From: Longimicrobiaceae bacterium
Lineage (GTDB): Bacteria > Gemmatimonadota > Gemmatimonadetes > Longimicrobiales > Longimicrobiaceae
DNA: 64,000 nt
Direction of reading: 5' to 3'
NCBI GenBank assembly: GCA_036375715.1
Contig: DASVBS010000053.1
Location: 1-64,000, forward strand
The notes beneath the pieces are model-generated. The model was not told the DNA's origin. It searched no databases and saw nothing but the letters and a program-made list of their open reading frames with translations. Made by a program: the position numbers and the translations under genes. Positions 1 to 64,000 of this stretch are shown here, piece by piece; the stretch's first letter is position 1; each line of letters begins with the position of its first letter.

Positions 1-3000
1 GCCGATGCTCCGCGGGGTGGGCATCTGGCCGTACTCGAAGCCCTGTACGTTGCTCGCCTCGTTCGAGGTCTCCGGATCGATGTGCCGGTTCTCGGACGGG
101 GTCCACAGCCAGAGGTTGCGCCCGATCAGGGAGATCTGCATGCCGCTGATTCCGACCGCGTCGGTATACCGCTCGGGCACGTCGAAGGAGACGGACAGCT
201 CACGCAGCTTCATGTAGCTGGCGTCCAGAACATTGTACTCGTGGACGAGATAGCTGCCGTAGGTGTAGAAATCCGGACCCGAAATCGGGATGTCGTTCTC
301 GACCCACGTCGTATCGCTGCCGTTCACCACCCGCCGCACGCCGTCGACGATGATGCCGGTATTCTCATCGCAGATCGGGTAATGGCTGGTGCCGGGGGCA
401 AGGTCAGCGATCTCCTCTTCGTACACACAGCGGCCACGGCCCACGGTCTCCGACAGGATACCGGCGTACAGGCCGAACATCCGGGTGACGGAGTAGATGT
501 CACCACCCCACTTGGTGTCCAGCAGCGAATGAATGCGAACGCCACCGATGGTGAAATCGTTCGCCCAGCTGCCGCGCCAATCGGGGTTGATGTTGCCGAT
601 CACTTCCGGCGCGCCGGTCCGGGTGGGCAGGCCGTTGTCGCTCACGATGATGCGGCCATCCGGGTTGCGCGCGTACTTCCGACCCATGAGCTGCCCGTAG
701 GGCTCACCCTTGCGCGCAAACAGGCTCACACCCCAGAAGTCGCCCAGGCTGATCTCCAGCCCGTCCACGCCCTCCGCGAGCTCCTTGACGGTGCTCTTGT
801 TCTTCGCCCAGGTGACCGCCGACTCCCAGGAGAACCGGTCCGTCTCGATCAGGGCACCGCGCAGCAGCACCTCGATTCCCTTGTTCTCCACCGTCCCCGC
901 GTTGAGCCAGCGACTCTCGAAACCGGTGGTCGGCGAGATGTTCACCGGCATGATCTGGTCGCGCGTCTGCTCGCGATACACGGTCAGATCGAGGCCCAGC
1001 CGGTTGTCGAGGAATGCCAGCTCGGTACCCAGCTCAACCGATTCAGTGATCTCCGGCTTGAGGTCCGGGTTGAGCTGCTCGTCGCCGACGGTGAACGACG
1101 GGTTTCCGTTGTAGACCTCGTCGGCCAGGTAGACGTTGCGCAGTTGGTATGGATCGGTGTCGTTGCCGACGCGTGCCCAGCTCGCCCGCAGCTTACCGTA
1201 GTTCAGGAAGCTGCTGCTCTGCAGAGCCGGAATGACATCGGAGAAGATCAAGCTCCCGCTGACAGACGGGTAAAAGTAGGAGTTGTTCTGCTCCGGCAGG
1301 GTCGACGACCAGTCATTCCGACCGGTGAGGGTCAGGAAGAGGTAGTCGTTGTAGCCGAACTCCGCCTGGCCATAGAGGCTGTTGACACGCTTGCGGAACT
1401 CACGCACGTACGGCTGCGGGGTGACCGCCGCGTTCGAGACGTTGAAGATGCCCGGCGTGGCCAGCTCGCTCACCCACACGTAGTTGTGCGAGCGGCTCTG
1501 ATCTCGCCGGTTCCCGCCGAAGGTGAAGGTGGTGCTGAACGGCAGCCCGAGCTGGGGGTTGGCGGTCAGCAGGAAGTCCGTGTTGACCTCCTGGAAGCCG
1601 ATATCCCAGTCCGCGAAGGCGCCGCTCGGCTGCACCTCCTCGCGTGCGGCGGTCAGGGGGTTGGTGGTGTAGAGTCCGCCGAAGTTGTCCTCGGCGTAAG
1701 TCTTCTTGCGCTCGTCCTGGTACCAGTCCGTGGAGGTGCGGACGAGGCCCGACAGCCAATCCGTGAACTCGTAATTGACCGAGATCTGGCCGATCAGGCG
1801 GTCACGCGAGTCGAAGTTGCGGTTGACGAGCTGCAGGTAGTACGGGTTGGGATGGAAGGAGTAGTTCCAACTGTAGGGCCTTCCTGCCTGCGCCTCGTCC
1901 GGACCGCGGAGCTTGTCGTAGTTCCGACGCAGGTCCCTGATGTCCACCTGGCGGCCGAACCAGATGAACTGCTGCATCGGGTTGTTTTCGTCGTAGCCGA
2001 CGCCTGGACGGTTGTTACCATCCTGCTCGATGTACTGAATGGAGGAGCTCACATTCAGCCGGTCGGTGGCGTCCAGCCCACCCGCAAAGGTCAGAGCGTT
2101 ACGCTCGAGCGAGAAGCCCGGCACCATGCCGTTCTGATCGAGCCGGGAGGCACCGAAGCGGCCGTGCATGCGATCGGTCGCGGCTGCCACCGACACGTTG
2201 GTCGCCATCGTCCGCCCGACCTCGAAGTAATCGTCGACGTTGTCCGGGTGCGACACCCACGGAAGCGGCTGCAGGATCGGCTCGCCGTTCTCGTCGACCC
2301 CCGTCACCGGGCTGTTGAACTGTGGGATCATCAGCCCCTGGTCGAGCGGTGGTCCCCAGCTCTCGTCGACCTCGTCGAAAAGACCACCGCCTTCGCCGTT
2401 CTTGTACGCGAAGGCGCCGACGAAGCCCTGGCCGTATTCGTTCTGGTAGTCGGGCAGGCGAAGCTCGTCCTCCCAGGTGACCGTCTGGCTCACCGAGATC
2501 TCCGCTCCGCCGGTGATGTTCTGACCCTTCTTCGTGGTGACGATCACCGCTCCGTTCGCGGCGCGAGATCCGTACAGCGCTGCCGCATTCGGGCCCTTCA
2601 GAATCGTGATCGATTCGATCGCGTCCGGGGGAATGTCCTGGACAGCATTACCGTAGTCGTAGCCACCCTGGTCGGTCTGCGTGCCCTGCCGCCCGACGCT
2701 GAAGTTGTCGACGGGGATTCCATCGACGATCCAGAGCGGCTGGTTGTTGCCGAGCAGCGAGTTCTCACCGCGGATCACGATCCGCGAAGAGCCGCCGGGC
2801 GTGGACGCGGTGGTGATGTGCACACCGGCGGCCTTACCGGACAGGTTGGCGACGATGTTCGGCACCGACGGCGCGAGGGCTTCGCCTGCCACCTGCTCGG
2901 CGGCCACACCCAGCGTGCGCGCCTGTCGCTGTAGACCAAGGGCCGTAACAACAACACCCTCGAGTGCGACTGCCTGAGACTCGAGGGTGACGTTGAGCTC

Positions 3001-3267
3001 CGTTCCCGTGATCTGGACATCGCGGCTTCCATACGAGAGCGCCCGGAAGCTCAGCGTGGTCGCATCCGCGGGGACCTGCAGCGTAAATCGACCCTCCGCA
3101 TCGGTGAGCGTACCGATGGAAGTGCCCGGAACGGACACGGACACTCCTGGAATGGGAGCGCCCGTCTCCGCGGCGGTGACCCGCCCCGTCACGGTCCGGG
3201 CCTGCGCCATGGCCTCCGGCGCCCAGAAGGCCAGCGCGAGGCTCAAGAGAACAAACAGTTTCTTCAT
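1..3267 (-). CDS. SusC/RagA-family TonB-linked outer-membrane receptor (3' end cut by window edge)
   Basis: Translation of the complement is open for 1089 codons from the ATG at 3267 to the left edge. The start follows an AAGGAAAT ribosome site. Residues 1-22 are a signal peptide ending AMAQ. Next comes a carboxypeptidase-regulatory-like domain (about 25-100), then a TonB-box-like VVVTALG and the plug domain (NLSGKAAGV, GENSLLGNNQPLWIVDG, LKGPNAAALYGSRAANG), which are SusC/RagA hallmarks. The remainder is a large beta-barrel with many aromatic strands. By family, such receptors import glycans or peptides with a SusD lipoprotein, energised by TonB. Here SusD would lie left of the window, since only a few codons appear missing after the final visible MPTPRSIG. 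Substrate unknown. A near-consensus promoter lies about 275 bases upstream. Confidence 0.93.
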   Translation of the reverse strand, partial: MKKLFVLLSLALAFWAPEAMAQARTVTGRVTAAETGAPIPGVSVSVPGTSIGTLTDAEGRFTLQVPADATTLSFRALSYGSRDVQITGTELNVTLESQAVALEGVVVTALGLQRQARTLGVAAEQVAGEALAPSVPNIVANLSGKAAGVHITTASTPGGSSRIVIRGENSLLGNNQPLWIVDGIPVDNFSVGRQGTQTDQGGYDYGNAVQDIPPDAIESITILKGPNAAALYGSRAANGAVIVTTKKGQNITGGAEISVSQTVTWEDELRLPDYQNEYGQGFVGAFAYKNGEGGGLFDEVDESWGPPLDQGLMIPQFNSPVTGVDENGEPILQPLPWVSHPDNVDDYFEVGRTMATNVSVAAATDRMHGRFGASRLDQNGMVPGFSLERNALTFAGGLDATDRLNVSSSIQYIEQDGNNRPGVGYDENNPMQQFIWFGRQVDIRDLRRNYDKLRGPDEAQAGRPYSWNYSFHPNPYYLQLVNRNFDSRDRLIGQISVNYEFTDWLSGLVRTSTDWYQDERKKTYAEDNFGGLYTTNPLTAAREEVQPSGAFADWDIGFQEVNTDFLLTANPQLGLPFSTTFTFGGNRRDQSRSHNYVWVSELATPGIFNVSNAAVTPQPYVREFRKRVNSLYGQAEFGYNDYLFLTLTGRNDWSSTLPEQNNSYFYPSVSGSLIFSDVIPALQSSSFLNYGKLRASWARVGNDTDPYQLRNVYLADEVYNGNPSFTVGDEQLNPDLKPEITESVELGTELAFLDNRLGLDLTVYREQTRDQIMPVNISPTTGFESRWLNAGTVENKGIEVLLRGALIETDRFSWESAVTWAKNKSTVKELAEGVDGLEISLGDFWGVSLFARKGEPYGQLMGRKYARNPDGRIIVSDNGLPTRTGAPEVIGNINPDWRGSWANDFTIGGVRIHSLLDTKWGGDIYSVTRMFGLYAGILSETVGRGRCVYEEEIADLAPGTSHYPICDENTGIIVDGVRRVVNGSDTTWVENDIPISGPDFYTYGSYLVHEYNVLDASYMKLRELSVSFDVPERYTDAVGISGMQISLIGRNLWLWTPSENRHIDPETSNEASNVQGFEYGQMPTPRSIG

Positions 3268-3540
3268 GGGATTTCCTTTCGAGATCGAACCAGCCGACGC
3301 CGCCAGGATAGCGCGCCGGCACGACGATCGAGGCTGGCACCGATTGACCGTCACGACTGACGAGATCTCAGCACGCCGGCCACCTCCTTTCTCCTTGCAT
3401 CCAGGAACTCGCGGATTCCCCGGGCAGGCGCTTCGCGGGAAACGCCGGCAGCTCTCCTGGCCGGGCGGCCTTTGTATGGGGAAAGCGTGTTCGGCCACGG
3501 GGTTGCGGCAGAGAGGATCCCCTCGTGTGGTAGACGCCCC

Positions 3541-3569
3541 ATTTTAGAACGGACGTTCGAACACGTCAA
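3541..3569 (-). promoter_or_regulatory. Sigma-70-type promoter for the SusC gene, with GAAC-N4-GTTC box in the spacer
   Basis: On the minus strand: TTGACG (3569-3564), a 17-base spacer (3563-3547), then TAAAAT (3546-3541). This is 5/6 at both boxes with ideal spacing. The spacer contains GAACGGACGTTC (3547-3558), an inverted repeat, overlapped by the palindrome GTTCGAAC (3555-3562). A dyad between -35 and -10 is a typical repressor position. Its form matches the ancestral/Gram-positive LexA box, but the regulator is not identified. Confidence 0.7.
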
Positions 3570-3576
3570 GGATAAG

Positions 3577-3610
3577 GAAAGAAGCTGGCATGAGATAGGC
3601 CAGCTTTTTC
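3577..3610 (-). terminator. Hairpin downstream of trpE
   Basis: AAGCTGGC (3582-3589) pairs with GCCAGCTT (3599-3606) around a 9-base loop, extended by a G-U and two A-T pairs. Read on the minus strand it lies about 47 bases past the trpE stop and is followed by TTCTTTCCTT, a modest T-rich tail. It separates trpE from the SusC promoter immediately downstream. Confidence 0.5.
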
Positions 3611-3656
3611 CTCAAATCTGCGGGTGTGAGATGGGGGGACCCGGTGCCCCGCCGTG

Positions 3657-5168
3657 TCAGCGGCGGGATCGGCCGCGCCCCTCCAGCGACTGGACCGCGC
3701 GGAGCAGCGCACGGGCCTTGTTGAGAGTCTCTTCGTATTCAGTGGCGGGGACGGAGTCCGCGACGATACCCGCACCGGCCTGCACGTGGGCGTAGCCATC
3801 CTTGGCCACCACGGTGCGGATGGCGATGGCGAGGTCCATCGCCTGACCTCCGTGCGCGATGTATCCCACGGCGCCGGCGTACGGGCCGCGACGGATCGGC
3901 TCCAGCTCATCGATGATCTCCATGGCCCGCACCTTCGGCGCCCCCGACACCGTGCCCGCGGGAAAGGTGGCCCGGAAGACGTCGATGGCGCTCCGGTGAT
4001 CTTCCAGTTCGCCCTCCACCGTGGACACCATGTGCAGCACGTGGGAATACCGCTCGATGACCATCTGCTCGCGCACCCGCACCGAGCCGAACCGGGATAC
4101 GCGGCCGACGTCGTTCCGCCCCAGATCCAGCAGCATGAGGTGCTCGGCCCTCTCCTTGGGGTCCGCCAGCAGCTCGCGACCCAACGCTTCGTCCTCCTCC
4201 GGAGAGGAGCCGCGTCGCCGCGTGCCAGCGATCGGCCGCACGATCACCTTCCGGTCCTCCAGCCTGACCAGCACCTCGGGCGAGGAGCCCACCAGCTGGA
4301 AGCCGTCCAGATCCAGGTAGTAGAGGTAGGGCGAAGGGTTCAGTGAGCGCAGGACCCGGTACAGGTCGAACGGCTCGGCCTGCAGAGGCATCCTGAGCCG
4401 CTGCGAGAGCACGACCTGGAAAGCGTCTCCCGCACGGATGTACTCCTGGATCCGCCGCACGCCCTCCTCGAACTCGCTGCGGGTCGAGCTGCTCTCGAAG
4501 CGAGGATCGGATTGCGCGGGCGGGCCCAGGTGCAGCGGCTCCAGCTCCGGGCCGGAATGCAGGCGCTCCTCGACCGAGGCGATCTCCTCCAGAGCCTCCT
4601 CGTAGAGGCGCAGCAACTCCGCGTCGTCCGCTCCGGTGGTCTCCACCGGCACGATCACGTGCGCGCGCCCGAAGAGGTTGTCGATGGCCACCACCGCGCC
4701 CGTGCGAATGAAGAGCGCGTCCGGAACGTCCAGGCCGGAGGGGGGAGGCTCCGGCAGGCGCTCGATGCGGCGCACCATGTCGTAGCCGAAGAAGCCCACC
4801 CAACCGCCCCAGAAGCGGGGCAGCCCCCGTACCTCTGCGGGACTGCTGCGGAGCAGGTCGATCTCCAGGTCTGCCAGGGGATCCTCCACCTCGCCCTTCG
4901 CCACCCACCCCGTTTCGCGGGTCCACCGATCCACCCGGTCGCCGATCAGGCGCCACGCCTCCCGCGGTTCCGTGCCGAGGTAGGTGTAGCGCGCCCAGGT
5001 CTCCCCGCCGACCACCGACTCCAGCAGGAAGCCGAACGGCGGACGGGCGAGCCTGGCATAGGCGGTGACCGCGGTCCAGGTATCGAACAATAGCGAGCGG
5101 GAGACCGGGACGATGCCCGCGGTGCGCGCGAGCTCGCGGAACTCTTCGAAGGATGGGTGAGTCGGCAT
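3657..5168 (-). CDS. trpE: Anthranilate synthase component I
   Basis: A 503-residue protein of normal TrpE length. It converts chorismate plus ammonia (from a TrpG glutaminase) to anthranilate, the first step of tryptophan synthesis. The N-terminal Trp-binding domain shows LLES (48-51), the feedback-inhibition motif. The C-terminal chorismate-binding domain (about 230-490) carries [45 protein letters not shown] and GPYAGAVGY. The start ATG at 5168 is the first in frame but has no strong ribosome site. No trpG or other trp gene is in the window, so the glutaminase must be elsewhere. PabB is a weaker alternative; the LLES motif favours TrpE. Confidence 0.92.
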
Positions 5169-5423
5169 GGCGGTCGACGAACAGAACGGACAACGGCGGC
5201 CCCAGCGGACACCGCAGTGGCAATCTCCCGGCGAATCAGGCGAATGTCAACGCGACCTGTCCGCCGGAGAGGTCGCCCCGCCGGCCGGTGAGGTGGACAG
5301 CGGCGGCAGGGTCGTTCTACCGTAAAGCGGCCAAATGCCAGGGGGAAACAGGCTTTTCGACGTGGCAAGCCGATTGCGACCTCGGCGGGCCGACCGGTGC
5401 AGGTTAACCTCAGACAGGACGGG

Positions 5424-5984
5424 ATGAAGATGAAGCGGAGTCTTCTTGCGTTGGGCCTGGTTCTCGCCGCCGGCTTTGCCGCTACCCCCGCTGCCGCCCA
5501 GCTCGGCGGGCGGGTTTCGGTAATGCCGTATGTCGGTTATGGCTTCCTGGGCGGGCTCCCCGGGACCGACGCGGAGCTCGAGGCGGACGTCGCCTTCGGC
5601 GGACGGGCTTCGTACCAGCTCTCACCTCAATTCGCGGTCTTCGGCAACTTTCAGCGCACCACCCCGGAGATCACGAACGAGGACGGTGAGGGATCCGGCC
5701 GCTCGATCAACCTGGACCACTGGAGCGCCGGCGTGGAGTTCTCCTACGTCCCACGCGGCGGCGCTGAAGGGATGCTGCCGATCCTGCTCGAGGCCGGCCT
5801 TGGACAGGCACGCTTCGAAAACGGTCCCAATGAAATCGCCGCCAACATCGGCGTGGCGAGCGCCATTCAGCTCACACCGATGTTCGGCCTGCGCTACGGC
5901 GCCAACGACTACATCTTCAACTACGACGGCGAGGGGGTGGTGAATCACGTCTACGTGCACGTCGGAGGCGAGTTCACCTTCTAG
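5424..5984 (+). CDS. Small outer-membrane beta-barrel protein
   Basis: About 186 residues from the ATG at 5424, which puts the signal peptide (KMKRSLLALGLVLAAGFAA, cleavage after AAAQ near residue 26) at the N-terminus; an in-frame start 27 bases upstream would only add unlikely residues. The mature protein is rich in alternating hydrophobic/Gly segments (VSVMPYVGYGFLGG, FGLRYGANDYIFNY) and ends in FTF, the terminal aromatic expected for barrel assembly. OmpW/OmpA-like barrels of 8 strands are the closest general class. It stands alone, followed by a strong terminator. Ligand or function unknown. Confidence 0.7.
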   Translation: MKMKRSLLALGLVLAAGFAATPAAAQLGGRVSVMPYVGYGFLGGLPGTDAELEADVAFGGRASYQLSPQFAVFGNFQRTTPEITNEDGEGSGRSINLDHWSAGVEFSYVPRGGAEGMLPILLEAGLGQARFENGPNEIAANIGVASAIQLTPMFGLRYGANDYIFNYDGEGVVNHVYVHVGGEFTF

Positions 5985-6010
5985 CGCGCGCCGGAACCAA
6001 CCCTCCACCC

Positions 6011-6058
6011 CGCCACCCATTCTCTGCGTTCTGGCAGGGAGTGGGTGGCGGCCTTTTT
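6011..6058 (+). terminator. Rho-independent terminator
   Basis: GCCACCCATTC pairs with GAGTGGGTGGC (one G-U pair, 11 bp) and is followed by GGCCTTTTT. It lies 27 bases after the outer-membrane barrel stop codon at 5984. Confidence 0.85.
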
Positions 6059-6063
6059 GGCCC

Positions 6064-6079
6064 GCAATTTTAAAATTGC
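6064..6079. repeat. 16-base AT-rich perfect palindrome
   Basis: GCAATTTTAAAATTGC is a perfect palindrome sitting 6 bases after the terminator T-tract, flanked by CCC on each side. It is strikingly AT-rich for this genome. It could be a regulator site, or part of a dispersed repeat of the GTAGGGGC type seen in uncultured genomes (the right flank read in reverse is GTAGGGGC). Confidence 0.6.
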
Positions 6080-6181
6080 CCCTACGTCGCCTCCCCCTTC
6101 TCAGGCTCCCTCTGGCGCTGGTTCCGCCGCCTGCTTTAGCTTGGTTCGTTTGAACCGAACCTTCGAGCGCGCATTGGCTTC

Positions 6182-8494
6182 ATGAATCAGGCGACCCTCA
6201 CGCCCCCGAGTTCCGCTCGTGATTCCGCCACGGTGATCGAGCGCACCCCGTACGGTGTGGCCGCTCTCGCCGGCGCCGCCGTCTTCGCGCTCTACGCGAT
6301 CACGCTGGCCCCCACCACGGCCTTCTGGGACACCAGCGAGTACATCGCGACGGCGCACATCGTCGGCATCCCCCACCCGCCGGGCAACCCCGTCTTCGTC
6401 CTGATCGCTCGGGCCTGGGAGCTTCTCCTGGCGCCGACGGGCCTCTCGGTCGCGGTGCGCATCAATCTCTTCTCGGCCTTCATGGGGGCCACCTCGGCGT
6501 TCTTCTGGTTCCTGCTGGTGCACCGCATTCTCGCCTACTTCTCCGAGAGTGAGCGGGTGCGCCGGGTGGGCGCTGCCATCGCCGTGCTCCTCTCCGCCAC
6601 GGCTTTCACCGTCTGGAACCAGAGCAACGTCAACGAGAAGGTCTATTCCGTCAGCCTCTTCACCATCGCCCTGCTGAGCTGGACGGCGTTCCTCTGGCGG
6701 GAGCACGTGGAGGCGCACCGTCCACTCCTCAAGGGAAAGACGGGTCGGTTTCACGACGACAACGCGCTCGTGTTCGGCATCTTCGTGCTGGCGCTCTCGG
6801 TCGGCAATCATCTGATGGCCTTCCTGGCGGCTCCCGCGCTGTTCGTCTTCTTGCTGATGGTGAAGCCGCAGGTCTTCCTGAACTGGAGACTGTATGTGTG
6901 GGGGCTGGTCTTCGGGATTCTAGGCCTGTCGGTGCACCTCTTTCTGCCGATTCGGGCGGAGCTGCAGCCGATCATCAACGAGGCCGCGCCCACCTGCGAG
7001 TCGATCGGGGGAGCGGTCACCAGCGTCCTCACCTTTGGCAACGCCGGTTGCGAGAACCTCTCCGCGGCCCTGGCTCGCGAGCAGTACATGAAGCCGCCCG
7101 TTACCGAGCGGCAAGCACCCTTCATCGCCCAGCTCGTCAACTATTTCCAGTACTTCGACTGGCAGTGGGCGCGCTCGCTCTCCGGCAGCACGCACTACTT
7201 CGGGCCGGGGCGCATGCCCTTCACCCTGCTCTTCCTCTTCCTGGGGATATATGGGGCGTGGCGGCACAAAGAGCAGGACCGAACGAGCTTCGCGTACGTG
7301 GCCACGCTGTTCGCCACGCTCTCGCTGGGCCTGATCTTCTACCTGAACTTCAAATACGGCTACCACCAGGCCATCGCCAACGGGCTCCCGCCCGAGCGCG
7401 GAGAGGTCCGCGAGCGCGACTACTTCTTCCTGGTGTCCTTCTCAGTATGGGGTCTCTGGGCGGGGGTCGGAATCACTGCGCTCTGGCAGGCGCTCTCGAG
7501 CCGATTCGGGGGCGACAACCGGGCCCTGCTGAAGGGTTCACCGGTACTGGCGCTGGCCCTGCTCCCCCTGGTACTCAACTGGCCATACGCCAGCCGGGCG
7601 GGGGATTACGCGGCGCGGGACTGGGCGTACAACCTGTTGATGTCGGTCGAGCCGTACGCCGTACTCTTCACCAACGGAGACAACGACACCTTCCCGCTCT
7701 GGTATCTCCAGGAAGTCGAGGGGATTCGGAAGGACGTAACCGTCATCGTCTGGTCCTACCTCAACACGCCCTGGTATGCCAAGCAGATCCGGCAGCTGAC
7801 CACACCTTGTGAGACGCCGGGCGATGCCGAGCGCGACCCGACACGGATCATCTGCCAGCGGCAGTATGTCCCGACCGGGCCGGAGGGGCTCTACCCCGAG
7901 AACCCGCGATACCCCACGCGCTCGATCCTCCCGCTCAGCGACGCCGAGATCGACCGCACCGCCGCGATGGGCTACATCGCGCTGCCCGAGCCACAGACCT
8001 TCACCGCCCGGGGGATCACCGCTCGCTTCGAGGCGGGCACGGTGCTGCAGACGGCCGACCAGTTCATCCTCGCGATCATCAAGGAGGCGTGGGGAGACCG
8101 GCCGATCTACTTTGCCGCGACGACCAACTCGCACAGCCGGCTCGGCCTCGATCCGTACGCCGTGCGCCAAGGAGTCGCCTTCCGGCTGTCCACCCCGGAG
8201 GAGCTCGAGCAACCGGGGATCTACACCTTCCCGCCGAACGGCAGGTATACGTCGGTCTTCGGTAATGTGATCGACATCGAGCGAACCTCTACGCTCCTGT
8301 GGGAGACTTTCGAGCACCACGACCTGATCAACAAGGCACACTGGGTCGACGGAAGCACGCGAGGTATTCCCACCTACTACGGCTGGGCCCACCTCGCCCT
8401 GGCGACCGCGCTCAACGACACCGGGGCGGCGCAGGAGCTCGTCGAACGCAACATGCGACAGGTGGAGGGTTGGATGGCGCTCGCGGACCGGTGA
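6182..8494 (+). CDS. DUF2723-family (GT-C type) membrane glycosyltransferase
   Basis: 770 residues with about ten membrane spans in the first two thirds and a soluble C-terminal part. The N-terminal loop has WDTSEYI (D50, E53) and GIPHPPGNP, the signature of the DUF2723/TMEM260 family, where the acidic residues sit in the catalytic extracytoplasmic loop. TNGDNDTFPLWYLQ near residue 497 is another family hallmark. Vertebrate TMEM260 is a protein O-mannosyltransferase; the bacterial substrate is not known from sequence, though extracytoplasmic glycosylation using a lipid-linked sugar is likely. Bacterial relatives often continue into TPR repeats; here the chain ends just after that region would begin. 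Convergent with sbcC, with only 3 bases between stop codons. Confidence 0.85.
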   Translation: MNQATLTPPSSARDSATVIERTPYGVAALAGAAVFALYAITLAPTTAFWDTSEYIATAHIVGIPHPPGNPVFVLIARAWELLLAPTGLSVAVRINLFSAFMGATSAFFWFLLVHRILAYFSESERVRRVGAAIAVLLSATAFTVWNQSNVNEKVYSVSLFTIALLSWTAFLWREHVEAHRPLLKGKTGRFHDDNALVFGIFVLALSVGNHLMAFLAAPALFVFLLMVKPQVFLNWRLYVWGLVFGILGLSVHLFLPIRAELQPIINEAAPTCESIGGAVTSVLTFGNAGCENLSAALAREQYMKPPVTERQAPFIAQLVNYFQYFDWQWARSLSGSTHYFGPGRMPFTLLFLFLGIYGAWRHKEQDRTSFAYVATLFATLSLGLIFYLNFKYGYHQAIANGLPPERGEVRERDYFFLVSFSVWGLWAGVGITALWQALSSRFGGDNRALLKGSPVLALALLPLVLNWPYASRAGDYAARDWAYNLLMSVEPYAVLFTNGDNDTFPLWYLQEVEGIRKDVTVIVWSYLNTPWYAKQIRQLTTPCETPGDAERDPTRIICQRQYVPTGPEGLYPENPRYPTRSILPLSDAEIDRTAAMGYIALPEPQTFTARGITARFEAGTVLQTADQFILAIIKEAWGDRPIYFAATTNSHSRLGLDPYAVRQGVAFRLSTPEELEQPGIYTFPPNGRYTSVFGNVIDIERTSTLLWETFEHHDLINKAHWVDGSTRGIPTYYGWAHLALATALNDTGAAQELVERNMRQVEGWMALADR

Positions 8495-8497
8495 GCG

Positions 8498-10906
8498 TCA
8501 CCCGCCTCCTTCCTCCCACCGCACGGTGCTGACGCCGGTCGCCTCGTCGAAGTCGACGCGGAGCACGTGGTCCATCGCGCCGCGCATTCCTTCGAGGTGG
8601 GTGACCAGGAGCACCTGCTCGAAGCGATTCCCCAGCCTGCGCAGGAGCCGGACGACGTTCTCACGACGGACGGCGTCGAGCGAGCCGAACACCTCGTCCA
8701 GGACCAGCAACGAGAGCGGGTGTCCGGCCCGCTCAGCAATCATCCGCGAGAGGGCGAGGCGCAGCACCAGGTTGGCGATGTCTTCCTCGCCGCCGGAAAT
8801 CACCGGCTTGGCGCTGCCGCCTTCGACCACCACGATCCGGTAGGCCTCGTCCAGCTCGAGGGTGCCGTAGCGGCCGTCGGTCAGCCGCGACATCAGCTCC
8901 GAGGCGATCTCGCTCAGCTCCGGCCGGATGCGATCGTTCAGCTCCGTCCGCAGCCGGGTGAACGCGCTGTCCAGGTCGTTGTGGTGCCGCAGCTCGGATA
9001 CCACCCGGTCGACCTCTCCCAGACGCTCGTCGAGATCGCGTTCGGCGGCAAGCGCCGCCGCGGCCGCTCGCTCCGCCGCGCTCGCCCGCGCCCGGGCTTC
9101 CGCCAGTGCGATCTCCACCCGCCGCAGCTCCGCCCGTGCTTCTTCAGCTGCCTGCCGGAGGCTCTCCAACTCCCCCGCTGCCCGGGAGACCTCGGCAAGG
9201 GCCTCGGTCGCCGTCGCGACCCGCCCCCGTGCCTCCCTGACCCGCTCGTCGGCCGCCAGCGCCGCGGCCTCCCACTCGCGGCGCCGGCGGATCACCTCCT
9301 CCACCGCCGCCATGCGCTGCTCCGCTCCCCGCAGCTCCTCGATCCGCGCGGCGACCGCCTTGTGCTCACCGGCGTCGTAGCCCGCCGGCAAGCCCTCCAG
9401 CTCCGCCCGCAGCACGTCACGGCGCGCCTGACGCGCCGCGCGCTCTTCCCGCAGGACCTCGAGCTCCTGGAGTGCCGCCTCGCACCGCGCCCGCTTGCGC
9501 TCACGATCGGCGATACGCTCCTCCAGCCGGCGCACCGCCTCCTCCAGCTCTGCTACCTCCGACGGCTTCTGGAGGAGCTGTTCGTGGCGGCCGCGCCACC
9601 ACTTGCCGTCCTGCGTCACCTCGGCCCGCTGATCCTCCAGCGACGCCAGGAGGCGCTCGTAATCTGCCCCCAGCGGACGCTGACAGGTGGGGCAGAGACC
9701 GTCGCGCCCGGCCGCCCTGACCTTTCGCAGCTGCTCCTGCAGCTCCAGCGCGCGGTCCCGGTAGGACTGCAGCTTCGTCTCGGCGTCCTGACGATCACGC
9801 AGCCAGCTCGTCTTGCGTTCTTCCAGGGCCGCCTCCACCTCGCGGTGCTCCGCGATCGCCTCCTCCAGCTCCTTCCTGTATCGCTGCAACAGCTCGGGAG
9901 CCTGTTCGAGGCGCGATAGCCGGGGTTCAGACCGTTCCAGCTCGAGCCCGAGCTCGCGCACTTCCTCGGAAAGCGCACGTCGCCGCTCCTGGGTGCGCGC
10001 CAGCTCGTCGAGCCTCTCGTGTTGTCGCACCAGATCCGGGAGCTCCGCCAGCTCCACCTGCAGGCGCTCGCCCTCCTTCTCCGCCAGCTCGATGCGCAGG
10101 AGCTCATGCCGGATACGCTCGGTCTCCCGCTCCGCGGCGATCGCGGCCCCCGTTGCAGCTTCCAGCTCAGCGGCCACCTCGACGTGACGCTCGTGGTGCC
10201 GGCGTGCCGCCTCCCACCGCGGCTCGATCTCCTCGTTACGACGCCGAGCCTCGGCCACCTTCACCTCCGCCGCGGCGACGGCACGTCGCGCATCGTGCAG
10301 CTCGGCCTCCGCGGCCGCCCGGGCGGCTCGAACCTCGTCCTCCTGCGGAAGGCCGGCGCGCAGGCCCTCCACCCGCGTGCGGAGGGAGTTGCGTTGCCGG
10401 CGCACCAGTCCCTGGGCCACCCTGAGCCGGTCGTAGCCGAGCACCGTCGCCAGGAAGCGCGCCCGCTCGGTCGGCCCCAGCGAGGCTAGGAACTGCAGCT
10501 CCTTCTGGCCGGTGAAGTAGGTGCTGAAGAACTCGCGGCGGTCCATCCCGATCCGGCGCCGCAGGAATTCGGTGGCCCCCGACGCGCCGGTCGCGACCGG
10601 TGCGCCACTTCCGTCCTCGCGCACCTCCGCGCCACCCAGAGAGCGGGAGACGCGGTACTCCTGCCCGCCGAGTCGGAAGGCGAGCTCCACTTCGACCCGG
10701 GCGCCGGGTGGGGCACCAGTGCGAAGCAGTGTCTCGTTGGTTCCACGGGTGGCGTCGGCGCCGTAGAGCGCCCATCCGATCGCCTCCAGCAACGTCGACT
10801 TGCCTGCGCCGTTCGGCCCCACGATCCCGGTGAGGCCGCAGGGGAAGCGGATGTCGGTGTCGGCGTGCTGGCGGAAATTGCGCAGCTTCAGCTCGAGCAG
10901 TCGCAT
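8498..10906 (-). CDS. sbcC: SbcC/Rad50-type ATPase subunit
   Basis: 802 residues. The N-terminal ATPase half has Walker A GPNGAGKST (near residue 30). Next come a long Arg/Glu/Ala-rich coiled coil, a zinc hook CPTC near residue 404 exactly mid-chain, the second coil, and the C-terminal half with signature SGGEE, Walker B LSLLVLDEVFGSLD and the switch His in THLEG. With SbcD it forms the Mre11-Rad50-like complex that processes DNA ends and hairpins. It is shorter than E. coli SbcC (about 1050) and closer to archaeal Rad50. It follows sbcD by 4 bases, so the two are co-transcribed. Confidence 0.93.
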   Translation of the reverse strand: MRLLELKLRNFRQHADTDIRFPCGLTGIVGPNGAGKSTLLEAIGWALYGADATRGTNETLLRTGAPPGARVEVELAFRLGGQEYRVSRSLGGAEVREDGSGAPVATGASGATEFLRRRIGMDRREFFSTYFTGQKELQFLASLGPTERARFLATVLGYDRLRVAQGLVRRQRNSLRTRVEGLRAGLPQEDEVRAARAAAEAELHDARRAVAAAEVKVAEARRRNEEIEPRWEAARRHHERHVEVAAELEAATGAAIAAERETERIRHELLRIELAEKEGERLQVELAELPDLVRQHERLDELARTQERRRALSEEVRELGLELERSEPRLSRLEQAPELLQRYRKELEEAIAEHREVEAALEERKTSWLRDRQDAETKLQSYRDRALELQEQLRKVRAAGRDGLCPTCQRPLGADYERLLASLEDQRAEVTQDGKWWRGRHEQLLQKPSEVAELEEAVRRLEERIADRERKRARCEAALQELEVLREERAARQARRDVLRAELEGLPAGYDAGEHKAVAARIEELRGAEQRMAAVEEVIRRRREWEAAALAADERVREARGRVATATEALAEVSRAAGELESLRQAAEEARAELRRVEIALAEARARASAAERAAAAALAAERDLDERLGEVDRVVSELRHHNDLDSAFTRLRTELNDRIRPELSEIASELMSRLTDGRYGTLELDEAYRIVVVEGGSAKPVISGGEEDIANLVLRLALSRMIAERAGHPLSLLVLDEVFGSLDAVRRENVVRLLRRLGNRFEQVLLVTHLEGMRGAMDHVLRVDFDEATGVSTVRWEEGGG

Positions 10907-10910
10907 GCGG

Positions 10911-12074
10911 TCAGTGCTCCGCCCCCTCTCCCGCCTCCGCGAGATACCGCCTGGCCAGCTCTATCAGTCGGCCGCGCTCGACCCCTTCCAGGGTCGGTTC
11001 CCACACCTCCGCCAGATAGGCCTCCACCTGAGCTTCCAGCGAATGCCCCCGCACGGAAAGGGCGCCGGTCCGCTCGACCTTCGGCTGCGGCGGGCGCGCT
11101 TCGACCCGCAGGTGCAGCGCCCGGCTGCGCAGGTCTCGCAGGACCTCCCGCTCGATCTCTCGCAGCACGGGTCGCGGAACGTCGGTGATCGTGAGCCGAA
11201 CGATGGCACCGGAAATCCGCTCCGCATCCTCCGAAACCAGCGCCCGGATCGCCGCGATCACCTCCTCCGCTTCCCGACCGTGGGCCGATATCGGAGGCAG
11301 ATCCAGGACACTGCGGGTGGGAACCGGGTGGAACCGGGACTCCCCTCGCTCCAGGTCATAGCTCACAAACCCCTTCTCGGACCGTTCCGTCCACGGATCT
11401 CCCGAAGTGCGCTCGAGAGAGCCTGCATACCAGGCGTTGCGTGCGACCTGCGTTGCCACGGGGTGGTGTCCGAGGGCCACGTAGCTCCACTCTTCGGGCC
11501 GAAGGAGAGCTGCGTCGATCCGCGCTCCGCCTTCCCCGAGCGACCCGGGAACGCGCTGCCCGTCAAGCTCACCTGCAAGCTGTCCATGGATCGCGAGCAC
11601 CCGGTGAGTCGCGCCCGCGCTGGGCCGAGCCGACGCCCATCCCGCGCCGGCCACAGCGGCGTGCGGCACGGCCACCAGCTCGAGGCCGAGCTGGTCGAAG
11701 TGGAAGCACTCCACCTCTCGGGTCGCCACGCACACGCCGGGGATCTCGTGGAAGAGCTCGAGAATGCTACTCTGGTCGCCGGCGCGGGGAGTGTCGCGAT
11801 CGCCGGCCAGGATCACGACGGGAACCCTCTCCAGCCGCGACACGAGCCCTGAGAGACTGCGGAACGCCTCGGCTATCGCGGCGTTGGAGGGACGGATGGA
11901 GTGAAAGATGTCTCCCGCAATCACCACCAGATCCGGTCGCAGTGCGATGATCTCCGCGAAGGCGTGCGCCACCGCGGTGGACACGTCTGCTTCCCGCTGG
12001 TTGACTCCGGCGGAAGTGGTGCGCGTATAGGCCCGATAGCCCAGGTGGAGGTCGGCGAGGTGTACGATCTTCAT
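10911..12074 (-). CDS. sbcD: SbcD/Mre11-like nuclease subunit with atypical GDRD motif
   Basis: 387 residues, Mre11 size. Metallophosphoesterase motifs visible: D8 and H10 in ADLHLG, D55 in AGDIFH, the His of IHGQ, and GHHP. The third motif, normally GNHD (Asn binds metal, His is catalytic in Mre11), reads GDRD at residues 91-94. The bases there (about 11795-11806) read cleanly with no frameshift. The C-terminal capping domain and a Rad50-binding tail follow. Gene order sbcD-sbcC with a 4-base gap indicates an operon. Family assignment is secure; whether it retains Mre11-type nuclease activity is open. Confidence 0.9.
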   Translation of the reverse strand: MKIVHLADLHLGYRAYTRTTSAGVNQREADVSTAVAHAFAEIIALRPDLVVIAGDIFHSIRPSNAAIAEAFRSLSGLVSRLERVPVVILAGDRDTPRAGDQSSILELFHEIPGVCVATREVECFHFDQLGLELVAVPHAAVAGAGWASARPSAGATHRVLAIHGQLAGELDGQRVPGSLGEGGARIDAALLRPEEWSYVALGHHPVATQVARNAWYAGSLERTSGDPWTERSEKGFVSYDLERGESRFHPVPTRSVLDLPPISAHGREAEEVIAAIRALVSEDAERISGAIVRLTITDVPRPVLREIEREVLRDLRSRALHLRVEARPPQPKVERTGALSVRGHSLEAQVEAYLAEVWEPTLEGVERGRLIELARRYLAEAGEGAEH

Positions 12075-12216
12075 GGCCGGAAGCTACGGCCGAGCGCTGC
12101 GCGCCCACCAGCCTCGCGCATAGAATTCATGCCGCCCGGGGAGGCACGAACCAGCCCCTGCCGACAGGGTATCAGCACGGGTTCGGAGCCGATCGCATCC
12201 ATTCACGCCGCGTCGT

Positions 12217-12537
12217 ATGGCCAAGAAGAAAAAGAAGAAGCGCTCTGCCGCGGAGCTTCACCGAAACGTAAAGGATTCCCTCCTAGCCCTCCCCTACGCC
12301 ATCGAGGAGCAGAAACGCCAGGGCAAGCAGATCCGGGCATTCTTGCTCCGGTACCTCACGGGCCCGGTCCTGCGGGTAATGAACAAGACGCTGGATGCGA
12401 CGCGGTACCGCGGCAAGGAGGGGGAGAAGACGAAGCAGACCGAGCAGATGAGGCGGCACCTGGAGCATCGCAAAGCCGCCATCAAGCACATCCAGGGACA
12501 GTTGCAGCAACAGCAGAAGAGGCGTCGGCCGCTGTAG
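12217..12537 (+). CDS. Small Lys/Arg/Gln-rich protein of unknown function
   Basis: 106 residues, strongly basic. It opens with MAKKKKKKR, has a central helix-like stretch (SLLALPYAIEEQKRQ; IRAFLLRYLTGPVLRVMNKTLD) and ends with a charged tail HIQGQLQQQQKRRRPL. No catalytic motif is recognised. The composition suggests a nucleic-acid-binding or ribosome-associated protein, but that is inference. It is transcribed divergently from sbcD with 142 bases between starts and ends in a strong hairpin terminator. The ATG lies at GTATGGCC with no clear ribosome site. Confidence 0.65.
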   Translation: MAKKKKKKRSAAELHRNVKDSLLALPYAIEEQKRQGKQIRAFLLRYLTGPVLRVMNKTLDATRYRGKEGEKTKQTEQMRRHLEHRKAAIKHIQGQLQQQQKRRRPL

Positions 12538-12571
12538 GTCGGTCGATGCCGGCCGTCACAGCAAGTCGCCC

Positions 12572-12603
12572 GGGGGAGCAGTCAGGCTACTGCTCCCCCT
12601 TTG
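12572..12603. terminator. Bidirectional hairpin terminator
   Basis: GGGGGAGCAGT (12572-12582) pairs perfectly with ACTGCTCCCCC (12589-12599) around a 6-base loop, followed by TTT on the plus strand. It sits between two convergent genes and overlaps the last codons and stop of the minus-strand gene at 12587. Confidence 0.75.
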
Positions 12604-14053
12604 CCATTGCCAACGAGGAGGCCTTGGCCGAGAGGTCCATCCCCTCGGATCCGCCGAGGTCGTGATAGACGATCGCGCCCGGGACGTCCGGCCATTCCCG
12701 CCGCGGCCAGTACTCGAACATCCCCGCGCGGCCGCTGAAGTCGTATCCCTCCTCCACCGCTCCGGCCAGAAGGACGTTCTGGCGGTCCGGGAAATCCGAA
12801 CCCAGGTGAACGTACAGGCCCACGGACGGGAACACGCTCGCGAAGGTATGTACAATCGACCAGAACCGGGTCGATTCGTAGCCGCCCACGGTACCGATCA
12901 CGTTCATCGCCGCGATCCCACCGCTGCGCAAGCGGTCCCGCATCGCCGCGATTGCCTCCTGCGTGACCAGGGAATACGGGAGGCTCTCGCTGCCACCGTA
13001 GACGTCTACGAAGATGCGATCGAACTCGGCTTCGTCGGAGGCGGAGAGAAAGGCCCGTGCGTCGCCGTGAACGGAACGCATGCCATGATGCGTGCGCGCT
13101 CCGAAGAAGTGGTAGGCCGCGCGCGTAACCTCGGGGTCGAGCTCGACCACGGTGATGCTTGCGTCGGGGTCGCGTTCCGCCACCCGGCGGGGGAGCGTAT
13201 ACGCGCCTCCTCCCAGGAAGAGGTAGGAGGCACCCCGCGGCGTGCGCTCCGCCAGCCACACCTCGGCGGCCGCCACGTAGGCCAGCGTGGGAGCGCCGCT
13301 GCGGACCAGCTCTCCCGACTCCTCCTCTCCGTTCACGTAGAGCCGGCGCTCCGGCTGCCGTTCCCCCGGGTAGACGACCTCGGTTACCCGCAGGGTGTGG
13401 AAGGGCGTATCCGCCTCGAAGATCACCTTCTCCTTGGGCTTCGTTTCCTGCGATCTCATCCCCAGCATCGGGGCCAACACCAGGACGGACGTCCCGAGCA
13501 GGACCGCACCCGGGCTGACGCCCTGGAGAATCAGCAGACCGCTCAGCACCACGCCGATCGCGACTCCCCCGAGCGTCCCCGCGACTACCCGGCCGGCGAC
13601 TTCCAGCTCTTCGGGCTCTTCCGCGTCCGCTTCCGAGCGCCGTTGCACGGACACGAGCAGCACCGGCAACACCATCGCCAGAGAGTAGGCAGGTAATGCG
13701 GAGAGGAGCAGAAGGGCGGCAACCCGAGCGACCGCCCCCACCAGGGCGCCGTCCTTGAGCTGGAGGTACGAGGCAAACACCCCCGCCACGGCGACTGAGA
13801 CCGCGGCCACCAGCCAGCGCTCCCGCAGCAGCGGGTCCTCCATCTCCCTGGCCGGCGCCGACACCCACAAGCCGACCAGGAGGGCCACGACGAGAGTCGC
13901 AATCAGCCCCGCGGTGGCAAGAAGCAGCCCCGCCGTCTGGTACAGAACCAGGGAGCCCCCCGCGAGCGCGATGGCTCCCAGCGCCACGCCGGCGACGCCG
14001 GCGTCGAAGAGCACACGCCGATGGCTCGGGCGCTCAGGGAACGAATCGGCCAT
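12587..14053 (-). CDS. Membrane-fused spermidine-synthase-like protein (MFS/SpeE fusion)
   Basis: About 488 residues from the ATG at 14053 (start MADSFPERPS). An upstream in-frame start at 14116 would overlap the neighbouring gene by 83 bases and is less likely. The N-terminal half has about seven hydrophobic spans (for example ALLLLSALPAYSLAMVLPVL). The C-terminal half is a Rossmann methyltransferase-like domain: LFLGGGAYTLPRRVAE, VVELDPEVTRAAY, DARAFL, FDRIFVDVYGG. This architecture is common and usually annotated fused MFS/spermidine synthase, but the true substrate is generally unproven. It overlaps the flavin reductase stop by 20 bases, so translational coupling is likely. Confidence 0.8.
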   Translation of the reverse strand: MADSFPERPSHRRVLFDAGVAGVALGAIALAGGSLVLYQTAGLLLATAGLIATLVVALLVGLWVSAPAREMEDPLLRERWLVAAVSVAVAGVFASYLQLKDGALVGAVARVAALLLLSALPAYSLAMVLPVLLVSVQRRSEADAEEPEELEVAGRVVAGTLGGVAIGVVLSGLLILQGVSPGAVLLGTSVLVLAPMLGMRSQETKPKEKVIFEADTPFHTLRVTEVVYPGERQPERRLYVNGEEESGELVRSGAPTLAYVAAAEVWLAERTPRGASYLFLGGGAYTLPRRVAERDPDASITVVELDPEVTRAAYHFFGARTHHGMRSVHGDARAFLSASDEAEFDRIFVDVYGGSESLPYSLVTQEAIAAMRDRLRSGGIAAMNVIGTVGGYESTRFWSIVHTFASVFPSVGLYVHLGSDFPDRQNVLLAGAVEEGYDFSGRAGMFEYWPRREWPDVPGAIVYHDLGGSEGMDLSAKASSLAMAKGEQ

Positions 14054-14549
14054 AGCCACCGCGGTAGTAGACGAGCGGGCTGCCCTCGCGCGCATCTCCG
14101 TCCAGCACCTCTCCAATGAAGACCGCGTGGTCGCCGGCGACCACCTTCTGCGTCACCCGGCAGTCCACCCAGGCAAGCGCAGCTTCGAGGATCGGCGCGC
14201 CGGTCATTTCCGCGCGGTATGCCACACCCCGGAACTTGTCCTCTATACCCCAAGTAGAGAACCGCCGGGAGAGGGACTCCCCACGACCCTCCTCGAGGAT
14301 GTTCACCGCGAAAATCCCGGAACGGTCGATACAGTTAAACGAATCGGCTTCCAGCTCCACGCACACCAGAACCAGAGGCGGTGACAGCGACAGCGAGGCG
14401 AACGCATTGACGGTGAGTCCGCACGGCCGGCCGTCCTGGTGCAATGACGTGACCACAGTCACTCCGGTCGGGAAATGCCCCATCACCCGACGGAACTCGC
14501 TGTCATCGATCATCTGGCCCGCGTCGTCCTGCCGGTGTATTTTCGACAT
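14034..14549 (-). CDS. Flavin reductase-like (FMN-binding split barrel) protein
   Basis: About 171 residues. The FMN-binding split-barrel domain shows FRRVMGHFPTGVTVVTS, CGLTVNAFASLSLSPPLVLV and DHAVFIGEV, matching short-chain flavin reductases that use NAD(P)H to supply reduced FMN or FAD to a partner monooxygenase. No such partner lies nearby. The start is uncertain: ATG 14549 (MSKIHRQ) leaves only 31 bases to the divergent gene at 14581, whereas ATG 14513 (MIDDSEF) fits the usual family N-terminus better. Downstream is the SpeE-like gene, overlapping. Confidence 0.85.
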   Translation of the reverse strand: MSKIHRQDDAGQMIDDSEFRRVMGHFPTGVTVVTSLHQDGRPCGLTVNAFASLSLSPPLVLVCVELEADSFNCIDRSGIFAVNILEEGRGESLSRRFSTWGIEDKFRGVAYRAEMTGAPILEAALAWVDCRVTQKVVAGDHAVFIGEVLDGDAREGSPLVYYRGGYGRFVP

Positions 14550-14580
14550 TTCCCTTGTTCGACAACTCTGCGCTTCATCG

Positions 14581-15435
14581 ATGCACGTTGCAGTCCACGT
14601 CATCGCCGGTGTGATGCTCCTGGTGGCGGCGCCTACACGGCTTCTCGCGCAGGAGGTCGTGAAGAGTCCCCCCATCCCTCCGGCCATCCAGCCAGCAGTC
14701 GAGCGACCCGCGAGGGCGGCACCGGCACCGCAGGCGCAGGAGCGGAACGAACCCCGACCCGATCTCTGGAGCTTCGCCGCAGAGTTCAGCTTCACCGACC
14801 AGTCCGGCAACAAGACTCTTCGCCTGCTCACCGGCGGGCTGAAGTTCTCCCACCGGGAAAAGGAGCGCTTCGAGCTAGACGGCTCGATCCAGTCGCGGTA
14901 CGGCCAGAGCGAGGGGGAGGTGGTGGCGCGCAACTACTTCGGAAGCATCAACTTCAGCCCCTACAAGAACGCGACGATCGCGCCCTCCTTCTCGATGAAG
15001 GCCGAGCGCGACCCCTTCAAGCGGCTCGACGTCCGTTTCGTTGGCTCCGCCGGAGCGAAGGTGACCCCGTACCGGGAGGAGGATGGAAATGGCGAGCTCG
15101 CGTTCTACCTGATGACATCGTACGAATTCCAGAACCTCCAGGTCGAGCCGGGCGACGAGGAGGAGGAGTTCTCGCACGTTCCCCGCTGGACGATGGAGAT
15201 GCGCGGTCAGCAGAAGCTCAACCCCTCCGTGACCACGTACGTACAGTCATCCTACGAGCCCTCGTGGGGGGAGTTGGCTAACTACTTGCTCCGGTCTCAG
15301 ACCGGAATGAAGGTGCTGTTGACCAAGCAACTCGCGCTTTCCGTGGAATACCAGTTCAACCGCACCAACCATCCCCCGGAGGGGGTGGCCCCCGACGATC
15401 GCCTCTTCAAGACCGGCATCATCATCGACTTCTGA
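14581..15435 (+). CDS. DUF481-family outer-membrane barrel protein
   Basis: About 284 residues. The signal peptide at 1-23 (HVAVHVIAGVMLLVAAPTRL) is cleaved near LLAQ. A Pro/Ala-rich linker (PPIPPAIQPAVERPARAAP) follows, then a barrel with repeated amphipathic strands and the terminal signature TKQLALSVEYQFNRTNHPP plus FKTGIIIDF, typical of DUF481 (YdiY-like) proteins. The C-terminal Phe supports outer-membrane insertion. Role unknown for the family as a whole. It is followed after 4 bases by a lipoprotein gene, likely one operon. Confidence 0.78.
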   Translation: MHVAVHVIAGVMLLVAAPTRLLAQEVVKSPPIPPAIQPAVERPARAAPAPQAQERNEPRPDLWSFAAEFSFTDQSGNKTLRLLTGGLKFSHREKERFELDGSIQSRYGQSEGEVVARNYFGSINFSPYKNATIAPSFSMKAERDPFKRLDVRFVGSAGAKVTPYREEDGNGELAFYLMTSYEFQNLQVEPGDEEEEFSHVPRWTMEMRGQQKLNPSVTTYVQSSYEPSWGELANYLLRSQTGMKVLLTKQLALSVEYQFNRTNHPPEGVAPDDRLFKTGIIIDF

Positions 15436-15439
15436 GCCG

Positions 15440-16429
15440 ATGCAACGCTCCCTCCGCTTACTCGCCCGTGCCTTGCCGATTCTGATTGTAAGCGCACTGG
15501 CAGCGTGCGACAACGTGCAGTGGGGCGGTGCCCAGATCGAGATCGTTCCGCCGCCGCCTGCATCCGACGTGACGGAGATCGAGCCGGACGAGCAGGTCTA
15601 CACCGAGCTCGGGCTCCCCCGGGGTCCCGTGCTCTTCCACGTGACGCGCACGGAGGAGGGCGCTCTCCTCATTCCGGTAGCGGAGTTTTCGGGGGATTCG
15701 CTGCGGATGGTTCGGCGCCCTGCAGGAGTCTCCCCTCAGGCGTTCGAAACCCGGTTCCGCGAGACGGTGATCCCGACCGGAGGGGAGTTCCGGCTGTTCC
15801 GCCGAGGGGCGATGGTGGGGACCTTCATCGCCCAGCGGCCGGGTCCGGTGACCGCCTGCGGCGTGCCGACAGCGTACGGAAATGCCACCGTAGTGGCCGC
15901 CGCCACCGACGCAACGGAGTTCCTGGGCTTCCGACGTGGCCTGGAGCCATCCGTTCAGGGCGAGTTCACGCCACTTCAGATCACGGGTAGCATCCGCACC
16001 TACGCCTCCATCGTGGCGGAACGACTGATCCTGCAGAACGGCCTGCCCCGGCCCCGAAGCTGGCAGGGAGCGCAACGTGATCTGCAGCCGGTCGAAGTGA
16101 TGCCCGGCGGCCACCCGGAGATGGCGGCCACTTACCTCGTGGGCGACAGCCTCGCACCCGGACCGGCCGACCCGCAGGGATACAGCGTCTTTTATCTCGC
16201 GGACTACGAGACGGCGCGCGGCTACAACCCAATCTACGAGGAGGTCCACGACTATCGGCGGGACGGCAAGATCGCCCTGAAGCTGGTGGACTATCTCAAC
16301 TGGGACGAGGACGAGGGCCCGGAGCTATTGCTCCAGGTCTTCCGCCGCAACGGGAGCGGCTATGCCGTGCTCGGCCAGCGGGGCGGAGCGTGGCGGAAGG
16401 AGTGGGAGGGAGCGATCTGCGGAGGATGA
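15440..16429 (+). CDS. Lipoprotein of unknown function
   Basis: 329 residues starting with a lipoprotein signal (LLARALPILIVSALAAC, lipobox LAAC, Cys22). The mature part has no motif I can place; it is acidic with a Pro-rich start (VPPPPASDV) and contains scattered aromatic segments such as YSVFYLADYETARGYNPIY. It follows the DUF481 barrel by 4 bases, which suggests a lipoprotein partner of that barrel or joint regulation. Convergent with fau; no terminator hairpin is obvious in the 46-base gap. Confidence 0.65.
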   Translation: MQRSLRLLARALPILIVSALAACDNVQWGGAQIEIVPPPPASDVTEIEPDEQVYTELGLPRGPVLFHVTRTEEGALLIPVAEFSGDSLRMVRRPAGVSPQAFETRFRETVIPTGGEFRLFRRGAMVGTFIAQRPGPVTACGVPTAYGNATVVAAATDATEFLGFRRGLEPSVQGEFTPLQITGSIRTYASIVAERLILQNGLPRPRSWQGAQRDLQPVEVMPGGHPEMAATYLVGDSLAPGPADPQGYSVFYLADYETARGYNPIYEEVHDYRRDGKIALKLVDYLNWDEDEGPELLLQVFRRNGSGYAVLGQRGGAWRKEWEGAICGG

Positions 16430-16475
16430 GCCCGCGCGGCCGACCTGGCATGGGCCGGCGGGTCAGGGGAGCGGG

Positions 16476-17072
16476 TCAGGGAGGCGATCTCCGCTCACGT
16501 GCCGCGTCGAAGCGCACGATCTCGCGCTCCGTGACCACAGCATCCAGCGGCGCGTCCAGCCGATTCGTGACCAACCGATCGAATTCCTGAACGGCGAAGA
16601 AGAGGCCGCAGCGGAAGCCCCTCCACGCGGGGTTGAGAAGGAGACGGTCGTAGTATCCGGCGCCTCGCCCGAGGCGATTCCCCCAGCGATCCCACCCCAA
16701 TCCCGGCACCAGCGCCACGTCAATGTCGCTCAGCTCGACCACGGGGCAGACGGTGTCCGGCTCCGGGATCCCGAATGCCCCCGAATTCCGCAACTCTTCG
16801 AGGCTGGCCACGCGGTGTAGCACCATTGCCCGCGTCTCGGGCAGGCAGCGCGGATAGGTGAGAACCATGCCTCGCCGCGCGGCCTCCCCCGCGATGGCGG
16901 TGGTGCTGACCTCCGAGGCGATCGAGGCGTACAGCAGGATCACCCGCGCCGATTCCAGCTGCGGAAGCTCCCACAGCCGGCGGGAGATCGCCTCGGAGGC
17001 TGCCGCCCGCTCCTCGTCGCTCATCCGAGCGATGCGCGCCTTCGCTTCCGCCCTCAATTCCTTCTTGTTCAT
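16476..17072 (-). CDS. fau: 5-formyltetrahydrofolate cyclo-ligase
   Basis: 198 residues, normal length for 5-formyl-THF cyclo-ligase (MTHFS/YgfA), which converts 5-formyl-THF to 5,10-methenyl-THF with ATP. The start is ATG 17072 (MNKKELRAEAK). The family signature GLGWDRWGNRLGRGAGYYD is intact, as are the phosphate-binding N-terminal KKELR and the ASIASEVSTT segment. The start codon overlaps the psuG stop by 4 bases (ATGA), so the two are translationally coupled. Confidence 0.9.
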   Translation of the reverse strand: MNKKELRAEAKARIARMSDEERAAASEAISRRLWELPQLESARVILLYASIASEVSTTAIAGEAARRGMVLTYPRCLPETRAMVLHRVASLEELRNSGAFGIPEPDTVCPVVELSDIDVALVPGLGWDRWGNRLGRGAGYYDRLLLNPAWRGFRCGLFFAVQEFDRLVTNRLDAPLDAVVTEREIVRFDAARERRSPP

Positions 17073-17968
17073 CGGTCCGCCAGCGCCACGGCTACGCGTG
17101 CGGCCACGCGAGCGTTGTTGAGCAGGAGAGCCACGTTCGCTTCGAGGGTCGCTCCGCCCGAACGCCGGACCAGCTCCTCGAGCAGAAAGGGGGTCAGGGC
17201 CCCACCGGTAATGCCCCGGGCGCTCGCCACCTCCATTGCCTCCGCGATGAACTGCTCCACCATGTCCGCGGGGAGCGCCGCCCGTTCGGGTGGTGGCACA
17301 CAGAGAAGCACTGCTCCCGGCACCGCGATCGCTTCCTTGGCGCGCCAGATCGCCGCCACCTCCGCCGCTTCTTCGACCCGCACGTCCACGCTCAACCCGC
17401 TGCGAGCGGAATAGAAGGCCGGTAGCTCGTCGCTCCTCCACCCCAACACCAGCACACCCCGCGTCTCCAATGCCTCGCGGGTTGCGGGGAGATCCAGGAT
17501 CGACTTGGCGCCGGCGCACACCACCAGCACACGCGTACGCTCCAGCTCGGTCAGGTCAGCGGACACGTCCGGCACGCCGCTATCGCGATGCACGCCCCCG
17601 ATTCCCCCCGTGGCAAAGACGGCGATCCCGGCGCGGGAAGCCAGGAACGAAGTCGCCGCGACGGTGGTGGCCCCGTTCTCTCCGCGCGCGATTGCCCCGG
17701 CCAGGTCTCGGGTGGAGAGCTTGCGATATCCGTGGCCGCGACAGATCGCCTCCAGGTCCTGCTCCCCCAGGCCGACACGCGGCACCCCATCGATCACCGC
17801 GATCGTCGCCGGCACGGCACCCTCCTCGCGCACAACGGCCTCCAGCGCGCGGCCTACCTCCAGGCTGCGCGGCGCGGGCAGCCCCTGCGCCAGCACCGTG
17901 GACTCGAGGGCCACCACCGGTCGCCCGGCCGCTTGTGCCTCGGCTACCTCTTCGGAAATTTGGACCAT
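17069..17968 (-). CDS. psuG: Pseudouridine-5'-phosphate glycosidase
   Basis: 299 residues, matching PsuG/IndA length. It reversibly cleaves pseudouridine 5'-phosphate to uracil and ribose 5-phosphate. Recognisable segments: VALESTVLAQGLP at the N-terminus, GATTVAATSFLASRAGI and VFATGGIGGVHRD in the centre, VCAGAKSILDLPATRE, and NVALLLNNARVAA at the end. No psuK kinase is adjacent, so pseudouridine salvage would need a kinase elsewhere. It is first in a two-gene unit with fau, overlapping by 4 bases. A run of degenerate 7-mer repeats lies just upstream. Confidence 0.9.
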   Translation of the reverse strand: MVQISEEVAEAQAAGRPVVALESTVLAQGLPAPRSLEVGRALEAVVREEGAVPATIAVIDGVPRVGLGEQDLEAICRGHGYRKLSTRDLAGAIARGENGATTVAATSFLASRAGIAVFATGGIGGVHRDSGVPDVSADLTELERTRVLVVCAGAKSILDLPATREALETRGVLVLGWRSDELPAFYSARSGLSVDVRVEEAAEVAAIWRAKEAIAVPGAVLLCVPPPERAALPADMVEQFIAEAMEVASARGITGGALTPFLLEELVRRSGGATLEANVALLLNNARVAARVAVALADR

Positions 17969-18011
17969 TCCAGTCAGATCTACGCGGGGGCGTGCGTTGG
18001 TATATTAGGGG

Positions 18012-18075
18012 AATAGAAGTAGGAAGCCAGGAGCCAGAAGTCAGGATGAGAAGCTAGGAGCTAGAAGCTGGAAGG
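18012..18075 (+). repeat. Degenerate heptanucleotide tandem repeat
   Basis: Nine or so consecutive units close to RAGCYAG, for example GAAGTAG, GAGCCAG, AAGTCAG, AAGCTAG, GAGCTAG, AAGCTGG. It lies between the divergent psuG and decarboxylase genes. An 18-base segment (GAAGCTAGGAGCTAGAAG) recurs exactly at the inverted repeat near 20930. Confidence 0.7.
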
Positions 18076-18102
18076 CGGTTCTTCCCGGAAACCCAAAGAT
18101 CC

Positions 18103-19566
18103 ATGACCGATTCCCGGCGACGCGCGCACTCCTACGGTGATATGCCGGTCTCCGAGCTCCGGACCGAGGGGCGGCGGGTGATCGACTGGATCGCCGATTA
18201 CCTCCAAGGAATCGAGCAGCGCCCCGTGCTCGCCCGGGTTTCGCCCGGCGAGGTCGCGGAGGCCCTCCCGCGCGAGGCTCCCGAGCGCGGGGAGGCGATG
18301 GAGAAGATCCTCGCCGACCTCGAGCGGGTGATTTTGCCAGGCATCACTCACTGGAACCACCCGGGGTTCTTCGCCTACTTTGGGATCAGCGGCTCCTCGC
18401 CGGGAATCCTGGGAGAGGCGATCGCTGCCGCGTTGAACGTGAACGCGATGCTCTGGCGCACCAGCCCGGCCGCGACGGAGCTGGAGGAGAGAGCGCTGGA
18501 CTGGCTGCGCCAGATACTCGGCCTTCCCGCCGCACTGCAAGGTCACATTCAGGATACGGCCTCCTCCTCGACCCTGGTGGCAATCGCCGCCGCACGCGAA
18601 GCGGCGGGCCTCGATATTCGCGACCGAGGGATGAGCGGGCGCGACCTGCCTCTGCTAAGGCTCTATTGTTCGGAAGAGGCCCACTCCTCAGTGGAGAAGT
18701 CCGCCCTCATGCTGGGCATCGGCCGGGAGGGCGTGCGGAAGATCCCCACCGACCAAGCCTTCCGCATGGAATCGCAAGCGCTGGCCGAGGCGATCCGGGA
18801 GGATCGTGCGGCGGGGATGCGGCCATTCTGCGTGGTCGCGACCGTCGGCACCACCTCTACCACAAGTGTGGACCCCCTGCCGGAGATCGGGGCGATCTGC
18901 CAGGCGGAGGACCTCTGGCTGCACGTGGACGCGGCCTACGGTGGTGCGGCGGGGGTGCTCCCGGAGATGCGCTGGATCTGGGACGGGGTGGAAGCGGTGG
19001 ATTCGCTGGTGGTGAACCCCCACAAGTGGCTCTTCGTGCCGATCGACTGCTCGGCGCTCTACTTCCGCAACGCCGCGGCGGCGCGCGACGCCTTCTCGCT
19101 GGTGCCCGAGTATCTCAAGGCGCCCGAGGGGGAGGAGGTGGTGAACCTGATGGACTACGGGCACGCGCTCGGCCGCCGCTTCCGTGCGCTGAAGCTGTGG
19201 ATGGTACTGCGCTATTTCGGTCGGGTCGGAATCGCGAACCGGATTCGCGAGCATATCCGCTTGGGGCAGGAGCTGGCGAGCTGGATCGACGCCGAAGAAG
19301 GATGGGAGAGGATGGCGCCGACGTCGTTCAGCACCGTCTGCTTTCGGTGCCGGCCCGCGGAGCTCCCGGAGGAGGAGGTCGACCTGCTCAATCAGTCGAT
19401 TCTCGCCGAGGTGAATGCCAGCGGGGAGGTATTCCTGTCCCACACGCGGCTACGCGGGCGCTACGCGCTCCGGGTGGCTATAGGCAACATCCGCACGACC
19501 GAGGACCACGTTCGGCGCGCCTGGGAGCTGCTGCGCGAAGCGGCGCAGCAGGCGCCGGCGCTGTAG
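18103..19566 (+). CDS. PLP-dependent aromatic-L-amino-acid decarboxylase
   Basis: 487 residues, group II decarboxylase size. The PLP lysine lies in NPHKWLFVPIDCSAL; other family segments are HWNHPGFFAYFGIS, DTASSSTLVAIAAARE, the cofactor-ring His in EEAHSS, and DAAYGGAAGVLPE. By family it decarboxylates DOPA, tryptophan, tyrosine or phenylalanine; the specific substrate cannot be read from sequence. It is a single-gene unit after the 7-mer repeat, convergent with trmJ (21-base gap, no hairpin). Confidence 0.9.
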   Translation: MTDSRRRAHSYGDMPVSELRTEGRRVIDWIADYLQGIEQRPVLARVSPGEVAEALPREAPERGEAMEKILADLERVILPGITHWNHPGFFAYFGISGSSPGILGEAIAAALNVNAMLWRTSPAATELEERALDWLRQILGLPAALQGHIQDTASSSTLVAIAAAREAAGLDIRDRGMSGRDLPLLRLYCSEEAHSSVEKSALMLGIGREGVRKIPTDQAFRMESQALAEAIREDRAAGMRPFCVVATVGTTSTTSVDPLPEIGAICQAEDLWLHVDAAYGGAAGVLPEMRWIWDGVEAVDSLVVNPHKWLFVPIDCSALYFRNAAAARDAFSLVPEYLKAPEGEEVVNLMDYGHALGRRFRALKLWMVLRYFGRVGIANRIREHIRLGQELASWIDAEEGWERMAPTSFSTVCFRCRPAELPEEEVDLLNQSILAEVNASGEVFLSHTRLRGRYALRVAIGNIRTTEDHVRRAWELLREAAQQAPAL

Positions 19567-19587
19567 TGTGCTTTCCTGGACGCTCCC

Positions 19588-20475
19588 TCACTGACTCAAC
19601 TCCTCCGGAGGCTCGTCTCCTCGCTGCAAGCGCGTCACGAACTTGCGCACCTCGATCGCCATTGCCCGGAGAAATCCCGCCTCCCGCTGATCGGGGTCGG
19701 CGCGGTGAATCAGCGCGCGCAGGGTCCGCATCACGCTCTCGGTCTGGCGACTCTTGAAGAAGTCAACCGACCAGAGCGCCTTCTCCGCTTCTTCGAAGAG
19801 GCTCTCGAGAATGTAGACGTTGGCGGGTGGAGCATCCCGCCGCGGTGGCTTGAAGGGTTGATCGCGTCCCTCGGAGGCCATCCACAGCTCGTAGGCAACG
19901 ATGACCACTGCCTGCGCCAGGTTGAGCGAGGAATGCTCCGGATTCGTGGGGATGGTGACCGTGCGGTGGCAGAGGTCGAGGGCCCAGTTCGGCAGCCCCT
20001 TGTCCTCCCGACCGAAGACCACGGCCACCGGACCGGCGGTGGGTTCGGAGGCTCGCTGCAGCAGGTCGTCAGCGCTCTCTCGGGGCCGGCCGACATGCCG
20101 TTTCGCCCTGCGCTCGCGCGCCGTCATGGCGACCGTGTAGCTGCAATCGGCCAGCGCCTCCGGCAGTGTGTCGAAGAGCTCCGCCCGCTCCACCAGGTCG
20201 GCGGTGCCGTGCGCGATCCCCTCGATGCGCCACGGGCTCCACTCCGCCGGGGCCACCAACCGCAGACGACTCAGACCGAAGTTCTTCATCGCCCTCACGG
20301 TGCCGGCGATGTTAACCAGGTCCTGAGTTTCCCAGAGTACGATGATGATGCGGTCCAGCGGCGCGAGCGGACTCGCTGGAGCCGGGCTAGCGTTCACCTG
20401 CTTGGTCGGCGGCTTCCTGGCGGGCAGAGAGGCGGCCGAGGAGCACTCTCGCGGCGCGCACGTCGTGTCCGACAT
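19588..20475 (-). CDS. trmJ: TrmJ-type RNA 2'-O-methyltransferase (SpoU superfamily)
   Basis: 295 residues at most. The SPOUT domain begins at LDRIIIVLWETQDLVNIAGT (about 40) and shows the knot motifs VAVVFGREDKGLPNWAL and PTNPEHSSLNLAQAVVIVAYEL, characteristic of TrmJ/LasT-type tRNA or rRNA ribose methylases. A C-terminal extension (about 70 residues) matches TrmJ. The first ATG at 20475 overlaps the upstream gene by 89 bases; a GTG at 20397 would overlap by only 11 and still keep the whole domain, so the start is unsettled. TrmJ is the best name, but a paralogous rRNA target is possible. Confidence 0.87.
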   Translation of the reverse strand: MSDTTCAPRECSSAASLPARKPPTKQVNASPAPASPLAPLDRIIIVLWETQDLVNIAGTVRAMKNFGLSRLRLVAPAEWSPWRIEGIAHGTADLVERAELFDTLPEALADCSYTVAMTARERRAKRHVGRPRESADDLLQRASEPTAGPVAVVFGREDKGLPNWALDLCHRTVTIPTNPEHSSLNLAQAVVIVAYELWMASEGRDQPFKPPRRDAPPANVYILESLFEEAEKALWSVDFFKSRQTESVMRTLRALIHRADPDQREAGFLRAMAIEVRKFVTRLQRGDEPPEELSQ

Positions 20476-20827
20476 CGATCAACAGGACGGTCAGGTCCCC
20501 GGCACCCCATAGGATTGCCGCCAGCACGATCCCACGAATGACCTCCGCGAAGAGCGGGAAGAGAGCCCCGGCCCCCTCGAGGGCGACACCGGCGATCACC
20601 TCCGCAGTCAGAGCGACCACCACCACCATCGCAGCGATCTTGAAGAGCCGCGCGACGTATTGCAGCGCCAGGTACGGCTCCGTATCCTCCGCGCGGATAG
20701 CCCCCGGGTCGCGCGACGAACGCTCGTCCGCAAACCGGTCGTCGTCCAGATCGTCCGCCTCCGCCGCTCGCATCTCCTGGCAACGCCTCGCGTCCGTACT
20801 GCCGCTCTCCTCTCGCTCCCGTTCCAT
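20387..20827 (-). CDS. Small membrane protein of unknown function
   Basis: 146 residues. A strongly acidic, charged N-terminus (about 1-55: EREREESG, EADDLDDDRFADERSS) precedes two hydrophobic spans (IAAMVVVVALTAEVIAGV and EVIRGIVLAAILWGAGDL) and a basic C-terminal tail. No family recognised. It lies upstream of trmJ, overlapping its longest reading, so co-transcription is probable. The hydrophobic segments argue that this is a real gene rather than a shadow frame. Confidence 0.6.
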   Translation of the reverse strand: MEREREESGSTDARRCQEMRAAEADDLDDDRFADERSSRDPGAIRAEDTEPYLALQYVARLFKIAAMVVVVALTAEVIAGVALEGAGALFPLFAEVIRGIVLAAILWGAGDLTVLLIDVGHDVRAARVLLGRLSARQEAADQAGER

Positions 20828-20919
20828 TCCCTCCCCCTGGAAGATGTGGCACTGGCGGTAGGAAGGGATGCAAGAGTTGGACGAGGGGAAGACGGCAGGA
20901 AGTTGGAAGGGGAGGAGCG

Positions 20920-20973
20920 TAGGAGGGAAGCTAGGAGCTAGAAGTTAGAAGCTAGCTCCTAGCTTCCCTCCTA
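20920..20973. repeat. 21-bp perfect inverted repeat (hairpin) of the 7-mer family
   Basis: The arm at 20920-20940 (TAGGAGGGAAGCTAGGAGCT plus A) is the exact reverse complement of 20953-20973, with a 12-base loop GAAGTTAGAAGC. The arms are made of AAGCTAG-like heptamers. It lies between the PHP gene (stop 20988) and the small membrane protein start, so it may cap the end of the PHP transcript, though no T-tract follows. Confidence 0.8.
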
Positions 20974-20987
20974 TATTCCCCACCTTC

Positions 20988-21776
20988 TCAACTCCTCCTC
21001 CATTCCCCCGGCACAAACATCTCCCTCTCCCCGATCCCCACCCGCCGCGCCGTCTGCAGCGCCCAGTCCAGATTCGCTACCTGCGAGGCACGATGGCCGT
21101 CGCTGCCGAGGCTGAAGCGCGCGCCGGCTTCGAGGGCCTTGCGCAGCAGGCGATCGTGAGGCAGCCGGTAGCGGCTGGAGATCTCTATCGCCACCGAGCT
21201 CCGGACCACCGCCTCGACGAAGCGGTCCTCCCGTTCTTCCGTCCACCAGGCGTGTACGTCGCCCTCGAGGTCGAGCAGGGCGGCCGGCATGAAGGTGGAA
21301 TGCGCCACGATCTCGATGGGCATGGTGCGCACGAGATCGCAGAGGTTCGCGACCATGTGCTCCATGAGCTCCTGGGGCCGATCGTCCCACGGAGGCGGAA
21401 GGGTCGTCCACCAGGGTGAGCCCCAGCCCCCGCCGGGCAGGGCAAAGCCGTGGTTGGAGCCGATCCGGTAGTGGAACCGGTCCATGATCTCAGCCGGAAG
21501 CTGCGCCGCGAAGGGGTCGCACCAGCAGAACTCGGCGGCTACGTAGACCGGTTGCGCCTCGATCGCCTCGAGGTAGGCGTGGAGCTGCGGGAGGGTTGCG
21601 ACGAAGCGGGAGGGGTTCCGGGTGGAGACGTGATCGGCGATCCCCACCGCGACGCCCCTGTCGGCGGCGATGCGTACCACCTCTTCGAGCGGCACCTCGC
21701 CGTCGGACATAGTGGTGTGGACGTGCAGGTCCTGCGTGCCGAGAGAAGCGGGTGTACCGAGCGGAAGCGCCGTCAT
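20988..21776 (-). CDS. PHP-domain phosphoesterase
   Basis: About 262 residues from ATG 21776, which overlaps the L,D-transpeptidase stop by 4 bases (ATGA); an upstream in-frame start would run 72 bases into that gene. Metal-binding PHP motifs: DLHVHTTMSDG (residues 16-26), GIADHVS, the Glu of AAEFCWCD, a His in VAHSTF, and LGSDGHR. By family these are phosphoesterases (histidinol phosphatase, PHP nucleases). The substrate here is not evident; no histidine genes are near. Translational coupling to the transpeptidase is likely. Confidence 0.85.
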   Translation of the reverse strand: MTALPLGTPASLGTQDLHVHTTMSDGEVPLEEVVRIAADRGVAVGIADHVSTRNPSRFVATLPQLHAYLEAIEAQPVYVAAEFCWCDPFAAQLPAEIMDRFHYRIGSNHGFALPGGGWGSPWWTTLPPPWDDRPQELMEHMVANLCDLVRTMPIEIVAHSTFMPAALLDLEGDVHAWWTEEREDRFVEAVVRSSVAIEISSRYRLPHDRLLRKALEAGARFSLGSDGHRASQVANLDWALQTARRVGIGEREMFVPGEWRRS

Positions 21777-22984
21777 CGCGCCGACTGTCGACGGACGCCC
21801 GCGTACCGCTCGCGCCAGGCCTGCTCGGCGGCCGCCAGCGCCTCCCACCCTTTCCTGCCGTCCGGTCCCAGGTTGGTCGGCGGGACGCGGCGGGTGGGCC
21901 AGGGGGCCAGGGGATCGTTGAGGATGTCCGGGTGCAGCGCAGCCGTGGCGCTCACGATCGCCTCGGCGGCGAGCTTTCGCTCCTCCTCGCCGATCCGTGC
22001 CAGCGACACCACCACGCGGAGCCCTCCGCGGGAGAAGGCGTCCGCCAGGAAGGTCGAGTACTCCCGGTTGCGGTCGCGAGTGCTCGCCGTTCCGGCGCGT
22101 GCCAGGAGCCCCCGCAGTGCGATCGCATCGTCCTTCAACCCGCGGGTGATCAACCGGCTGGTGAGCCTCACCCAGTAAGTGGTGGTGTCCGCGCGCTCCA
22201 GCTCCACATCGAGCCGACGTAGCAGCTCCTCGGTGGAAACCCCGGCGAACGGATCGGGCTCAGGAGGCTTCGGCGGGGGCGGAGTGGGTACCTGCGAGGC
22301 ATCGATCGGCTCCAGGTTCTCACCGCCCATGATCACCACCGGTGTACCGATCTGGACGTTGTGGAAGAGCCGGAGGGCGTAGTCGTTGTGGAGACGGATG
22401 CAGCCGTGGGAGACGCGCTGCCCGAGAAGCTCCGGGTGATTGGTGCCGTGGATGGCGATCTCCCGCCCGATGTAAACCGCGGCGATGCCGAGCTGCCCGC
22501 GAACCTTGCGCTCCGGGGCATCGTCTGGCGGGATGGGCAGCCCCTTCTCGATGAAGTACCAGTTCGGGAGGTACCAGACCGGGACCTCCTCCTTGTACTG
22601 GATCTGGAAGACGCCCTGCGGGGTGGTGAAGTGCCAGTCCTCGTCCTCCGACTCCAGCCGAAGACCCGTTCCCGTTCCGACCGGCGCCTCCCACAGCGTG
22701 CGCTCCCCGTCCATCAGGCGCAGACGGTTGTGGTCGAGGTCGACCACAACGTAAATGCCCGGCGCTTCTTCCAGGAACTCCTCGGGGGATTCCGGAAGCT
22801 CCTGCAGCGGCGCCTGTCGAGCGGCAATGGGGTCGACTCCCTGAGCGGGTTCCGCCTGCGACCCCATAGAGGCGCAGGCGGAAGCGATCATCGCGATCGG
22901 CAGGAGGCCGATTATGGATCGGGTACGGAGCACGTGCGGATTCCGTGCGTCGTTCCAGCGGCGTATACTCACGCGTGCATGCAA
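21773..22984 (-). CDS. L,D-transpeptidase lipoprotein (YkuD domain)
   Basis: 403 residues. A lipoprotein signal ends at IASAC (Cys37). The YkuD catalytic domain (about 76-215) has HGTN (H179) and SHGCIRLHN (H193, C195), the catalytic His and Cys. By family it forms 3-3 peptidoglycan cross-links or attaches proteins to peptidoglycan. A Pro-rich linker (VPTPPPPKPPEPD) leads to a helical C-terminal domain of about 170 residues that I cannot assign. It begins 32 bases after actF and overlaps the PHP gene, so it may share the alternative complex III transcript. Confidence 0.88.
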   Translation of the reverse strand: MHARVSIRRWNDARNPHVLRTRSIIGLLPIAMIASACASMGSQAEPAQGVDPIAARQAPLQELPESPEEFLEEAPGIYVVVDLDHNRLRLMDGERTLWEAPVGTGTGLRLESEDEDWHFTTPQGVFQIQYKEEVPVWYLPNWYFIEKGLPIPPDDAPERKVRGQLGIAAVYIGREIAIHGTNHPELLGQRVSHGCIRLHNDYALRLFHNVQIGTPVVIMGGENLEPIDASQVPTPPPPKPPEPDPFAGVSTEELLRRLDVELERADTTTYWVRLTSRLITRGLKDDAIALRGLLARAGTASTRDRNREYSTFLADAFSRGGLRVVVSLARIGEEERKLAAEAIVSATAALHPDILNDPLAPWPTRRVPPTNLGPDGRKGWEALAAAEQAWRERYAGVRRQSAR

Positions 22985-23016
22985 CCCGCAGGCAGGTTGA
23001 AAGTTCCCGCGCTGCC

Positions 23017-24315
23017 TCAGCGTTCCGTCGCCGTGGCAGGCACCTGCACCTCCACCAGGGTGGGCTCGCGGGCGGCGAGTGTGGCTGGAGACGGGAGCAC
23101 CGGTACCCGGGTCAGATACCAGGTATACGCCGCCACGAACAGGCCGAAGAAGCCGAGGCCGATCCCGATCTCCGGAATGCCCAGCGGCAGCGTCTCCTCC
23201 TCCCAGAGCGAGGGGTAGACCAGCAGGAAGCGCTCGATCCAGAGACCCACCAGAATCGAGAGCGCGAAGAACACGAGCACCTGCGGCACCATCTTGGGCG
23301 CGCGGGTGAGCAGCCCCAGCAGTGGCATCACAAACACGAGAATCACAACCGCCGCGGAGAGCGGCCCGAACGGCTCATTGAAGCGCTGGACGAAGAAGTC
23401 CTGCTCCCACGGAAGCTGGCCGTACCAGATCACGATGTACTGGGACCAGTTCAGGTACATCCAGAACACCGAGAAGGCGAACAGCATCTTCCCGAAGTCG
23501 TGGTACTGACTGCGGGTGATGTAGTCCTGAAGCCCCAGGCGAGAGCGGTAGAACACCGCCGCGATGGTGGTGGCGGCCACGCCGCTGTGGAAAGCGGCCC
23601 AGAAGAAGGCGACCGGGAACATGGTGCTGAACCAGTGTGGGCTCAGCGACATGGCCAGGTCGACGGCCACCACACCCCAGAAGACCGCGAAGACGATTCC
23701 CAGCACGGCTCCGATCCGGGCCGTGAGCTTCCAGGAGCGAGCCGCTTCCTCCTCGACGCCGCGGAAGCCGCGCGTGAGGCGCTCGTAGAAGGATGCGTTC
23801 CGGGTGTTCTTCACCCCGTAGACGTCCGGCCGCACCGAGTAGTAAGCGAAGACCAGCGCCAGGGCGTATACCACGGCCACCACGAACAGCTCACGAATCG
23901 CCAGCCCCGGCCAGTTCAGCCAGGCGCGCTTCGCGTCGATGACCGGGTCGCCCTCGACGTGCAGCCAGTGGTGGAAGAAGTGCTCGTGCCCTCCGAACAG
24001 CACGACGGGCAGCAGCACGAACGAGATCGGCAGGAACGCCGCGCCCCCCAGCGCGAACCGCCGGATGGACCACGCCCAATCTGCGTTCGACAGCCGCAGC
24101 GCAACGGCGAACATCACCATCCCGATCGCGACGGACGACCAGAAGAGCCAGTTGAAGAGCAGGCTCTGCCAGAGCCGCTCGGGGGTGCCGACAGCCAGCA
24201 CCGCGGCCAGGATCCCGAGAGCCACCAGCACCGCGATCAGGATCTTCGTCGCTCCGGAGGCCGAGTCGAGAACGCGGAATGGGATGCTCGACGGTACAGA
24301 AGAATCGTGGGCCAT
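23017..24315 (-). CDS. actF: Alternative complex III subunit ActF (quinone-binding NrfD-like membrane protein)
   Basis: 432 residues with about ten membrane spans. By family ActF is an NrfD-like paralogue of ActC and helps form the quinol-oxidising membrane part of alternative complex III. Identifiable features: His-rich loop GGHEHFFHHWLHVEG, WLNWPGLAIRE and the long hydrophobic segments LFNWLFWSSVAIGMVMFAV and GIPEIGIGLGFFGLFVAAY. It is last in the act cluster, 30 bases after actE. Position and length match ActF in other bacteria. Confidence 0.9.
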   Translation of the reverse strand: MAHDSSVPSSIPFRVLDSASGATKILIAVLVALGILAAVLAVGTPERLWQSLLFNWLFWSSVAIGMVMFAVALRLSNADWAWSIRRFALGGAAFLPISFVLLPVVLFGGHEHFFHHWLHVEGDPVIDAKRAWLNWPGLAIRELFVVAVVYALALVFAYYSVRPDVYGVKNTRNASFYERLTRGFRGVEEEAARSWKLTARIGAVLGIVFAVFWGVVAVDLAMSLSPHWFSTMFPVAFFWAAFHSGVAATTIAAVFYRSRLGLQDYITRSQYHDFGKMLFAFSVFWMYLNWSQYIVIWYGQLPWEQDFFVQRFNEPFGPLSAAVVILVFVMPLLGLLTRAPKMVPQVLVFFALSILVGLWIERFLLVYPSLWEEETLPLGIPEIGIGLGFFGLFVAAYTWYLTRVPVLPSPATLAAREPTLVEVQVPATATER

Positions 24316-24345
24316 GATCAGTCAGTCTAGAAATCTACAGCGAGC

Positions 24346-24987
24346 TCAGGGCTCCACTGCCGCCGTATCGGTCTGTCCGTTCGCCCCGGCACCCGGAGCG
24401 GCTGCCTGCGCCGAGCCGCCGGCGCCCCCCCCGCGCTGCAGCGACCGCACGTACTCCACCACGGCCCAACGATCGGCGTGCCCCAGCTTCTCCCCGTAGG
24501 GCGGCATGAGACCACGGCCGACGGTCATGACGGCGTAGATGTAACCGTCCGAGCGGGTGAGCGCGGTTCCGGTGTTCAGCGGGGTTGCCATCGGGAACTT
24601 GCCCGGACCGATCACCGTGCCGTCCCCCGCACCGCCAGGACCGTGGCACACGGCGCACTGCGCCGCGAACAACGCCTCACCGCGGGCGAGCACCTCCGGC
24701 GTCGCCTGGCCGGCGTAAGGATTCACCAGCGTAGCCGCTACCGAGTCGAGCTGGGCCTGCGTGAACGGAGCCGGCGGAGGGCCGAGCTCCGAGGCGACCG
24801 GCACCGAGTTCTCGGCCGGCAGGCGGGGCATCTCGTAGGGGTCGTAACCGACGCCGGGGCGCATGGTCGCGAGCGCCGGGAAGTTCCCCCAGAAGTAGTC
24901 GAGGTCGTAGCCCGCCCAGTCGGTGCACCCCGAAAGCAGCACCGGAGAGAGAAGGGCCGCCGCGAAGATCCGTCTAACCCTGGTCAA
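24346..24987 (-). CDS. actE: Alternative complex III subunit ActE (mono-haem cytochrome c lipoprotein)
   Basis: 213 residues. A lipoprotein signal ends at LLSGC (Cys21). One haem c site CAVCH lies in LFAAQCAVCHGPGGAGDG, with a likely axial Met in GRGLMPPYGEKL. ActE is the small membrane-anchored cytochrome of the complex and passes electrons toward an oxidase or soluble cytochrome. The C-terminal 35 residues are Gly/Ala-rich and probably disordered. The start overlaps the end of actD by 14 bases. Confidence 0.92.
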   Translation of the reverse strand: MTRVRRIFAAALLSPVLLSGCTDWAGYDLDYFWGNFPALATMRPGVGYDPYEMPRLPAENSVPVASELGPPPAPFTQAQLDSVAATLVNPYAGQATPEVLARGEALFAAQCAVCHGPGGAGDGTVIGPGKFPMATPLNTGTALTRSDGYIYAVMTVGRGLMPPYGEKLGHADRWAVVEYVRSLQRGGGAGGSAQAAAPGAGANGQTDTAAVEP

Positions 24988-25489
24988 GGAGAACCTCCTC
25001 CGACCCGCTTTCCGTGAGAATGTTCTGCACCTCTTCGAAGTGCTCCGGCGCCACGTGGACGAAGACCCCGAAGCGGTCCCCGCTGAAGGAGGGGTGGTAG
25101 ATCCCCTCCGATCGCCCGAGCCGCGGCAGCCGGGAGGTCAGGAACAACCCCGCAACCGTGGAGAGGGCGCCAATCAGCACCGTGACCTCGAACATGATCA
25201 CGGTGAAGGCAGGGATCGCCACGATCTCCTTGCCGCCCACGATCAGGGCCCAGTCCAGTGAGGCCCAGGTCGCGAGCCAGGTGCCCGCAGCGGTCCCCGC
25301 GAACGCACCCATGAGGGTGTAGATCCGCACCGCACTCTCCGGCGGGTCCAGTGCCTCCTCGAGCTCGTGCCGGGGAGTCGGCGAATACACCGTCAGCGGA
25401 TAACCCTTTCGGCGAAGACTCTCCACCGCGTGGGTGGCGGTGTCCAGGTAGGGGAAGACCCCCAGAACACCGGTCCGTGGTCTGCTCAT
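24974..25489 (-). CDS. actD: Alternative complex III subunit ActD (DUF3341)
   Basis: 171 residues. It has an N-terminal soluble ferredoxin-like part (GVLGVFPYLDTATHAVESLR), two central membrane spans (AVRIYTLMGAFAGTAAG; IPAFTVIMFEVTVLIGAL) and a C-terminal HPSFSGDRFGVFVHV segment, typical of DUF3341/ActD. Its role in the complex is structural. The ATG overlaps the actC stop by 4 bases (ATGA), indicating coupled translation. Confidence 0.9.
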   Translation of the reverse strand: MSRPRTGVLGVFPYLDTATHAVESLRRKGYPLTVYSPTPRHELEEALDPPESAVRIYTLMGAFAGTAAGTWLATWASLDWALIVGGKEIVAIPAFTVIMFEVTVLIGALSTVAGLFLTSRLPRLGRSEGIYHPSFSGDRFGVFVHVAPEHFEEVQNILTESGSEEVLLDQG

Positions 25490-26913
25490 CGACGTTCGAA
25501 TTCCTTGTATCCGGTCGGCAGCTCCTCCACCAGCCGCTCACGCTCATCGTGCTCCACGTGCTCCGGCTGCTGGCGGCTCATCGGAGGCGGCAGGATCTCC
25601 TTGATCTCCGCGATCGACAGACCCGGCAGGAAGCGCAGGAACAGCAGGAACCACATGAAGAACCAGCCGAAGCTACCGAGCAGGATGGCCGCCTCGGTCA
25701 TCCCCATGTGGTAGTTCAGGAACTTCCACGGCTCGTAGGAGTGGGCGAGCGAGGGGACGATGATGACGAAACGCTCGTACCACATCCCGATGTTCACGAT
25801 GACCGAGATGAGGAAGAACGCGTTCAGATTCCGGCGGATCTTGGGGATCCAGAGCAACTGCGGGATGATCGCGTTGAACGTGATCATCGACCACCCGGCC
25901 CACCAGTACTGCCCTACCACGCGATCCCAGAAGACGTCGCGCTCGAAGAGCTCGCCGGAGTACCAGGCCATGAAGTACTCCGACCCGTACGCGTAGCCGA
26001 CGACCAGCGAGGTCAGGATGAGCAGCTTCGCCAGCCGGTCGAAGTGGAGGTCGGTGAGGTACGCCTCCAGGCGGAAGACCTTTCGCACCGGCACCGCGAT
26101 CGTCACCACCATCGCCACGCCGGACAGGATCGCGCCGCCGACGAAGTAGGGTGCGAAGATGGTGGTGTGCCAACCGGGCACGATCGACACGGCGAAGTCC
26201 CAGGACACGACCGAGTGCACCGAGAGCACCAGCGGCGTCGCGAGCGCGGCCAGGAAGAGGTACGCCCGCATGAAGTTCTTCCACTCGCGGTCGGTCCCCC
26301 GCCAGCCCATCGACAGTGCGGCGTACACCTTCTTCCGCCACGGCACCGTGGTGGAATCGCGCGCCGCGGCGATGTCGGGGATCAACCCGATGTAGAAGAA
26401 GACGGTCGACACCGTGAGGTACGTCGTGACCGCAAAGACGTCCCAGAGTAGCGGCGAGCGGAAGTTCGGCCAGATGTGCCGTTCACTCGGCAGCGGCAGC
26501 AGCCAGTAGAAGAACCAGGGACGCCCGATGTGGATGATCGGGAAGAGCGCCGCGGTGATCACCGCGAAGACCGTCATCGCCTCGGCGAAGCGGTACACGG
26601 CCTGCCGCCAGGGAGCCCGGAACAGGTACAGGATCGCCGAGATCAGCGTGCCCGCGTGACCGATACCGACCCAGAAGACGAAGGTGGTGATGAACGTTCC
26701 CCACCCCGACGGGTTGGTGATTCCCGCGAATCCGATTCCCCAGATGATCTGCGCCAGGAAGGCGACGACTGCCAGCCCGACGAGAGCGATGGACATTCCC
26801 AGCAGCGCCAGGTAGCCCTTCCCCGGCGTCGTGAGGAGTCGCATCGTATCCCGGTTGACGTCCGCGTAGCCGCGAACCTCGGGATGGAAGACGGACCTGA
26901 GTTCAGTGGCCAT
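25486..26913 (-). CDS. actC: Alternative complex III subunit ActC (NrfD-like quinol-oxidising subunit)
   Basis: 475 residues, about ten membrane spans, homologous in kind to NrfD/PsrC. Conserved-looking elements are YLALLGMSIALVGL, WVGIGHAGTLISAIL (a His near the quinone site), HIGRPWFFYWLLP, and HSVVSWDFAVSIVPGWHTT. It holds the principal quinol-oxidation site and sits under the iron-sulfur protein ActB. It follows actB by 17 bases and overlaps actD. Confidence 0.93.
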   Translation of the reverse strand: MATELRSVFHPEVRGYADVNRDTMRLLTTPGKGYLALLGMSIALVGLAVVAFLAQIIWGIGFAGITNPSGWGTFITTFVFWVGIGHAGTLISAILYLFRAPWRQAVYRFAEAMTVFAVITAALFPIIHIGRPWFFYWLLPLPSERHIWPNFRSPLLWDVFAVTTYLTVSTVFFYIGLIPDIAAARDSTTVPWRKKVYAALSMGWRGTDREWKNFMRAYLFLAALATPLVLSVHSVVSWDFAVSIVPGWHTTIFAPYFVGGAILSGVAMVVTIAVPVRKVFRLEAYLTDLHFDRLAKLLILTSLVVGYAYGSEYFMAWYSGELFERDVFWDRVVGQYWWAGWSMITFNAIIPQLLWIPKIRRNLNAFFLISVIVNIGMWYERFVIIVPSLAHSYEPWKFLNYHMGMTEAAILLGSFGWFFMWFLLFLRFLPGLSIAEIKEILPPPMSRQQPEHVEHDERERLVEELPTGYKEFERR

Positions 26914-26930
26914 CGTGCTTTCCTGTCGTA

Positions 26931-29900
26931 TCAGTGAGCCTCGGCAGCGGCACCCGCCGGCTCAGCGTGGTGGCCGCCCTGCGCGGGCTCATGGAGCGTG
27001 ACCTTTTTCAGATAGACGATCGCCGGCTGCGTGTTCAGCACCTCGAGCGCACGGTAACCCCGCGGCGACGCAGCCGCCTGCGCGACCCGGCTGTTCGGGT
27101 CCGCGATGTTGCCGAAGACGAAGACTTCGGTCGGGCAGGTCTGCGCGCACGCTGGCACGATCTCCCCGTCGGCGACAGTGCGGTTCTCGCGGGCGGCCCT
27201 ATGCTCCGCCTCGCGGATGCGCTGCACGCAGAAGGTGCACTTCTCCATCACCCCCTTGTCGCGCACCGTCACATCCGGGTTGAGCTGCCAGTTGAGCGGC
27301 TCCTGGAACTCGTACGTCCACCAGTTGAAGACGCGGACCTTGTACGGGCAGTTGTTCGCGCAGTAGCGCGTGCCGACGCAGCGATTGTAGACCTGACCGT
27401 TGAGCCCGTCGGGCGTGTGATACGCCGCGTAGACCGGGCACACCGGCTCGCACGGCGCGTTGCCGCAATGCTGGCAGAGCATCGGCAGGAAGCGGACGTC
27501 GTCGGTCGCCGTGTCGGTCAGCGCCTCCTCCGGATCCCTGCCCACTCCGTAGTACCGCTCGATGCGCAGCCAGGCCAGGTCGCGGCCGCGCTTGACCTCC
27601 TTCGGCCCCACCACCGGAATGTTGTTCTCGGCCTGGCAGGCGATGACGCAGGCGGAGCAGCCGATGCACCGGGACAGGTCAATGACCATCGCCCAGCGTG
27701 CGGCGCCCTCCACGTATTCGCCATAGCGGCTCTCGATGGGGGGATAACCGGTCGGCGAAGGATCCACCTCGACGGGGGCAAAACCGCCGCCTCCTCGCAG
27801 CGCTTGGATCGGCTGGGTCTCCGGCACCGGTTCGGTCTCGAGCTGTGCGAGCTGGGCGAGCGAGACGGCCTGGGCGATCTCGCGATCGTGCTGCACGCGC
27901 ACGCCCTGCTCGAACAGCCCCGGACCGGCCTCCCAGCCCAGGTTGCGCGGCGGGCCGCTCACCCGCGTCACGCTCACCTGCGTTCCGTACTGCGCCAGCG
28001 CACCACTCCCCGCGTCCACCGTGCCGGGAAGAAGGACGTTCGGGTTCACCCCCACTCCCTCCGTCCAGCGCCCGAAGGCGTCGTGCCCGAGTCCGGTCTG
28101 AATGGCGACCACATCGGGACGAAGGCCCGGGTAGACGTATGCGAAGGTGCGCAGCGACCCGTACGGCGAGGTCACTTCGACCACGTCGCCCTGCTCGATT
28201 CCCAGTTCCCTTGCGGTGCGGGGGTGGAGCTCCACCCAGGAGTCCCACGGGACCTTGGTCAGCGGGTCGGGAAGCTCGAGCAGCCAGGGCCGGTTCGCCG
28301 TCCGGCCGTCGTAGAACCGGTACGACGGGTAGACCACCAGGTGGAGCTGCCCATTCCCGGCGGCGGGAGTCGCCGCGCCGGCGGGGGGCTCCTGCGCGGG
28401 CGCGGCGGCACCCTGCGTGGCGGCCGTCACTGCCGCACCTGCGGCCGGCGCCCCAACACCGCCCGTGCCGGAGCTGGCAGCCCCGGCAGCGAGATTGGTG
28501 GCCGCAGCCTGCTCGCCCGTCGCTGCAACCGCCGGGAAGCTTCCGCCGCGGCGTACTGCGTCGCGCCAGGCCTCCACACCGGCAGCCACGCCGCTCCAGC
28601 GGGCGCGCAGGAAGTCGTAGTAGGTGGATGCGCCGCCGCCGATATCCGTTCCCAGCTCGCGGGCGACGGAGAGCAGCACGTCTCCCGCCTGCTTGGTGTT
28701 GAACACCGGCCGCATGGCAGGCTGCACCAGGTTCACCACCCCCGGCTCGGGCGAGTAGTCGCCCCAGGCCTCGAGGAAATGGTGCTCGGGGAGAACCATG
28801 GTGCACAGCGCCGCGGTCTCGTCCGGGAAGGCCGAGAAGGAGACGCGGACCGGCACCTGCTGGAAGGCCTCCGCAAAGCCGACGGCGGCCGGGAGGGTGT
28901 AGACCGGGTTCGGCGCGTCGACGAGAATCACGTCGACCAGCCCGGAGCGCATCTGATCGACCAGCTGCAGGATCTGCTGCCCCGTGCCGGTGGCAGTCGG
29001 CGCTCCGCCGCCGAGTGCGGCGATCGCGGAGCGCAGCTGGGTGGTGTCCGCGCTGGTGAGGGCGGCGCCCGGCCCGATGGCCACGCCGTTCCCCTGCTGG
29101 AACTCGGCGACGAGCTCCTGGATTACCCCCTGATCCACCTCCGTCTGCTGCGCCGCGGTGGCGGGATCGACGGTGCCAGCCAGAGCCTGCGCCAGGATGT
29201 GCTCGGTCCCCGGTCGCGGGGCGATCCACTGGTCCGCGTTGAGCCCCGTGAGCGGGCGGTGCGGCCCGACCCACACGAACTTGCCACGCTGACCCTGCCG
29301 GATGGCCCTCATCTGGGCGAACTGCCAGGCGTAGTCGACCGGAGAGCCCCAGGTCTCCAGGAAGTCGGCGCCGAAGGAGACCAGCACGTTGGCCGAGCTG
29401 AAATCGAGCCCGCGCGGTTGGTCGGCCCAGGGATCGTAGATTACCCGCCGAGCGCCCGTGGCCGCCACGAAGGCGTCGACCAGCGCGTCCATGGTGCCAC
29501 CGTAGCGCTGCGTCAGGAAGACGACGCGACCCGGCCCGCGCTGCGTGCTCTCCTGGATTCGCTCGGCGAGCAGGCGCTCGGCCGTGCTCCAGGTGACGTT
29601 GGTGTCGACGACCGAGCTTTCGCGGACAATCGGGTTACGGTAGCGATCGGGATGGTAGAGACCCTGCACCGAGGCCTGACCCCGAGCGCAAAGGTTGCCG
29701 TGCGAGATGGGATGGTCCGGGTTCCCCTCTACCTTGGTGACGCGCCCTTCGTGTGTCTCGACCAGGATGCCGCACCCGGCAGGACATTCGCGGCAGGTGC
29801 TCGCGTACCACGTCGGCACCCCCGGAACGATGTCCTCCGAGGGGATCACGTACGGGATCAGCCGCTCGACCTCTCCGGTCGAGCAGCCCACGGTCGCGGC

Positions 29901-29960
29901 CCCGGCGCCGGTGGCACCGAGAACCTTCAGAAAGTCCCGCCTCTTCAGACCGTCAGACAT
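26931..29960 (-). CDS. actB: Alternative complex III subunit ActB (molybdopterin-oxidoreductase-like / 4Fe-4S fusion)
   Basis: 1009 residues. A Tat signal (RRDFLKVLG) is at the N-terminus. The first 750 residues resemble a molybdopterin oxidoreductase, as known for ActB, which does not bind the cofactor in characterised complexes; it starts with CRECPAGC. The C-terminal 250 residues are a ferredoxin-like protein with four cysteine groups: CIGCSACVIAC, CQHCGNAPCEPVC, CVGTRYCANNC and CTFCVQR/CAQTC, giving up to four clusters. A 60-residue Ala/Gly/Pro-rich insertion (about 477-538) interrupts the first part. It relays electrons from quinol to the haem subunits. Confidence 0.94.
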   Translation of the reverse strand: MSDGLKRRDFLKVLGATGAGAATVGCSTGEVERLIPYVIPSEDIVPGVPTWYASTCRECPAGCGILVETHEGRVTKVEGNPDHPISHGNLCARGQASVQGLYHPDRYRNPIVRESSVVDTNVTWSTAERLLAERIQESTQRGPGRVVFLTQRYGGTMDALVDAFVAATGARRVIYDPWADQPRGLDFSSANVLVSFGADFLETWGSPVDYAWQFAQMRAIRQGQRGKFVWVGPHRPLTGLNADQWIAPRPGTEHILAQALAGTVDPATAAQQTEVDQGVIQELVAEFQQGNGVAIGPGAALTSADTTQLRSAIAALGGGAPTATGTGQQILQLVDQMRSGLVDVILVDAPNPVYTLPAAVGFAEAFQQVPVRVSFSAFPDETAALCTMVLPEHHFLEAWGDYSPEPGVVNLVQPAMRPVFNTKQAGDVLLSVARELGTDIGGGASTYYDFLRARWSGVAAGVEAWRDAVRRGGSFPAVAATGEQAAATNLAAGAASSGTGGVGAPAAGAAVTAATQGAAAPAQEPPAGAATPAAGNGQLHLVVYPSYRFYDGRTANRPWLLELPDPLTKVPWDSWVELHPRTARELGIEQGDVVEVTSPYGSLRTFAYVYPGLRPDVVAIQTGLGHDAFGRWTEGVGVNPNVLLPGTVDAGSGALAQYGTQVSVTRVSGPPRNLGWEAGPGLFEQGVRVQHDREIAQAVSLAQLAQLETEPVPETQPIQALRGGGGFAPVEVDPSPTGYPPIESRYGEYVEGAARWAMVIDLSRCIGCSACVIACQAENNIPVVGPKEVKRGRDLAWLRIERYYGVGRDPEEALTDTATDDVRFLPMLCQHCGNAPCEPVCPVYAAYHTPDGLNGQVYNRCVGTRYCANNCPYKVRVFNWWTYEFQEPLNWQLNPDVTVRDKGVMEKCTFCVQRIREAEHRAARENRTVADGEIVPACAQTCPTEVFVFGNIADPNSRVAQAAASPRGYRALEVLNTQPAIVYLKKVTLHEPAQGGHHAEPAGAAAEAH

Positions 29961-29969
29961 TCGATCTCC

Positions 29970-30656
29970 TTAATAATGGCAGACCACGCAGTCGGTGGAC
30001 GCCCGCTGTTCCGGATATGCCCCCTGGAACCCGCCGAGATCCTCGCCCGCTGAGGCGAACTGCGTCAGCTTGCGAATGAAGGACGAGCGCTCCTGGACTC
30101 GCTCTTCTTCTGCCGCGGAGAGTTCCGTCTCGCCCCGGTGACAGTCGATGCACCAGCCCATCTGCAGCGAGGAGAACCGGTAGACCTCCTCCATCTGCTC
30201 CACCGGGCCGTGGCAGGTCTGGCACTCCAGCCCCACGTTCACGTGCACGCTGTGAGGGAAGCGGACGTGCTCGGGGAGCTTGTGGACACGAACCCAGGGA
30301 ATGGCCTCCTGGCGCCGCCAGTACTCCACCAGCTTCGTGGCTTCGGCATTCCACAGAGAATCACGCTCCGCGGTCGGGAAGCCGAGCTGGGCCTGCGCCG
30401 GAGGAGTTACGGAGCTCCCCGGAACGTGACAGCCGACGCACACGCGAACGGCGGGAATTCCGGCGTCCACGGAGCGGTCGGCTGTGTAGTGGCAGTACGC
30501 GCAGGGAATCTGATTGTCGCCAGCGTGTACGCTGTGCATGAACAGGATGGGTTGCTCCGGCGCGCTGGCGGCCGTCTGCGCGCCCGGCCCACGACACCCG
30601 GCGATGGCGAGCACCACGAGCGCCATCACACCGGAACCGATAAAAGCTCTGATCAT
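29970..30656 (-). CDS. actA: Alternative complex III subunit ActA (penta-haem cytochrome c)
   Basis: 228 residues. The N-terminal membrane anchor or lipoprotein signal ends at AIAGC (Cys21). Five haem c sites are visible: CAYCH, CVGCH, CQTCH, CIDCH and a last CVVCH one residue before the C-terminus. The last haem site directly at the C-terminus, as here, fits ActA organisation. It is the first gene of the operon actABCDEF, with actB 9 bases on. It accepts electrons from ActB and feeds ActE or an oxidase; no terminal oxidase genes are in the window. Confidence 0.93.
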   Translation of the reverse strand: MIRAFIGSGVMALVVLAIAGCRGPGAQTAASAPEQPILFMHSVHAGDNQIPCAYCHYTADRSVDAGIPAVRVCVGCHVPGSSVTPPAQAQLGFPTAERDSLWNAEATKLVEYWRRQEAIPWVRVHKLPEHVRFPHSVHVNVGLECQTCHGPVEQMEEVYRFSSLQMGWCIDCHRGETELSAAEEERVQERSSFIRKLTQFASAGEDLGGFQGAYPEQRASTDCVVCHY

Positions 30657-30796
30657 GTCAAGCGTTCGGCTATCCGCAATCGACCTGGAAAAGATGCGCG
30701 ATCATGCGCTCGCCCGCCCCGCCCGGCGCTACGCCGGCCGGGGCCGTTGAGCATCGGGCTTCGCGACGCCGGCCGCGGGCGGCGCGAAAACACCCC

Positions 30797-30825
30797 CATA
30801 TAACACGGCTCCCGGCGGACTGCAA
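30797..30825 (-). promoter_or_regulatory. Candidate promoter for the act operon
   Basis: On the minus strand TTGCAG (30825-30820), a 17-base spacer, and TATATG (30802-30797). Each box matches 4 of 6 consensus bases. It lies about 140 bases upstream of the actA start in otherwise GC-rich sequence. Confidence 0.5.
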
Positions 30826-30927
30826 TACGGGGAATCCCCTACAGCGTCCGCGCGGGAGCCGCTTCCTATCCGGCCCCTCAAGTGTTAAGCGATTGCGGTC
30901 GCGCCACCTGCGACGACCAGCCCGCCG

Positions 30928-31368
30928 CTATCTCAGGCGGCGATGATCGACCATGGCGCAACGATCCTGGACGACCTTGATTCCGGCCCGGGCGAGCTGC
31001 TGCGCCGCCTCGTCGTTCCTGATCCCGGCCTGCATCCACACCGCGGTCGGTCTCGCCTCCAGCAGGTCGGGCACGTGTGGCGGCACGTCCTGCGACCGAC
31101 GGAAGACCACCACCAGATCGACTTCCCCCGGGATATCCGCAACCCTGCGATAGACCAGCTCGCCCAGGATCTCGGTAACCTCGGGATAGTAGACCGGCAC
31201 GGGAACGATCTCGTAGCCGACGCGCTGGAGATACTCCGGTACGTAGTAGGCTGGCTGTCCGTCCTGCCTGTCCGTCTTGATTCCGAGAACGGCGATCCGC
31301 CGGGCGTCACGCAGCACGGACAGGGCACCGGCGGTGTCCTCGATGAGGTTCGCGCGCCAGGGCTCCAT
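30928..31368 (-). CDS. CoA-binding domain protein (YccU-like)
   Basis: 146 residues, a single Rossmann-type CoA-binding domain (CoA_binding_2). Signature segments: RRIAVLGIKTDRQDGQPAYYVPEYLQ, VPVPVYYPEVTEILGE, DLVVVFRRSQDVP and AVWMQAGIRNDEAA. Stand-alone members (YccU, TT1466) bind CoA but have no defined reaction. The ATG directly follows the stop codon of the fused beta-oxidation gene (TGAATG), so it is co-expressed with an acyl-CoA enzyme, a sensible context for CoA binding. Confidence 0.88.
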   Translation of the reverse strand: MEPWRANLIEDTAGALSVLRDARRIAVLGIKTDRQDGQPAYYVPEYLQRVGYEIVPVPVYYPEVTEILGELVYRRVADIPGEVDLVVVFRRSQDVPPHVPDLLEARPTAVWMQAGIRNDEAAQQLARAGIKVVQDRCAMVDHRRLR

Positions 31369-33543
31369 TCAGCCCCCTTCCCCCGCCCGATCATGGAACC
31401 GCCCGCCGGTCTCCGCCTTCTCCACCAGCAGGGTCGCGGGTGCAAAGCGCGCCCCGTGCGCCCGCTCCAGGACGCGGAGCCGCCCCACGATGGTCGATGC
31501 GCCCACCTGGTCGATGTACCAGAACGGGCCACCGCGGAAGGGCGGGAAGCCAATCCCCATCACCGCGCCCACGTCGCCGTCGCGGGCGCTCCGCAGCACG
31601 CCGTCCTCCAGACAGCGCACCGCCTCGTTCAGCATTCCCAGGGCGAGTCGCTCCTGGATCTCGGTCAGGTCGAAACGGCGGCGCGCCCGCTCCCCTATCA
31701 GCCCATACACGGTTCCGTCGGGCCCCTTTTTCTTCCCCTCGGCGTACTGGTAGAATCCGCGGCCATTCTTTCTGCCCAGACGCCCATCCTCTACCAGCCG
31801 AGGCACCACCCGGTTGGGGGTCATCCGTTCCTCGAACGCCTCCTGCAGGATCTGCCCGGACTTGAGCGCCACGTCCAGCCCCACCTCGTCGAAGAGGGTG
31901 ATCGGACCGACGGGGAATCCCCAAGCCGTCATCGCCTCGTCCACCTCGTCGATCGCGGCCCCCTCCTCCAGCAGCAGAGCCGCCTCGTTCATGTAAGGGC
32001 CGAGGATACGATTGACGTAGAAGCCGGGGCCGTCGTTGACGATGATGGGAGTCTTGCCGATCCGCTTCGCCCAGCGATGGCTGGTGGCCGCCACCACACC
32101 GTCCGTCTGCGAGGTCACGATGATCTCCAGCAGCGGCATCTTCTCGACGGGCGAGAAGAAGTGCAGCCCGATCACGTTGCCCGGCCGTTCCACTGCTTCC
32201 GCCAGCTTCGCGATGGGGATGGTGGAGGTATTCGAGCCCAGCACCACGTCGTCGCGACTCGCGCTCTCGATCTCCCGCAGCACCCGGTGCTTCAGCTCGA
32301 TATCCTCGAACACTGCCTCGACTACCAGGTCGGCGGTGCCGAAGCCCGAGTAGTCGGTGGTTGCCTCCATCCGATCGGTGAGAGCGACGATCTCGTGCTG
32401 CGGCCGGCGACGTTTCTGGGCCCGGCTGGCGATGCTGCCCACCGCGTTCTTCAATCCTCGCGCGGCGGCTTCCGGGGTCACATCCTTCAGCCGGACCCGC
32501 AGGTCGTTCTCGGCGCAGACGACGGCGATCCCCGCTCCCATGAAGCCCGCACCCACAACGGCGACGCGCTCGACGGGCCGGGGCTCAGGATTGCCGGGGA
32601 GCTGCGGGTCGTTCTTGGCGGCCGTACTGGCGAGGAAGACGTGGGCCAGAGCGCGGGACTCGGGTGTGACGCTCAGCTCCCCGAAGGCGCGCGCCTCCAG
32701 ATCCAGCGCCTTCTCCAGGGGCTGGTCGAGCCCCCGTGAGACCACGTCGAGGATCTTCAGGGGCGCAGGATAGAGCCCCCGAGTCTTCTGCAGCACCCCT
32801 GCGCGCGCCCTGCGGAAGATGACCGCCCGCGCGCCGGGGAGATTCTCCATCCACAGTGGCGACCCCTTCGGCCGCCCCGGCCGCGGGCGCTTCCGGCCCG
32901 CCGCCAGATCTCTGGCGACCTCGGCCGCAATCCGTTCCAGTGCTGCGGCGGGAACCACTTCGTCCACCAGGCCGATGCGGCGGGCACGCTTCGCGTCCAG
33001 CTGTCTGCCCGTGAGCATCAGGTCCAGCGCGGGGGCCAGACCGATTAGCCGCGGCAGACGCTGGGTCCCACCCGCGCCCGGCAGCACTCCCAGCTGCACC
33101 TCGGGAAGGCCTAGCTTGGTCCTGGGTGAATCGGTGGCGATGCGGTACGTGCAGGCGAGGGCCACCTCGAGACCGCCGCCCAGCGCCGCGCCGTCGATGG
33201 CGGCGACCACCGGCATCCGCAGGCCCTCGAGCCGGCCCAGCAACTCGTGGCCGGTTCGACTCAGCCGCTCGCCGTCGGTGGGGGAGGTGAGCTCGGCGAA
33301 TTCCTCTATATCCGCGCCCGCGATCCAGACGCCTGGCTTGCCCGAGATCAGGATGGCCGCGCGGGCCTCGCTCTTTTCCAATTCGGAAAGCGCCGCGGCG
33401 AACGAGGCGATCAGCGATCTCGAGAGCACGTTCACCGGCCGGCCCGGCAGATCCAGGCGGATCCAGGCGAGTTCATCCTCGATGCGGATCTCCACCCCTT
33501 CGGCTTTCTCGGCCACCTTCGGGTTTCCCTCCGTCGTCACCAT
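31369..33543 (-). CDS. fadJ: Fused enoyl-CoA hydratase / 3-hydroxyacyl-CoA dehydrogenase (FadJ/FadB-type)
   Basis: 724 residues from ATG 33543, chosen because GGAGG lies 8 bases upstream; longer readings lack family residues. The N-terminal crotonase domain has GADIEEFAE, AIDGAALGGGLEVALACTYR and LGLPEVQLGVLPGAGGTQR, with oxyanion-hole and catalytic acids in place. The dehydrogenase begins near residue 325 with VVGAGFMGAGIAVVCAE (NAD site), followed by FFSPVEKMPLLEI, NDGPGFYVNRIL and a C-terminal 3HCDH repeat. It performs hydration and oxidation in fatty acid beta-oxidation. No thiolase (fadI/fadA) is adjacent, so that step is encoded elsewhere. Confidence 0.93.
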   Translation of the reverse strand: MVTTEGNPKVAEKAEGVEIRIEDELAWIRLDLPGRPVNVLSRSLIASFAAALSELEKSEARAAILISGKPGVWIAGADIEEFAELTSPTDGERLSRTGHELLGRLEGLRMPVVAAIDGAALGGGLEVALACTYRIATDSPRTKLGLPEVQLGVLPGAGGTQRLPRLIGLAPALDLMLTGRQLDAKRARRIGLVDEVVPAAALERIAAEVARDLAAGRKRPRPGRPKGSPLWMENLPGARAVIFRRARAGVLQKTRGLYPAPLKILDVVSRGLDQPLEKALDLEARAFGELSVTPESRALAHVFLASTAAKNDPQLPGNPEPRPVERVAVVGAGFMGAGIAVVCAENDLRVRLKDVTPEAAARGLKNAVGSIASRAQKRRRPQHEIVALTDRMEATTDYSGFGTADLVVEAVFEDIELKHRVLREIESASRDDVVLGSNTSTIPIAKLAEAVERPGNVIGLHFFSPVEKMPLLEIIVTSQTDGVVAATSHRWAKRIGKTPIIVNDGPGFYVNRILGPYMNEAALLLEEGAAIDEVDEAMTAWGFPVGPITLFDEVGLDVALKSGQILQEAFEERMTPNRVVPRLVEDGRLGRKNGRGFYQYAEGKKKGPDGTVYGLIGERARRRFDLTEIQERLALGMLNEAVRCLEDGVLRSARDGDVGAVMGIGFPPFRGGPFWYIDQVGASTIVGRLRVLERAHGARFAPATLLVEKAETGGRFHDRAGEGG

Positions 33544-33668
33544 CCCAACGTCCTCCGTCGCAGAGCTGAATGGGTTGCGGTCCCTGAGGAGAGTGCACCT
33601 GACGAGAGTGAGGGAGGCAGACAGCCGACGCGTCAGGCGCCAGTGAGGTTGCTCAGCGATGCCCGCCC

Positions 33669-33689
33669 GGCTGCTGGCTCCTGGCTCCC
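33669..33689 (-). repeat. Short heptamer run of the AGGAGCC family
   Basis: Three 7-base units on the minus strand, GGGAGCC AGGAGCC AGCAGCC. The GCCAGGAGCCAG core also occurs in the repeat near 18030. It lies between the fadJ start and the transglycosylase stop. Confidence 0.5.
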
Positions 33690-33751
33690 ATAATCCCCCA
33701 AACCCAGCCGCCGCACCGACCCCGCAAGAAGCCCGCCGATCTACTTGGCGT

Positions 33752-34498
33752 TCAGCGCAGCAGCCCGTCGCCCGTATGCAGTAGCCCGTTGCCAGTGTAC
33801 GGAGGAACACCACCTCCCGAGAGGATACGCTCGGCGTAGCCGTTTGCCGGGTCCTCGCCCCGCTCGCGCAGGCGGGCCACGGTGCCAGGGCCGCGGTTGT
33901 AGGCGTGCAGCGCTTCCTTCACGTCGCCGTCATAGGCCTCCAGGAGCCAGCGGAGATAGCGGAAGCCGAGGCGCAGGTTCGTGTGCCGCTCGAAGATCTC
34001 ATCGCGGGTGATGCCGGGCTGCAGGGAAGCGGCGGTGGCGGGCATCAACTGGGTGAGACCCAGCGCGCCCGCCGGGCTCACCGCGCGCTCGTTGAACTGG
34101 CTCTCGACGCGCACCAGTCGAAAGCCAAGCTCGGGGTCGATCCCTTCGGCCACCGCCGCCCGTTCGATATCCGAGGCGAGCTGGAGGGAGACCCCGTATT
34201 CGAGGGCGTACCGCGCCGTTGCCAGGCGGCGAAGCTCGGCCCTTCGACTGGCGGCCATCGCCTCGGAGAGTACGCCCAGCGCGCGATCGAAAGTCAGGCG
34301 AAGGGGAGGCACGGCGTATACGAACAGCCCGGCCAGCAGCAGCGCGGCACCCGCCTGTAGCAGGCTTCTGCCTGGACGCGCATTGCTTCGCCGCTTTCGA
34401 GGCGGTTTTCGGCGCGGCGCTCGATATCGAAGGATAGCCGTTGGCCGCATGCCAGTCGCCTTCGGCCGCACCTTTCCTCGCGTTCCCTTCGCCGCCAT
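33752..34498 (-). CDS. Lytic transglycosylase (SLT domain, membrane-anchored)
   Basis: 248 residues. An Arg/Lys-rich N-terminus (about 1-45) precedes one membrane span (LLQAGAALLLAGLFVYAV). The SLT domain (about 110-235) has the catalytic Glu in VRVESQFNERAVSPAGALGL, plus GLTQLMPATA and EALHAYNRGPGTV. It cleaves peptidoglycan between MurNAc and GlcNAc in the periplasm. The last 14 residues (TGNGLLHTGDGLLR) are encoded by six 7-base repeats (33755-33796), so the C-terminus seems to have been formed or replaced by a repeat. The BON-lipoprotein gene ends 12 bases upstream. Confidence 0.87.
   Translation of the reverse strand: MAAKGTRGKVRPKATGMRPTAILRYRAPRRKPPRKRRSNARPGRSLLQAGAALLLAGLFVYAVPPLRLTFDRALGVLSEAMAASRRAELRRLATARYALEYGVSLQLASDIERAAVAEGIDPELGFRLVRVESQFNERAVSPAGALGLTQLMPATAASLQPGITRDEIFERHTNLRLGFRYLRWLLEAYDGDVKEALHAYNRGPGTVARLRERGEDPANGYAERILSGGGVPPYTGNGLLHTGDGLLR
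33755..33796 (-). repeat. Heptamer repeat inside the 3' end of the transglycosylase gene
   Basis: Six consecutive 7-base units on the plus strand: GCGCAGC AGCCCGT CGCCCGT ATGCAGT AGCCCGT TGCCAGT. They encode the last 14 residues of the minus-strand protein in a TGxGLL pattern. Confidence 0.65.
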
Positions 34499-34510
34499 GC
34501 CCGGGATCCC

Positions 34511-34897
34511 TCAAGGTCCGCCGACGATGAAGCTCGAATCCGGCCGTGGCGCCAGGCAGCGAACGTCGCGCTTCCCTCTCTCGATCTGCAGGTAGTCCAC
34601 CACGGTGACCACTCCGGACACCAGCCCGGCGTTGGTGAGGGCGCACTGCCAGGCACCCATCCCCTTCACCGAGCCGTGCAGCATCACTGTTCTTCCCACC
34701 ACCTCCACCCGGATCGAGGCCTCGTCCAGCTCGGGCTCGGCCGCCAACCGCGCCATCACCTCCGCCCGGATACGCTCGTCCTGAGAGCGGTCGATGGGTG
34801 GCGGCGGAGGACGCAACCCGCACGCGCCGATCGTCGCCAGCAGGGTGAACAGAAGCGCCAGGAGGCGCGGCGGAATCGGTCGAGATCGGCTCGGCAT
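34511..34897 (-). CDS. BON-domain lipoprotein
   Basis: 128 residues. The lipoprotein signal is LLALLFTLLATIGAC (Cys26). The BON-like domain (about 40-110) has RIRAEVMARLAAEPELD, IRVEVVGRTVMLHGSVKGM and VVTVVDYLQ, typical of the OsmY/BON phospholipid-binding fold, though the usual Gly-rich turn is modified. Such lipoproteins sit in the periplasm on a membrane. It precedes the lytic transglycosylase by 12 bases, so the two are probably one operon concerned with the cell envelope. Confidence 0.75.
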   Translation of the reverse strand: MPSRSRPIPPRLLALLFTLLATIGACGLRPPPPPIDRSQDERIRAEVMARLAAEPELDEASIRVEVVGRTVMLHGSVKGMGAWQCALTNAGLVSGVVTVVDYLQIERGKRDVRCLAPRPDSSFIVGGP

Positions 34898-35053
34898 TCG
34901 TACGGGGCTCTGAGAGAAGTCTGCGGGGTAATTTGCAATCGCAGCGCCAGCATCGGGACCGGAAATTCGCGAAACCCCGCCACACGCCGCAACGTAGTCC
35001 GTCCGACGGCCCGGGCAACCATCGCCGCTTACACGGAATCTTTCTCTTCGGAG

Positions 35054-35791
35054 ATGAAAGAATACTTCCGGCTGACGCGCACGCTCAGCTACTCGCTCCT
35101 GTTCGCGCTCCCACTGCTCCTGCTTTACGAGCTGGGGACGCTATGGGTTGCCGGGTCGGACCCCCATGCGCTGCGCAACGGGGCCGACGTCCTGCTGCGA
35201 TCACTCTTCGCGGCGGGGGGTCTGCAGGGGACCGCGACCTTCACCGGCGCGCTAGTCGCCGTCGCGCTGCTGCTGATCCTACTCGAGCGAAGGCGCCAGC
35301 GGGTGCCGCTACGGGCGGCGACGTTCGGCGGGATGGCCGTCGAGAGCGTGGTCTACGCCCTCCTGTTCGGGGTGGTCGTCGGGACGATGACGACATGGAT
35401 GCTGGGAGGCATGGGATTCCGCCTGGCGGCCTGGGAGGGAGGGCTCGACCGGCTCAGCGTGTCGCAGGGGATTGTCCTGTCGCTCGGGGCGGGTGTCTAC
35501 GAAGAGCTGGTCTTCCGCGTTCTGCTGGTTGGGGGCCTGTGGGCGCTGTTCCGCTCGAGCGGCCTGCAACCCGGGCGCTCGGGCGTTTTCGCGGCCCTGC
35601 TGGCGGCGCTGATCTTTTCGGCTTTCCACTACATCGGACCGTATGGCGATCAGTGGGCGCGCACGTCCTTCCTCTTCCGCTTCCTGGCCGGCCTAGCCTT
35701 CAGTGCCTTGTTCCTGCTGCGGGGGTTCGGGATCACAGCGTGGACCCACGCCCTCTACGACATCTTCATCTTCGCATCCCGCGGCATCTGA
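35054..35791 (+). CDS. CPBP-family intramembrane metalloprotease (CAAX protease-like)
   Basis: 245 residues with about seven membrane spans. The start ATG 35054 follows CGGAG closely. Family motifs: EELVFR (E150, E151, R155), FSAFHYIGPYGD (second motif His) and THALYD (third), all needed for the glutamate-type metalloprotease. Bacterial members process membrane proteins or act in immunity to bacteriocins; the role here is unknown. It is divergent from the BON lipoprotein, with 156 bases between. Confidence 0.85.
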   Translation: MKEYFRLTRTLSYSLLFALPLLLLYELGTLWVAGSDPHALRNGADVLLRSLFAAGGLQGTATFTGALVAVALLLILLERRRQRVPLRAATFGGMAVESVVYALLFGVVVGTMTTWMLGGMGFRLAAWEGGLDRLSVSQGIVLSLGAGVYEELVFRVLLVGGLWALFRSSGLQPGRSGVFAALLAALIFSAFHYIGPYGDQWARTSFLFRFLAGLAFSALFLLRGFGITAWTHALYDIFIFASRGI

Positions 35792-35945
35792 GCCAGCGGG
35801 GGGATTGGCCGCCTTCCGATTTACCGTTCCTTCCAGGTCGGATCATTGAAGTACCAGAGGGGTAGCTGTCTCCCCTAGTACGCGCCGGCTACAAACGTTT
35901 CGACAGACCGGGGATCCGGCGTCCCCCAGGTGCCCAACTCAAACG

Positions 35946-36536
35946 ATGAATCAGCGAGGAATCAAGAAAGCTTTCCGCTCTGCGGCTGTCCTCTCGATCT
36001 TTGCCCTCGGCGCGTGCGATGACGACGGCACGGGGCCCGGCCTTGGCCTCACCCCGGAAGACGTAGCCGGTGTCTATGAGATCTGCACCCTGACCTTCGA
36101 CCCGGCGGGCACGATCGTGCCCCCGATCGACATCCTTCAGACCTTCGAGTTCCCCGGAGGCGTGCGCAATCCGCAGCTCGGCCTCGACCCCAATTCACAG
36201 CAGACCTTCGAGTTGACCTTCATCCCCAAGGGGCAGGTTACCGATCGGGAACTGCGCGGCACCTACCGAATTCGAGGCGCGACCACGGTCGAGCTGCGTT
36301 TCAATGCCTCCGGCGTGGATCCCAAGACCTTGCTGATTCCCGAGAACCGGCAGCTCAGCTTCGAGTTCCAGGCGAGCCCGCTGCGGCTCTGGACGGAAGG
36401 CTCTGCCGAGTACACAGTCACCCGGGAGGCGTACGTGGCACTCTCGGACCTGGATCCCGATGAACTGAAGAACCTGCAGGCGACCATCTCCGGGGTGCTG
36501 ATCGCGGACTTCCGCTCGGACGGCTGCGGCGGCTGA
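35946..36536 (+). CDS. Lipoprotein of unknown function with DDGTGP tag
   Basis: 196 residues. The lipoprotein signal has lipobox LGAC (Cys24); the mature N-terminus is CDDDGTGPGLGL. The same tag (CGDDGTGPGL) starts the lipoprotein at 45554-48040. The mature domain is beta-rich (TFELTFIPKGQV, TTVELRFNASGV, LSFEFQASPLRLW) without a recognisable family. It has its own strong terminator, so is probably a single-gene unit. No clear ribosome site precedes the ATG. Confidence 0.65.
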   Translation: MNQRGIKKAFRSAAVLSIFALGACDDDGTGPGLGLTPEDVAGVYEICTLTFDPAGTIVPPIDILQTFEFPGGVRNPQLGLDPNSQQTFELTFIPKGQVTDRELRGTYRIRGATTVELRFNASGVDPKTLLIPENRQLSFEFQASPLRLWTEGSAEYTVTREAYVALSDLDPDELKNLQATISGVLIADFRSDGCGG

Positions 36537-36560
36537 GTAGAAAGGCAACGATGGCGCGGT

Positions 36561-36598
36561 CACAGAGGCCCGAGCCCCGGCCCGGGCCTCTGTGCTTT
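36561..36598 (+). terminator. Rho-independent-like terminator
   Basis: CACAGAGGCCCG (36561-36572) pairs perfectly (12 bp) with CGGGCCTCTGTG (36583-36594) around a 10-base loop, followed by CTTTCG. It lies 25 bases past the lipoprotein stop. Confidence 0.75.
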
Positions 36599-36614
36599 CG
36601 CGAGATGCGGCGCT

Positions 36615-38726
36615 ATGATTGGCCTCATGATGCGCCTCCTTCTATCCGTCCTCGCCCTGCTCGCGGCCGGAGTCGCACCGGTGTGCGCCCAGGAGCCTCT
36701 TTCCGCGGCGGCTGACACCGCCTGGAACTCACCGCGGGCGCTCGAGCTGATCCATCGAGCCCAGGCCCGGCGGGCGGCCGCGAACGCCGACAGCGGCCTG
36801 TCCAGCTACCGCGCCGACGCGCGCATCTACGTCTACTTCTACCTCGACCGGCGGGACACGGGCGAGCGCAATCTGGTCAAGACCGACCAGCTCGCCCTGG
36901 AGGTATTCTGGCAGTCCCCCGACCAGACGAAACAGCGGATCGTGGGATGGCGCGACGAGAAGTCCCTCCCTACGAACATCCGCTACCACCTGGATCACCT
37001 CACGGTGGTGCAGGAGAATTTCGGCGACGAGATCCGCCTCGGCGACGGAGACGAGGTGATCGGGGTGGTGCACCCTGCCGCGCCGGGGGCGGAGGAGGTC
37101 TACGAATATCGGCTGGCGGATTCCCTCACCCTCCGCCTCCCCGGGGCACCGGAGCCCGTCCGGGTTTACGAGCTACAGGTGCGGCCGCGGGACCTCTCCA
37201 GCCCCGGGTTCGTCGGCTCGGTCTTCGTGGATCGTCGCGCGGGCGACATCGTGCGCATGGATTTCACCTTCACGGCATCCTCGTACGTCGACCGCTACCT
37301 GGATTACATCAACATCTCGCTCGACAACGGGCTCTGGCAGGGGCGGTACTGGCTGCCGAACCAGCAGCGGGTGGAGATTCGCAGGCGCATCCCGGAGCTG
37401 GACATACCGGCGGGATCGGTCATCCGCGCGAACATGCGCATCAGCAACTACCGGTTCGACGAGCCGATGCCACCCGGCTTCTTCGCCGGAGATCCGGTAG
37501 TGGCACTGCCCAGGGCACAGAGGGAGGCGTTTCCATTCGAGCAGGACATCCACGCGGAGGTACGGGAGGAGGGAATCGGGCCGCAGGCCGAGCTCAGCGA
37601 GATCCGAGCACTGGCGACGGAGCTGCTGCGGGAGGAGGCGCTGCGGCGTTCGGCGAAGCTCCGCCTGCAGGTCGGGGGTGCGTCGGACGTGCTACGCCAC
37701 AACCGGGCCGAAGGGCTGGTCCTGGCGGCGGGCGCGGTGATGAGCCCGGTGCCTGGCTTGCGGGCAGCGGGACGCGCGGGTTGGGCGTTTGGCCCCTCAC
37801 ACGCGCCGGCGTCGCTCACCCTCTCCAGCCTGGCCGGGCCCACCACCGTGTCGCTGGAGCTGTACCGCAGGACGCCGAGAGACCTGGGCGTGGGCCCGGT
37901 GGGCTCCGGGGCCATGAACACCCTCGCCTCCGTTCTCGCGGGGAAGGACTATACCGACCTCTTCTACGCCACGGGGGCCGCACTCTCGCTGCGGTACCCG
38001 CTTCCGCCGAACTGGCAGGTTGCCGTGACCGGCCGGGCAGAGCGTCACCGCTCTGCCGCCCTCACCTCCGACTTCTCGGTCTTCGGTGAGCCGCGGCCGG
38101 TGCGGAGCATCGACCCGACCGACCTGATGCTCGCCGGTCGCGTGGAGCTGGAGCGAATCCCCGGGGCCGAGTCGAAGCGCTGGCTGGCCGTGAAGCTGGC
38201 CGCGGATTTCGGCCGGATGGAACCCCTCACCGGATCCACGGCCGATGAGCTGGGTGTCGAGCCCGCGTACTTGAAACCGACCGCGCAGCTGGAGTGGGGC
38301 CGCCGGTGGCTCGCACGCGACGCGGAGCTGCGAATGAGGCTGAGCGCCGGCGCGGCATTTGGTGACCTACCGGTGCAGGAGGTCTACCTGCTGGGAGGGA
38401 AAGGGACGATTCCCGGCTATCCCTTTCGGCGCTACGCCGGAGAGCAGTTCTTCGCCGCCGGTGCCGAGTATGCCTGGAGCCTGTGGCAGCCGTGGATCCG
38501 GGGTCGGCTGCTGGGCGCCGTGGGCTGGTCGGCCTTCCCCGGAGGAGAGTCGTCCCTGCAGGCGCGGGTGGCCGCACCGGAGACGGGCAACGTGCTTCCC
38601 AGTCTGGGCGTGGGCGTCGGCCTGTTCCACGACATTCTCCGGGTGGACGTGGCGCGGGGTCTGGGCTCGTCCGGTGAGTGGGAGCTGATCGTCGAGGCGA
38701 ACCCCGGCTTCTGGGACTTTCTCTGA
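36615..38726 (+). CDS. Omp85-superfamily-like outer-membrane protein
   Basis: About 700 residues. The signal peptide ends at VCAQ (near 26). The N-terminal half (27-330) is a periplasmic domain with repeated beta segments (YRADARIYVYFYLDRRDTG, GSVFVDRRAGDIVRMDFTF), reminiscent of DUF5686-type proteins rather than POTRA repeats. The C-terminal half is a beta-barrel with YLLGGKGTIPGYPFRRYAG near residue 595, which resembles the conserved VRGY/F strand of Omp85 and surface-antigen proteins, and it ends in Phe-Leu. It could transport or insert outer-membrane components; no partner is evident. Three ATGs (36615, 36627, 36630) are possible starts. Confidence 0.7.
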   Translation: MIGLMMRLLLSVLALLAAGVAPVCAQEPLSAAADTAWNSPRALELIHRAQARRAAANADSGLSSYRADARIYVYFYLDRRDTGERNLVKTDQLALEVFWQSPDQTKQRIVGWRDEKSLPTNIRYHLDHLTVVQENFGDEIRLGDGDEVIGVVHPAAPGAEEVYEYRLADSLTLRLPGAPEPVRVYELQVRPRDLSSPGFVGSVFVDRRAGDIVRMDFTFTASSYVDRYLDYINISLDNGLWQGRYWLPNQQRVEIRRRIPELDIPAGSVIRANMRISNYRFDEPMPPGFFAGDPVVALPRAQREAFPFEQDIHAEVREEGIGPQAELSEIRALATELLREEALRRSAKLRLQVGGASDVLRHNRAEGLVLAAGAVMSPVPGLRAAGRAGWAFGPSHAPASLTLSSLAGPTTVSLELYRRTPRDLGVGPVGSGAMNTLASVLAGKDYTDLFYATGAALSLRYPLPPNWQVAVTGRAERHRSAALTSDFSVFGEPRPVRSIDPTDLMLAGRVELERIPGAESKRWLAVKLAADFGRMEPLTGSTADELGVEPAYLKPTAQLEWGRRWLARDAELRMRLSAGAAFGDLPVQEVYLLGGKGTIPGYPFRRYAGEQFFAAGAEYAWSLWQPWIRGRLLGAVGWSAFPGGESSLQARVAAPETGNVLPSLGVGVGLFHDILRVDVARGLGSSGEWELIVEANPGFWDFL

Positions 38727-38808
38727 GCCTTCACCTGGCACCCCTCTTGCTCGACCGGGGTGAGTCGGTCGGTGAGCCGTACGCCTTCTTCTTCCCCTTC
38801 TGGCACCC

Positions 38809-39231
38809 ATGGCGCTCCACCTCTTCAGCACCCCCGTACAGTGCTCGCATTGCGGCACGGTGGTGGACGATCCGACGCTGGATAAGTGCCCCAACTGTGG
38901 CAACCTCCTGAAGGAACGACGAACCCCGAGCCGACTCGCTGGAGTACCACGCCGCTATGGGCAGTTGCGTTTCCTGCTGGGAACGCTTCGTTTCCTTGGA
39001 GTGATCGTGATCGCCATCGGTCTCCTCACTTTCATTCTGGGCGAGGAGGACACCATGGCCCGCCTCACGAGCCTGCTGGCGGCCGCACTGATCACCGCCG
39101 GCCTCTTCGTCGTCGCGGCTTTCATGGAGATCATGCTCGACGTGGAAGAGAACACCCGAGCCAGCTTCCGCTTACAGCAATTGTTGCTGGAGGCGGTCCA
39201 ATCCGAAGGAAGCCGCCGCAATACTCCCTGA
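38809..39231 (+). CDS. Zinc-ribbon membrane protein
   Basis: 140 residues. The N-terminal zinc ribbon has CSHC (12-15) and CPNC (27-30). After a basic linker come two membrane spans (FLGVIVIAIGLLTFIL and SLLAAALITAGLFVVAAFM), then a charged helix. Proteins of this shape are common and uncharacterised; a role in membrane-linked nucleic-acid or protein binding is guesswork. It lies 82 bases downstream of the Omp85-like gene and 127 upstream of dacB. Confidence 0.65.
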   Translation: MALHLFSTPVQCSHCGTVVDDPTLDKCPNCGNLLKERRTPSRLAGVPRRYGQLRFLLGTLRFLGVIVIAIGLLTFILGEEDTMARLTSLLAAALITAGLFVVAAFMEIMLDVEENTRASFRLQQLLLEAVQSEGSRRNTP

Positions 39232-39358
39232 CCCTCCGTCGTGAAGGGCACGGGAGGTGCGAATTTCCTGAACCCGATGATCGGAGTGCATCCCGGGCGA
39301 CGGCGCAGGGCGCCGCCGCTACGATGATCGCGTTCGTAGATCCCACGCTACTTCAAGG

Positions 39359-40813
39359 ATGAAGTCCGGACTCTGCCTCTTGACCGGCCTGGCCACGGCC
39401 GTCCTGCATTCGCTTCCGACAGCCGCCCAGCCGGCGCCGGTCGCACCACCACTTCAGAGCCAGGCCGAGGCGCTGGTTGCCAAGGTAGGGGGGCGCTGGG
39501 GCGTGCTGGCCTGGTCGATCGACGGGAACCGCACGCTCATCTCCATCAATCCCAACGAGCTCTTCATTCCGGCCTCGAACAACAAGGTCTTCACCTCCAT
39601 CTGGGCCCTGGACCTCTTCGGCCCGGATCACCGCTTTGCGACCGAGCTCCTGATAACCGGGCCGATCGAGAACGGCGTGTTGCGGGGGGACGTGGTGATA
39701 CGGGGATCGGGTGATCCCTCGTTCGGCTATCCGGAATTCACCACCGATCCGATGGAACCGCTGCGGATCATGGCCCGGGCGCTCGCGCAGCGCGGGGTGC
39801 GCAGGGTGGAAGGCGACGTCGTCGGCGACCCCTTCGCCTTCGACACCCTCCTGGTGGGAATCGCCTGGCCGCGAGACACCGGCGGCGGGTCCGCTTATTA
39901 CGCTCCCCGGGTAAGCGGATTACCGTTTCATCGTAACGTCATCTCGATCCGCGCCGTCGCTGGTAGCGGAGGAGCCACGATCGAGCTGAGCCCGCCCGTG
40001 GAGGTAGTCCCGGTGCGTTCCCGGAGGAGTGGGGGGCGGGCGTATGCGGTGCGGGCGCCCGACAACGACACGATCGAGGTGCGGGGCGCCGTTTCGGGAA
40101 GGTCGACCCTGTACCGCGTCGGCGTGTTGAGGCCGGCGCTGATGACGACCGACGCGCTGAGGGTGGCATTGAACGAGGCCGGCATCGAAGTCGCCGGCCA
40201 GCCGCGGATCGGGCGCACCCCGGAAGACGCGCGGCTGGTCCACCGTCACCTCTCGCTTCCGCTCTGGATGCTCATCCGCAAGATGAACAACGAGTCGGAC
40301 AACTTCTTCGCGGAGCACGTCTTCAAAGCGGCTGTGCGGGAGGCGATCGGAGTCGGCAGCTACTTCAGGGGAGGGCCCGCATCTGCCCTGCACTTCCACG
40401 AGGTCGCCGGGATACCTCTGGGCGAACTGTACCAGATCGATGGTTCGGGGCTGTCCCTGTACAACCGGGCATCGCCCAACGCCATGGTCAGGGCGCTGAT
40501 CCACGCCCACAACGCTCCCTACAGCGACGCATTCCACGCGTCCCTCGCCCTGGCCGGCGAGCGCAGCGGAACACTAAGGCGGCTCTTCACTGGCAGCCCC
40601 GCGTCCGGCAACCTCCACGCCAAGACAGGCTACATCAATGACGTACGCACCCTCTCGGGCTACGTCACCGCGGCGAACGGAGAGCTGATCGCCTTCTGCT
40701 TCTTCTACAACGGCCGAGGGACGTCGCCCGCCCGCGGCGTGCAGATGGAGCTTGGCAACCTGCTCGCTTCGTACGGCGGCGCAGTCTCCGCAGCGGAAGC
40801 GAGTACCGAGTGA
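39359..40813 (+). CDS. dacB: D-alanyl-D-alanine carboxypeptidase/endopeptidase (PBP4/DacB-type)
   Basis: 484 residues. A signal peptide (to about 23, TAAQ) is followed by the S13 peptidase domain: SxxK in PASNNK (S73, K76), the SDN motif in MNNESDNFF, and KTG in HAKTGYIN. The inserted domain typical of PBP4 lies between the first two motifs. By family it trims the terminal D-Ala or cuts D-Ala-mDap cross-links in the periplasm. It is followed by a hairpin and a convergent gene. Confidence 0.92.
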   Translation: MKSGLCLLTGLATAVLHSLPTAAQPAPVAPPLQSQAEALVAKVGGRWGVLAWSIDGNRTLISINPNELFIPASNNKVFTSIWALDLFGPDHRFATELLITGPIENGVLRGDVVIRGSGDPSFGYPEFTTDPMEPLRIMARALAQRGVRRVEGDVVGDPFAFDTLLVGIAWPRDTGGGSAYYAPRVSGLPFHRNVISIRAVAGSGGATIELSPPVEVVPVRSRRSGGRAYAVRAPDNDTIEVRGAVSGRSTLYRVGVLRPALMTTDALRVALNEAGIEVAGQPRIGRTPEDARLVHRHLSLPLWMLIRKMNNESDNFFAEHVFKAAVREAIGVGSYFRGGPASALHFHEVAGIPLGELYQIDGSGLSLYNRASPNAMVRALIHAHNAPYSDAFHASLALAGERSGTLRRLFTGSPASGNLHAKTGYINDVRTLSGYVTAANGELIAFCFFYNGRGTSPARGVQMELGNLLASYGGAVSAAEASTE

Positions 40814-40905
40814 AGGACAACTGTCAGGACATCTCTGACACCGGCAAGTGCCGCAAGATCGTAGAGACGTCCTCGTCGTCCCCAGGCGCTTCACCTGCCA
40901 TTTGC

Positions 40906-40936
40906 TCGCCATTTCTCAGCGAGTGAGAAATGGCGA
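40906..40936. terminator. 12-bp hairpin between convergent genes
   Basis: TCGCCATTTCTC (40906-40917) pairs perfectly with GAGAAATGGCGA (40925-40936) around the loop AGCGAGT. It lies between dacB and the YdjM-like gene, which converge; there is no long T-tract, so termination is inferred from position and stem strength. Confidence 0.55.
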
Positions 40937-40996
40937 ATCGACAGGAAGCACTGCTCGGGACTCGCCCATCTTGCCCACCGCGCCACAGCGATGGGT

Positions 40997-41542
40997 TCAG
41001 CGTCCCCACCAGCCCGTGATGGTCCTCAGCGCCTGCGCCCAGCCGAAGAGGACGAGGAAGAAGATCGCGCCCACCAAGGTCTGCTCTAGCAGTGCAAGGA
41101 AAACGTGCGGTTCGAAAAGGCTGAGTGCCGCCTGCACCGCCCCGTGGCCCTGCTGAAAAGGTACGGTTGGAAAGACCCGGGCGATGGCGTCCGGCTGGTT
41201 CAGCGTGAGCGGCCAGCCCAGCAGTACGTTCGTGCGCCCGCGGTCGTCGAGAAGGTCTACCAGCAAGTGTGAGCCGTAGCCGGCCCCCGCGAGGATCCCC
41301 CACCCCTGTCCGGCCACTGCCCCCAGCAGCGAAACGACGATCACCGCCAGCGCGCTGTGGGTGAATGTGCCGTGATAGCCGCCGCTTCTGCCCAGCAGTA
41401 GCCCAAGGATGATGTCGAGGTCGGGGCTCGCGGCCAGAGAGCCCGCGATCAACCAGGATCGCCAGCGCGGCAGCGGCGAGGCCACGCGAACCAGCTCGGC
41501 CATCCCGGCACCGACCAGGAAGTGAGCGGGAGGGAACGCCAC
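40997..41542 (-). CDS. YdjM-like membrane metal-dependent hydrolase family protein
   Basis: 181 residues with about four membrane spans. Family (PF04307) residues are present: SPDLDIILG, HGTFTHSAL and GYGSHLLVDLLDDRG, the His/Asp pattern expected of an intramembrane metal site. E. coli YdjM is LexA-controlled and otherwise uncharacterised. It lies 6 bases downstream of the phosphoribulokinase-like gene and with polA forms a three-gene unit on the minus strand. Confidence 0.85.
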   Translation of the reverse strand: MAFPPAHFLVGAGMAELVRVASPLPRWRSWLIAGSLAASPDLDIILGLLLGRSGGYHGTFTHSALAVIVVSLLGAVAGQGWGILAGAGYGSHLLVDLLDDRGRTNVLLGWPLTLNQPDAIARVFPTVPFQQGHGAVQAALSLFEPHVFLALLEQTLVGAIFFLVLFGWAQALRTITGWWGR

Positions 41543-41548
41543 GGCGAC

Positions 41549-42565
41549 TCAGGGACGCTCGACCGACGAGCGCAGCAGCGTCGTCAGGTGGGCGATCAGC
41601 ACTTCGACAACTGCGAGGGTCGGACGCACACGCGGCTCACCCGCGTCATCGGTGTAGCGGCCGACCCGCCCGGGTAGGTAGGTCTCCGGGAAGAAGCTTC
41701 CGGCCCAGCGATCCACGTCTTCCGACGTCATCTCGTTGCTCAGCTCGATGCGGACTTCGGAGCCATCATCGTGCTGTGTGGCGCCCCCCAGCCCTCCGAT
41801 CGGCTGCTCCCGCCGGGCCAGCTCCGCCGCCTTCCGGCGCAGGACGATCGAGGTACGGATCTCCTCGTCGCGCGCCTCTGAGGTCGGCAGCTCGTAACGG
41901 ACCACCACATCCGCACGCTGCGCCTGCGGCACCACGAACTCCTTCGAATCGAGCAGGTGTTGAACAATCTGGTTCAACACCTCCGCCTCGGTGTAACCGC
42001 GCGTCTGTACGTCACGCCGCAGCTTCCAGCGGAAGAGCAACTCCGGCTCCGGCTGGAGGAAGACCGAGAGGTCGTACATTGCCTGCAGCTCGTCGTTGGG
42101 AAAGCCCAGCAGTCCCCGAACGACGACGATCTCCCGCGGCTCGATCGGACGGATCGGTCCGAAGGTGCCGTCCGCGTGCTCGTAGGTCCGATTGCGAATG
42201 GTGCGCCCGCTACGCAGCAGGCGCAGGTGCTCCTGCATGAGCGAGAGGTTGTGCACCGCGGGATTGAGCGCGGTCATCCCGCGTTGCGCGCGCTCCTCGC
42301 GCGTGTAGCGGTGGTAGTCGTCCAACCTCAGGTCGGTGACGCGCCCGGGGCCCAGCAGCAGGGTGACCGCATCGGCCACCGTGCTCTTCCCGCTTCCCGA
42401 GTCACCGACGATGGCGATCAGGCGGGGGCGGCGCTCTTCCGAAGGGTCGGCTTCCGCGGACGCCTCTTGCGACTCCACGGCGATCGTACGGGCTACCGAG
42501 GGCGTAGGGGCGTGCAGGGGAGCGGCGTTGACCCGCATTGCTGCGGAATCATTGGGTTTGCTCAT
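41549..42565 (-). CDS. Phosphoribulokinase-like P-loop protein with altered active site
   Basis: About 338 residues from ATG 42565, which overlaps the polA stop (ATGA); ATG 42571 is also possible. After a 45-residue variable N-terminus, the kinase domain follows plant/cyanobacterial phosphoribulokinase closely: Walker A GDSGSGKS (54-61), LDDYHRYTREERAQRG (82-85 DDYH), TALNP, YEHADGTFGP, WKLRRDVQTRGY. Two acidic positions conserved in genuine PRK differ: the EGL motif reads RGL (150-152) and YLD reads FLQ. No RuBisCO or Calvin-cycle gene is in the window. It is possibly an unusual sugar or nucleoside kinase, or a non-catalytic regulator. Confidence 0.8.
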   Translation of the reverse strand: MSKPNDSAAMRVNAAPLHAPTPSVARTIAVESQEASAEADPSEERRPRLIAIVGDSGSGKSTVADAVTLLLGPGRVTDLRLDDYHRYTREERAQRGMTALNPAVHNLSLMQEHLRLLRSGRTIRNRTYEHADGTFGPIRPIEPREIVVVRGLLGFPNDELQAMYDLSVFLQPEPELLFRWKLRRDVQTRGYTEAEVLNQIVQHLLDSKEFVVPQAQRADVVVRYELPTSEARDEEIRTSIVLRRKAAELARREQPIGGLGGATQHDDGSEVRIELSNEMTSEDVDRWAGSFFPETYLPGRVGRYTDDAGEPRVRPTLAVVEVLIAHLTTLLRSSVERP

Positions 42566-45495
42566 TTGCATTCAAGCCAGTTCATCCCGACGCCGGTCTC
42601 CACCCGGAGCGGGACGGAGAGCTCGGCAGCCGACTCCATCCGCTCGCGCAGGATCTCCAGGGTCCGTTCCTCCGCGCCGCGTTCCGCCTCCACCAGCAGT
42701 TCGTCGTGGACCTGGAGGAGCATTCGCGCGGGAACGCCCTCCTCGCGGAAGGCGCGGTGGATCTCGATCATCGCCATCTTGATCAGGTCCGCGGCCGTAC
42801 CCTGGATCGGCGCGTTGGTAGCCACGCGCTCGCCGAACGAGCGGATGTTGTAGTTGCGCGAGCTGATCTCCGGGATGTAGCGGCGGCGTCCGGTCAGGGT
42901 CTGGACGTAGCCCTGCTGGCGCGCCAGCTCGATCTGCGAATCGAGATATTTGCGAACGCCGGGGAAGCGCTCGAAGTAGCGATCGATGAACTCGCGTCCC
43001 TCTGCGTTGCTGACGCCCAGCTGCTGCGACAGCGAGAAGGAGCCGATCCCGTAGATGACGGCGAAGTTCACCGTCTTCGCCCGGTCGCGCATCTCGCGCG
43101 TGACCTGTTCCGGCTCCACTCCGAAGATCAGCGCCGCGGTCTGGCGGTGGATGTCCTCGCCCCTGCGGAAGGCATCCACGAACGCCGGGTCGCCCGAGTA
43201 GTGGGCGAGGATGCGCAGCTCGATCTGCGAGTAGTCCGCCGAAACGAATACATGGCCTTCGGCGGGGATGAACCCACGGCGGATCTCCGCGCCGACCTCC
43301 GTGCGGATCGGGATGTTTTGCAGGTTTGGATCAGCCGACGAGAGCCGACCCGTAGCCGCCACGGTCTGGTTGAACGAGGTGTGCAGCCGTCCCGTCTCCG
43401 GGTTGACCTGTCGCGGCAACGCGGTGACGTAGGTTGATTGCAGCTTGTCCAGCTGCCTGTACTCCATCAACAGGATCGGCAGCTCGTATCCCTGCGCCGC
43501 CAGCGCTTCCAGCACCGACGCGTCGGTGGAGGGGCCCGTCTTGGTGCGCCGGATCACCGGCAGCTTCAGCCGCTCGAAGAGAATCTCCCGGAGCTGCGGG
43601 TTCGAGTTGATGTTGAAGGTGGTACCCGCGACTTCGTGGATACGCTGCTCCAACACGGCCAGCTGCGAGGCGAGCTTGACGCGCAGCTCCTCGAAAAACT
43701 CCTCGTCGATGCGGATCCCCGCCCACTCCATCTCCGCGAGCACCTCTACCAGCGGCATCTCGATCCGGCGGAAGAGGTCCTCGAGCTTCAGCTCGTGCAG
43801 TTGCGGCGCGAAGAGCTCGGCGAGCTGGAGGGCGATGTCTGCGTCCTCGCAGGCATAGTCGCGACAGCGTTCGAGCTCTACTTCGGCGAAGGTGACCTGG
43901 TTCTTGCCCTTCCCCAGGAGCTCTTCGTAGCTGATGGTCCGGTGGTCGAGGTGCTGCAGCGCCAGGCCGTCGAGGCTGTGCTCCCGGCGCCCCGGATCGA
44001 GGAGGTAGCTCGCCACCATGGTGTCGAAGTCCAACCCCCGCAGCTGAATTCCCGCCCGCCGGAGAACCAGTAAGTCGTATTTCAGGTTCTGGCCGACCTT
44101 GGCGATCCCGGGGTCTTCCAGCACCTCGACCAGGGCTTGCAGCTCGTCAGATAAAATTGGCGGCAGGTTCAGCGATGGCTCTTCGAGCGGTTGCGAAAAC
44201 AGCGACGGCTCCCCGCCGCGCCCGCCACCTCCGGAAGCATGCACGGTCTGACGGGCGTCTTCCGCCGCGTTCGCCGCTCGTCGCACGTGTCCGAAGGGAA
44301 GGTAGTAGGCCTCACCAGGCTGCAAAGCGATGGAGATCCCGACGAGGTCCGACCGGATCGGATCCGAAGTCGTTGTCTCCGTGTCCAGCGCGATCCGCCC
44401 GAGTGAGCGGATCCGTTCCACCAGCTCAGCCACCTCCGCCGGGGATTGCAGCAAGCGGTACGAAACCTCGCGCCTCGTCTCGCTCGGCTGGGGCGCGGCA
44501 TAGTCGCGGACGAGGGAGTTGAACTCCAGGGAGAGAAACAGCTCGCGCAGTCTATCCCTGTCCGGTTCCTGCCGCCGCAAGCTGTCCAGGTCCAGCTCGA
44601 TCGGCAGGTCCGTCCGGATGGTGACGAGTTGCTTCGAGAGCAGTGCCTGCGGGGCGTTCGCCAGCAACGCCTCGCGCGGCCGCTTCCCCGGGATCTCTTC
44701 GGCCCGGCGGACGATCTCCTCCACCGGTCCGAACTTCTCGATGAGCTGGATAGCAGTCTTCGGCCCGATGCCCGGAACCCCCGGTACATTGTCGGAGCTG
44801 TCACCGATCAGGCCGAGATAGTCGACCACCCGCTCGGGCGGCACGCCGAGTCGCTCGTGGGCGTTGTTGACGTCGACCCACTCCTCGTCCACCGCCGCCG
44901 GTCCACCACGACCCGGATTGAGCAGGCACACCCCGTCCTTGATCAGCTGATAGAAATCCTTGTCGCCGGAGACGATCACCGTCTCGACCCCGACTTCACC
45001 CGCCTTGCGGGCGAGCGTTCCGATGACGTCGTCCGCCTCATAGCCGGGCAGCTCGAGAACGGGGATGTGGAAGGCGTCGATGATGTCCCGCACGCGCGGC
45101 AGCGACGCCTCCAACTCGGTCGGCATCTTCTCCCGCGTAGCCTTGTAGTCGGGATAGATCTCGTGCCGCTCGGAGGTGCCGGCGTCAAAGACCACGCCGA
45201 AATAATCCGGGTCGTGCTCCTCGATGATCTTGAGCAGGAACTTGGTCACCCCCCACGCTGCCGAGGTGTTCTCGCCGCGCGAGGAGATCAGCGGCTTGGA
45301 GATGAAGGCGAAGAACGCGCGGTAGATCAGCGCGTACCCATCGACCAGGTAAAGACGCGGCCGGGTTTTCTCGGGGAGTTGCAAAGCGCTACGGTGACGG
45401 TCGGAGAAACTGCGTCGGCGCGTCGAAAGCGCCTGCGGGCGCGGGGCAATGTAGAATGCTGTCGGCGGAGTCGCAAAGCATTCGCGCGCCGCCAC
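42562..45495 (-). CDS. polA: DNA polymerase I
   Basis: About 930-977 residues, all three domains. The 5'-nuclease (YLVDGYALIYRAFFAF near 50, GYEADDVIGTLA, VSGDKDFYQLI, GDSSDNVPGVPGIGPKTA) is intact. The 3'-5' proofreading domain has DTETT, GQNLKYDLLVLRRAG and YACEDADI. The polymerase domain shows GRLSSADPNLQNIPIR, VSADYSQIELRILAHYSGD, RAKTVNFAVIYGIG and LQVHDELLVE. The longest frame begins at a GTG; conserved sequence begins only near residue 47, and a TTG at 45384 is an alternative, so the start is uncertain. Replication/repair polymerase; first of the polA/PRK-like/ydjM-like unit. Confidence 0.95.
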   Translation of the reverse strand: MAARECFATPPTAFYIAPRPQALSTRRRSFSDRHRSALQLPEKTRPRLYLVDGYALIYRAFFAFISKPLISSRGENTSAAWGVTKFLLKIIEEHDPDYFGVVFDAGTSERHEIYPDYKATREKMPTELEASLPRVRDIIDAFHIPVLELPGYEADDVIGTLARKAGEVGVETVIVSGDKDFYQLIKDGVCLLNPGRGGPAAVDEEWVDVNNAHERLGVPPERVVDYLGLIGDSSDNVPGVPGIGPKTAIQLIEKFGPVEEIVRRAEEIPGKRPREALLANAPQALLSKQLVTIRTDLPIELDLDSLRRQEPDRDRLRELFLSLEFNSLVRDYAAPQPSETRREVSYRLLQSPAEVAELVERIRSLGRIALDTETTTSDPIRSDLVGISIALQPGEAYYLPFGHVRRAANAAEDARQTVHASGGGGRGGEPSLFSQPLEEPSLNLPPILSDELQALVEVLEDPGIAKVGQNLKYDLLVLRRAGIQLRGLDFDTMVASYLLDPGRREHSLDGLALQHLDHRTISYEELLGKGKNQVTFAEVELERCRDYACEDADIALQLAELFAPQLHELKLEDLFRRIEMPLVEVLAEMEWAGIRIDEEFFEELRVKLASQLAVLEQRIHEVAGTTFNINSNPQLREILFERLKLPVIRRTKTGPSTDASVLEALAAQGYELPILLMEYRQLDKLQSTYVTALPRQVNPETGRLHTSFNQTVAATGRLSSADPNLQNIPIRTEVGAEIRRGFIPAEGHVFVSADYSQIELRILAHYSGDPAFVDAFRRGEDIHRQTAALIFGVEPEQVTREMRDRAKTVNFAVIYGIGSFSLSQQLGVSNAEGREFIDRYFERFPGVRKYLDSQIELARQQGYVQTLTGRRRYIPEISSRNYNIRSFGERVATNAPIQGTAADLIKMAMIEIHRAFREEGVPARMLLQVHDELLVEAERGAEERTLEILRERMESAAELSVPLRVETGVGMNWLECK

Positions 45496-45553
45496 GCGGC
45501 CGCACGCCCTCTCGCCCGACGCTTACACCGTCAGTCCATCGGTCGTGCCCGAG

Positions 45554-48040
45554 TCAACGGCGATAGAAGCTCACCACGGGTGCCGCAGTGAGCGAGGTCG
45601 CGAGCGCATTCCCCCGGCTGCTCACGCCCACCGCCACGATCCCGAACTCACCGGTGAGACCCGTCGGCGGCTGGTAGTCGAACTTGTAGAGGTAGGTGCT
45701 GCGGTTCCCGGCGTCGGTGATACTCGCCTCCGTTCCCTCCAGCGACCCGAGGTGACTCAGGAGACCACTCGGCGAACGGCGGTAGAAGTGGATGCGCGCG
45801 AAGGGGCGACCCGTGCCGCTCTCGCCCTCCACTCGCGCCGAGATTCGTACCCCGGTGGGATCGTCTCCCTCACAGCCCGCCGTGCAGACGGTGGCGCGAT
45901 CCACTGTCACCTCGGCCACCCCGAAGCGCGGGAAGGGGTCGTTGGTGCCGACGTCGCCGCCATATCGCTCAGGACGAATCACCATCGCCGACGAGGCGAA
46001 CAGGCCGGCGGCGTCGTAGGCTGTGGCGCGAAGCGAATCGACCAGAACCGTGTTCCGAGGCCCCTCCCCATTGGCCAGTGTCAGCGTGCGGACGAACGGG
46101 GAGGTCGCCCGGACCTCGTCGCCCACCGTGAGGTCATCGTCGAAAGGCTCTCCGACCGGAGAGGATGGAATGAATGGAACGGCCACCCCCGGTTCCGCAC
46201 CCCCCGTCGAGCGGTAGACCAGACGGACCTCGACCGAGGCGAGCTCGACATCATCCGAGGCGGGAACCGTCACGGAGAAGTTCTCCCCCGGCGTCACAGC
46301 AGCGTCCATCTCCACCGTCCCCGCGAGCGGAGGCTGCAGGTCGACCAGGAACGTGCGGCGCACCGGTTCCGAGCGATTGCCCGCGCGATCGAAGGCCACC
46401 AGGGTATAGGTATAGTAGCCGGCGGTGGTGCGCGGGACGGGGATGGCGGCGCCCAGCGTGTCGCCCACACAGGCGCCTGCCACGCTCCGGCCGGGCAGGT
46501 CTATCGACTCTACCATCGGGCCGCAGGTGTCGGTGGCGGGTCGGCTGTCGAGGTGTTCGACCACCACCTCCAGCATCCGTTGTGGGAAGCCGCTGAGGTC
46601 GTCGCGTACACGCGCCACCAGATCCTCCCCCGGATTGGCGAGCCGATCTGGAAGGTTCAGCGCCTCGATCTGCGGAGGGGTGAGGTCGACCCCGAACTCG
46701 TAGCCGTCGAGCAGCGTGCAGTTGTGCAGCGCATCGCAGACCCGGGCGACGAGGCGGTAAGAACCAGCCCCACTCTGCGACAGATCGGCGCCGACTTCCA
46801 CCAGAGTCCCTTCCGCGACCATATCCTCCGCACTCAGCGCGGGATCACCCGCATAGAACTGAACGCTGACCCGCCCTACTCCGTCGTCTCCTTCTCCCTC
46901 CGTGCTGTAGGTCTCCACGAAACGGGTCTCGGCGCCGACCCACGCGCGGGCCACCAGCCTGCCCGGCCGCGGCGGCGTCCCGTCGTAGCGTAGTGGGTCG
47001 GTCTCCTCCGACGGTCCGTCGCCCCCACCCTCCAGCTCGCTACTCAGGGAGACCTGCAGGGTGGAGTCGGTCACGCCGGCCAGCACTTCAGCGGCAGAGA
47101 GGCCGAAGCGAAACGGGGCGGCCGACGCACTGGCGGTATGGATCTCCCCATTCGGCGCCTCGTAGCGCAGCTCCACCCTTCGCACCGCCTTATCCGATTC
47201 GAACAGGATGGGGAAGACTTCGATGGAGAGGTCGCCGCCGAACCAGGTCTGTCCCGAGCTGTCTACCGCGTTTCGTTCGCCGGTGATCTTGGTGAACAAT
47301 CGGGCCGGATTCCGCAGGTTGAAGGTGACCTGTGGCGCCTCCGCCAGGGGGCGATCACCGGGTCCGATCAGTCGCGCCGTGAGCGGAAACATACCGTTGA
47401 GAAACCAGGGGATGGCGCTTTCCTCGTCGTACCCCGCGGTGTCGATCGAGCAGCTTACCTGGGCCGGTTCGGGCGCCGGTTCACCAGCGACGTGCGTGAA
47501 CTGTTCCTCACACATCAGCCGCTCGCCGAGGAGTACTTCCAGACGCCGGGCGTTCCCGGCCTCCACGCGATACGTGGCCACGACAGTCGCAGACACGGCG
47601 GATGGATCCACGGCGTCCCCGCTCGGAGTGGTCAGCTCCGTCAGCGTCAGCGAGGCTGGAAGGTCGGGAAGCACCGTGACCTCGATCTCCGCGAAGACAC
47701 GCGGATCGATCGCCGAGATCCCCGCCAGCCTGGCGGAGCCGGGAGATCGGGCGGTCGCAAAGCCCGTCTCGGTATCGATGTCCACCACCTCGGGATCCGA
47801 GCTGCGATAGGTGACTCCCGTGTGACTCATGTTGCGGATCGTCGCCCGGACCGTCAGGGTGTCGCCCACATAGAGGGCAACGGGTTGATCCGGGGTGATG
47901 GCCACGGAAGGCCGCAGCCCGGGTCCGGTACCATCGTCCCCGCACGCAGCGAGGAGAATTAGACACAGGGCCACGCACAGCCGCCGGCGGAGAGCGAGCC
48001 GGGCTGGACGGCTGGAGTGATTTTCTTGGGGCTTCGACAA
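45554..48040 (-). CDS. Large Ig-like-repeat lipoprotein
   Basis: About 828 residues if translation begins at the TTG 48040; no ATG lies near the signal, and the TTG gives a good lipoprotein signal with lipobox LLAAC (Cys about 33) and mature start CGDDGTGPGL. Domains: a BIG2-like Ig fold (SVAITPDQPVALYVGDTLTV ... TVLP), then several Ig/fibronectin-like modules with the recurring VDLTPPQIE, DRAGNRSEPVRRTF and VDLQPP pattern. It is probably exported to the outer face or periplasm for adhesion or carbohydrate binding; that is inference. The start is the weakest part of this call. It is divergent from the S9 peptidase. Confidence 0.75.
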   Translation of the reverse strand: MSKPQENHSSRPARLALRRRLCVALCLILLAACGDDGTGPGLRPSVAITPDQPVALYVGDTLTVRATIRNMSHTGVTYRSSDPEVVDIDTETGFATARSPGSARLAGISAIDPRVFAEIEVTVLPDLPASLTLTELTTPSGDAVDPSAVSATVVATYRVEAGNARRLEVLLGERLMCEEQFTHVAGEPAPEPAQVSCSIDTAGYDEESAIPWFLNGMFPLTARLIGPGDRPLAEAPQVTFNLRNPARLFTKITGERNAVDSSGQTWFGGDLSIEVFPILFESDKAVRRVELRYEAPNGEIHTASASAAPFRFGLSAAEVLAGVTDSTLQVSLSSELEGGGDGPSEETDPLRYDGTPPRPGRLVARAWVGAETRFVETYSTEGEGDDGVGRVSVQFYAGDPALSAEDMVAEGTLVEVGADLSQSGAGSYRLVARVCDALHNCTLLDGYEFGVDLTPPQIEALNLPDRLANPGEDLVARVRDDLSGFPQRMLEVVVEHLDSRPATDTCGPMVESIDLPGRSVAGACVGDTLGAAIPVPRTTAGYYTYTLVAFDRAGNRSEPVRRTFLVDLQPPLAGTVEMDAAVTPGENFSVTVPASDDVELASVEVRLVYRSTGGAEPGVAVPFIPSSPVGEPFDDDLTVGDEVRATSPFVRTLTLANGEGPRNTVLVDSLRATAYDAAGLFASSAMVIRPERYGGDVGTNDPFPRFGVAEVTVDRATVCTAGCEGDDPTGVRISARVEGESGTGRPFARIHFYRRSPSGLLSHLGSLEGTEASITDAGNRSTYLYKFDYQPPTGLTGEFGIVAVGVSSRGNALATSLTAAPVVSFYRR

Positions 48041-48242
48041 ATCTTGCGCGCGCCCGCGCGAGCGGGAAACGGTCAACGATCGATGAGAATACGGGGCGAA
48101 CGGAAACGACCCGCCGTCTGTTCCTCTGACATCGGCAGAGTCACAGGAGCGGACCTTGTTCCATGCGTCATCCGCGGAGGAGGTCTCAGGGACCCACTGG
48201 GGACCCGCCCCGCACCATCTCCACAAATTCGTCAGCGATAGC

Positions 48243-50621
48243 ATGCACGACACGGCGCCCCAGGGGGAGCATCCGGGGTATCGGCTGCCGCCGGAGCCGA
48301 TCCCCACGATCCTCGACGCTCCTCCTACCCCGCTACTCACCCTCTCTCCCGACCGGTCGCGTCTGGCCTGGTTCGGTCGAAGAGGGCTTCCACCACTCGC
48401 AGAGCTGGCCGAGCCCGAGCTGGGGCTTGCGGGCGTACGCCTCAACCCCCGCACCAACATGCGGAGCCGGCAGGACCACCTCGTGTCCCTCTCCATCGGA
48501 GGGCTGGACAACGCGACACCGCGGCCGATCGAGCTTCCCGAAGGCGCACGCCTGACCTACCCGCGCTGGTCACCCGACTCCCGCCACCTGGCCTTCGTGC
48601 ACACGTCCAGGGAGGCAGAGCTCTGGATCGTCGACGTGGAGGCGAAAACGTGCCGTCGACTGGCCCTGCCACCGCTCAGCGGCGCCTTCGGCATCCCGTA
48701 CCGCTGGCTGCCGGATGGATCCGGCCTGCTCGCCTTCACTATCGTGCCCGACCGGGGCGCCCCGCCGCCGACTCCCGAGGTAGCGAGCGGCCCGCTGGTC
48801 CAGGAGTCGAGCGGAGTCTCCGCACCGACCCGGACCTACCGGGATCTGCTCGATGGTCCGCACAGCGAGCGGCTCTTCGAGTTCTACTTCACCGGACAGC
48901 TCTGGCACGTTGCGCTGGACGGCACGACCACGCCGATCGGGGCGCCCGGGCTCATCGCCTCGTTCGACCCGGCCCCCCGCGGGGATGTCGTCCTGCTCGA
49001 GCGGCTACGGCGCCCGTTCAGCTATCTCGTACCCTACCACCGCTTCCCGCTGGAAGTCGACGTGGTCGACCTTGCCGGCAAGGAGGTTCGGAGCATCGCG
49101 CGCCTACCCCTTGCCGATCAGGTTCCGGTCGTGTTCGACGCGGTGCCCGCCGGGCCGCGGGGCTTCCACTGGCGCGCCGACGCCCCCGCGGAGCTGGTAT
49201 GGGTCGAGGCGCTCGACGAGGGGGATCCACGTAACCCCGCCGCTTTGCGCGACCGCCTTGTGATCCTCTCCGATCCCGACGGCGAGCCGCGGAGCCTGCT
49301 GGAGCTCGAACACCGCTACGCCGGCATCCAGTGGGGCGACGATCAACTGGCGATCGTCTATTCTCGCTGGTGGGCGACCCGCACGGAGCGGCGGATCGCC
49401 ATCTCTCCGAGCGACCCCGAGAAGCCACCGCGCCTGCTCTCAGAACGCTCCTACCAGGACGCGTATAACGACCCGGGGTGGCCGGCAACGCGCCGAAACC
49501 ATCTGGGCCGCTCGGTGCTGCAGACCGCGCCGCGGGGAAGCGCGATCTTCCTCATGGGGGAGGGTGCCTCTCCTGAGGGGAGCAGGCCGTTCCTCGACCG
49601 GTTCGATCTGGAGACCGGAGAAACCAGTCGGCTGTGGCGCAGCGCAGAGGGGGAGTACGAGGCGGTTGCGGTGATCCTGGACGATTCCGGCAAGCGGATT
49701 CTCACCCGGCGAGAGTCGTCCAACGATCCGCCCAACTATCGCATCCGTGACCTCTCCAGGAAGTCCATCCTTCAGATCACGGGCTTCACCGACCCCGCCC
49801 CTCAGCTCGCCGGACTCGGGCGAAGGCTGATCACCTACCGGCGAGCCGACGGCGTGAACCTCAGCGGCACCCTGCTCACCCCACCGGGCTACCTCCCCGA
49901 GCGGGACGGCCCGCTGCCGATCCTCTTCTGGGCTTATCCGCGGGAATTTCGGGATCCGGGCGACGCGGGCCAGGTCCTGGATTCGCCCTATCGGTTCAGC
50001 CGACCGACGGGCGCGTCGCACCTCTTCCTGCTCACGCAGGGGTACGCCATCCTGGACGGCCCGGCGATGCCGATCGTCGGAGAGGGGGACGCCGAGCCGA
50101 ACGACTCGTACATCGAACAGCTGGTCGCCAATGCCGAGGCCGCGGTGGAAGCGGTGGTGAACCTGGGGGTCGGGGACCGGGAGCGGATCGCCGTGGGCGG
50201 CCACTCGTACGGCGCCTTCATGACGGCCAACCTACTCGCCCACACCTCGCTTTTCCGCGCCGGCATCGCGCGAAGCGGCGCCTACAACCGCACGCTTACT
50301 CCTTTCGGCTTCCAGCAGGAGCAGCGCAGCTACTGGGAGGCCGCCGACACCTACCACCGGATGAGCCCCTTCACCCACGCCGACCGACTGCGCGCCACGA
50401 TCCTGCTCATCCACGGTGCCGAGGACAACAACCCGGGCACCTACCCGCTCCAGAGCGAGCGCTTCTACCACGCGCTCAAGGGGCACGGCGCCACGGTGAG
50501 GTATGTCGTCCTCCCGCACGAGAGCCACAACTACCGCGCCCGCGAGTCGGTGCTGCACGTGTTGGCGGAGATGGTGGAGTGGCTGGATCGGTGGCTGAAA
50601 CCGGAGGGGAGGCGGGAGTGA
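48243..50621 (+). CDS. S9-family serine peptidase (prolyl oligopeptidase / glutamyl endopeptidase-like)
   Basis: 792 residues from ATG 48243 (MHDTAPQG). The N-terminal beta-propeller (about 50-540) has repeated WSPDSRHLAFV-type blades. The C-terminal alpha/beta-hydrolase has the catalytic triad S655 in GGHSYGAF, D728 in HGAEDNNPGT and H762 in PHESHNY. It lacks a signal peptide, so is probably cytoplasmic and degrades peptides. The closest general type is the glutamyl endopeptidase/S9D group, judging by the FWAYPREF segment. It is followed by an inverted repeat. Confidence 0.9.
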   Translation: MHDTAPQGEHPGYRLPPEPIPTILDAPPTPLLTLSPDRSRLAWFGRRGLPPLAELAEPELGLAGVRLNPRTNMRSRQDHLVSLSIGGLDNATPRPIELPEGARLTYPRWSPDSRHLAFVHTSREAELWIVDVEAKTCRRLALPPLSGAFGIPYRWLPDGSGLLAFTIVPDRGAPPPTPEVASGPLVQESSGVSAPTRTYRDLLDGPHSERLFEFYFTGQLWHVALDGTTTPIGAPGLIASFDPAPRGDVVLLERLRRPFSYLVPYHRFPLEVDVVDLAGKEVRSIARLPLADQVPVVFDAVPAGPRGFHWRADAPAELVWVEALDEGDPRNPAALRDRLVILSDPDGEPRSLLELEHRYAGIQWGDDQLAIVYSRWWATRTERRIAISPSDPEKPPRLLSERSYQDAYNDPGWPATRRNHLGRSVLQTAPRGSAIFLMGEGASPEGSRPFLDRFDLETGETSRLWRSAEGEYEAVAVILDDSGKRILTRRESSNDPPNYRIRDLSRKSILQITGFTDPAPQLAGLGRRLITYRRADGVNLSGTLLTPPGYLPERDGPLPILFWAYPREFRDPGDAGQVLDSPYRFSRPTGASHLFLLTQGYAILDGPAMPIVGEGDAEPNDSYIEQLVANAEAAVEAVVNLGVGDRERIAVGGHSYGAFMTANLLAHTSLFRAGIARSGAYNRTLTPFGFQQEQRSYWEAADTYHRMSPFTHADRLRATILLIHGAEDNNPGTYPLQSERFYHALKGHGATVRYVVLPHESHNYRARESVLHVLAEMVEWLDRWLKPEGRRE

Positions 50622-50627
50622 GGGGGG

Positions 50628-50741
50628 TGACAAGGTGACAAGGTGACAAGGTGATGGGTCGGCTCGTGTTTCGGGGGCGGCCGGTTCTGGGACGTTGTCA
50701 CCCGTTCACCCGTTTCACCTTGTCACCTTGTCACCTTGTCA
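50628..50741. repeat. 27-bp perfect inverted repeat built from GTGACAAG octamers
   Basis: 50628-50654 is an exact reverse complement of 50715-50741. Each arm is a run of three TGACAAGG units plus TGA. The 60-base loop contains partial TTCACCCG-like units. The right arm includes the ybjQ-like stop codon at 50739-50741. It lies between two convergent genes and may stop transcription from both. Confidence 0.85.
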
Positions 50742-51062
50742 GATCTTCACCGCCGTTCCCGCCGCGCTCACCATCAGCATCCCGCCGCCGCTGCCGAGGC
50801 TGATCGTCTCATAGTCGATGTCCACGGCAACCACGGCATTGCCGCCGCGGGCGGTGGCCTCCTCCACCATCTCGCGGATGGCGATCTGCTTGGCCTTGCG
50901 CAGCTCCTCCTCGTAGGCGGCGGAGCGGCCGCCGACGATGTCGCGGATCCCGGCAAAGAAGTCCCGCAGAATGTTGGCTCCCAGAATCGCCTCTCCGCTC
51001 ACCAGCCCGAGGTACTCCTGGATCGGCTTGCCTTCGATGGTGGGTGTGGTGACTACGAGCAT
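50739..51062 (-). CDS. ybjQ: YbjQ/DUF74 family protein
   Basis: 107 residues, normal for the YbjQ family. It is a small oligomeric alpha/beta fold with [54 protein letters not shown] and [13 protein letters not shown]. Function is not established for the family (a heavy-metal-binding annotation is historical). It ends in a repeat-derived hairpin. Single-gene unit. Confidence 0.88.
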
Positions 51063-51163
51063 CTTCCCCTCCCCTGGTTGAAGTGGTCCTGCGAGATCCT
51101 TCCTACGCTACGGCATCCCTTCGAGATTCGGGCGCCCCCTCAGCCGCCACTATTCACCCCGCC

Positions 51164-52072
51164 TCATTCACGCACCATCATCACACCGCCGATCACCAGC
51201 GCGGCGCCTAGCAGCGACAGCAGGGTCAGCTCCTCGCCGAGCCAGATCGCCCCCGCAGCGAGTGCCATCACCGGCGTCAGGTTCGAGAAGATGGCGGTCC
51301 GGGAGCTGCCGATCTTCCCGACGCTATTGTACCAGACCAGGTAGGCGAGACCGATCGAGAGAAAGGCCGAGTAGAAGAGCCCCACCCAGGAGAGAAGGTC
51401 GACCTCCGCCCACGCCTGCGCTACCAGCGAAGGAACCCCGATCAGGAAGATGAAGACGGCGCCCGACCACAAGGTCCAGGCGGTGGCGCGGATGGCACCG
51501 TAGCGGCGGATGAGCGGCTGTGATCCCTGGGTGTAGAGCGCCCAGAATACGGCCGCGCAGAGCAGCAGCAGGTTCCCCAGCAGCGCCCCACTCCCCTCGA
51601 TGCTGAGTGCCGCCCGGCTCACCAGTGCCACGCCGACGATCGACGCCACCGCCCCGATCCAGGCACGCGGTCCGTGCCGAACTCCCGCCCAGAGATCGAG
51701 CGCCAGCACGAAGACAGGCACCACCGCCAGCATGAGGCTGCTGCTTCCCGCGGTACTGAGGTCGAGACCAACGATAAAGGCCACCTGGTAGATGGCGTTG
51801 CCGAAGATGCCGAGCACCAGGATGCGGGCCCAATCGGTACGGCTCGGCATCTCGAGGCGACCCTGCCCTCGGAGCACCAGGTACACAAAAGCGGAAGCGA
51901 GGAGATAGCGAAGCGCGTTGAACGCCAGCGGGTCGAAGGTCTCCAGGGCCCGCTTCGCAACTGCGAAGTTGAGACCCCAGATGCAGACCATGAGGATCAG
52001 GCTCGCCTCGGTCCAGCCGAACCCGCGGGCTCGACCTGGCGGTGCCGACACCTCCGGATCGATGGTTGTCAA
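51164..52072 (-). CDS. EamA/DMT-family membrane transporter
   Basis: 302 residues with ten predicted membrane spans in two EamA repeats: the first ends near the GNAIYQVAFIVGLDLSTAGSS segment, the second at YLVWYNSVGKIGSSRTAIF and NLTPVMALAAGAIWLGEEL. DMT-family proteins export amino acids or metabolites; the substrate is not deducible. It follows the HAD gene by 50 bases on the same strand. Confidence 0.88.
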   Translation of the reverse strand: MTTIDPEVSAPPGRARGFGWTEASLILMVCIWGLNFAVAKRALETFDPLAFNALRYLLASAFVYLVLRGQGRLEMPSRTDWARILVLGIFGNAIYQVAFIVGLDLSTAGSSSLMLAVVPVFVLALDLWAGVRHGPRAWIGAVASIVGVALVSRAALSIEGSGALLGNLLLLCAAVFWALYTQGSQPLIRRYGAIRATAWTLWSGAVFIFLIGVPSLVAQAWAEVDLLSWVGLFYSAFLSIGLAYLVWYNSVGKIGSSRTAIFSNLTPVMALAAGAIWLGEELTLLSLLGAALVIGGVMMVRE

Positions 52073-52122
52073 ACGAGAATATTCCTGGCTACGAAGCTAC
52101 AAATGATCCATATCGATGCCGG

Positions 52123-52821
52123 TCACGCCGTACTGCCGGCACCGCGACGGCCCAGAGGCGACTCCGCGTAGCGGTCGAGCAACTCGGCCGGATCGGCGTA
52201 GACCGCGATTGCGCCGCTCAGATCCTTCTCGCTCCAACCGCCCGTCCGCAACGCGATGACGGTCACGCCGGCCGCACGGGCCGCCTCCACATCATAGGGG
52301 GTGTCGCCGATCATCACGGCCTCGTGCGGCGCCACCCGCGCCTGCTGTAGCGCGGCGTGGACCACGTCCGGCTCGGGCTTGGACTCGTCGACCTCGTCCG
52401 CCGAAGTGGCATCCTCGATGAGGTCGCGGACGCCGGCGCGCTGTAGCAGGCCGTCCAGCTCGTCCGGGCTCGCCGAGGTGGCCACGACGAGCGCGTAGCC
52501 GTCAGCCTTCAGCCGCTCGAGCAGCGCGCGCACTTCCGGCGTGGGCTCCAGGCTCTGAAGGTACCGACTTCGGAAGATGTTCCCCTTCCGTTCCTCCAAC
52601 TCCTCACCCTGCGGATCGTCCTGCTCGAAGCCGAAGGCGCGGGGGATAAGTTTGTCCGCTCCCATCCCGATCAAACGCAACACCTCGTCTACCGCGGGCG
52701 GATCGATACCCATCTGTCGAGCGGCCTCGACGAAGGCCCGAGCGTGGGCTTCGTTGCTGTACAGGAGCGTCCCGTCGACGTCCAGGATGACGGCTCGGAC
52801 CGCTTTTTTGCTGCGGATCAT
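52123..52821 (-). CDS. HAD-superfamily phosphatase (phosphoglycolate-phosphatase-like)
   Basis: About 232 residues from ATG 52821; the longer frame would add 42 residues without family features. HAD motifs: DVDGT (D14, D16), VVATSASPDEL (motif II), SKPEPD (Lys of motif III) and MIGDTPYDVEAARAAG (motif IV). The alpha-helical cap marks the phosphoglycolate phosphatase/beta-phosphoglucomutase group. The substrate cannot be fixed from sequence. It is upstream of the EamA transporter on the same strand. Confidence 0.87.
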   Translation of the reverse strand: MIRSKKAVRAVILDVDGTLLYSNEAHARAFVEAARQMGIDPPAVDEVLRLIGMGADKLIPRAFGFEQDDPQGEELEERKGNIFRSRYLQSLEPTPEVRALLERLKADGYALVVATSASPDELDGLLQRAGVRDLIEDATSADEVDESKPEPDVVHAALQQARVAPHEAVMIGDTPYDVEAARAAGVTVIALRTGGWSEKDLSGAIAVYADPAELLDRYAESPLGRRGAGSTA

Positions 52822-53064
52822 ATCAGGTGGAGAGAAGACAAAGAGGGTGCCCGCACGGGCAGTGACGATCGCCGTTGCACTCGCAATTCTCAGGCTTGAT
52901 CCGGTCGTCCGGCGAAGGCTAAAGGCATCCGACTGTTCGGTGATCACCCGCTCCTGGCCGGTCTCCCGGGCGGCTTCCCGCGGCCGACCCCGTTCGACCG
53001 GGCTCGGCTTCGCCGCTGAGACATTCGGGCAACTCGCCTAAGACCGAGGTCAGAGACGGAAAGC

Positions 53065-53100
53065 GGCGGGGGCCCGGCCGTTCTCGACCGGACCCCCGCC
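53065..53100 (-). terminator. GC-rich terminator hairpin
   Basis: GGCGGGGGCCCGG pairs with CCGGACCCCCGCC (one mismatch) around a 10-base loop. Read on the minus strand it lies 45 bases past the DUF4097 stop and is followed by GCTTTCC. Confidence 0.7.
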
Positions 53101-53144
53101 ATCACGTGTGTCTCTCCGGATTCTACAGCACCTCAGCTCCGCCT

Positions 53145-54155
53145 TCAGTTCCCGCGCTGGAAGCGGATCTGTCCGCTGAAGGACTTCGCCGTGACGAGCG
53201 CTCCTCCGCTGCCGGTGATGAATTCGAGCTCCCTTCCGGGTGCGTACTGGCTGACCGGGCGCGCGCTCGGTCCGAAGTCGTTCTGAATCTCGCCGCTGAA
53301 GGTCGTGGCCTGGAAGCGGGCCTCGAGGCCAGCAGGGAGAACGAGGGTGATCGAGCCGCTGTGGCTCTGGGCGTTGATCGCAGCATCGCGAGCGAGATTG
53401 GCGTTGAACTCCACGTCGCCCGACACACTCTCCATGGCGGCGTACTGCAGCGGACCGCCGCTCACCCGGATCGACCCGCTCACCGTGTGTGCCGCGAGTC
53501 GACGCGAAGCATTGGCGACGGTGATCTCGCCGCTGACCGACTTGGCCATCACCTCAGGGGCCGAGGCAAGAACATCGACGTGTCCGCTGATAGCGCCTGC
53601 CTGCACGCTCTCCCGGGCGCTTCCCGAGATTCTCACGGCGCCACTGGTGCTGTTCGCCTCCACCGTGGACGTACTCGCGTCCACCGCCACCCCTCCACTG
53701 GTAGAGACCGCCCGCACTCTGGCCGGGGAGCCCGCGACCTGTACGCTACCGCTGGTGGACTGCGCATCCACGGAACCGGTCACGCCCTCGAGCGAGATGT
53801 CCGCGCTCGTGGTCCTCACCCGCACGTCCTTCCGCGCCGGAACCCGAATCTGCAGCTCGGAGCCGCGGACGTTGCGTGCGTTCCGGGGGATCACCACCTC
53901 GACACGCACATCGTGGCCGCGGGCCTCCACGTCCAGGCGTTCCGTCCCCTCGCCCAACATCCCCGTCACGCGAACCTCCGCGCGGTCCCAGCCGACGACG
54001 TGCACCTCGCCCGAGAGGTTCTCGATGTGCACCGTCCCGGTCGCCGGTGTAGCAACGGTCCGGTCCACCGGCGTCTGCGCGCCGGCAGGCGAGATCGCGG
54101 CGAGGGCCACCAGGATCGCGGCAACCGGTACCCACATCACTCTGCGCATCGCCAC
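53145..54155 (-). CDS. DUF4097-family exported beta-repeat protein
   Basis: 336 residues. A signal peptide (to about 26, PAGAQ) precedes a long run of short beta repeats, each roughly 18-20 residues with S-G-x-V cores (TSGSVQVAGS, TSGAVRISGS, ISGHVDVLAS, VSGEITVANA, VSGSIRVSGG). This is the DUF4097 pattern, a right-handed beta-solenoid. It lies downstream of an ECF sigma factor and anti-sigma factor, a common arrangement in which it may be part of the sigma regulon or a sensor; role unproven. Confidence 0.88.
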   Translation of the reverse strand: MAMRRVMWVPVAAILVALAAISPAGAQTPVDRTVATPATGTVHIENLSGEVHVVGWDRAEVRVTGMLGEGTERLDVEARGHDVRVEVVIPRNARNVRGSELQIRVPARKDVRVRTTSADISLEGVTGSVDAQSTSGSVQVAGSPARVRAVSTSGGVAVDASTSTVEANSTSGAVRISGSARESVQAGAISGHVDVLASAPEVMAKSVSGEITVANASRRLAAHTVSGSIRVSGGPLQYAAMESVSGDVEFNANLARDAAINAQSHSGSITLVLPAGLEARFQATTFSGEIQNDFGPSARPVSQYAPGRELEFITGSGGALVTAKSFSGQIRFQRGN

Positions 54156-54188
54156 CTGGCATTCATGAGGTTTCGTCTCCGGTCGGCA

Positions 54189-54917
54189 TCAGCTGCGCGC
54201 AGAGAGCCGGACCGCCTGCTGCAGAAGCTCGAGCTTTTGTCGATAGATCGCCGATAGAAGCAGGGGCACGTCCACGCTGGATGGATCCTCCGCCAGTGCG
54301 CGCCGTGACTCCGCGATAGCCTGATCGATGATCGCCAAATTGCGCTCGACCACCGCAATGGTGGCCGGGTCGAGGCGATCGCGGCGCGCCTCGAGCTCCT
54401 CCTCCAGCGCCTGGACGGTCGATCGATATTCCCCGTCCACCGCCGCGAAGGCCGCCAGGGCGGGCGTGGGCTCTCGCAGCTCTTCGGCCGGCGCCGCCGC
54501 AATGGGACGCTCACCCGTCAAAACCCGATCGCGCAGGCGCGGCCACAGCGCCCCCAGCGCTACCACCGTCGCGACCACTGCGGCCATGAGCCAACCCCAC
54601 TCCCGCCAGCGCCGCCCCGCGGGGTACAGGATCTTCCCGTGTTCCCCCTCCTTCACTGCGACTGCCGGACGTCGCACGCCGTCACGCGCAGGAACTCCAT
54701 CGATCCGCTCGAGGATCGCCGGCCAGAGATCTACCGGCGGATCTATCTCGCGAGGCAGCTCGCGCACGCGCCGCCGCAGCTCCCGGAGGGCGGAGAGCTC
54801 TCGTGCACACTCGGCGCAGCCTTGCAGATGGGCCCTGACATCATGCGGGACGTCCCCATAGGGGGCCTCGAAATATTCCTGCAAGTCCGGGTGCTCGGAC
54901 ATCGGCTCTTCGTTCAT
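54189..54917 (-). CDS. Zinc-finger anti-sigma factor (membrane-anchored)
   Basis: 242 residues from ATG 54917, overlapping the sigma stop by 4 bases (ATGA). The N-terminal zinc-binding ZAS motif HLQGCAEC (H30, C34, C37) is typical of anti-sigma factors that hold ECF sigma factors inactive. One membrane span (WGWLMAAVVATVVALGALW, about 107-125) is followed by a periplasmic helical domain rich in Arg/Glu (EEELEARRDRLDPATIAVVE). The sensed signal is unknown. It is coupled to the ECF sigma gene upstream. Confidence 0.87.
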   Translation of the reverse strand: MNEEPMSEHPDLQEYFEAPYGDVPHDVRAHLQGCAECARELSALRELRRRVRELPREIDPPVDLWPAILERIDGVPARDGVRRPAVAVKEGEHGKILYPAGRRWREWGWLMAAVVATVVALGALWPRLRDRVLTGERPIAAAPAEELREPTPALAAFAAVDGEYRSTVQALEEELEARRDRLDPATIAVVERNLAIIDQAIAESRRALAEDPSSVDVPLLLSAIYRQKLELLQQAVRLSARS

Positions 54918-55465
54918 TTCAGCTTCTCCATCAGCAGCCGTCGAGCGCGGTGCAGGAGCGCCTTGCAGGTTCCTTCCGCCCGCCCGGTCATCTCCGCGAT
55001 CTCCTGGTGGGTATATCCTTCGATCTCGTGGAGGACGAACACCTTGCGGCTCGCTTCCGGGAGCGCGGCCAGCGCCGCCTCCAGATCCATCTGTTCCCCG
55101 GTCGGCGGATGGCCTCCCCGCGACTCGTAGAGCGTGAGGTCGTTGGTCACGAACACTCGCGCCGCGCGGCGCCCCTCGCTCCGCCGCTGCCCTAGCACCA
55201 CGTTGACCGCAAGGCGGTGCAGCCAGGTTCCAAACGCGCTCTCCCCCCGGAAACCCGCGAGCTTCTCCCACGCGCGGACGAAGACGTCCTGCGTCAGCTC
55301 CTCGGCGGCGGCGGGGTCGCCGCTGAGTCTCAGGCATAGAGCGTAGATCCGGCCGACGTTGTCGCGGTACAGACGTTCAAAGGCCGCCACGCTGCCCGCC
55401 AGCGCCTCCGCAACGACGGCACTCTCCGCCCCCACGGGCGCTACATCCTCTTCGATAAGCCTCAT
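54914..55465 (-). CDS. ECF-type RNA polymerase sigma factor
   Basis: 183 residues from ATG 55465 (MRLIEEDVAPV); a GTG at 55522 adds 19 residues but overlaps the candidate promoter, so I prefer the ATG. Region 2 shows FERLYRDNVGRIYALCLRLSG and AEELTQDVFVRAWEKLAGF; region 4 has LPEASRKVFVLHEIEGYTHQ and IAEMTGRAEGTCKALLHRAR, the helix-turn-helix. It directs transcription in response to release from the adjacent anti-sigma factor, probably for envelope stress. First gene of a sigma/anti-sigma pair, with the DUF4097 gene 33 bases on. Confidence 0.92.
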   Translation of the reverse strand: MRLIEEDVAPVGAESAVVAEALAGSVAAFERLYRDNVGRIYALCLRLSGDPAAAEELTQDVFVRAWEKLAGFRGESAFGTWLHRLAVNVVLGQRRSEGRRAARVFVTNDLTLYESRGGHPPTGEQMDLEAALAALPEASRKVFVLHEIEGYTHQEIAEMTGRAEGTCKALLHRARRLLMEKLK

Positions 55466-55520
55466 GCCCCGGTTCGCGGTGGTTTCCGCCGCGGCGGTCG
55501 CCGAGTGGCCCTTCGGCTTC

Positions 55521-55548
55521 ACCCTATCGGATACCGCACAAAGGTCAA
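55521..55548 (-). promoter_or_regulatory. Candidate promoter for the ECF sigma operon
   Basis: On the minus strand TTGACC (55548-55543), 16-base spacer, TAGGGT (55526-55521). The -35 is strong (5/6), the -10 weak. It lies 56 bases upstream of the favoured sigma start and overlaps the alternative GTG start. Confidence 0.35.
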
Positions 55549-55758
55549 GCGTTTAATTGGCGAGCGACCTGGCGGAAACCTGGCAGGGGCGGTCGGCCGA
55601 CCGGTGTCCTGAGCCGGCGAGATGGTAGCAACCTGGAAGGGTTCGGTGGGGATCCGAGGGCAGATCGGCGGCCGCGAGCCTGGAACGGGCGAGCCGTCCC
55701 ATCGGGATCGATCTGCACAAACGTTGACGGGCGTATGCACGCCGGGCGAGGACCTCGC

Positions 55759-56454
55759 TCAACTGGCCAGGCGACCTCGCGAGGAATCGCCCGCGGCAAT
55801 GCGGTCGGAGCCCGCGGCAACTGCCGGTCTGACCCGCGCGGCAGGCGGCGGGCGGGACGGCGCCCGGCGACGGCGGAACACGGGCAGGCGAAGCAGGAAG
55901 AGGCCCGTGAGCACGGTCGCGAAGATCAGCGGTTCACGCACATCGGCCTTCACCAGCCACAGGAAGTGCAGCACCCCCAGCACCGCAGTGGCATATACCA
56001 GGCGGTGGAGTCGTTGCCACCGCCGTCCCAGTCGGCGGATCCATCCCTTGGTGGAGGTTAGCGCAAGCGGAATCATCAACACCCAGGCGCTGAATCCCAC
56101 CGTGATGTACGGCCGCTCGACGATATCCTCCAGGATGTAGTCGAAGGAGAGTAGCTGGTCGAGCCCGAAATAGACGGAGACGTGCAGGCAGGCGTAGAAG
56201 AAGGCGAAAAGGCCAAACATGCGCCGATATTGCACCACCCGATTCCAGCCCGTGACCCGGCGCACGGGAGTCACGGCCAGGGTGACCATCACGAAGGTGA
56301 GGGTCCACCATCCCGTTCGCAGGGTGAGATCCTCGATCGGGTTGGCGGTGAGGTCACCGTTTGCCGCGTCCCACACCAGGCGCAGAAAGGGCGCAAGGCA
56401 GAGCAGGAAGATCGCGGCGCGCGCGACCTTCGGCGGAACGGCCGGCGACCGCAT
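55759..56454 (-). CDS. msrQ: MsrQ haem b membrane subunit (periplasmic methionine sulfoxide reductase system)
   Basis: 231 residues with six membrane spans, ferric-reductase-like. The start ATG 56454 shares one base with the msrP stop (TGATG), so they are coupled. Haem-ligand His residues are seen in FYACLHVSVYFG and RWQRLHRLVYAT, plus GVLHFLW. It transfers electrons from quinol or flavin reductase to MsrP. The C-terminus (VRPAVAAGSDRIAAGD) is an unusual polar extension. Confidence 0.92.
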   Translation of the reverse strand: MRSPAVPPKVARAAIFLLCLAPFLRLVWDAANGDLTANPIEDLTLRTGWWTLTFVMVTLAVTPVRRVTGWNRVVQYRRMFGLFAFFYACLHVSVYFGLDQLLSFDYILEDIVERPYITVGFSAWVLMIPLALTSTKGWIRRLGRRWQRLHRLVYATAVLGVLHFLWLVKADVREPLIFATVLTGLFLLRLPVFRRRRAPSRPPPAARVRPAVAAGSDRIAAGDSSRGRLAS

Positions 56455-57371
56455 CAGAAGTAGCGGCGCAGGTCCATCCCCGCATACAGGCTCGCAACCT
56501 GTTCGGCATACCCGTTGAAGGGCAGCGTCGGACGCATGCGGAGCTCGCCGATGCGGCGCTCCCTCGCCTGGCTCCAGCGCGGGTGATCCACCTCCGGGTT
56601 GACGTTGGCGTAGAACCCGTACTCCCTCGGGGCGGCGATATTCCAGGTAGTGGGCGGCTGCCGTTCCACCAGGGAGATGCGCACGATCGACTTGATGCCC
56701 TTGAACCCGTACTTCCACGGCACCACCAGGCGCAGGGGGGCGCCGTTCTGGTTCGGCAACGGGCGGTTGTAGATGCCCGTCGCGATGAGGGTGAGGGGGT
56801 GCATGGCCTCGTCCAGCCTCAGCCCCTCCACGTACGGCCACTCGAGGACGGAGCGCCGCTGCCCGGGCATCTGCTCCGGGTCGTACAGGGTGGTGAAGGC
56901 CACGTAGCGAGCCGAGGGGGTGGGCTCCACCTTGGCGAGCAGGTCTCTCAGCGGCACTCCCTCCCAGGGGATGACCATCGACCAGGCCTCCACGCAGCGC
57001 ATACGGTAGATCCGGTCGACCGTGGTGAGGCCACTCAGCAGATCGTCGAGGTCATACGTGCCTGGCTTGCGAACGTGACCATCGACGGTGACGGTCCACG
57101 GTTTCGTGCGCAGCCGCCCTGCGTTGCGCGACGGATCCTCCTTGCCGGTGCCGAATTCGTAGAAGTTGTTGTAGGTGGTGATGTCCTCGTACGAGGTGAG
57201 CTTGTCCTGTGACGCCTGCTCCGCCTTCGCATCGCACGCGGCACCCAATGAGACTCCCCCGGCACCTACGGCAACTCCCGCGGCCTGCTTGATGAACTGG
57301 CGACGGTTGAGATACAGCTCCTCCGGTGTAACCTCGGAGAAGGGGATATCGGAAGGGCGTTTGATGAGCAT
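56454..57371 (-). CDS. msrP: MsrP periplasmic methionine sulfoxide reductase catalytic subunit
   Basis: 305 residues. A Tat signal ([18 protein letters not shown]) is at 22-39. The molybdopterin domain (sulfite-oxidase family, YedY/MsrP) has the Mo-ligand Cys126 in [15 protein letters not shown], then VEWPYVEG-like and [20 protein letters not shown] segments. It reduces protein-bound methionine sulfoxide in the periplasm with electrons from MsrQ, protecting envelope proteins from oxidants. First gene of the msrPQ pair. Confidence 0.93.
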
Positions 57372-57489
57372 GAGAACCCCCGGGGGATGGGATGAGTGCC
57401 GCCTGCTTAAGACGCCGCGAGGGCGTCAAGGTTCCTGACCCACTGCTTCAGACCTTGTGTTCTAGCCCTGTTCCAGGCCTTCGCTTTCC

Positions 57490-58035
57490 ATGACTGAACG
57501 CCTCTTTCTCGGCATCCCCTTTCCCGCGGAGACGGTCGCTGCACTATCACGGCAGCTTGGCCACCGCTTCCCGCGGGGTCTCCCGGGCCGCCCCGTTCCA
57601 CCGGAGAACTGGCACATCACCCTGCGCTTTCTGGGAGAGGTCGAGCCCGATGCGAGAGAGCGCCTGCTGCTCGCGCTCGACTCGGAGGGCCTCGGCCGCC
57701 CGTTCGAGCTGGTGCTCGACCGGCTGGGCGCCTTCCCCTCCAACTCCCGCGCGCGGGTGCTCTGGCTGGGGAGCGGGGACCGCCAGTCGGCCATCCGCGA
57801 GCTCGCGGCCAGGGTCGAGCGGCGAGTCCGGCAGGCAGGTTTTCCACCGGATGAACGCCCCTTCTCCCCGCACCTCACGCTCGCACGTCTGCGCGAGCCC
57901 GAGAACCTCCGGCACGCTATCGGAGGAGGCGAGGGGCCGCGACTCACGCTCAATGTTACCGAGATCGCGCTCTTTCGCAGCCACCTGGGTGGGCCGGCTG
58001 CCCGCTACGAGGTAGTGAGATCGCTGCCTCTCTGA
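57490..58035 (+). CDS. thpR: RNA 2',3'-cyclic phosphodiesterase
   Basis: 181 residues, standard for ThpR (2H phosphoesterase). The two catalytic HxTL motifs are HITL (H42) and HLTL (H128). By family it opens 2',3'-cyclic phosphate ends to 2'-phosphates. The ATG at 57490 is preceded by CTTTCC and lacks a clear ribosome site. It is divergent from msrP, with 118 bases between, and is followed after 57 bases by an SDR gene on the same strand. Confidence 0.9.
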   Translation: MTERLFLGIPFPAETVAALSRQLGHRFPRGLPGRPVPPENWHITLRFLGEVEPDARERLLLALDSEGLGRPFELVLDRLGAFPSNSRARVLWLGSGDRQSAIRELAARVERRVRQAGFPPDERPFSPHLTLARLREPENLRHAIGGGEGPRLTLNVTEIALFRSHLGGPAARYEVVRSLPL

Positions 58036-58092
58036 GGCGCGGCACGAATCTCTCGCGCCTCCGTCCATCATCCACCAAGAACTGGAGCGATC

Positions 58093-58878
58093 ATGGATCT
58101 GCGGGGAAAAGTCGCGCTGGTGACCGGTGCCGGCTCGGGCATCGGCCAGGCGGCGGCAATCCTGCTCGGCGAGGAAGGGGTGTGCGTGGCGGCCCTGAGT
58201 CGGACCGAGGAGGAGCTGCGTCGCACCGTCGAGCAGATCGAGCAGCGCGGGGGTGAGGGCGGCGTGTTCATCGCCGACGTTTCGGACGAAGCGCAGATGA
58301 AGGCGGCGGTGGACGCGATCGTCGAGCGATGGGGACGGATCGATATCGTCTTCGCCAACGCCGGCGTGAACGGCGTCTGGGCACCGTTGGAGGAGATCTC
58401 CACCGAGGAATGGGACCGCACGATTGCAATCAACCTTCGCGGTACCTTCCTGACCGTCAAACACACCCTTCCCTATCTGAAGCGCCAGGGTGGCTCCATC
58501 ATCGTCACCGCGTCGATCAATGGGACCCGTGTGTTCAGCAACACGGGGGCGACGGCCTATGCCTGCTCGAAAGCGGCGCAGGTGGCCTTCACCAAGATGA
58601 TGGCGCTGGAGCTCGCCCCCCACCGTATCCGGATCAACGTGATCTGCCCCGGAGCGATCACCACCGAGATCGAAGAGAGCACCGAGCATCGCAACATCGA
58701 GAACCTGGGTGTACCGGTGGAATTTCCCCGCGGGTGGCACCCGCTGCGAGGAGAACCCGGCACCGCCATGCAGGTGGCGCAACTCGTTCGCTTCCTGGCA
58801 TCCGACGCCGCCGACCACATCACCGGCACGGAAATGTGGATCGACGGTGGCGAGAGCCTCATCGGGATTCATGGGTGA
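58093..58878 (+). CDS. Short-chain dehydrogenase/reductase (SDR)
   Basis: 261 residues from ATG 58093 with GGAG 5-6 bases upstream. Classical SDR: NAD(P) motif TGAGSGIG (11-18), NAG in FANAGVNGVW, catalytic Tyr/Lys in YACSK (Y156, K160), and a C-terminal IDGGES. The residue after the second beta strand (LSRTEEEL) favours NADP. Substrate unknown. It sits between thpR and the sigma-54 activator on the same strand. Confidence 0.9.
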   Translation: MDLRGKVALVTGAGSGIGQAAAILLGEEGVCVAALSRTEEELRRTVEQIEQRGGEGGVFIADVSDEAQMKAAVDAIVERWGRIDIVFANAGVNGVWAPLEEISTEEWDRTIAINLRGTFLTVKHTLPYLKRQGGSIIVTASINGTRVFSNTGATAYACSKAAQVAFTKMMALELAPHRIRINVICPGAITTEIEESTEHRNIENLGVPVEFPRGWHPLRGEPGTAMQVAQLVRFLASDAADHITGTEMWIDGGESLIGIHG

Positions 58879-58981
58879 GCTGCGCGCCAGAGTCGCAAAA
58901 AGGCCTGCCGCCGATGCTGGACAGCGGAGGCGCCTCCTGAATGACGCGTGGCGCGTGAGCTCGGAGGCCGGCCTGGCCCGC

Positions 58982-59008
58982 TTGATTTTCGTTTAGCGCT
59001 GAGATAAT
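58982..59008 (+). promoter_or_regulatory. Candidate promoter for the sigma-54 activator gene
   Basis: TTGATT (58982-58987), 15-base spacer, GATAAT (59003-59008). The -10 matches 5/6; the spacer is short by two. It lies about 45 bases upstream of the TTG start in a locally AT-rich stretch. Confidence 0.4.
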
Positions 59009-59051
59009 TTAGCTGCGTCCGCGCGGTACTCCTCGCTCTCGAAGTTACTCG

Positions 59052-60383
<1,332 letters not shown>

Positions 60384-60406
60384 TGGAGAATTCACCGCTC
60401 GCCTCA

Positions 60407-60440
60407 GTCGCGCGCCGCGACAGCTGTTCCGCTGCGCGAC
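60407..60440 (+). promoter_or_regulatory. Candidate activator-binding sites (GTCGCG half-sites)
   Basis: GTCGCG (60407-60412) and CGCGAC (60416-60421) form an inverted repeat with a 3-base centre; a further CGCGAC is at 60435-60440. They lie 43-76 bases upstream of the -24 box, a workable enhancer position for the adjacent activator. Short motifs like this occur by chance in GC-rich DNA. Confidence 0.35.
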
Positions 60441-60482
60441 AACCCTCCGCGCACGGAATCCAGCGGACAGGCGGCTTGCGCA

Positions 60483-60498
60483 GGGCTCGCCCCTTGCT
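60483..60498 (+). promoter_or_regulatory. Sigma-54 (-24/-12) promoter
   Basis: GGGCTCG-CCCC-TTGCT against the consensus TGGCACG-N4-TTGCW: 10 of 12 specified positions match, with the essential GG and GC at exact spacing. Initiation would fall near 60510, 30 bases before the lipoprotein ATG at 60540. The activator gene ends 100 bases upstream. Confidence 0.7.
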
Positions 60499-60539
60499 TG
60501 CCGCACAGCCGGCGATTCCACTCCTGCCCGTGTGATGAC

Positions 60540-61148
60540 ATGAAAATGCTGCTCCGTTTCGCCCTGCCGGTCGTGCTTGCACCCACGCTGGCCCTGGCCG
60601 GCTGCCGTGACCTCACCATCTCGACTGAGCCGGACGTCGTCGATGAGTCCGAGCTGATCTTCGTGAAGGTGGACCCCGAAGCTCCGCCCCTCGTCGCCAA
60701 GGAGGTGAGCTTCTGGGCGGTTCAGGGGGAGACGAGGCAGGTGCAGATCTCGTACGAGACCGGGGTCTATGGCAACGGCAAGTGCCTCCTGTTCCGGGTC
60801 CCTGCCGACGCGGTCATGCTCGGCGTTGCGCCGGGCGACTCGGTTCAGATAACCATCCGCGTGCTCGACGAGTCAGAGTTCCGCTTCGAATTCCTGCCCG
60901 CGGGTCTCCAGTTCGATCCCGAACATCCGGCCGAGGTGGAGATCCGGTATCGCTGGGCCGATCCTGACATCGACGGTGATGGCGACGTGGACCCGCGCGA
61001 CCAGCTCCTCGCGGAGACCTTCACCCTCTGGAAGAACACCGGGGGTAGCGAGTGGGCGCGGGTGGCGGGTAGTCATCGCGACCGCGACCTGATCGAGGTC
61101 CGCGGTCCAGTAGTCGGCTTCACGCAGTACGCCCTGGCCACTGACTGA
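60540..61148 (+). CDS. Lipoprotein with EF-hand/dockerin-like loop
   Basis: 202 residues. The lipoprotein signal is LPVVLAPTLALAGC (Cys22). The beta-rich mature domain contains VSFWAVQGETRQVQISYE and a DPDIDGDGDVDPRDQL loop near 145-160, which resembles an EF-hand/dockerin calcium-binding loop (DxDxDG). The C-terminal VVGFTQYALATD looks like a beta strand. It is probably made from the sigma-54 promoter at 60483. Function unknown; it is followed by a TPR gene. Confidence 0.72.
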   Translation: MKMLLRFALPVVLAPTLALAGCRDLTISTEPDVVDESELIFVKVDPEAPPLVAKEVSFWAVQGETRQVQISYETGVYGNGKCLLFRVPADAVMLGVAPGDSVQITIRVLDESEFRFEFLPAGLQFDPEHPAEVEIRYRWADPDIDGDGDVDPRDQLLAETFTLWKNTGGSEWARVAGSHRDRDLIEVRGPVVGFTQYALATD

Positions 61149-61149
61149 G

Positions 61150-62154
61150 TTGGACTCGAGTTCCCCGTCCGACCTTACCACTACCCTGGAGAGGGCCCGC
61201 GAGCTTGCGGCCGCGCGCGACTGGGCCGCGCTGGCAGAGCTTGCGCGGGAGACCCCGTCCGAGGCCCTCGAGCAGGCACCGGAGCTGGGCTATCTCTGCG
61301 CCGATGCGCTGAACCGTACCGGCGCGACTGCCGCCGCCCGAACAACAGCCGGCGCGGTGGAGCCGGCCATCCGGCGGGCGGGGGATCGCCGACTCCTGCT
61401 GCGGCTCGAAAACTTGCTCGGCGTCATCGCGTTCGAGGCGGGAGAGTCGGCGGAGGCGGAGCGCCACTTCTCCGAGTTGCTCGAGAACGCGAGCCGCTGG
61501 CAGGACGACGAGTTCGTCGCCCGCGCGTCGAACAACCTGGGCGTGCTCGCCAACATCCGTGGCCGTCGCGACCTGGCGCTCACCTACTACGAGCGCGCGC
61601 TCGCCGCCTACCAGCGTCTTGGCCACCTACGCGGCCTCGCCCAGACCCACTACAACCTCGGAATCTCCTACCGCGACCTGGGGCGGAGTGAGGAAGCTGA
61701 CGCCCACTACCGCCAGGCGATCGACTTTGCCGGGCGCTCTGCCAGCGAGGACGTTATCGCCCTGGCAGAGACGGAGCGCGCGGAGCTCCGCATCCGCAGT
61801 GGCGACGGGTCGCTCGCCGATCGCTGGTTAGGCAAGGCCCAGCGCCGCTTCGAGAAGCTCGGTGATCCCGTTCGACGCGCCGAGGTCCTTCGGGTGCGCG
61901 CCAGCGCCGCGCGGCTACGCGGCCGCATAGAGACAGCCCGGAAACACCTCGAAGAGGCGTTCGCGGTGGCCCGCTCTCACTCCAACCTCCTGTTGCTGGC
62001 CGAGGTACAGCGCGACCGAGGGATGCTCTTCCGCGACCTGCGGCTCGAAGAAGAAGCGCGCCTCGCCCTGCTGGACGCGGCCGATCACTTCGCCCGCCTC
62101 GGCGCCGATGACGAAGCTCGCGCCGCACGCCAGGCCGCAGGCGAACAGGAGTAG
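61150..62154 (+). CDS. TPR-repeat protein
   Basis: 334 residues starting at TTG 61150, directly after the lipoprotein stop, so co-transcribed. It is all alpha-helical with at least six TPR-like units (for example NNLGVLANIRGRRDLALTYY, YNLGISYRDLGRSEEADAHY, RASAARLRGRIETARKHLEE). No signal peptide. It is a protein-interaction scaffold; the partner is unknown. It may act with the upstream lipoprotein or the sigma-54 activator under the same sigma-54 promoter. Confidence 0.82.
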   Translation: MDSSSPSDLTTTLERARELAAARDWAALAELARETPSEALEQAPELGYLCADALNRTGATAAARTTAGAVEPAIRRAGDRRLLLRLENLLGVIAFEAGESAEAERHFSELLENASRWQDDEFVARASNNLGVLANIRGRRDLALTYYERALAAYQRLGHLRGLAQTHYNLGISYRDLGRSEEADAHYRQAIDFAGRSASEDVIALAETERAELRIRSGDGSLADRWLGKAQRRFEKLGDPVRRAEVLRVRASAARLRGRIETARKHLEEAFAVARSHSNLLLLAEVQRDRGMLFRDLRLEEEARLALLDAADHFARLGADDEARAARQAAGEQE

Positions 62155-62473
62155 CCCCTTCCTCGAAGCCTCTTCCGCTCACCCTCGCACGCCTCGCCCG
62201 AGGTCCCTACCCGGAGCCCCCCGGGCCACGTGGCCCCCGATCCAGTCGAAGTGTACCGCAGCGAGACACCTCCAGGTCGACGGCGCTCTCGGATCCGGAT
62301 TTCTAAACCATTACGGCACAACGAGTAAGAAGACACTTCACGGTCTCGGCAACGACGGAATGGGGGATGCCCTTCACAGGGCGACCCCGCCCCGACTGCC
62401 CGCCGTACTGCCCGCTCGCAATGCGGGAGCGGTAGCAGCGCGGGGCCTCCGCGCCAATGTCGAAGGAGAGACC
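62155..62473. other. Intergenic region
   Basis: 319 bases between the TPR gene and the cupredoxin gene. A short AT-rich stretch (TTTCTAAACCATTACGG, near 62300) could be part of a promoter but has no clear -35/-10 pair. CCGCTC/GAGCGG near 62410-62435 could form a weak hairpin. I see no gene. Confidence 0.5.
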
Positions 62474-63133
62474 ATGATGTCGAGACCATTCGTGATTTCG
62501 CTGGCGGCCGCACTCCTGCTCTCCCTCGGGTGCAGCGGCGATGGCGGCTACGGTGGTGACGGTGGAGACGGTGGCAACGGCGGCCCTACCGGCCCGCAAA
62601 ACAACGGTCGGCTGGAAGGGGAGGTCACCGGACCCGGCGGCGGAATCCCCGGTGCCGAGGTGGCCATCGAAGGAGGCGGTAGCACGGAAACCGACGAGGA
62701 CGGCTCCTACTCCATTTCCAACGTGGCGCCCGGCACGAAGACGGTCACTGTAACTCCGCCGGATGGCTTCACTCTGGCTCCCGGTGAGACCGCGTCGAAG
62801 ACGGTGAACGTGGTCGCGAACGCCGCCGCCACGCTGAACTGGAGCCTTCGCCTCGAGGACACCAACCCGACCGCCGTGGAAATCGGGCTCACCGCCAACC
62901 GATTCAGCCCGGACGACGTGGTCATCCCCGTCGGCAGCACGGTCACCTGGGTGAACGAGACCTCCACCACTCACACGATCAGCCCCAACGACCCCGGGCA
63001 GTCCGGGACCTGGCCGGAACAGACGATCAGCGGCGAAGGAACAGAGTACCAGCACACCTTCAGCACCGCCGGGACGTTCGACTACGTGTGCAAACTGCAC
63101 GCAGGCATGACCGGCGTCGTGCGGGTGCACTGA
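62474..63133 (+). CDS. Cupredoxin lipoprotein with carboxypeptidase-regulatory-like domain
   Basis: 219 residues from ATG 62474, with a strong ribosome site AAGGAG. The lipoprotein signal ends at Cys20 (LLSLGC), followed by a Gly/Asp-rich linker (SGDGGYGGDGGDGGNGG). The first domain (about 45-125) is a carboxypeptidase-regulatory-like beta sandwich; the second (about 133-219) is a plastocyanin/azurin-type cupredoxin with the type-1 copper ligands H167, C206, H209 and M212 (CKLHAGM). It should shuttle electrons or bind copper on the periplasmic side. The next gene overlaps by one base (TGATG). Confidence 0.9.
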   Translation: MMSRPFVISLAAALLLSLGCSGDGGYGGDGGDGGNGGPTGPQNNGRLEGEVTGPGGGIPGAEVAIEGGGSTETDEDGSYSISNVAPGTKTVTVTPPDGFTLAPGETASKTVNVVANAAATLNWSLRLEDTNPTAVEIGLTANRFSPDDVVIPVGSTVTWVNETSTTHTISPNDPGQSGTWPEQTISGEGTEYQHTFSTAGTFDYVCKLHAGMTGVVRVH

Positions 63134-64000
63134 TGAGGGCGGTCCTCACAGTCGCCCTGCTGCTTTCTCTGGTCAGTGGGGTTTCCGCTCAATCGGTGCT
63201 GGAACGCTCTCCCAATCTTCACGGGGTGTGGTCGTTGCCGCAGGGACAGGCCGTGTTCGTCTTCGCGCACCGCTTCGAGCTGATCGATGGCGCCGACGAG
63301 CTACGCAACATCCCGACGCTCACCGTGGGCGCGGGCCTTCCGCTCGGGCTCACTGTCGGACTCGACTACACCTCGAACAGTGAGATCAGTCCCGGGAGCT
63401 CGGGCGCCAACGAGGTCGAATACTGGCTGAAGCGGTCGTTCCTTCCCACCAGCGACCTCGGCTTCTCTGCGCTATTGGGCTACAACTCGGTCGCGGAGAG
63501 CGTCGACGGAGCACTCGACGCCCGCATCGGCATGGGACCATTAGCGGTGCTGGGCGAAGTCCGGGCGTTCAGCGACGCCTTCGGCGCTGGCGAAGGGGGA
63601 GCTGCGGCCACGGTGGGGGCTCTGCTCCGCCTCACCCCTTACCTGGCGCTCACGGGGGATGTCGGGCGCATGCTCAACACCGACACGCTCGGCACCGTCT
63701 GGAGTACGTCGGTATCGGTCGCCATCCCGGGTACCCCCCACAGCTTCTCGCTGCAGGCGGCGAACAATGGAGCCGCAACCCTGCACGGCGTGTCGCGCGA
63801 GCCGGAGGGTGCTCTCAAGTCCGTGCGCTACGGCTTCACCTTCACGGTACCCCTCGGGACTGCCTCACAGTGGGCCCGGATCTTCCGTCCCCCTCCCGTC
63901 TCCCAAGGTGCGGCCGCCGACACCAATGTGGTTCGCGTGGACATGCGGCAGATCGCCTTCGCGCCCGCGGAGATCCGCATCCGCCGGGGACAGAAGGTGG
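63133..64000 (+). CDS. Outer-membrane beta-barrel protein with C-terminal cupredoxin-like domain (cut by window edge)
   Basis: Open from ATG 63133 to the right edge (289 codons). Its start overlaps the cupredoxin stop (TGATG). The signal peptide ends near SAQS (about 20). The next 230 residues form a DUF5777-like outer-membrane barrel (VFVFAHRFELIDG, LTVGAGLPLGLTVGLDYTS, YGFTFTVPLG). From about residue 267, VRVDMRQIAFAPAEIRIRRG resembles the first strands of a cupredoxin domain, so a barrel fused to a copper domain is likely; the copper-ligand region lies outside the window. It is coupled to the cupredoxin lipoprotein. Confidence 0.75.
   Translation, partial: MRAVLTVALLLSLVSGVSAQSVLERSPNLHGVWSLPQGQAVFVFAHRFELIDGADELRNIPTLTVGAGLPLGLTVGLDYTSNSEISPGSSGANEVEYWLKRSFLPTSDLGFSALLGYNSVAESVDGALDARIGMGPLAVLGEVRAFSDAFGAGEGGAAATVGALLRLTPYLALTGDVGRMLNTDTLGTVWSTSVSVAIPGTPHSFSLQAANNGAATLHGVSREPEGALKSVRYGFTFTVPLGTASQWARIFRPPPVSQGAAADTNVVRVDMRQIAFAPAEIRIRRGQKV

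Follow-up and report, generated by a model that had tools for sequence, protein, structure and literature searches.

A phosphoribulokinase-like protein family of Longimicrobiaceae with arginine in place of the Glu131-type acid

Members of the family Longimicrobiaceae (phylum Gemmatimonadota) encode a phosphoribulokinase (PRK)-like protein in which a conserved active-site acid has been replaced by arginine, and no RuBisCO was found in any of the 20 family genomes searched for it. PRK is regarded as an enzyme dedicated to the formation of ribulose 1,5-bisphosphate (RuBP). Judging from conserved residues, tree position, and genome content, we consider it about an even bet that this protein descends from the Calvin-cycle PRK but has become independent of RuBisCO, with its pocket remodelled, and that it probably still acts as an ATP-dependent sugar-phosphate kinase.

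The gene, its neighbors, and its distribution

The gene was analyzed in a window of 64,000 nucleotides, the whole stretch of DNA under study, from contig DASVBS010000053.1 of a Longimicrobiaceae bacterium (assembly GCA_036375715.1). Its features are as follows.

41549..42565, minus strand: PRK-like gene, 338 aa from the ATG at 42565 (Pfam PF00485, 2e-33)
42562..42565, minus strand: ATGA overlap, formed by the polA stop codon TGA and the start codon ATG of the PRK-like gene (read in the sequence)
42562..45495, minus strand: polA (DNA polymerase I), the upstream partner in a presumed operon (Pfam DNA_pol_A, 4e-161)
40997..41542, minus strand: gene for a YdjM-like membrane protein, just downstream of the PRK-like gene (Pfam YdjM, 1.3e-10)
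42380..42406, minus strand: P-loop GDSGSGKST, residues 56 to 64 (translation and alignment)
42311..42322, minus strand: DDYH, residues 84 to 87 (translation; Asp84 aligns with the base Asp42 of Rhodobacter sphaeroides PRK)
42116..42118, minus strand: codon of Arg152, in VRGLLG (translation; aligned with Glu131 of R. sphaeroides PRK)

The open reading frame itself spans positions 41549 to 42571 on the minus strand (340 aa) and has Met at codons 1 and 3; the ATG at 42565 is the third codon and lies within the ATGA overlap. Residues are counted here from 42571, so that R150 and Q171, as numbered from 42565 in an earlier sequence-only reading, become R152 and Q173. The fold motifs listed in that reading (GDSGSGKS, DDYH, TALNP, YEHADGTFGP, and RRDVQTRGY) are all present in the translation, as are VRGLL and FLQ, and the overlap with the polA stop codon that it described can be read directly as ATGA, on the minus strand, which it had left unstated.

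The same reading proposed that the gene is coupled to polA, and this holds in part. Counting the window, 9 of the 15 orthologs have polA as their immediate upstream neighbor on the same strand, and thus the link is common, not obligatory. In these nine, the end of the polA match is 146 to 560 bp from the P-loop motif; in two other genomes polA is on the same strand farther upstream (~3.2 kb in G009 and ~5.4 kb in G018), and it was not seen within the stretches examined around the orthologs of G006, G007, G015, and G016. A ydjM gene is found just downstream in 5 of the 15 orthologs, again counting the window and within the stretches examined. No gene that would make or use a product was recognised beside the PRK-like gene. 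A methyladenine DNA glycosylase gene adjoins the ortholog in G007, G016, and G018 (L073, L071, and L075), all three without an adjacent polA. A conserved DNA-repair operon was considered and rejected, given that polA adjoins the gene in 9 of 15 cases; the glycosylase gene is the neighbor in 3 of the other 6, and a link to DNA repair is suggestive at most. The overlap with polA would set the expression of the gene, as a transcriptional address, rather than mark a DNA-repair role or pathway.

Strong matches to the protein (E value below 1e-90) are found in 15 of 61 genomes searched, all within Longimicrobiaceae. Of the 21 genomes of this family, 15 (that of the window included) carry an ortholog, the other 14 orthologs being 54 to 65% identical to the window protein, and 6 are without the gene. 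A separate scan of genome contigs gave only two loci, which lie on contigs equal in length to those of G004 and G006 and were therefore left out of the count. One ortholog, L017, contains N runs and was left out of the alignment, the tree, and the comparison of family positions with those of other PRKs, all of which therefore include 14 orthologs. A search of plasmids revealed no close relative, identity being under 60% in 49 of 49 records.

The PRK-like gene is real and conserved. A decaying, functionless leftover of a lost Calvin cycle might be expected to occur where RuBisCO is lacking and to be missing from some genomes, as is the case here; however, the frame is open in 15 genomes, 92 columns are invariant among the 14 aligned orthologs, and the dN/dS values of five ortholog pairs (0.07, 0.23, 0.26, 0.37, and 0.46) indicate purifying selection. 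We therefore regard decay as highly improbable.

The view of the protein as a divergent PRK without RuBisCO, which had been based on the window, is borne out by the search of its full genome. With Pfam profile PF00016 at an E value of 0.001, no RuBisCO or RuBisCO-like match was found in any of the 20 Longimicrobiaceae genomes tested (20 of the 21, G019 being left out, and several of them incomplete), the genome of the window included, and the latter had no RuBisCO large-chain match at an E value of 0.1 either. A hidden RuBisCO was also considered and set aside on these results, four genomes having been searched again. Thus, none of these 20 genomes has the RuBisCO match that was taken as the sign of a Calvin-cycle role. 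Apart from the PRK-like protein, the window genome has a single PF00485 match, a type I pantothenate kinase (L002; 469.4 bits, with a cut-off of 235), and hence no PF00485-type uridine kinase was found there, unlike in many other Longimicrobiaceae genomes, which have a second, uridine-kinase-like PF00485 match.

Active-site residues

The Glu131-type acid is viewed as essential in PRK, where it is placed on the metal side of the active site. Glu131 mutants of the Rhodobacter enzyme were reportedly characterized kinetically by the Miziorko group in the 1990s. In the alignment with R. sphaeroides PRK, this position is occupied by Arg152, and an Arg is found there in all 15 orthologs, the window included. 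The change from EGL to RGL pointed out in the sequence-only reading is thus neither an error nor a private mutation, and a sequencing or assembly error is ruled out by its presence in 15 of 15 genomes. The Longimicrobiaceae family therefore has no acid at the Glu131 position. The second acid said to be lost, that of YLD (FLQ in the window protein), did not withstand the comparison. At the corresponding position, two solved cyanobacterial PRKs (9qkn and 9qko) have Ala and that of R. sphaeroides has Val, and among the 15 orthologs the position proposed for a conservation check is variable (Tyr in 6, Gln in 5, His in 2, and Asp and Cys in 1 each). This half of the earlier argument therefore fails, and we rejected FLQ as a lost acid.

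Apart from Glu131, the window protein retains every aligned catalytic and sugar-phosphate residue, including the Lys and Thr of the P-loop. Asp42, His45, Arg49, and His100 of R. sphaeroides PRK (1a7j; L082) align with Asp84, His87, Arg91, and His132 of the window protein, and Lys165, Arg168, Asp169, and Arg173 align with Lys183, Arg186, Asp187, and Arg191. The fold match between the two proteins has a Z score of 16.9 at 16% identity. A catalytic Asp-His pair has been named (PMC9978339), and its spacing of 48 residues is the same as that of Asp84 and His132. For the Methanospirillum PRK, Arg59, Arg62, Tyr98, and His100 have been named as sugar-phosphate residues and Ser31 and Thr32 as those of the P-loop (PMC5241800); Arg91, Arg94, Tyr130, and His132 of the window protein align with the former four and are all kept. 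The catalytic Asp-His pair and the sugar-phosphate residues of PRK are thus in place, and nine of these positions (Asp84, Arg91, Arg94, Tyr130, His132, Lys183, Arg186, Asp187, and Arg191) are identical in all 14 aligned orthologs as well as in all 14 comparison PRKs. Other positions are less strictly kept: His87 is found in 14 of the 15 orthologs and is replaced by Leu in L011, and the P-loop residue after Lys is Ser in 9 orthologs, Asn in 5, and His in 1. The P-loop Ser has a role in Mg2+ binding, and its loss in 6 of 15 orthologs suggests that those proteins have a weak Mg2+ site or none.

These losses bring up the main rival to our reading, a pseudokinase that would bind a nucleotide, a pentose phosphate, or both but transfer no phosphate, and would serve as a metabolite sensor or a partner of another enzyme. 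The acid-to-Arg change in 15 of 15 orthologs and the Asn or His in the P-loop of 6 of them are what such a protein might show; a long stem branch and a missed NCBIfam PRK cut-off (see below) and the lack of a RuBisCO that would use RuBP also agree with it. However, none of the 14 aligned orthologs departs from the Asp84-His132 pair, Lys183, or Asp187, a protein that only binds its ligands would have no need to retain the base, and there is no constant partner gene, with polA adjoining in 9 of 15 cases, ydjM in 5 of 15, and the methyladenine glycosylase gene in 3. All in all, a pseudokinase seems to us a serious but rather unlikely alternative.

Several positions are switched throughout the family compared to other PRKs. 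The switches that are fixed or nearly fixed are N107 to His, P/A128 to Arg, R/K179 to Leu, R205 to His, and R/K217 to Ala or Ser, together with E/H152 to Arg; the remaining swaps mostly involve small or hydrophobic residues. At positions 205 and 217, where all 14 comparison PRKs have Arg or Lys, the basic residues have been lost from the Longimicrobiaceae family. This comparison was made between 14 family rows and 14 rows of other PRKs, of which the four PDB rows are fragments; L044, L049, L052, and the Hirschia and Azospirillum rows were excluded by choice because they are odd at the P-loop or at the Glu131 site, and R. sphaeroides PRK is also absent from this set. That three basic residues have disappeared and two have been gained throughout the family is more suggestive of a remodelled pocket than of decay.

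Relatives, phylogeny, and fold

The profile searches covered two overlapping samples, one from the phylum (298 genomes) and one from the class (394 genomes), all genome searches being confined to Gemmatimonadota. Matches at 1e-35 were found in 15 genomes of the phylum sample and 25 of the class sample. Outside Longimicrobiaceae, these comprise 11 proteins in 10 genomes, which differ at the Glu131 site: it is His in six (L045 to L048, L050, and L052), Thr in L049, Arg in L044, and Glu in L051, L110, and L111. The His and Thr forms come with RuBisCO. A large-chain match is present in each of the six genomes that encode them (G119, G256, G260, G287, G207, and G074), and each of the seven PRKs shares its contig with such a match, whereas none was found in the four genomes with Arg or Glu forms outside the family. 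Contig ends truncate the RuBisCO matches next to L045, L047, and L052, and the match next to L045 is on the opposite strand.

By Pfam matches, the gene order rbcS, CbbX-like AAA gene, and PRK is found in G287, G207, G260, and contig C24 of G119. In the G074 locus the AAA gene is likewise confirmed by Pfam, and a 138-aa open reading frame sits in the place of rbcS. The large subunits of G287, G207, and G074 contain the GGLDF-K-DDE stretch, which we take to be the active-site motif of the RuBisCO large subunit. In G256 (L063:5120-7489), a RuBisCO large subunit gene (460 aa) is followed directly by that of the His PRK, with no small-subunit gene between them; the best NCBIfam model for this large subunit is the general one. 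In G074, G256, G260, and G287, no PF00485 match other than the His protein is found at 1e-6. There are two such matches in G119, both with His, one of which has GRST and DDYL, and in G207 the Thr form is accompanied by a uridine kinase and by another PRK, which lies near another RuBisCO. Two of these proteins, L052 (G119:C24; GRST and DDYL) and L049 (G207:C222; GKRT), have a further eroded P-loop and come from genomes that encode a second PRK, yet they lie beside RuBisCO. Type IC/ID RuBisCO together with PRK genes has been described in genomes of Gemmatimonadota from wastewater and soda lake sediment (PMC10581226), which fits these loci.

Thus, the presence of the acid does not go with that of RuBisCO among the relatives, so that its absence alone cannot mean that PRK function has been lost, and with seven acid-free PRKs on RuBisCO contigs, the acid is unreliable as a defining trait of PRK. 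These His and Thr forms suggest that natural PRKs can do without the Glu131-type acid. However, the His PRKs, which are predicted enzymes, are only a partial precedent for the Longimicrobiaceae protein because a change to Arg is more radical than one to His. The two PRKs linked to RuBisCO or tkt that were seen on named plasmids (Allomeiothermus and Mycobacterium) have Glu at this site, which also speaks against a full precedent.

The His PRKs adjoining RuBisCO bear on another explanation, that the Longimicrobiaceae protein is an ordinary PRK that still makes RuBP, whether as a side activity, as a metabolite for signaling, or to supply an unrecognised enzyme that uses RuBP. It would agree with the retention of all four sugar-phosphate residues named in PMC5241800, and a signaling role of PRK has been reported for Rhodobacter (PMC4806589). 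Nevertheless, the absence of a PF00016 match from all 20 family genomes tested and the loss of the basic residues at positions 205 and 217, where every one of the 14 comparison PRKs has Arg or Lys, make such an enzyme improbable.

A tree of 44 rows, from which L017 and R. sphaeroides PRK were left out, bears on the proposed comparison with the PRK families. The Longimicrobiaceae family and L044 form a clade (97/94), the His and Thr PRKs form a separate one (94/91), and a third (96/93) unites 9qkn, 9qko, the Glu forms, and the Mycobacterium row; uridine kinases stand apart (100/100). The stem branch of the family is long, at 1.36 changes per column. The joins of 5b3f with 6kev and of Hirschia with Azospirillum are unsafe because of long branches.

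The window protein scores 116.3 bits with Pfam PF00485 (gathering cut-off, 22 bits); with the NCBIfam PRK model NF005655 (PRK07429; cut-off, 236 bits), it and the ortholog L005 fall short, with 213.7 and 213.6 bits, whereas two His PRKs (323.3 and 349.5 bits), one Glu form (304.7 bits), and L044 (276.6 bits) pass. Against the NCBIfam uridine kinase equivalog cut-offs of 180 and 220.3 bits it scores 84.1 and 73.7. Uridine kinases (Udk) share PF00485 with the window protein but have an acid (Asp or Glu) at the Glu131 site in all 11 Gemmatimonadota rows and reach Z scores of 14.2 at most, and a uridine kinase is ruled out by the clade, the motif at this site, and the cut-offs.

The structure was modelled from an alignment of three rows (pLDDT, 66.5; pTM, 0.68), with pLDDT under 50 at residues 1 to 46 and 84 to 88, the latter at the catalytic Asp. 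In structural comparisons, Foldseek among them, this predicted model matches PRK chains over both domains, residues 41 to 340, with Z scores of 16.9 to 23.7, so that the predicted fold is that of PRK, including the C-terminal domain. The closest solved relatives by sequence are 9qkn and 9qko, followed by archaeal, cyanobacterial, and plant PRKs and then by uridine kinases.

By both sequence and fold, the best match is the "Cyanobacteria specific PRK" (9qkn, 9qko, and 9qkp, from Gloeocapsa and Chroococcidiopsis/Hyella; phmmer, 1.7e-47), which aligns over 280 to 288 residues of the model with Z scores of 22.8 to 23.7, the highest being that of 9qkp. These proteins share the DDYHRY, YxH, and RD-RG motifs with the window protein but have Glu in VEGLLG and lack the family's switches at positions 107, 128, 179, 205, and 217. 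The RuBisCO-contig PRKs of Gemmatimonadota belong to the same phylum and fold family and likewise lack the acid but differ in the shared contig with RuBisCO, in passing the NCBIfam PRK cut-off (the two tested), and in forming a separate clade. L044 has Arg at the site and Ser60, Leu168, and Arg246 in common with the family, with which it groups in the tree; unlike the family, it has the usual PRK residues at 107, 128, 179, 205, and 217 and passes the PRK cut-off. Its gene, in G136 (L061:3552-6252), directly precedes those of a P-II nitrogen regulator and an ammonium transporter, and that genome has no RuBisCO match. PRK-like sequence also forms the C-terminal part, with SGLH and GKDT, of two ~700-aa proteins on alphaproteobacterial plasmids (L080:2801-4900 and L081:2777-4894), whose genes have phospholipase C-like and HAD hydrolase genes on either side.

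Among the literature matches listed, there was no paper on 9qkn, 9qko, or 9qkp and, judging by titles and the beginnings of abstracts with few subscription journals covered, none evidently devoted to the Longimicrobiaceae family or to PRKs with His or Arg at this site.

A putative repurposed kinase

The suggestion, made from the sequence alone, that the protein phosphorylates a different substrate or is regulatory has fared unevenly. The RuBisCO-free genomes, the fixed Arg, and the coordinated switches fit a changed substrate or role, but the lost acid is no proof of it, and this argument has been weakened because seven PRKs of the same phylum on RuBisCO contigs have His or Thr at the site. 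As a kinase independent of RuBisCO, the protein would still bind ATP and a phosphorylated pentose-like sugar. Most likely, it transfers phosphate, since a mere binder would need neither the base nor Lys183 and Asp187. Arg152 would take over part of the charge compensation that normally comes from Mg2+ and Glu. The substrate or product would no longer be tied to carbon fixation, and the substrate is probably not ribulose 5-phosphate alone. Counted against a repurposed kinase are the P-loop Ser losses, the Leu in place of His87 in L011, the long stem, the missed NCBIfam cut-off, the 6 of 21 genomes without the gene, and the lack of a product-related gene beside it.

A broader scenario, which we offer tentatively and consider doubtful as a whole, is a radiation of PRKs within Gemmatimonadota, in which working Calvin-cycle PRKs (the His and Thr forms) would have lost the acid and a branch without RuBisCO would have acquired Arg instead. 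Within Longimicrobiaceae, this branch might have given rise to a kinase of a different phosphosugar, with a direct contact of Arg with the ATP phosphates replacing part of the Mg2+ site.

For Longimicrobiaceae, a PRK match is no evidence of CO2 fixation. The His and Thr PRKs found on RuBisCO contigs bear on the engineering of PRK and on genome annotation, in which PRK is used to mark autotrophy. A conserved, RuBisCO-free branch with a charge reversal in its active site provides a natural test that can tell the PRK residues used for catalysis from those that govern the choice of substrate.
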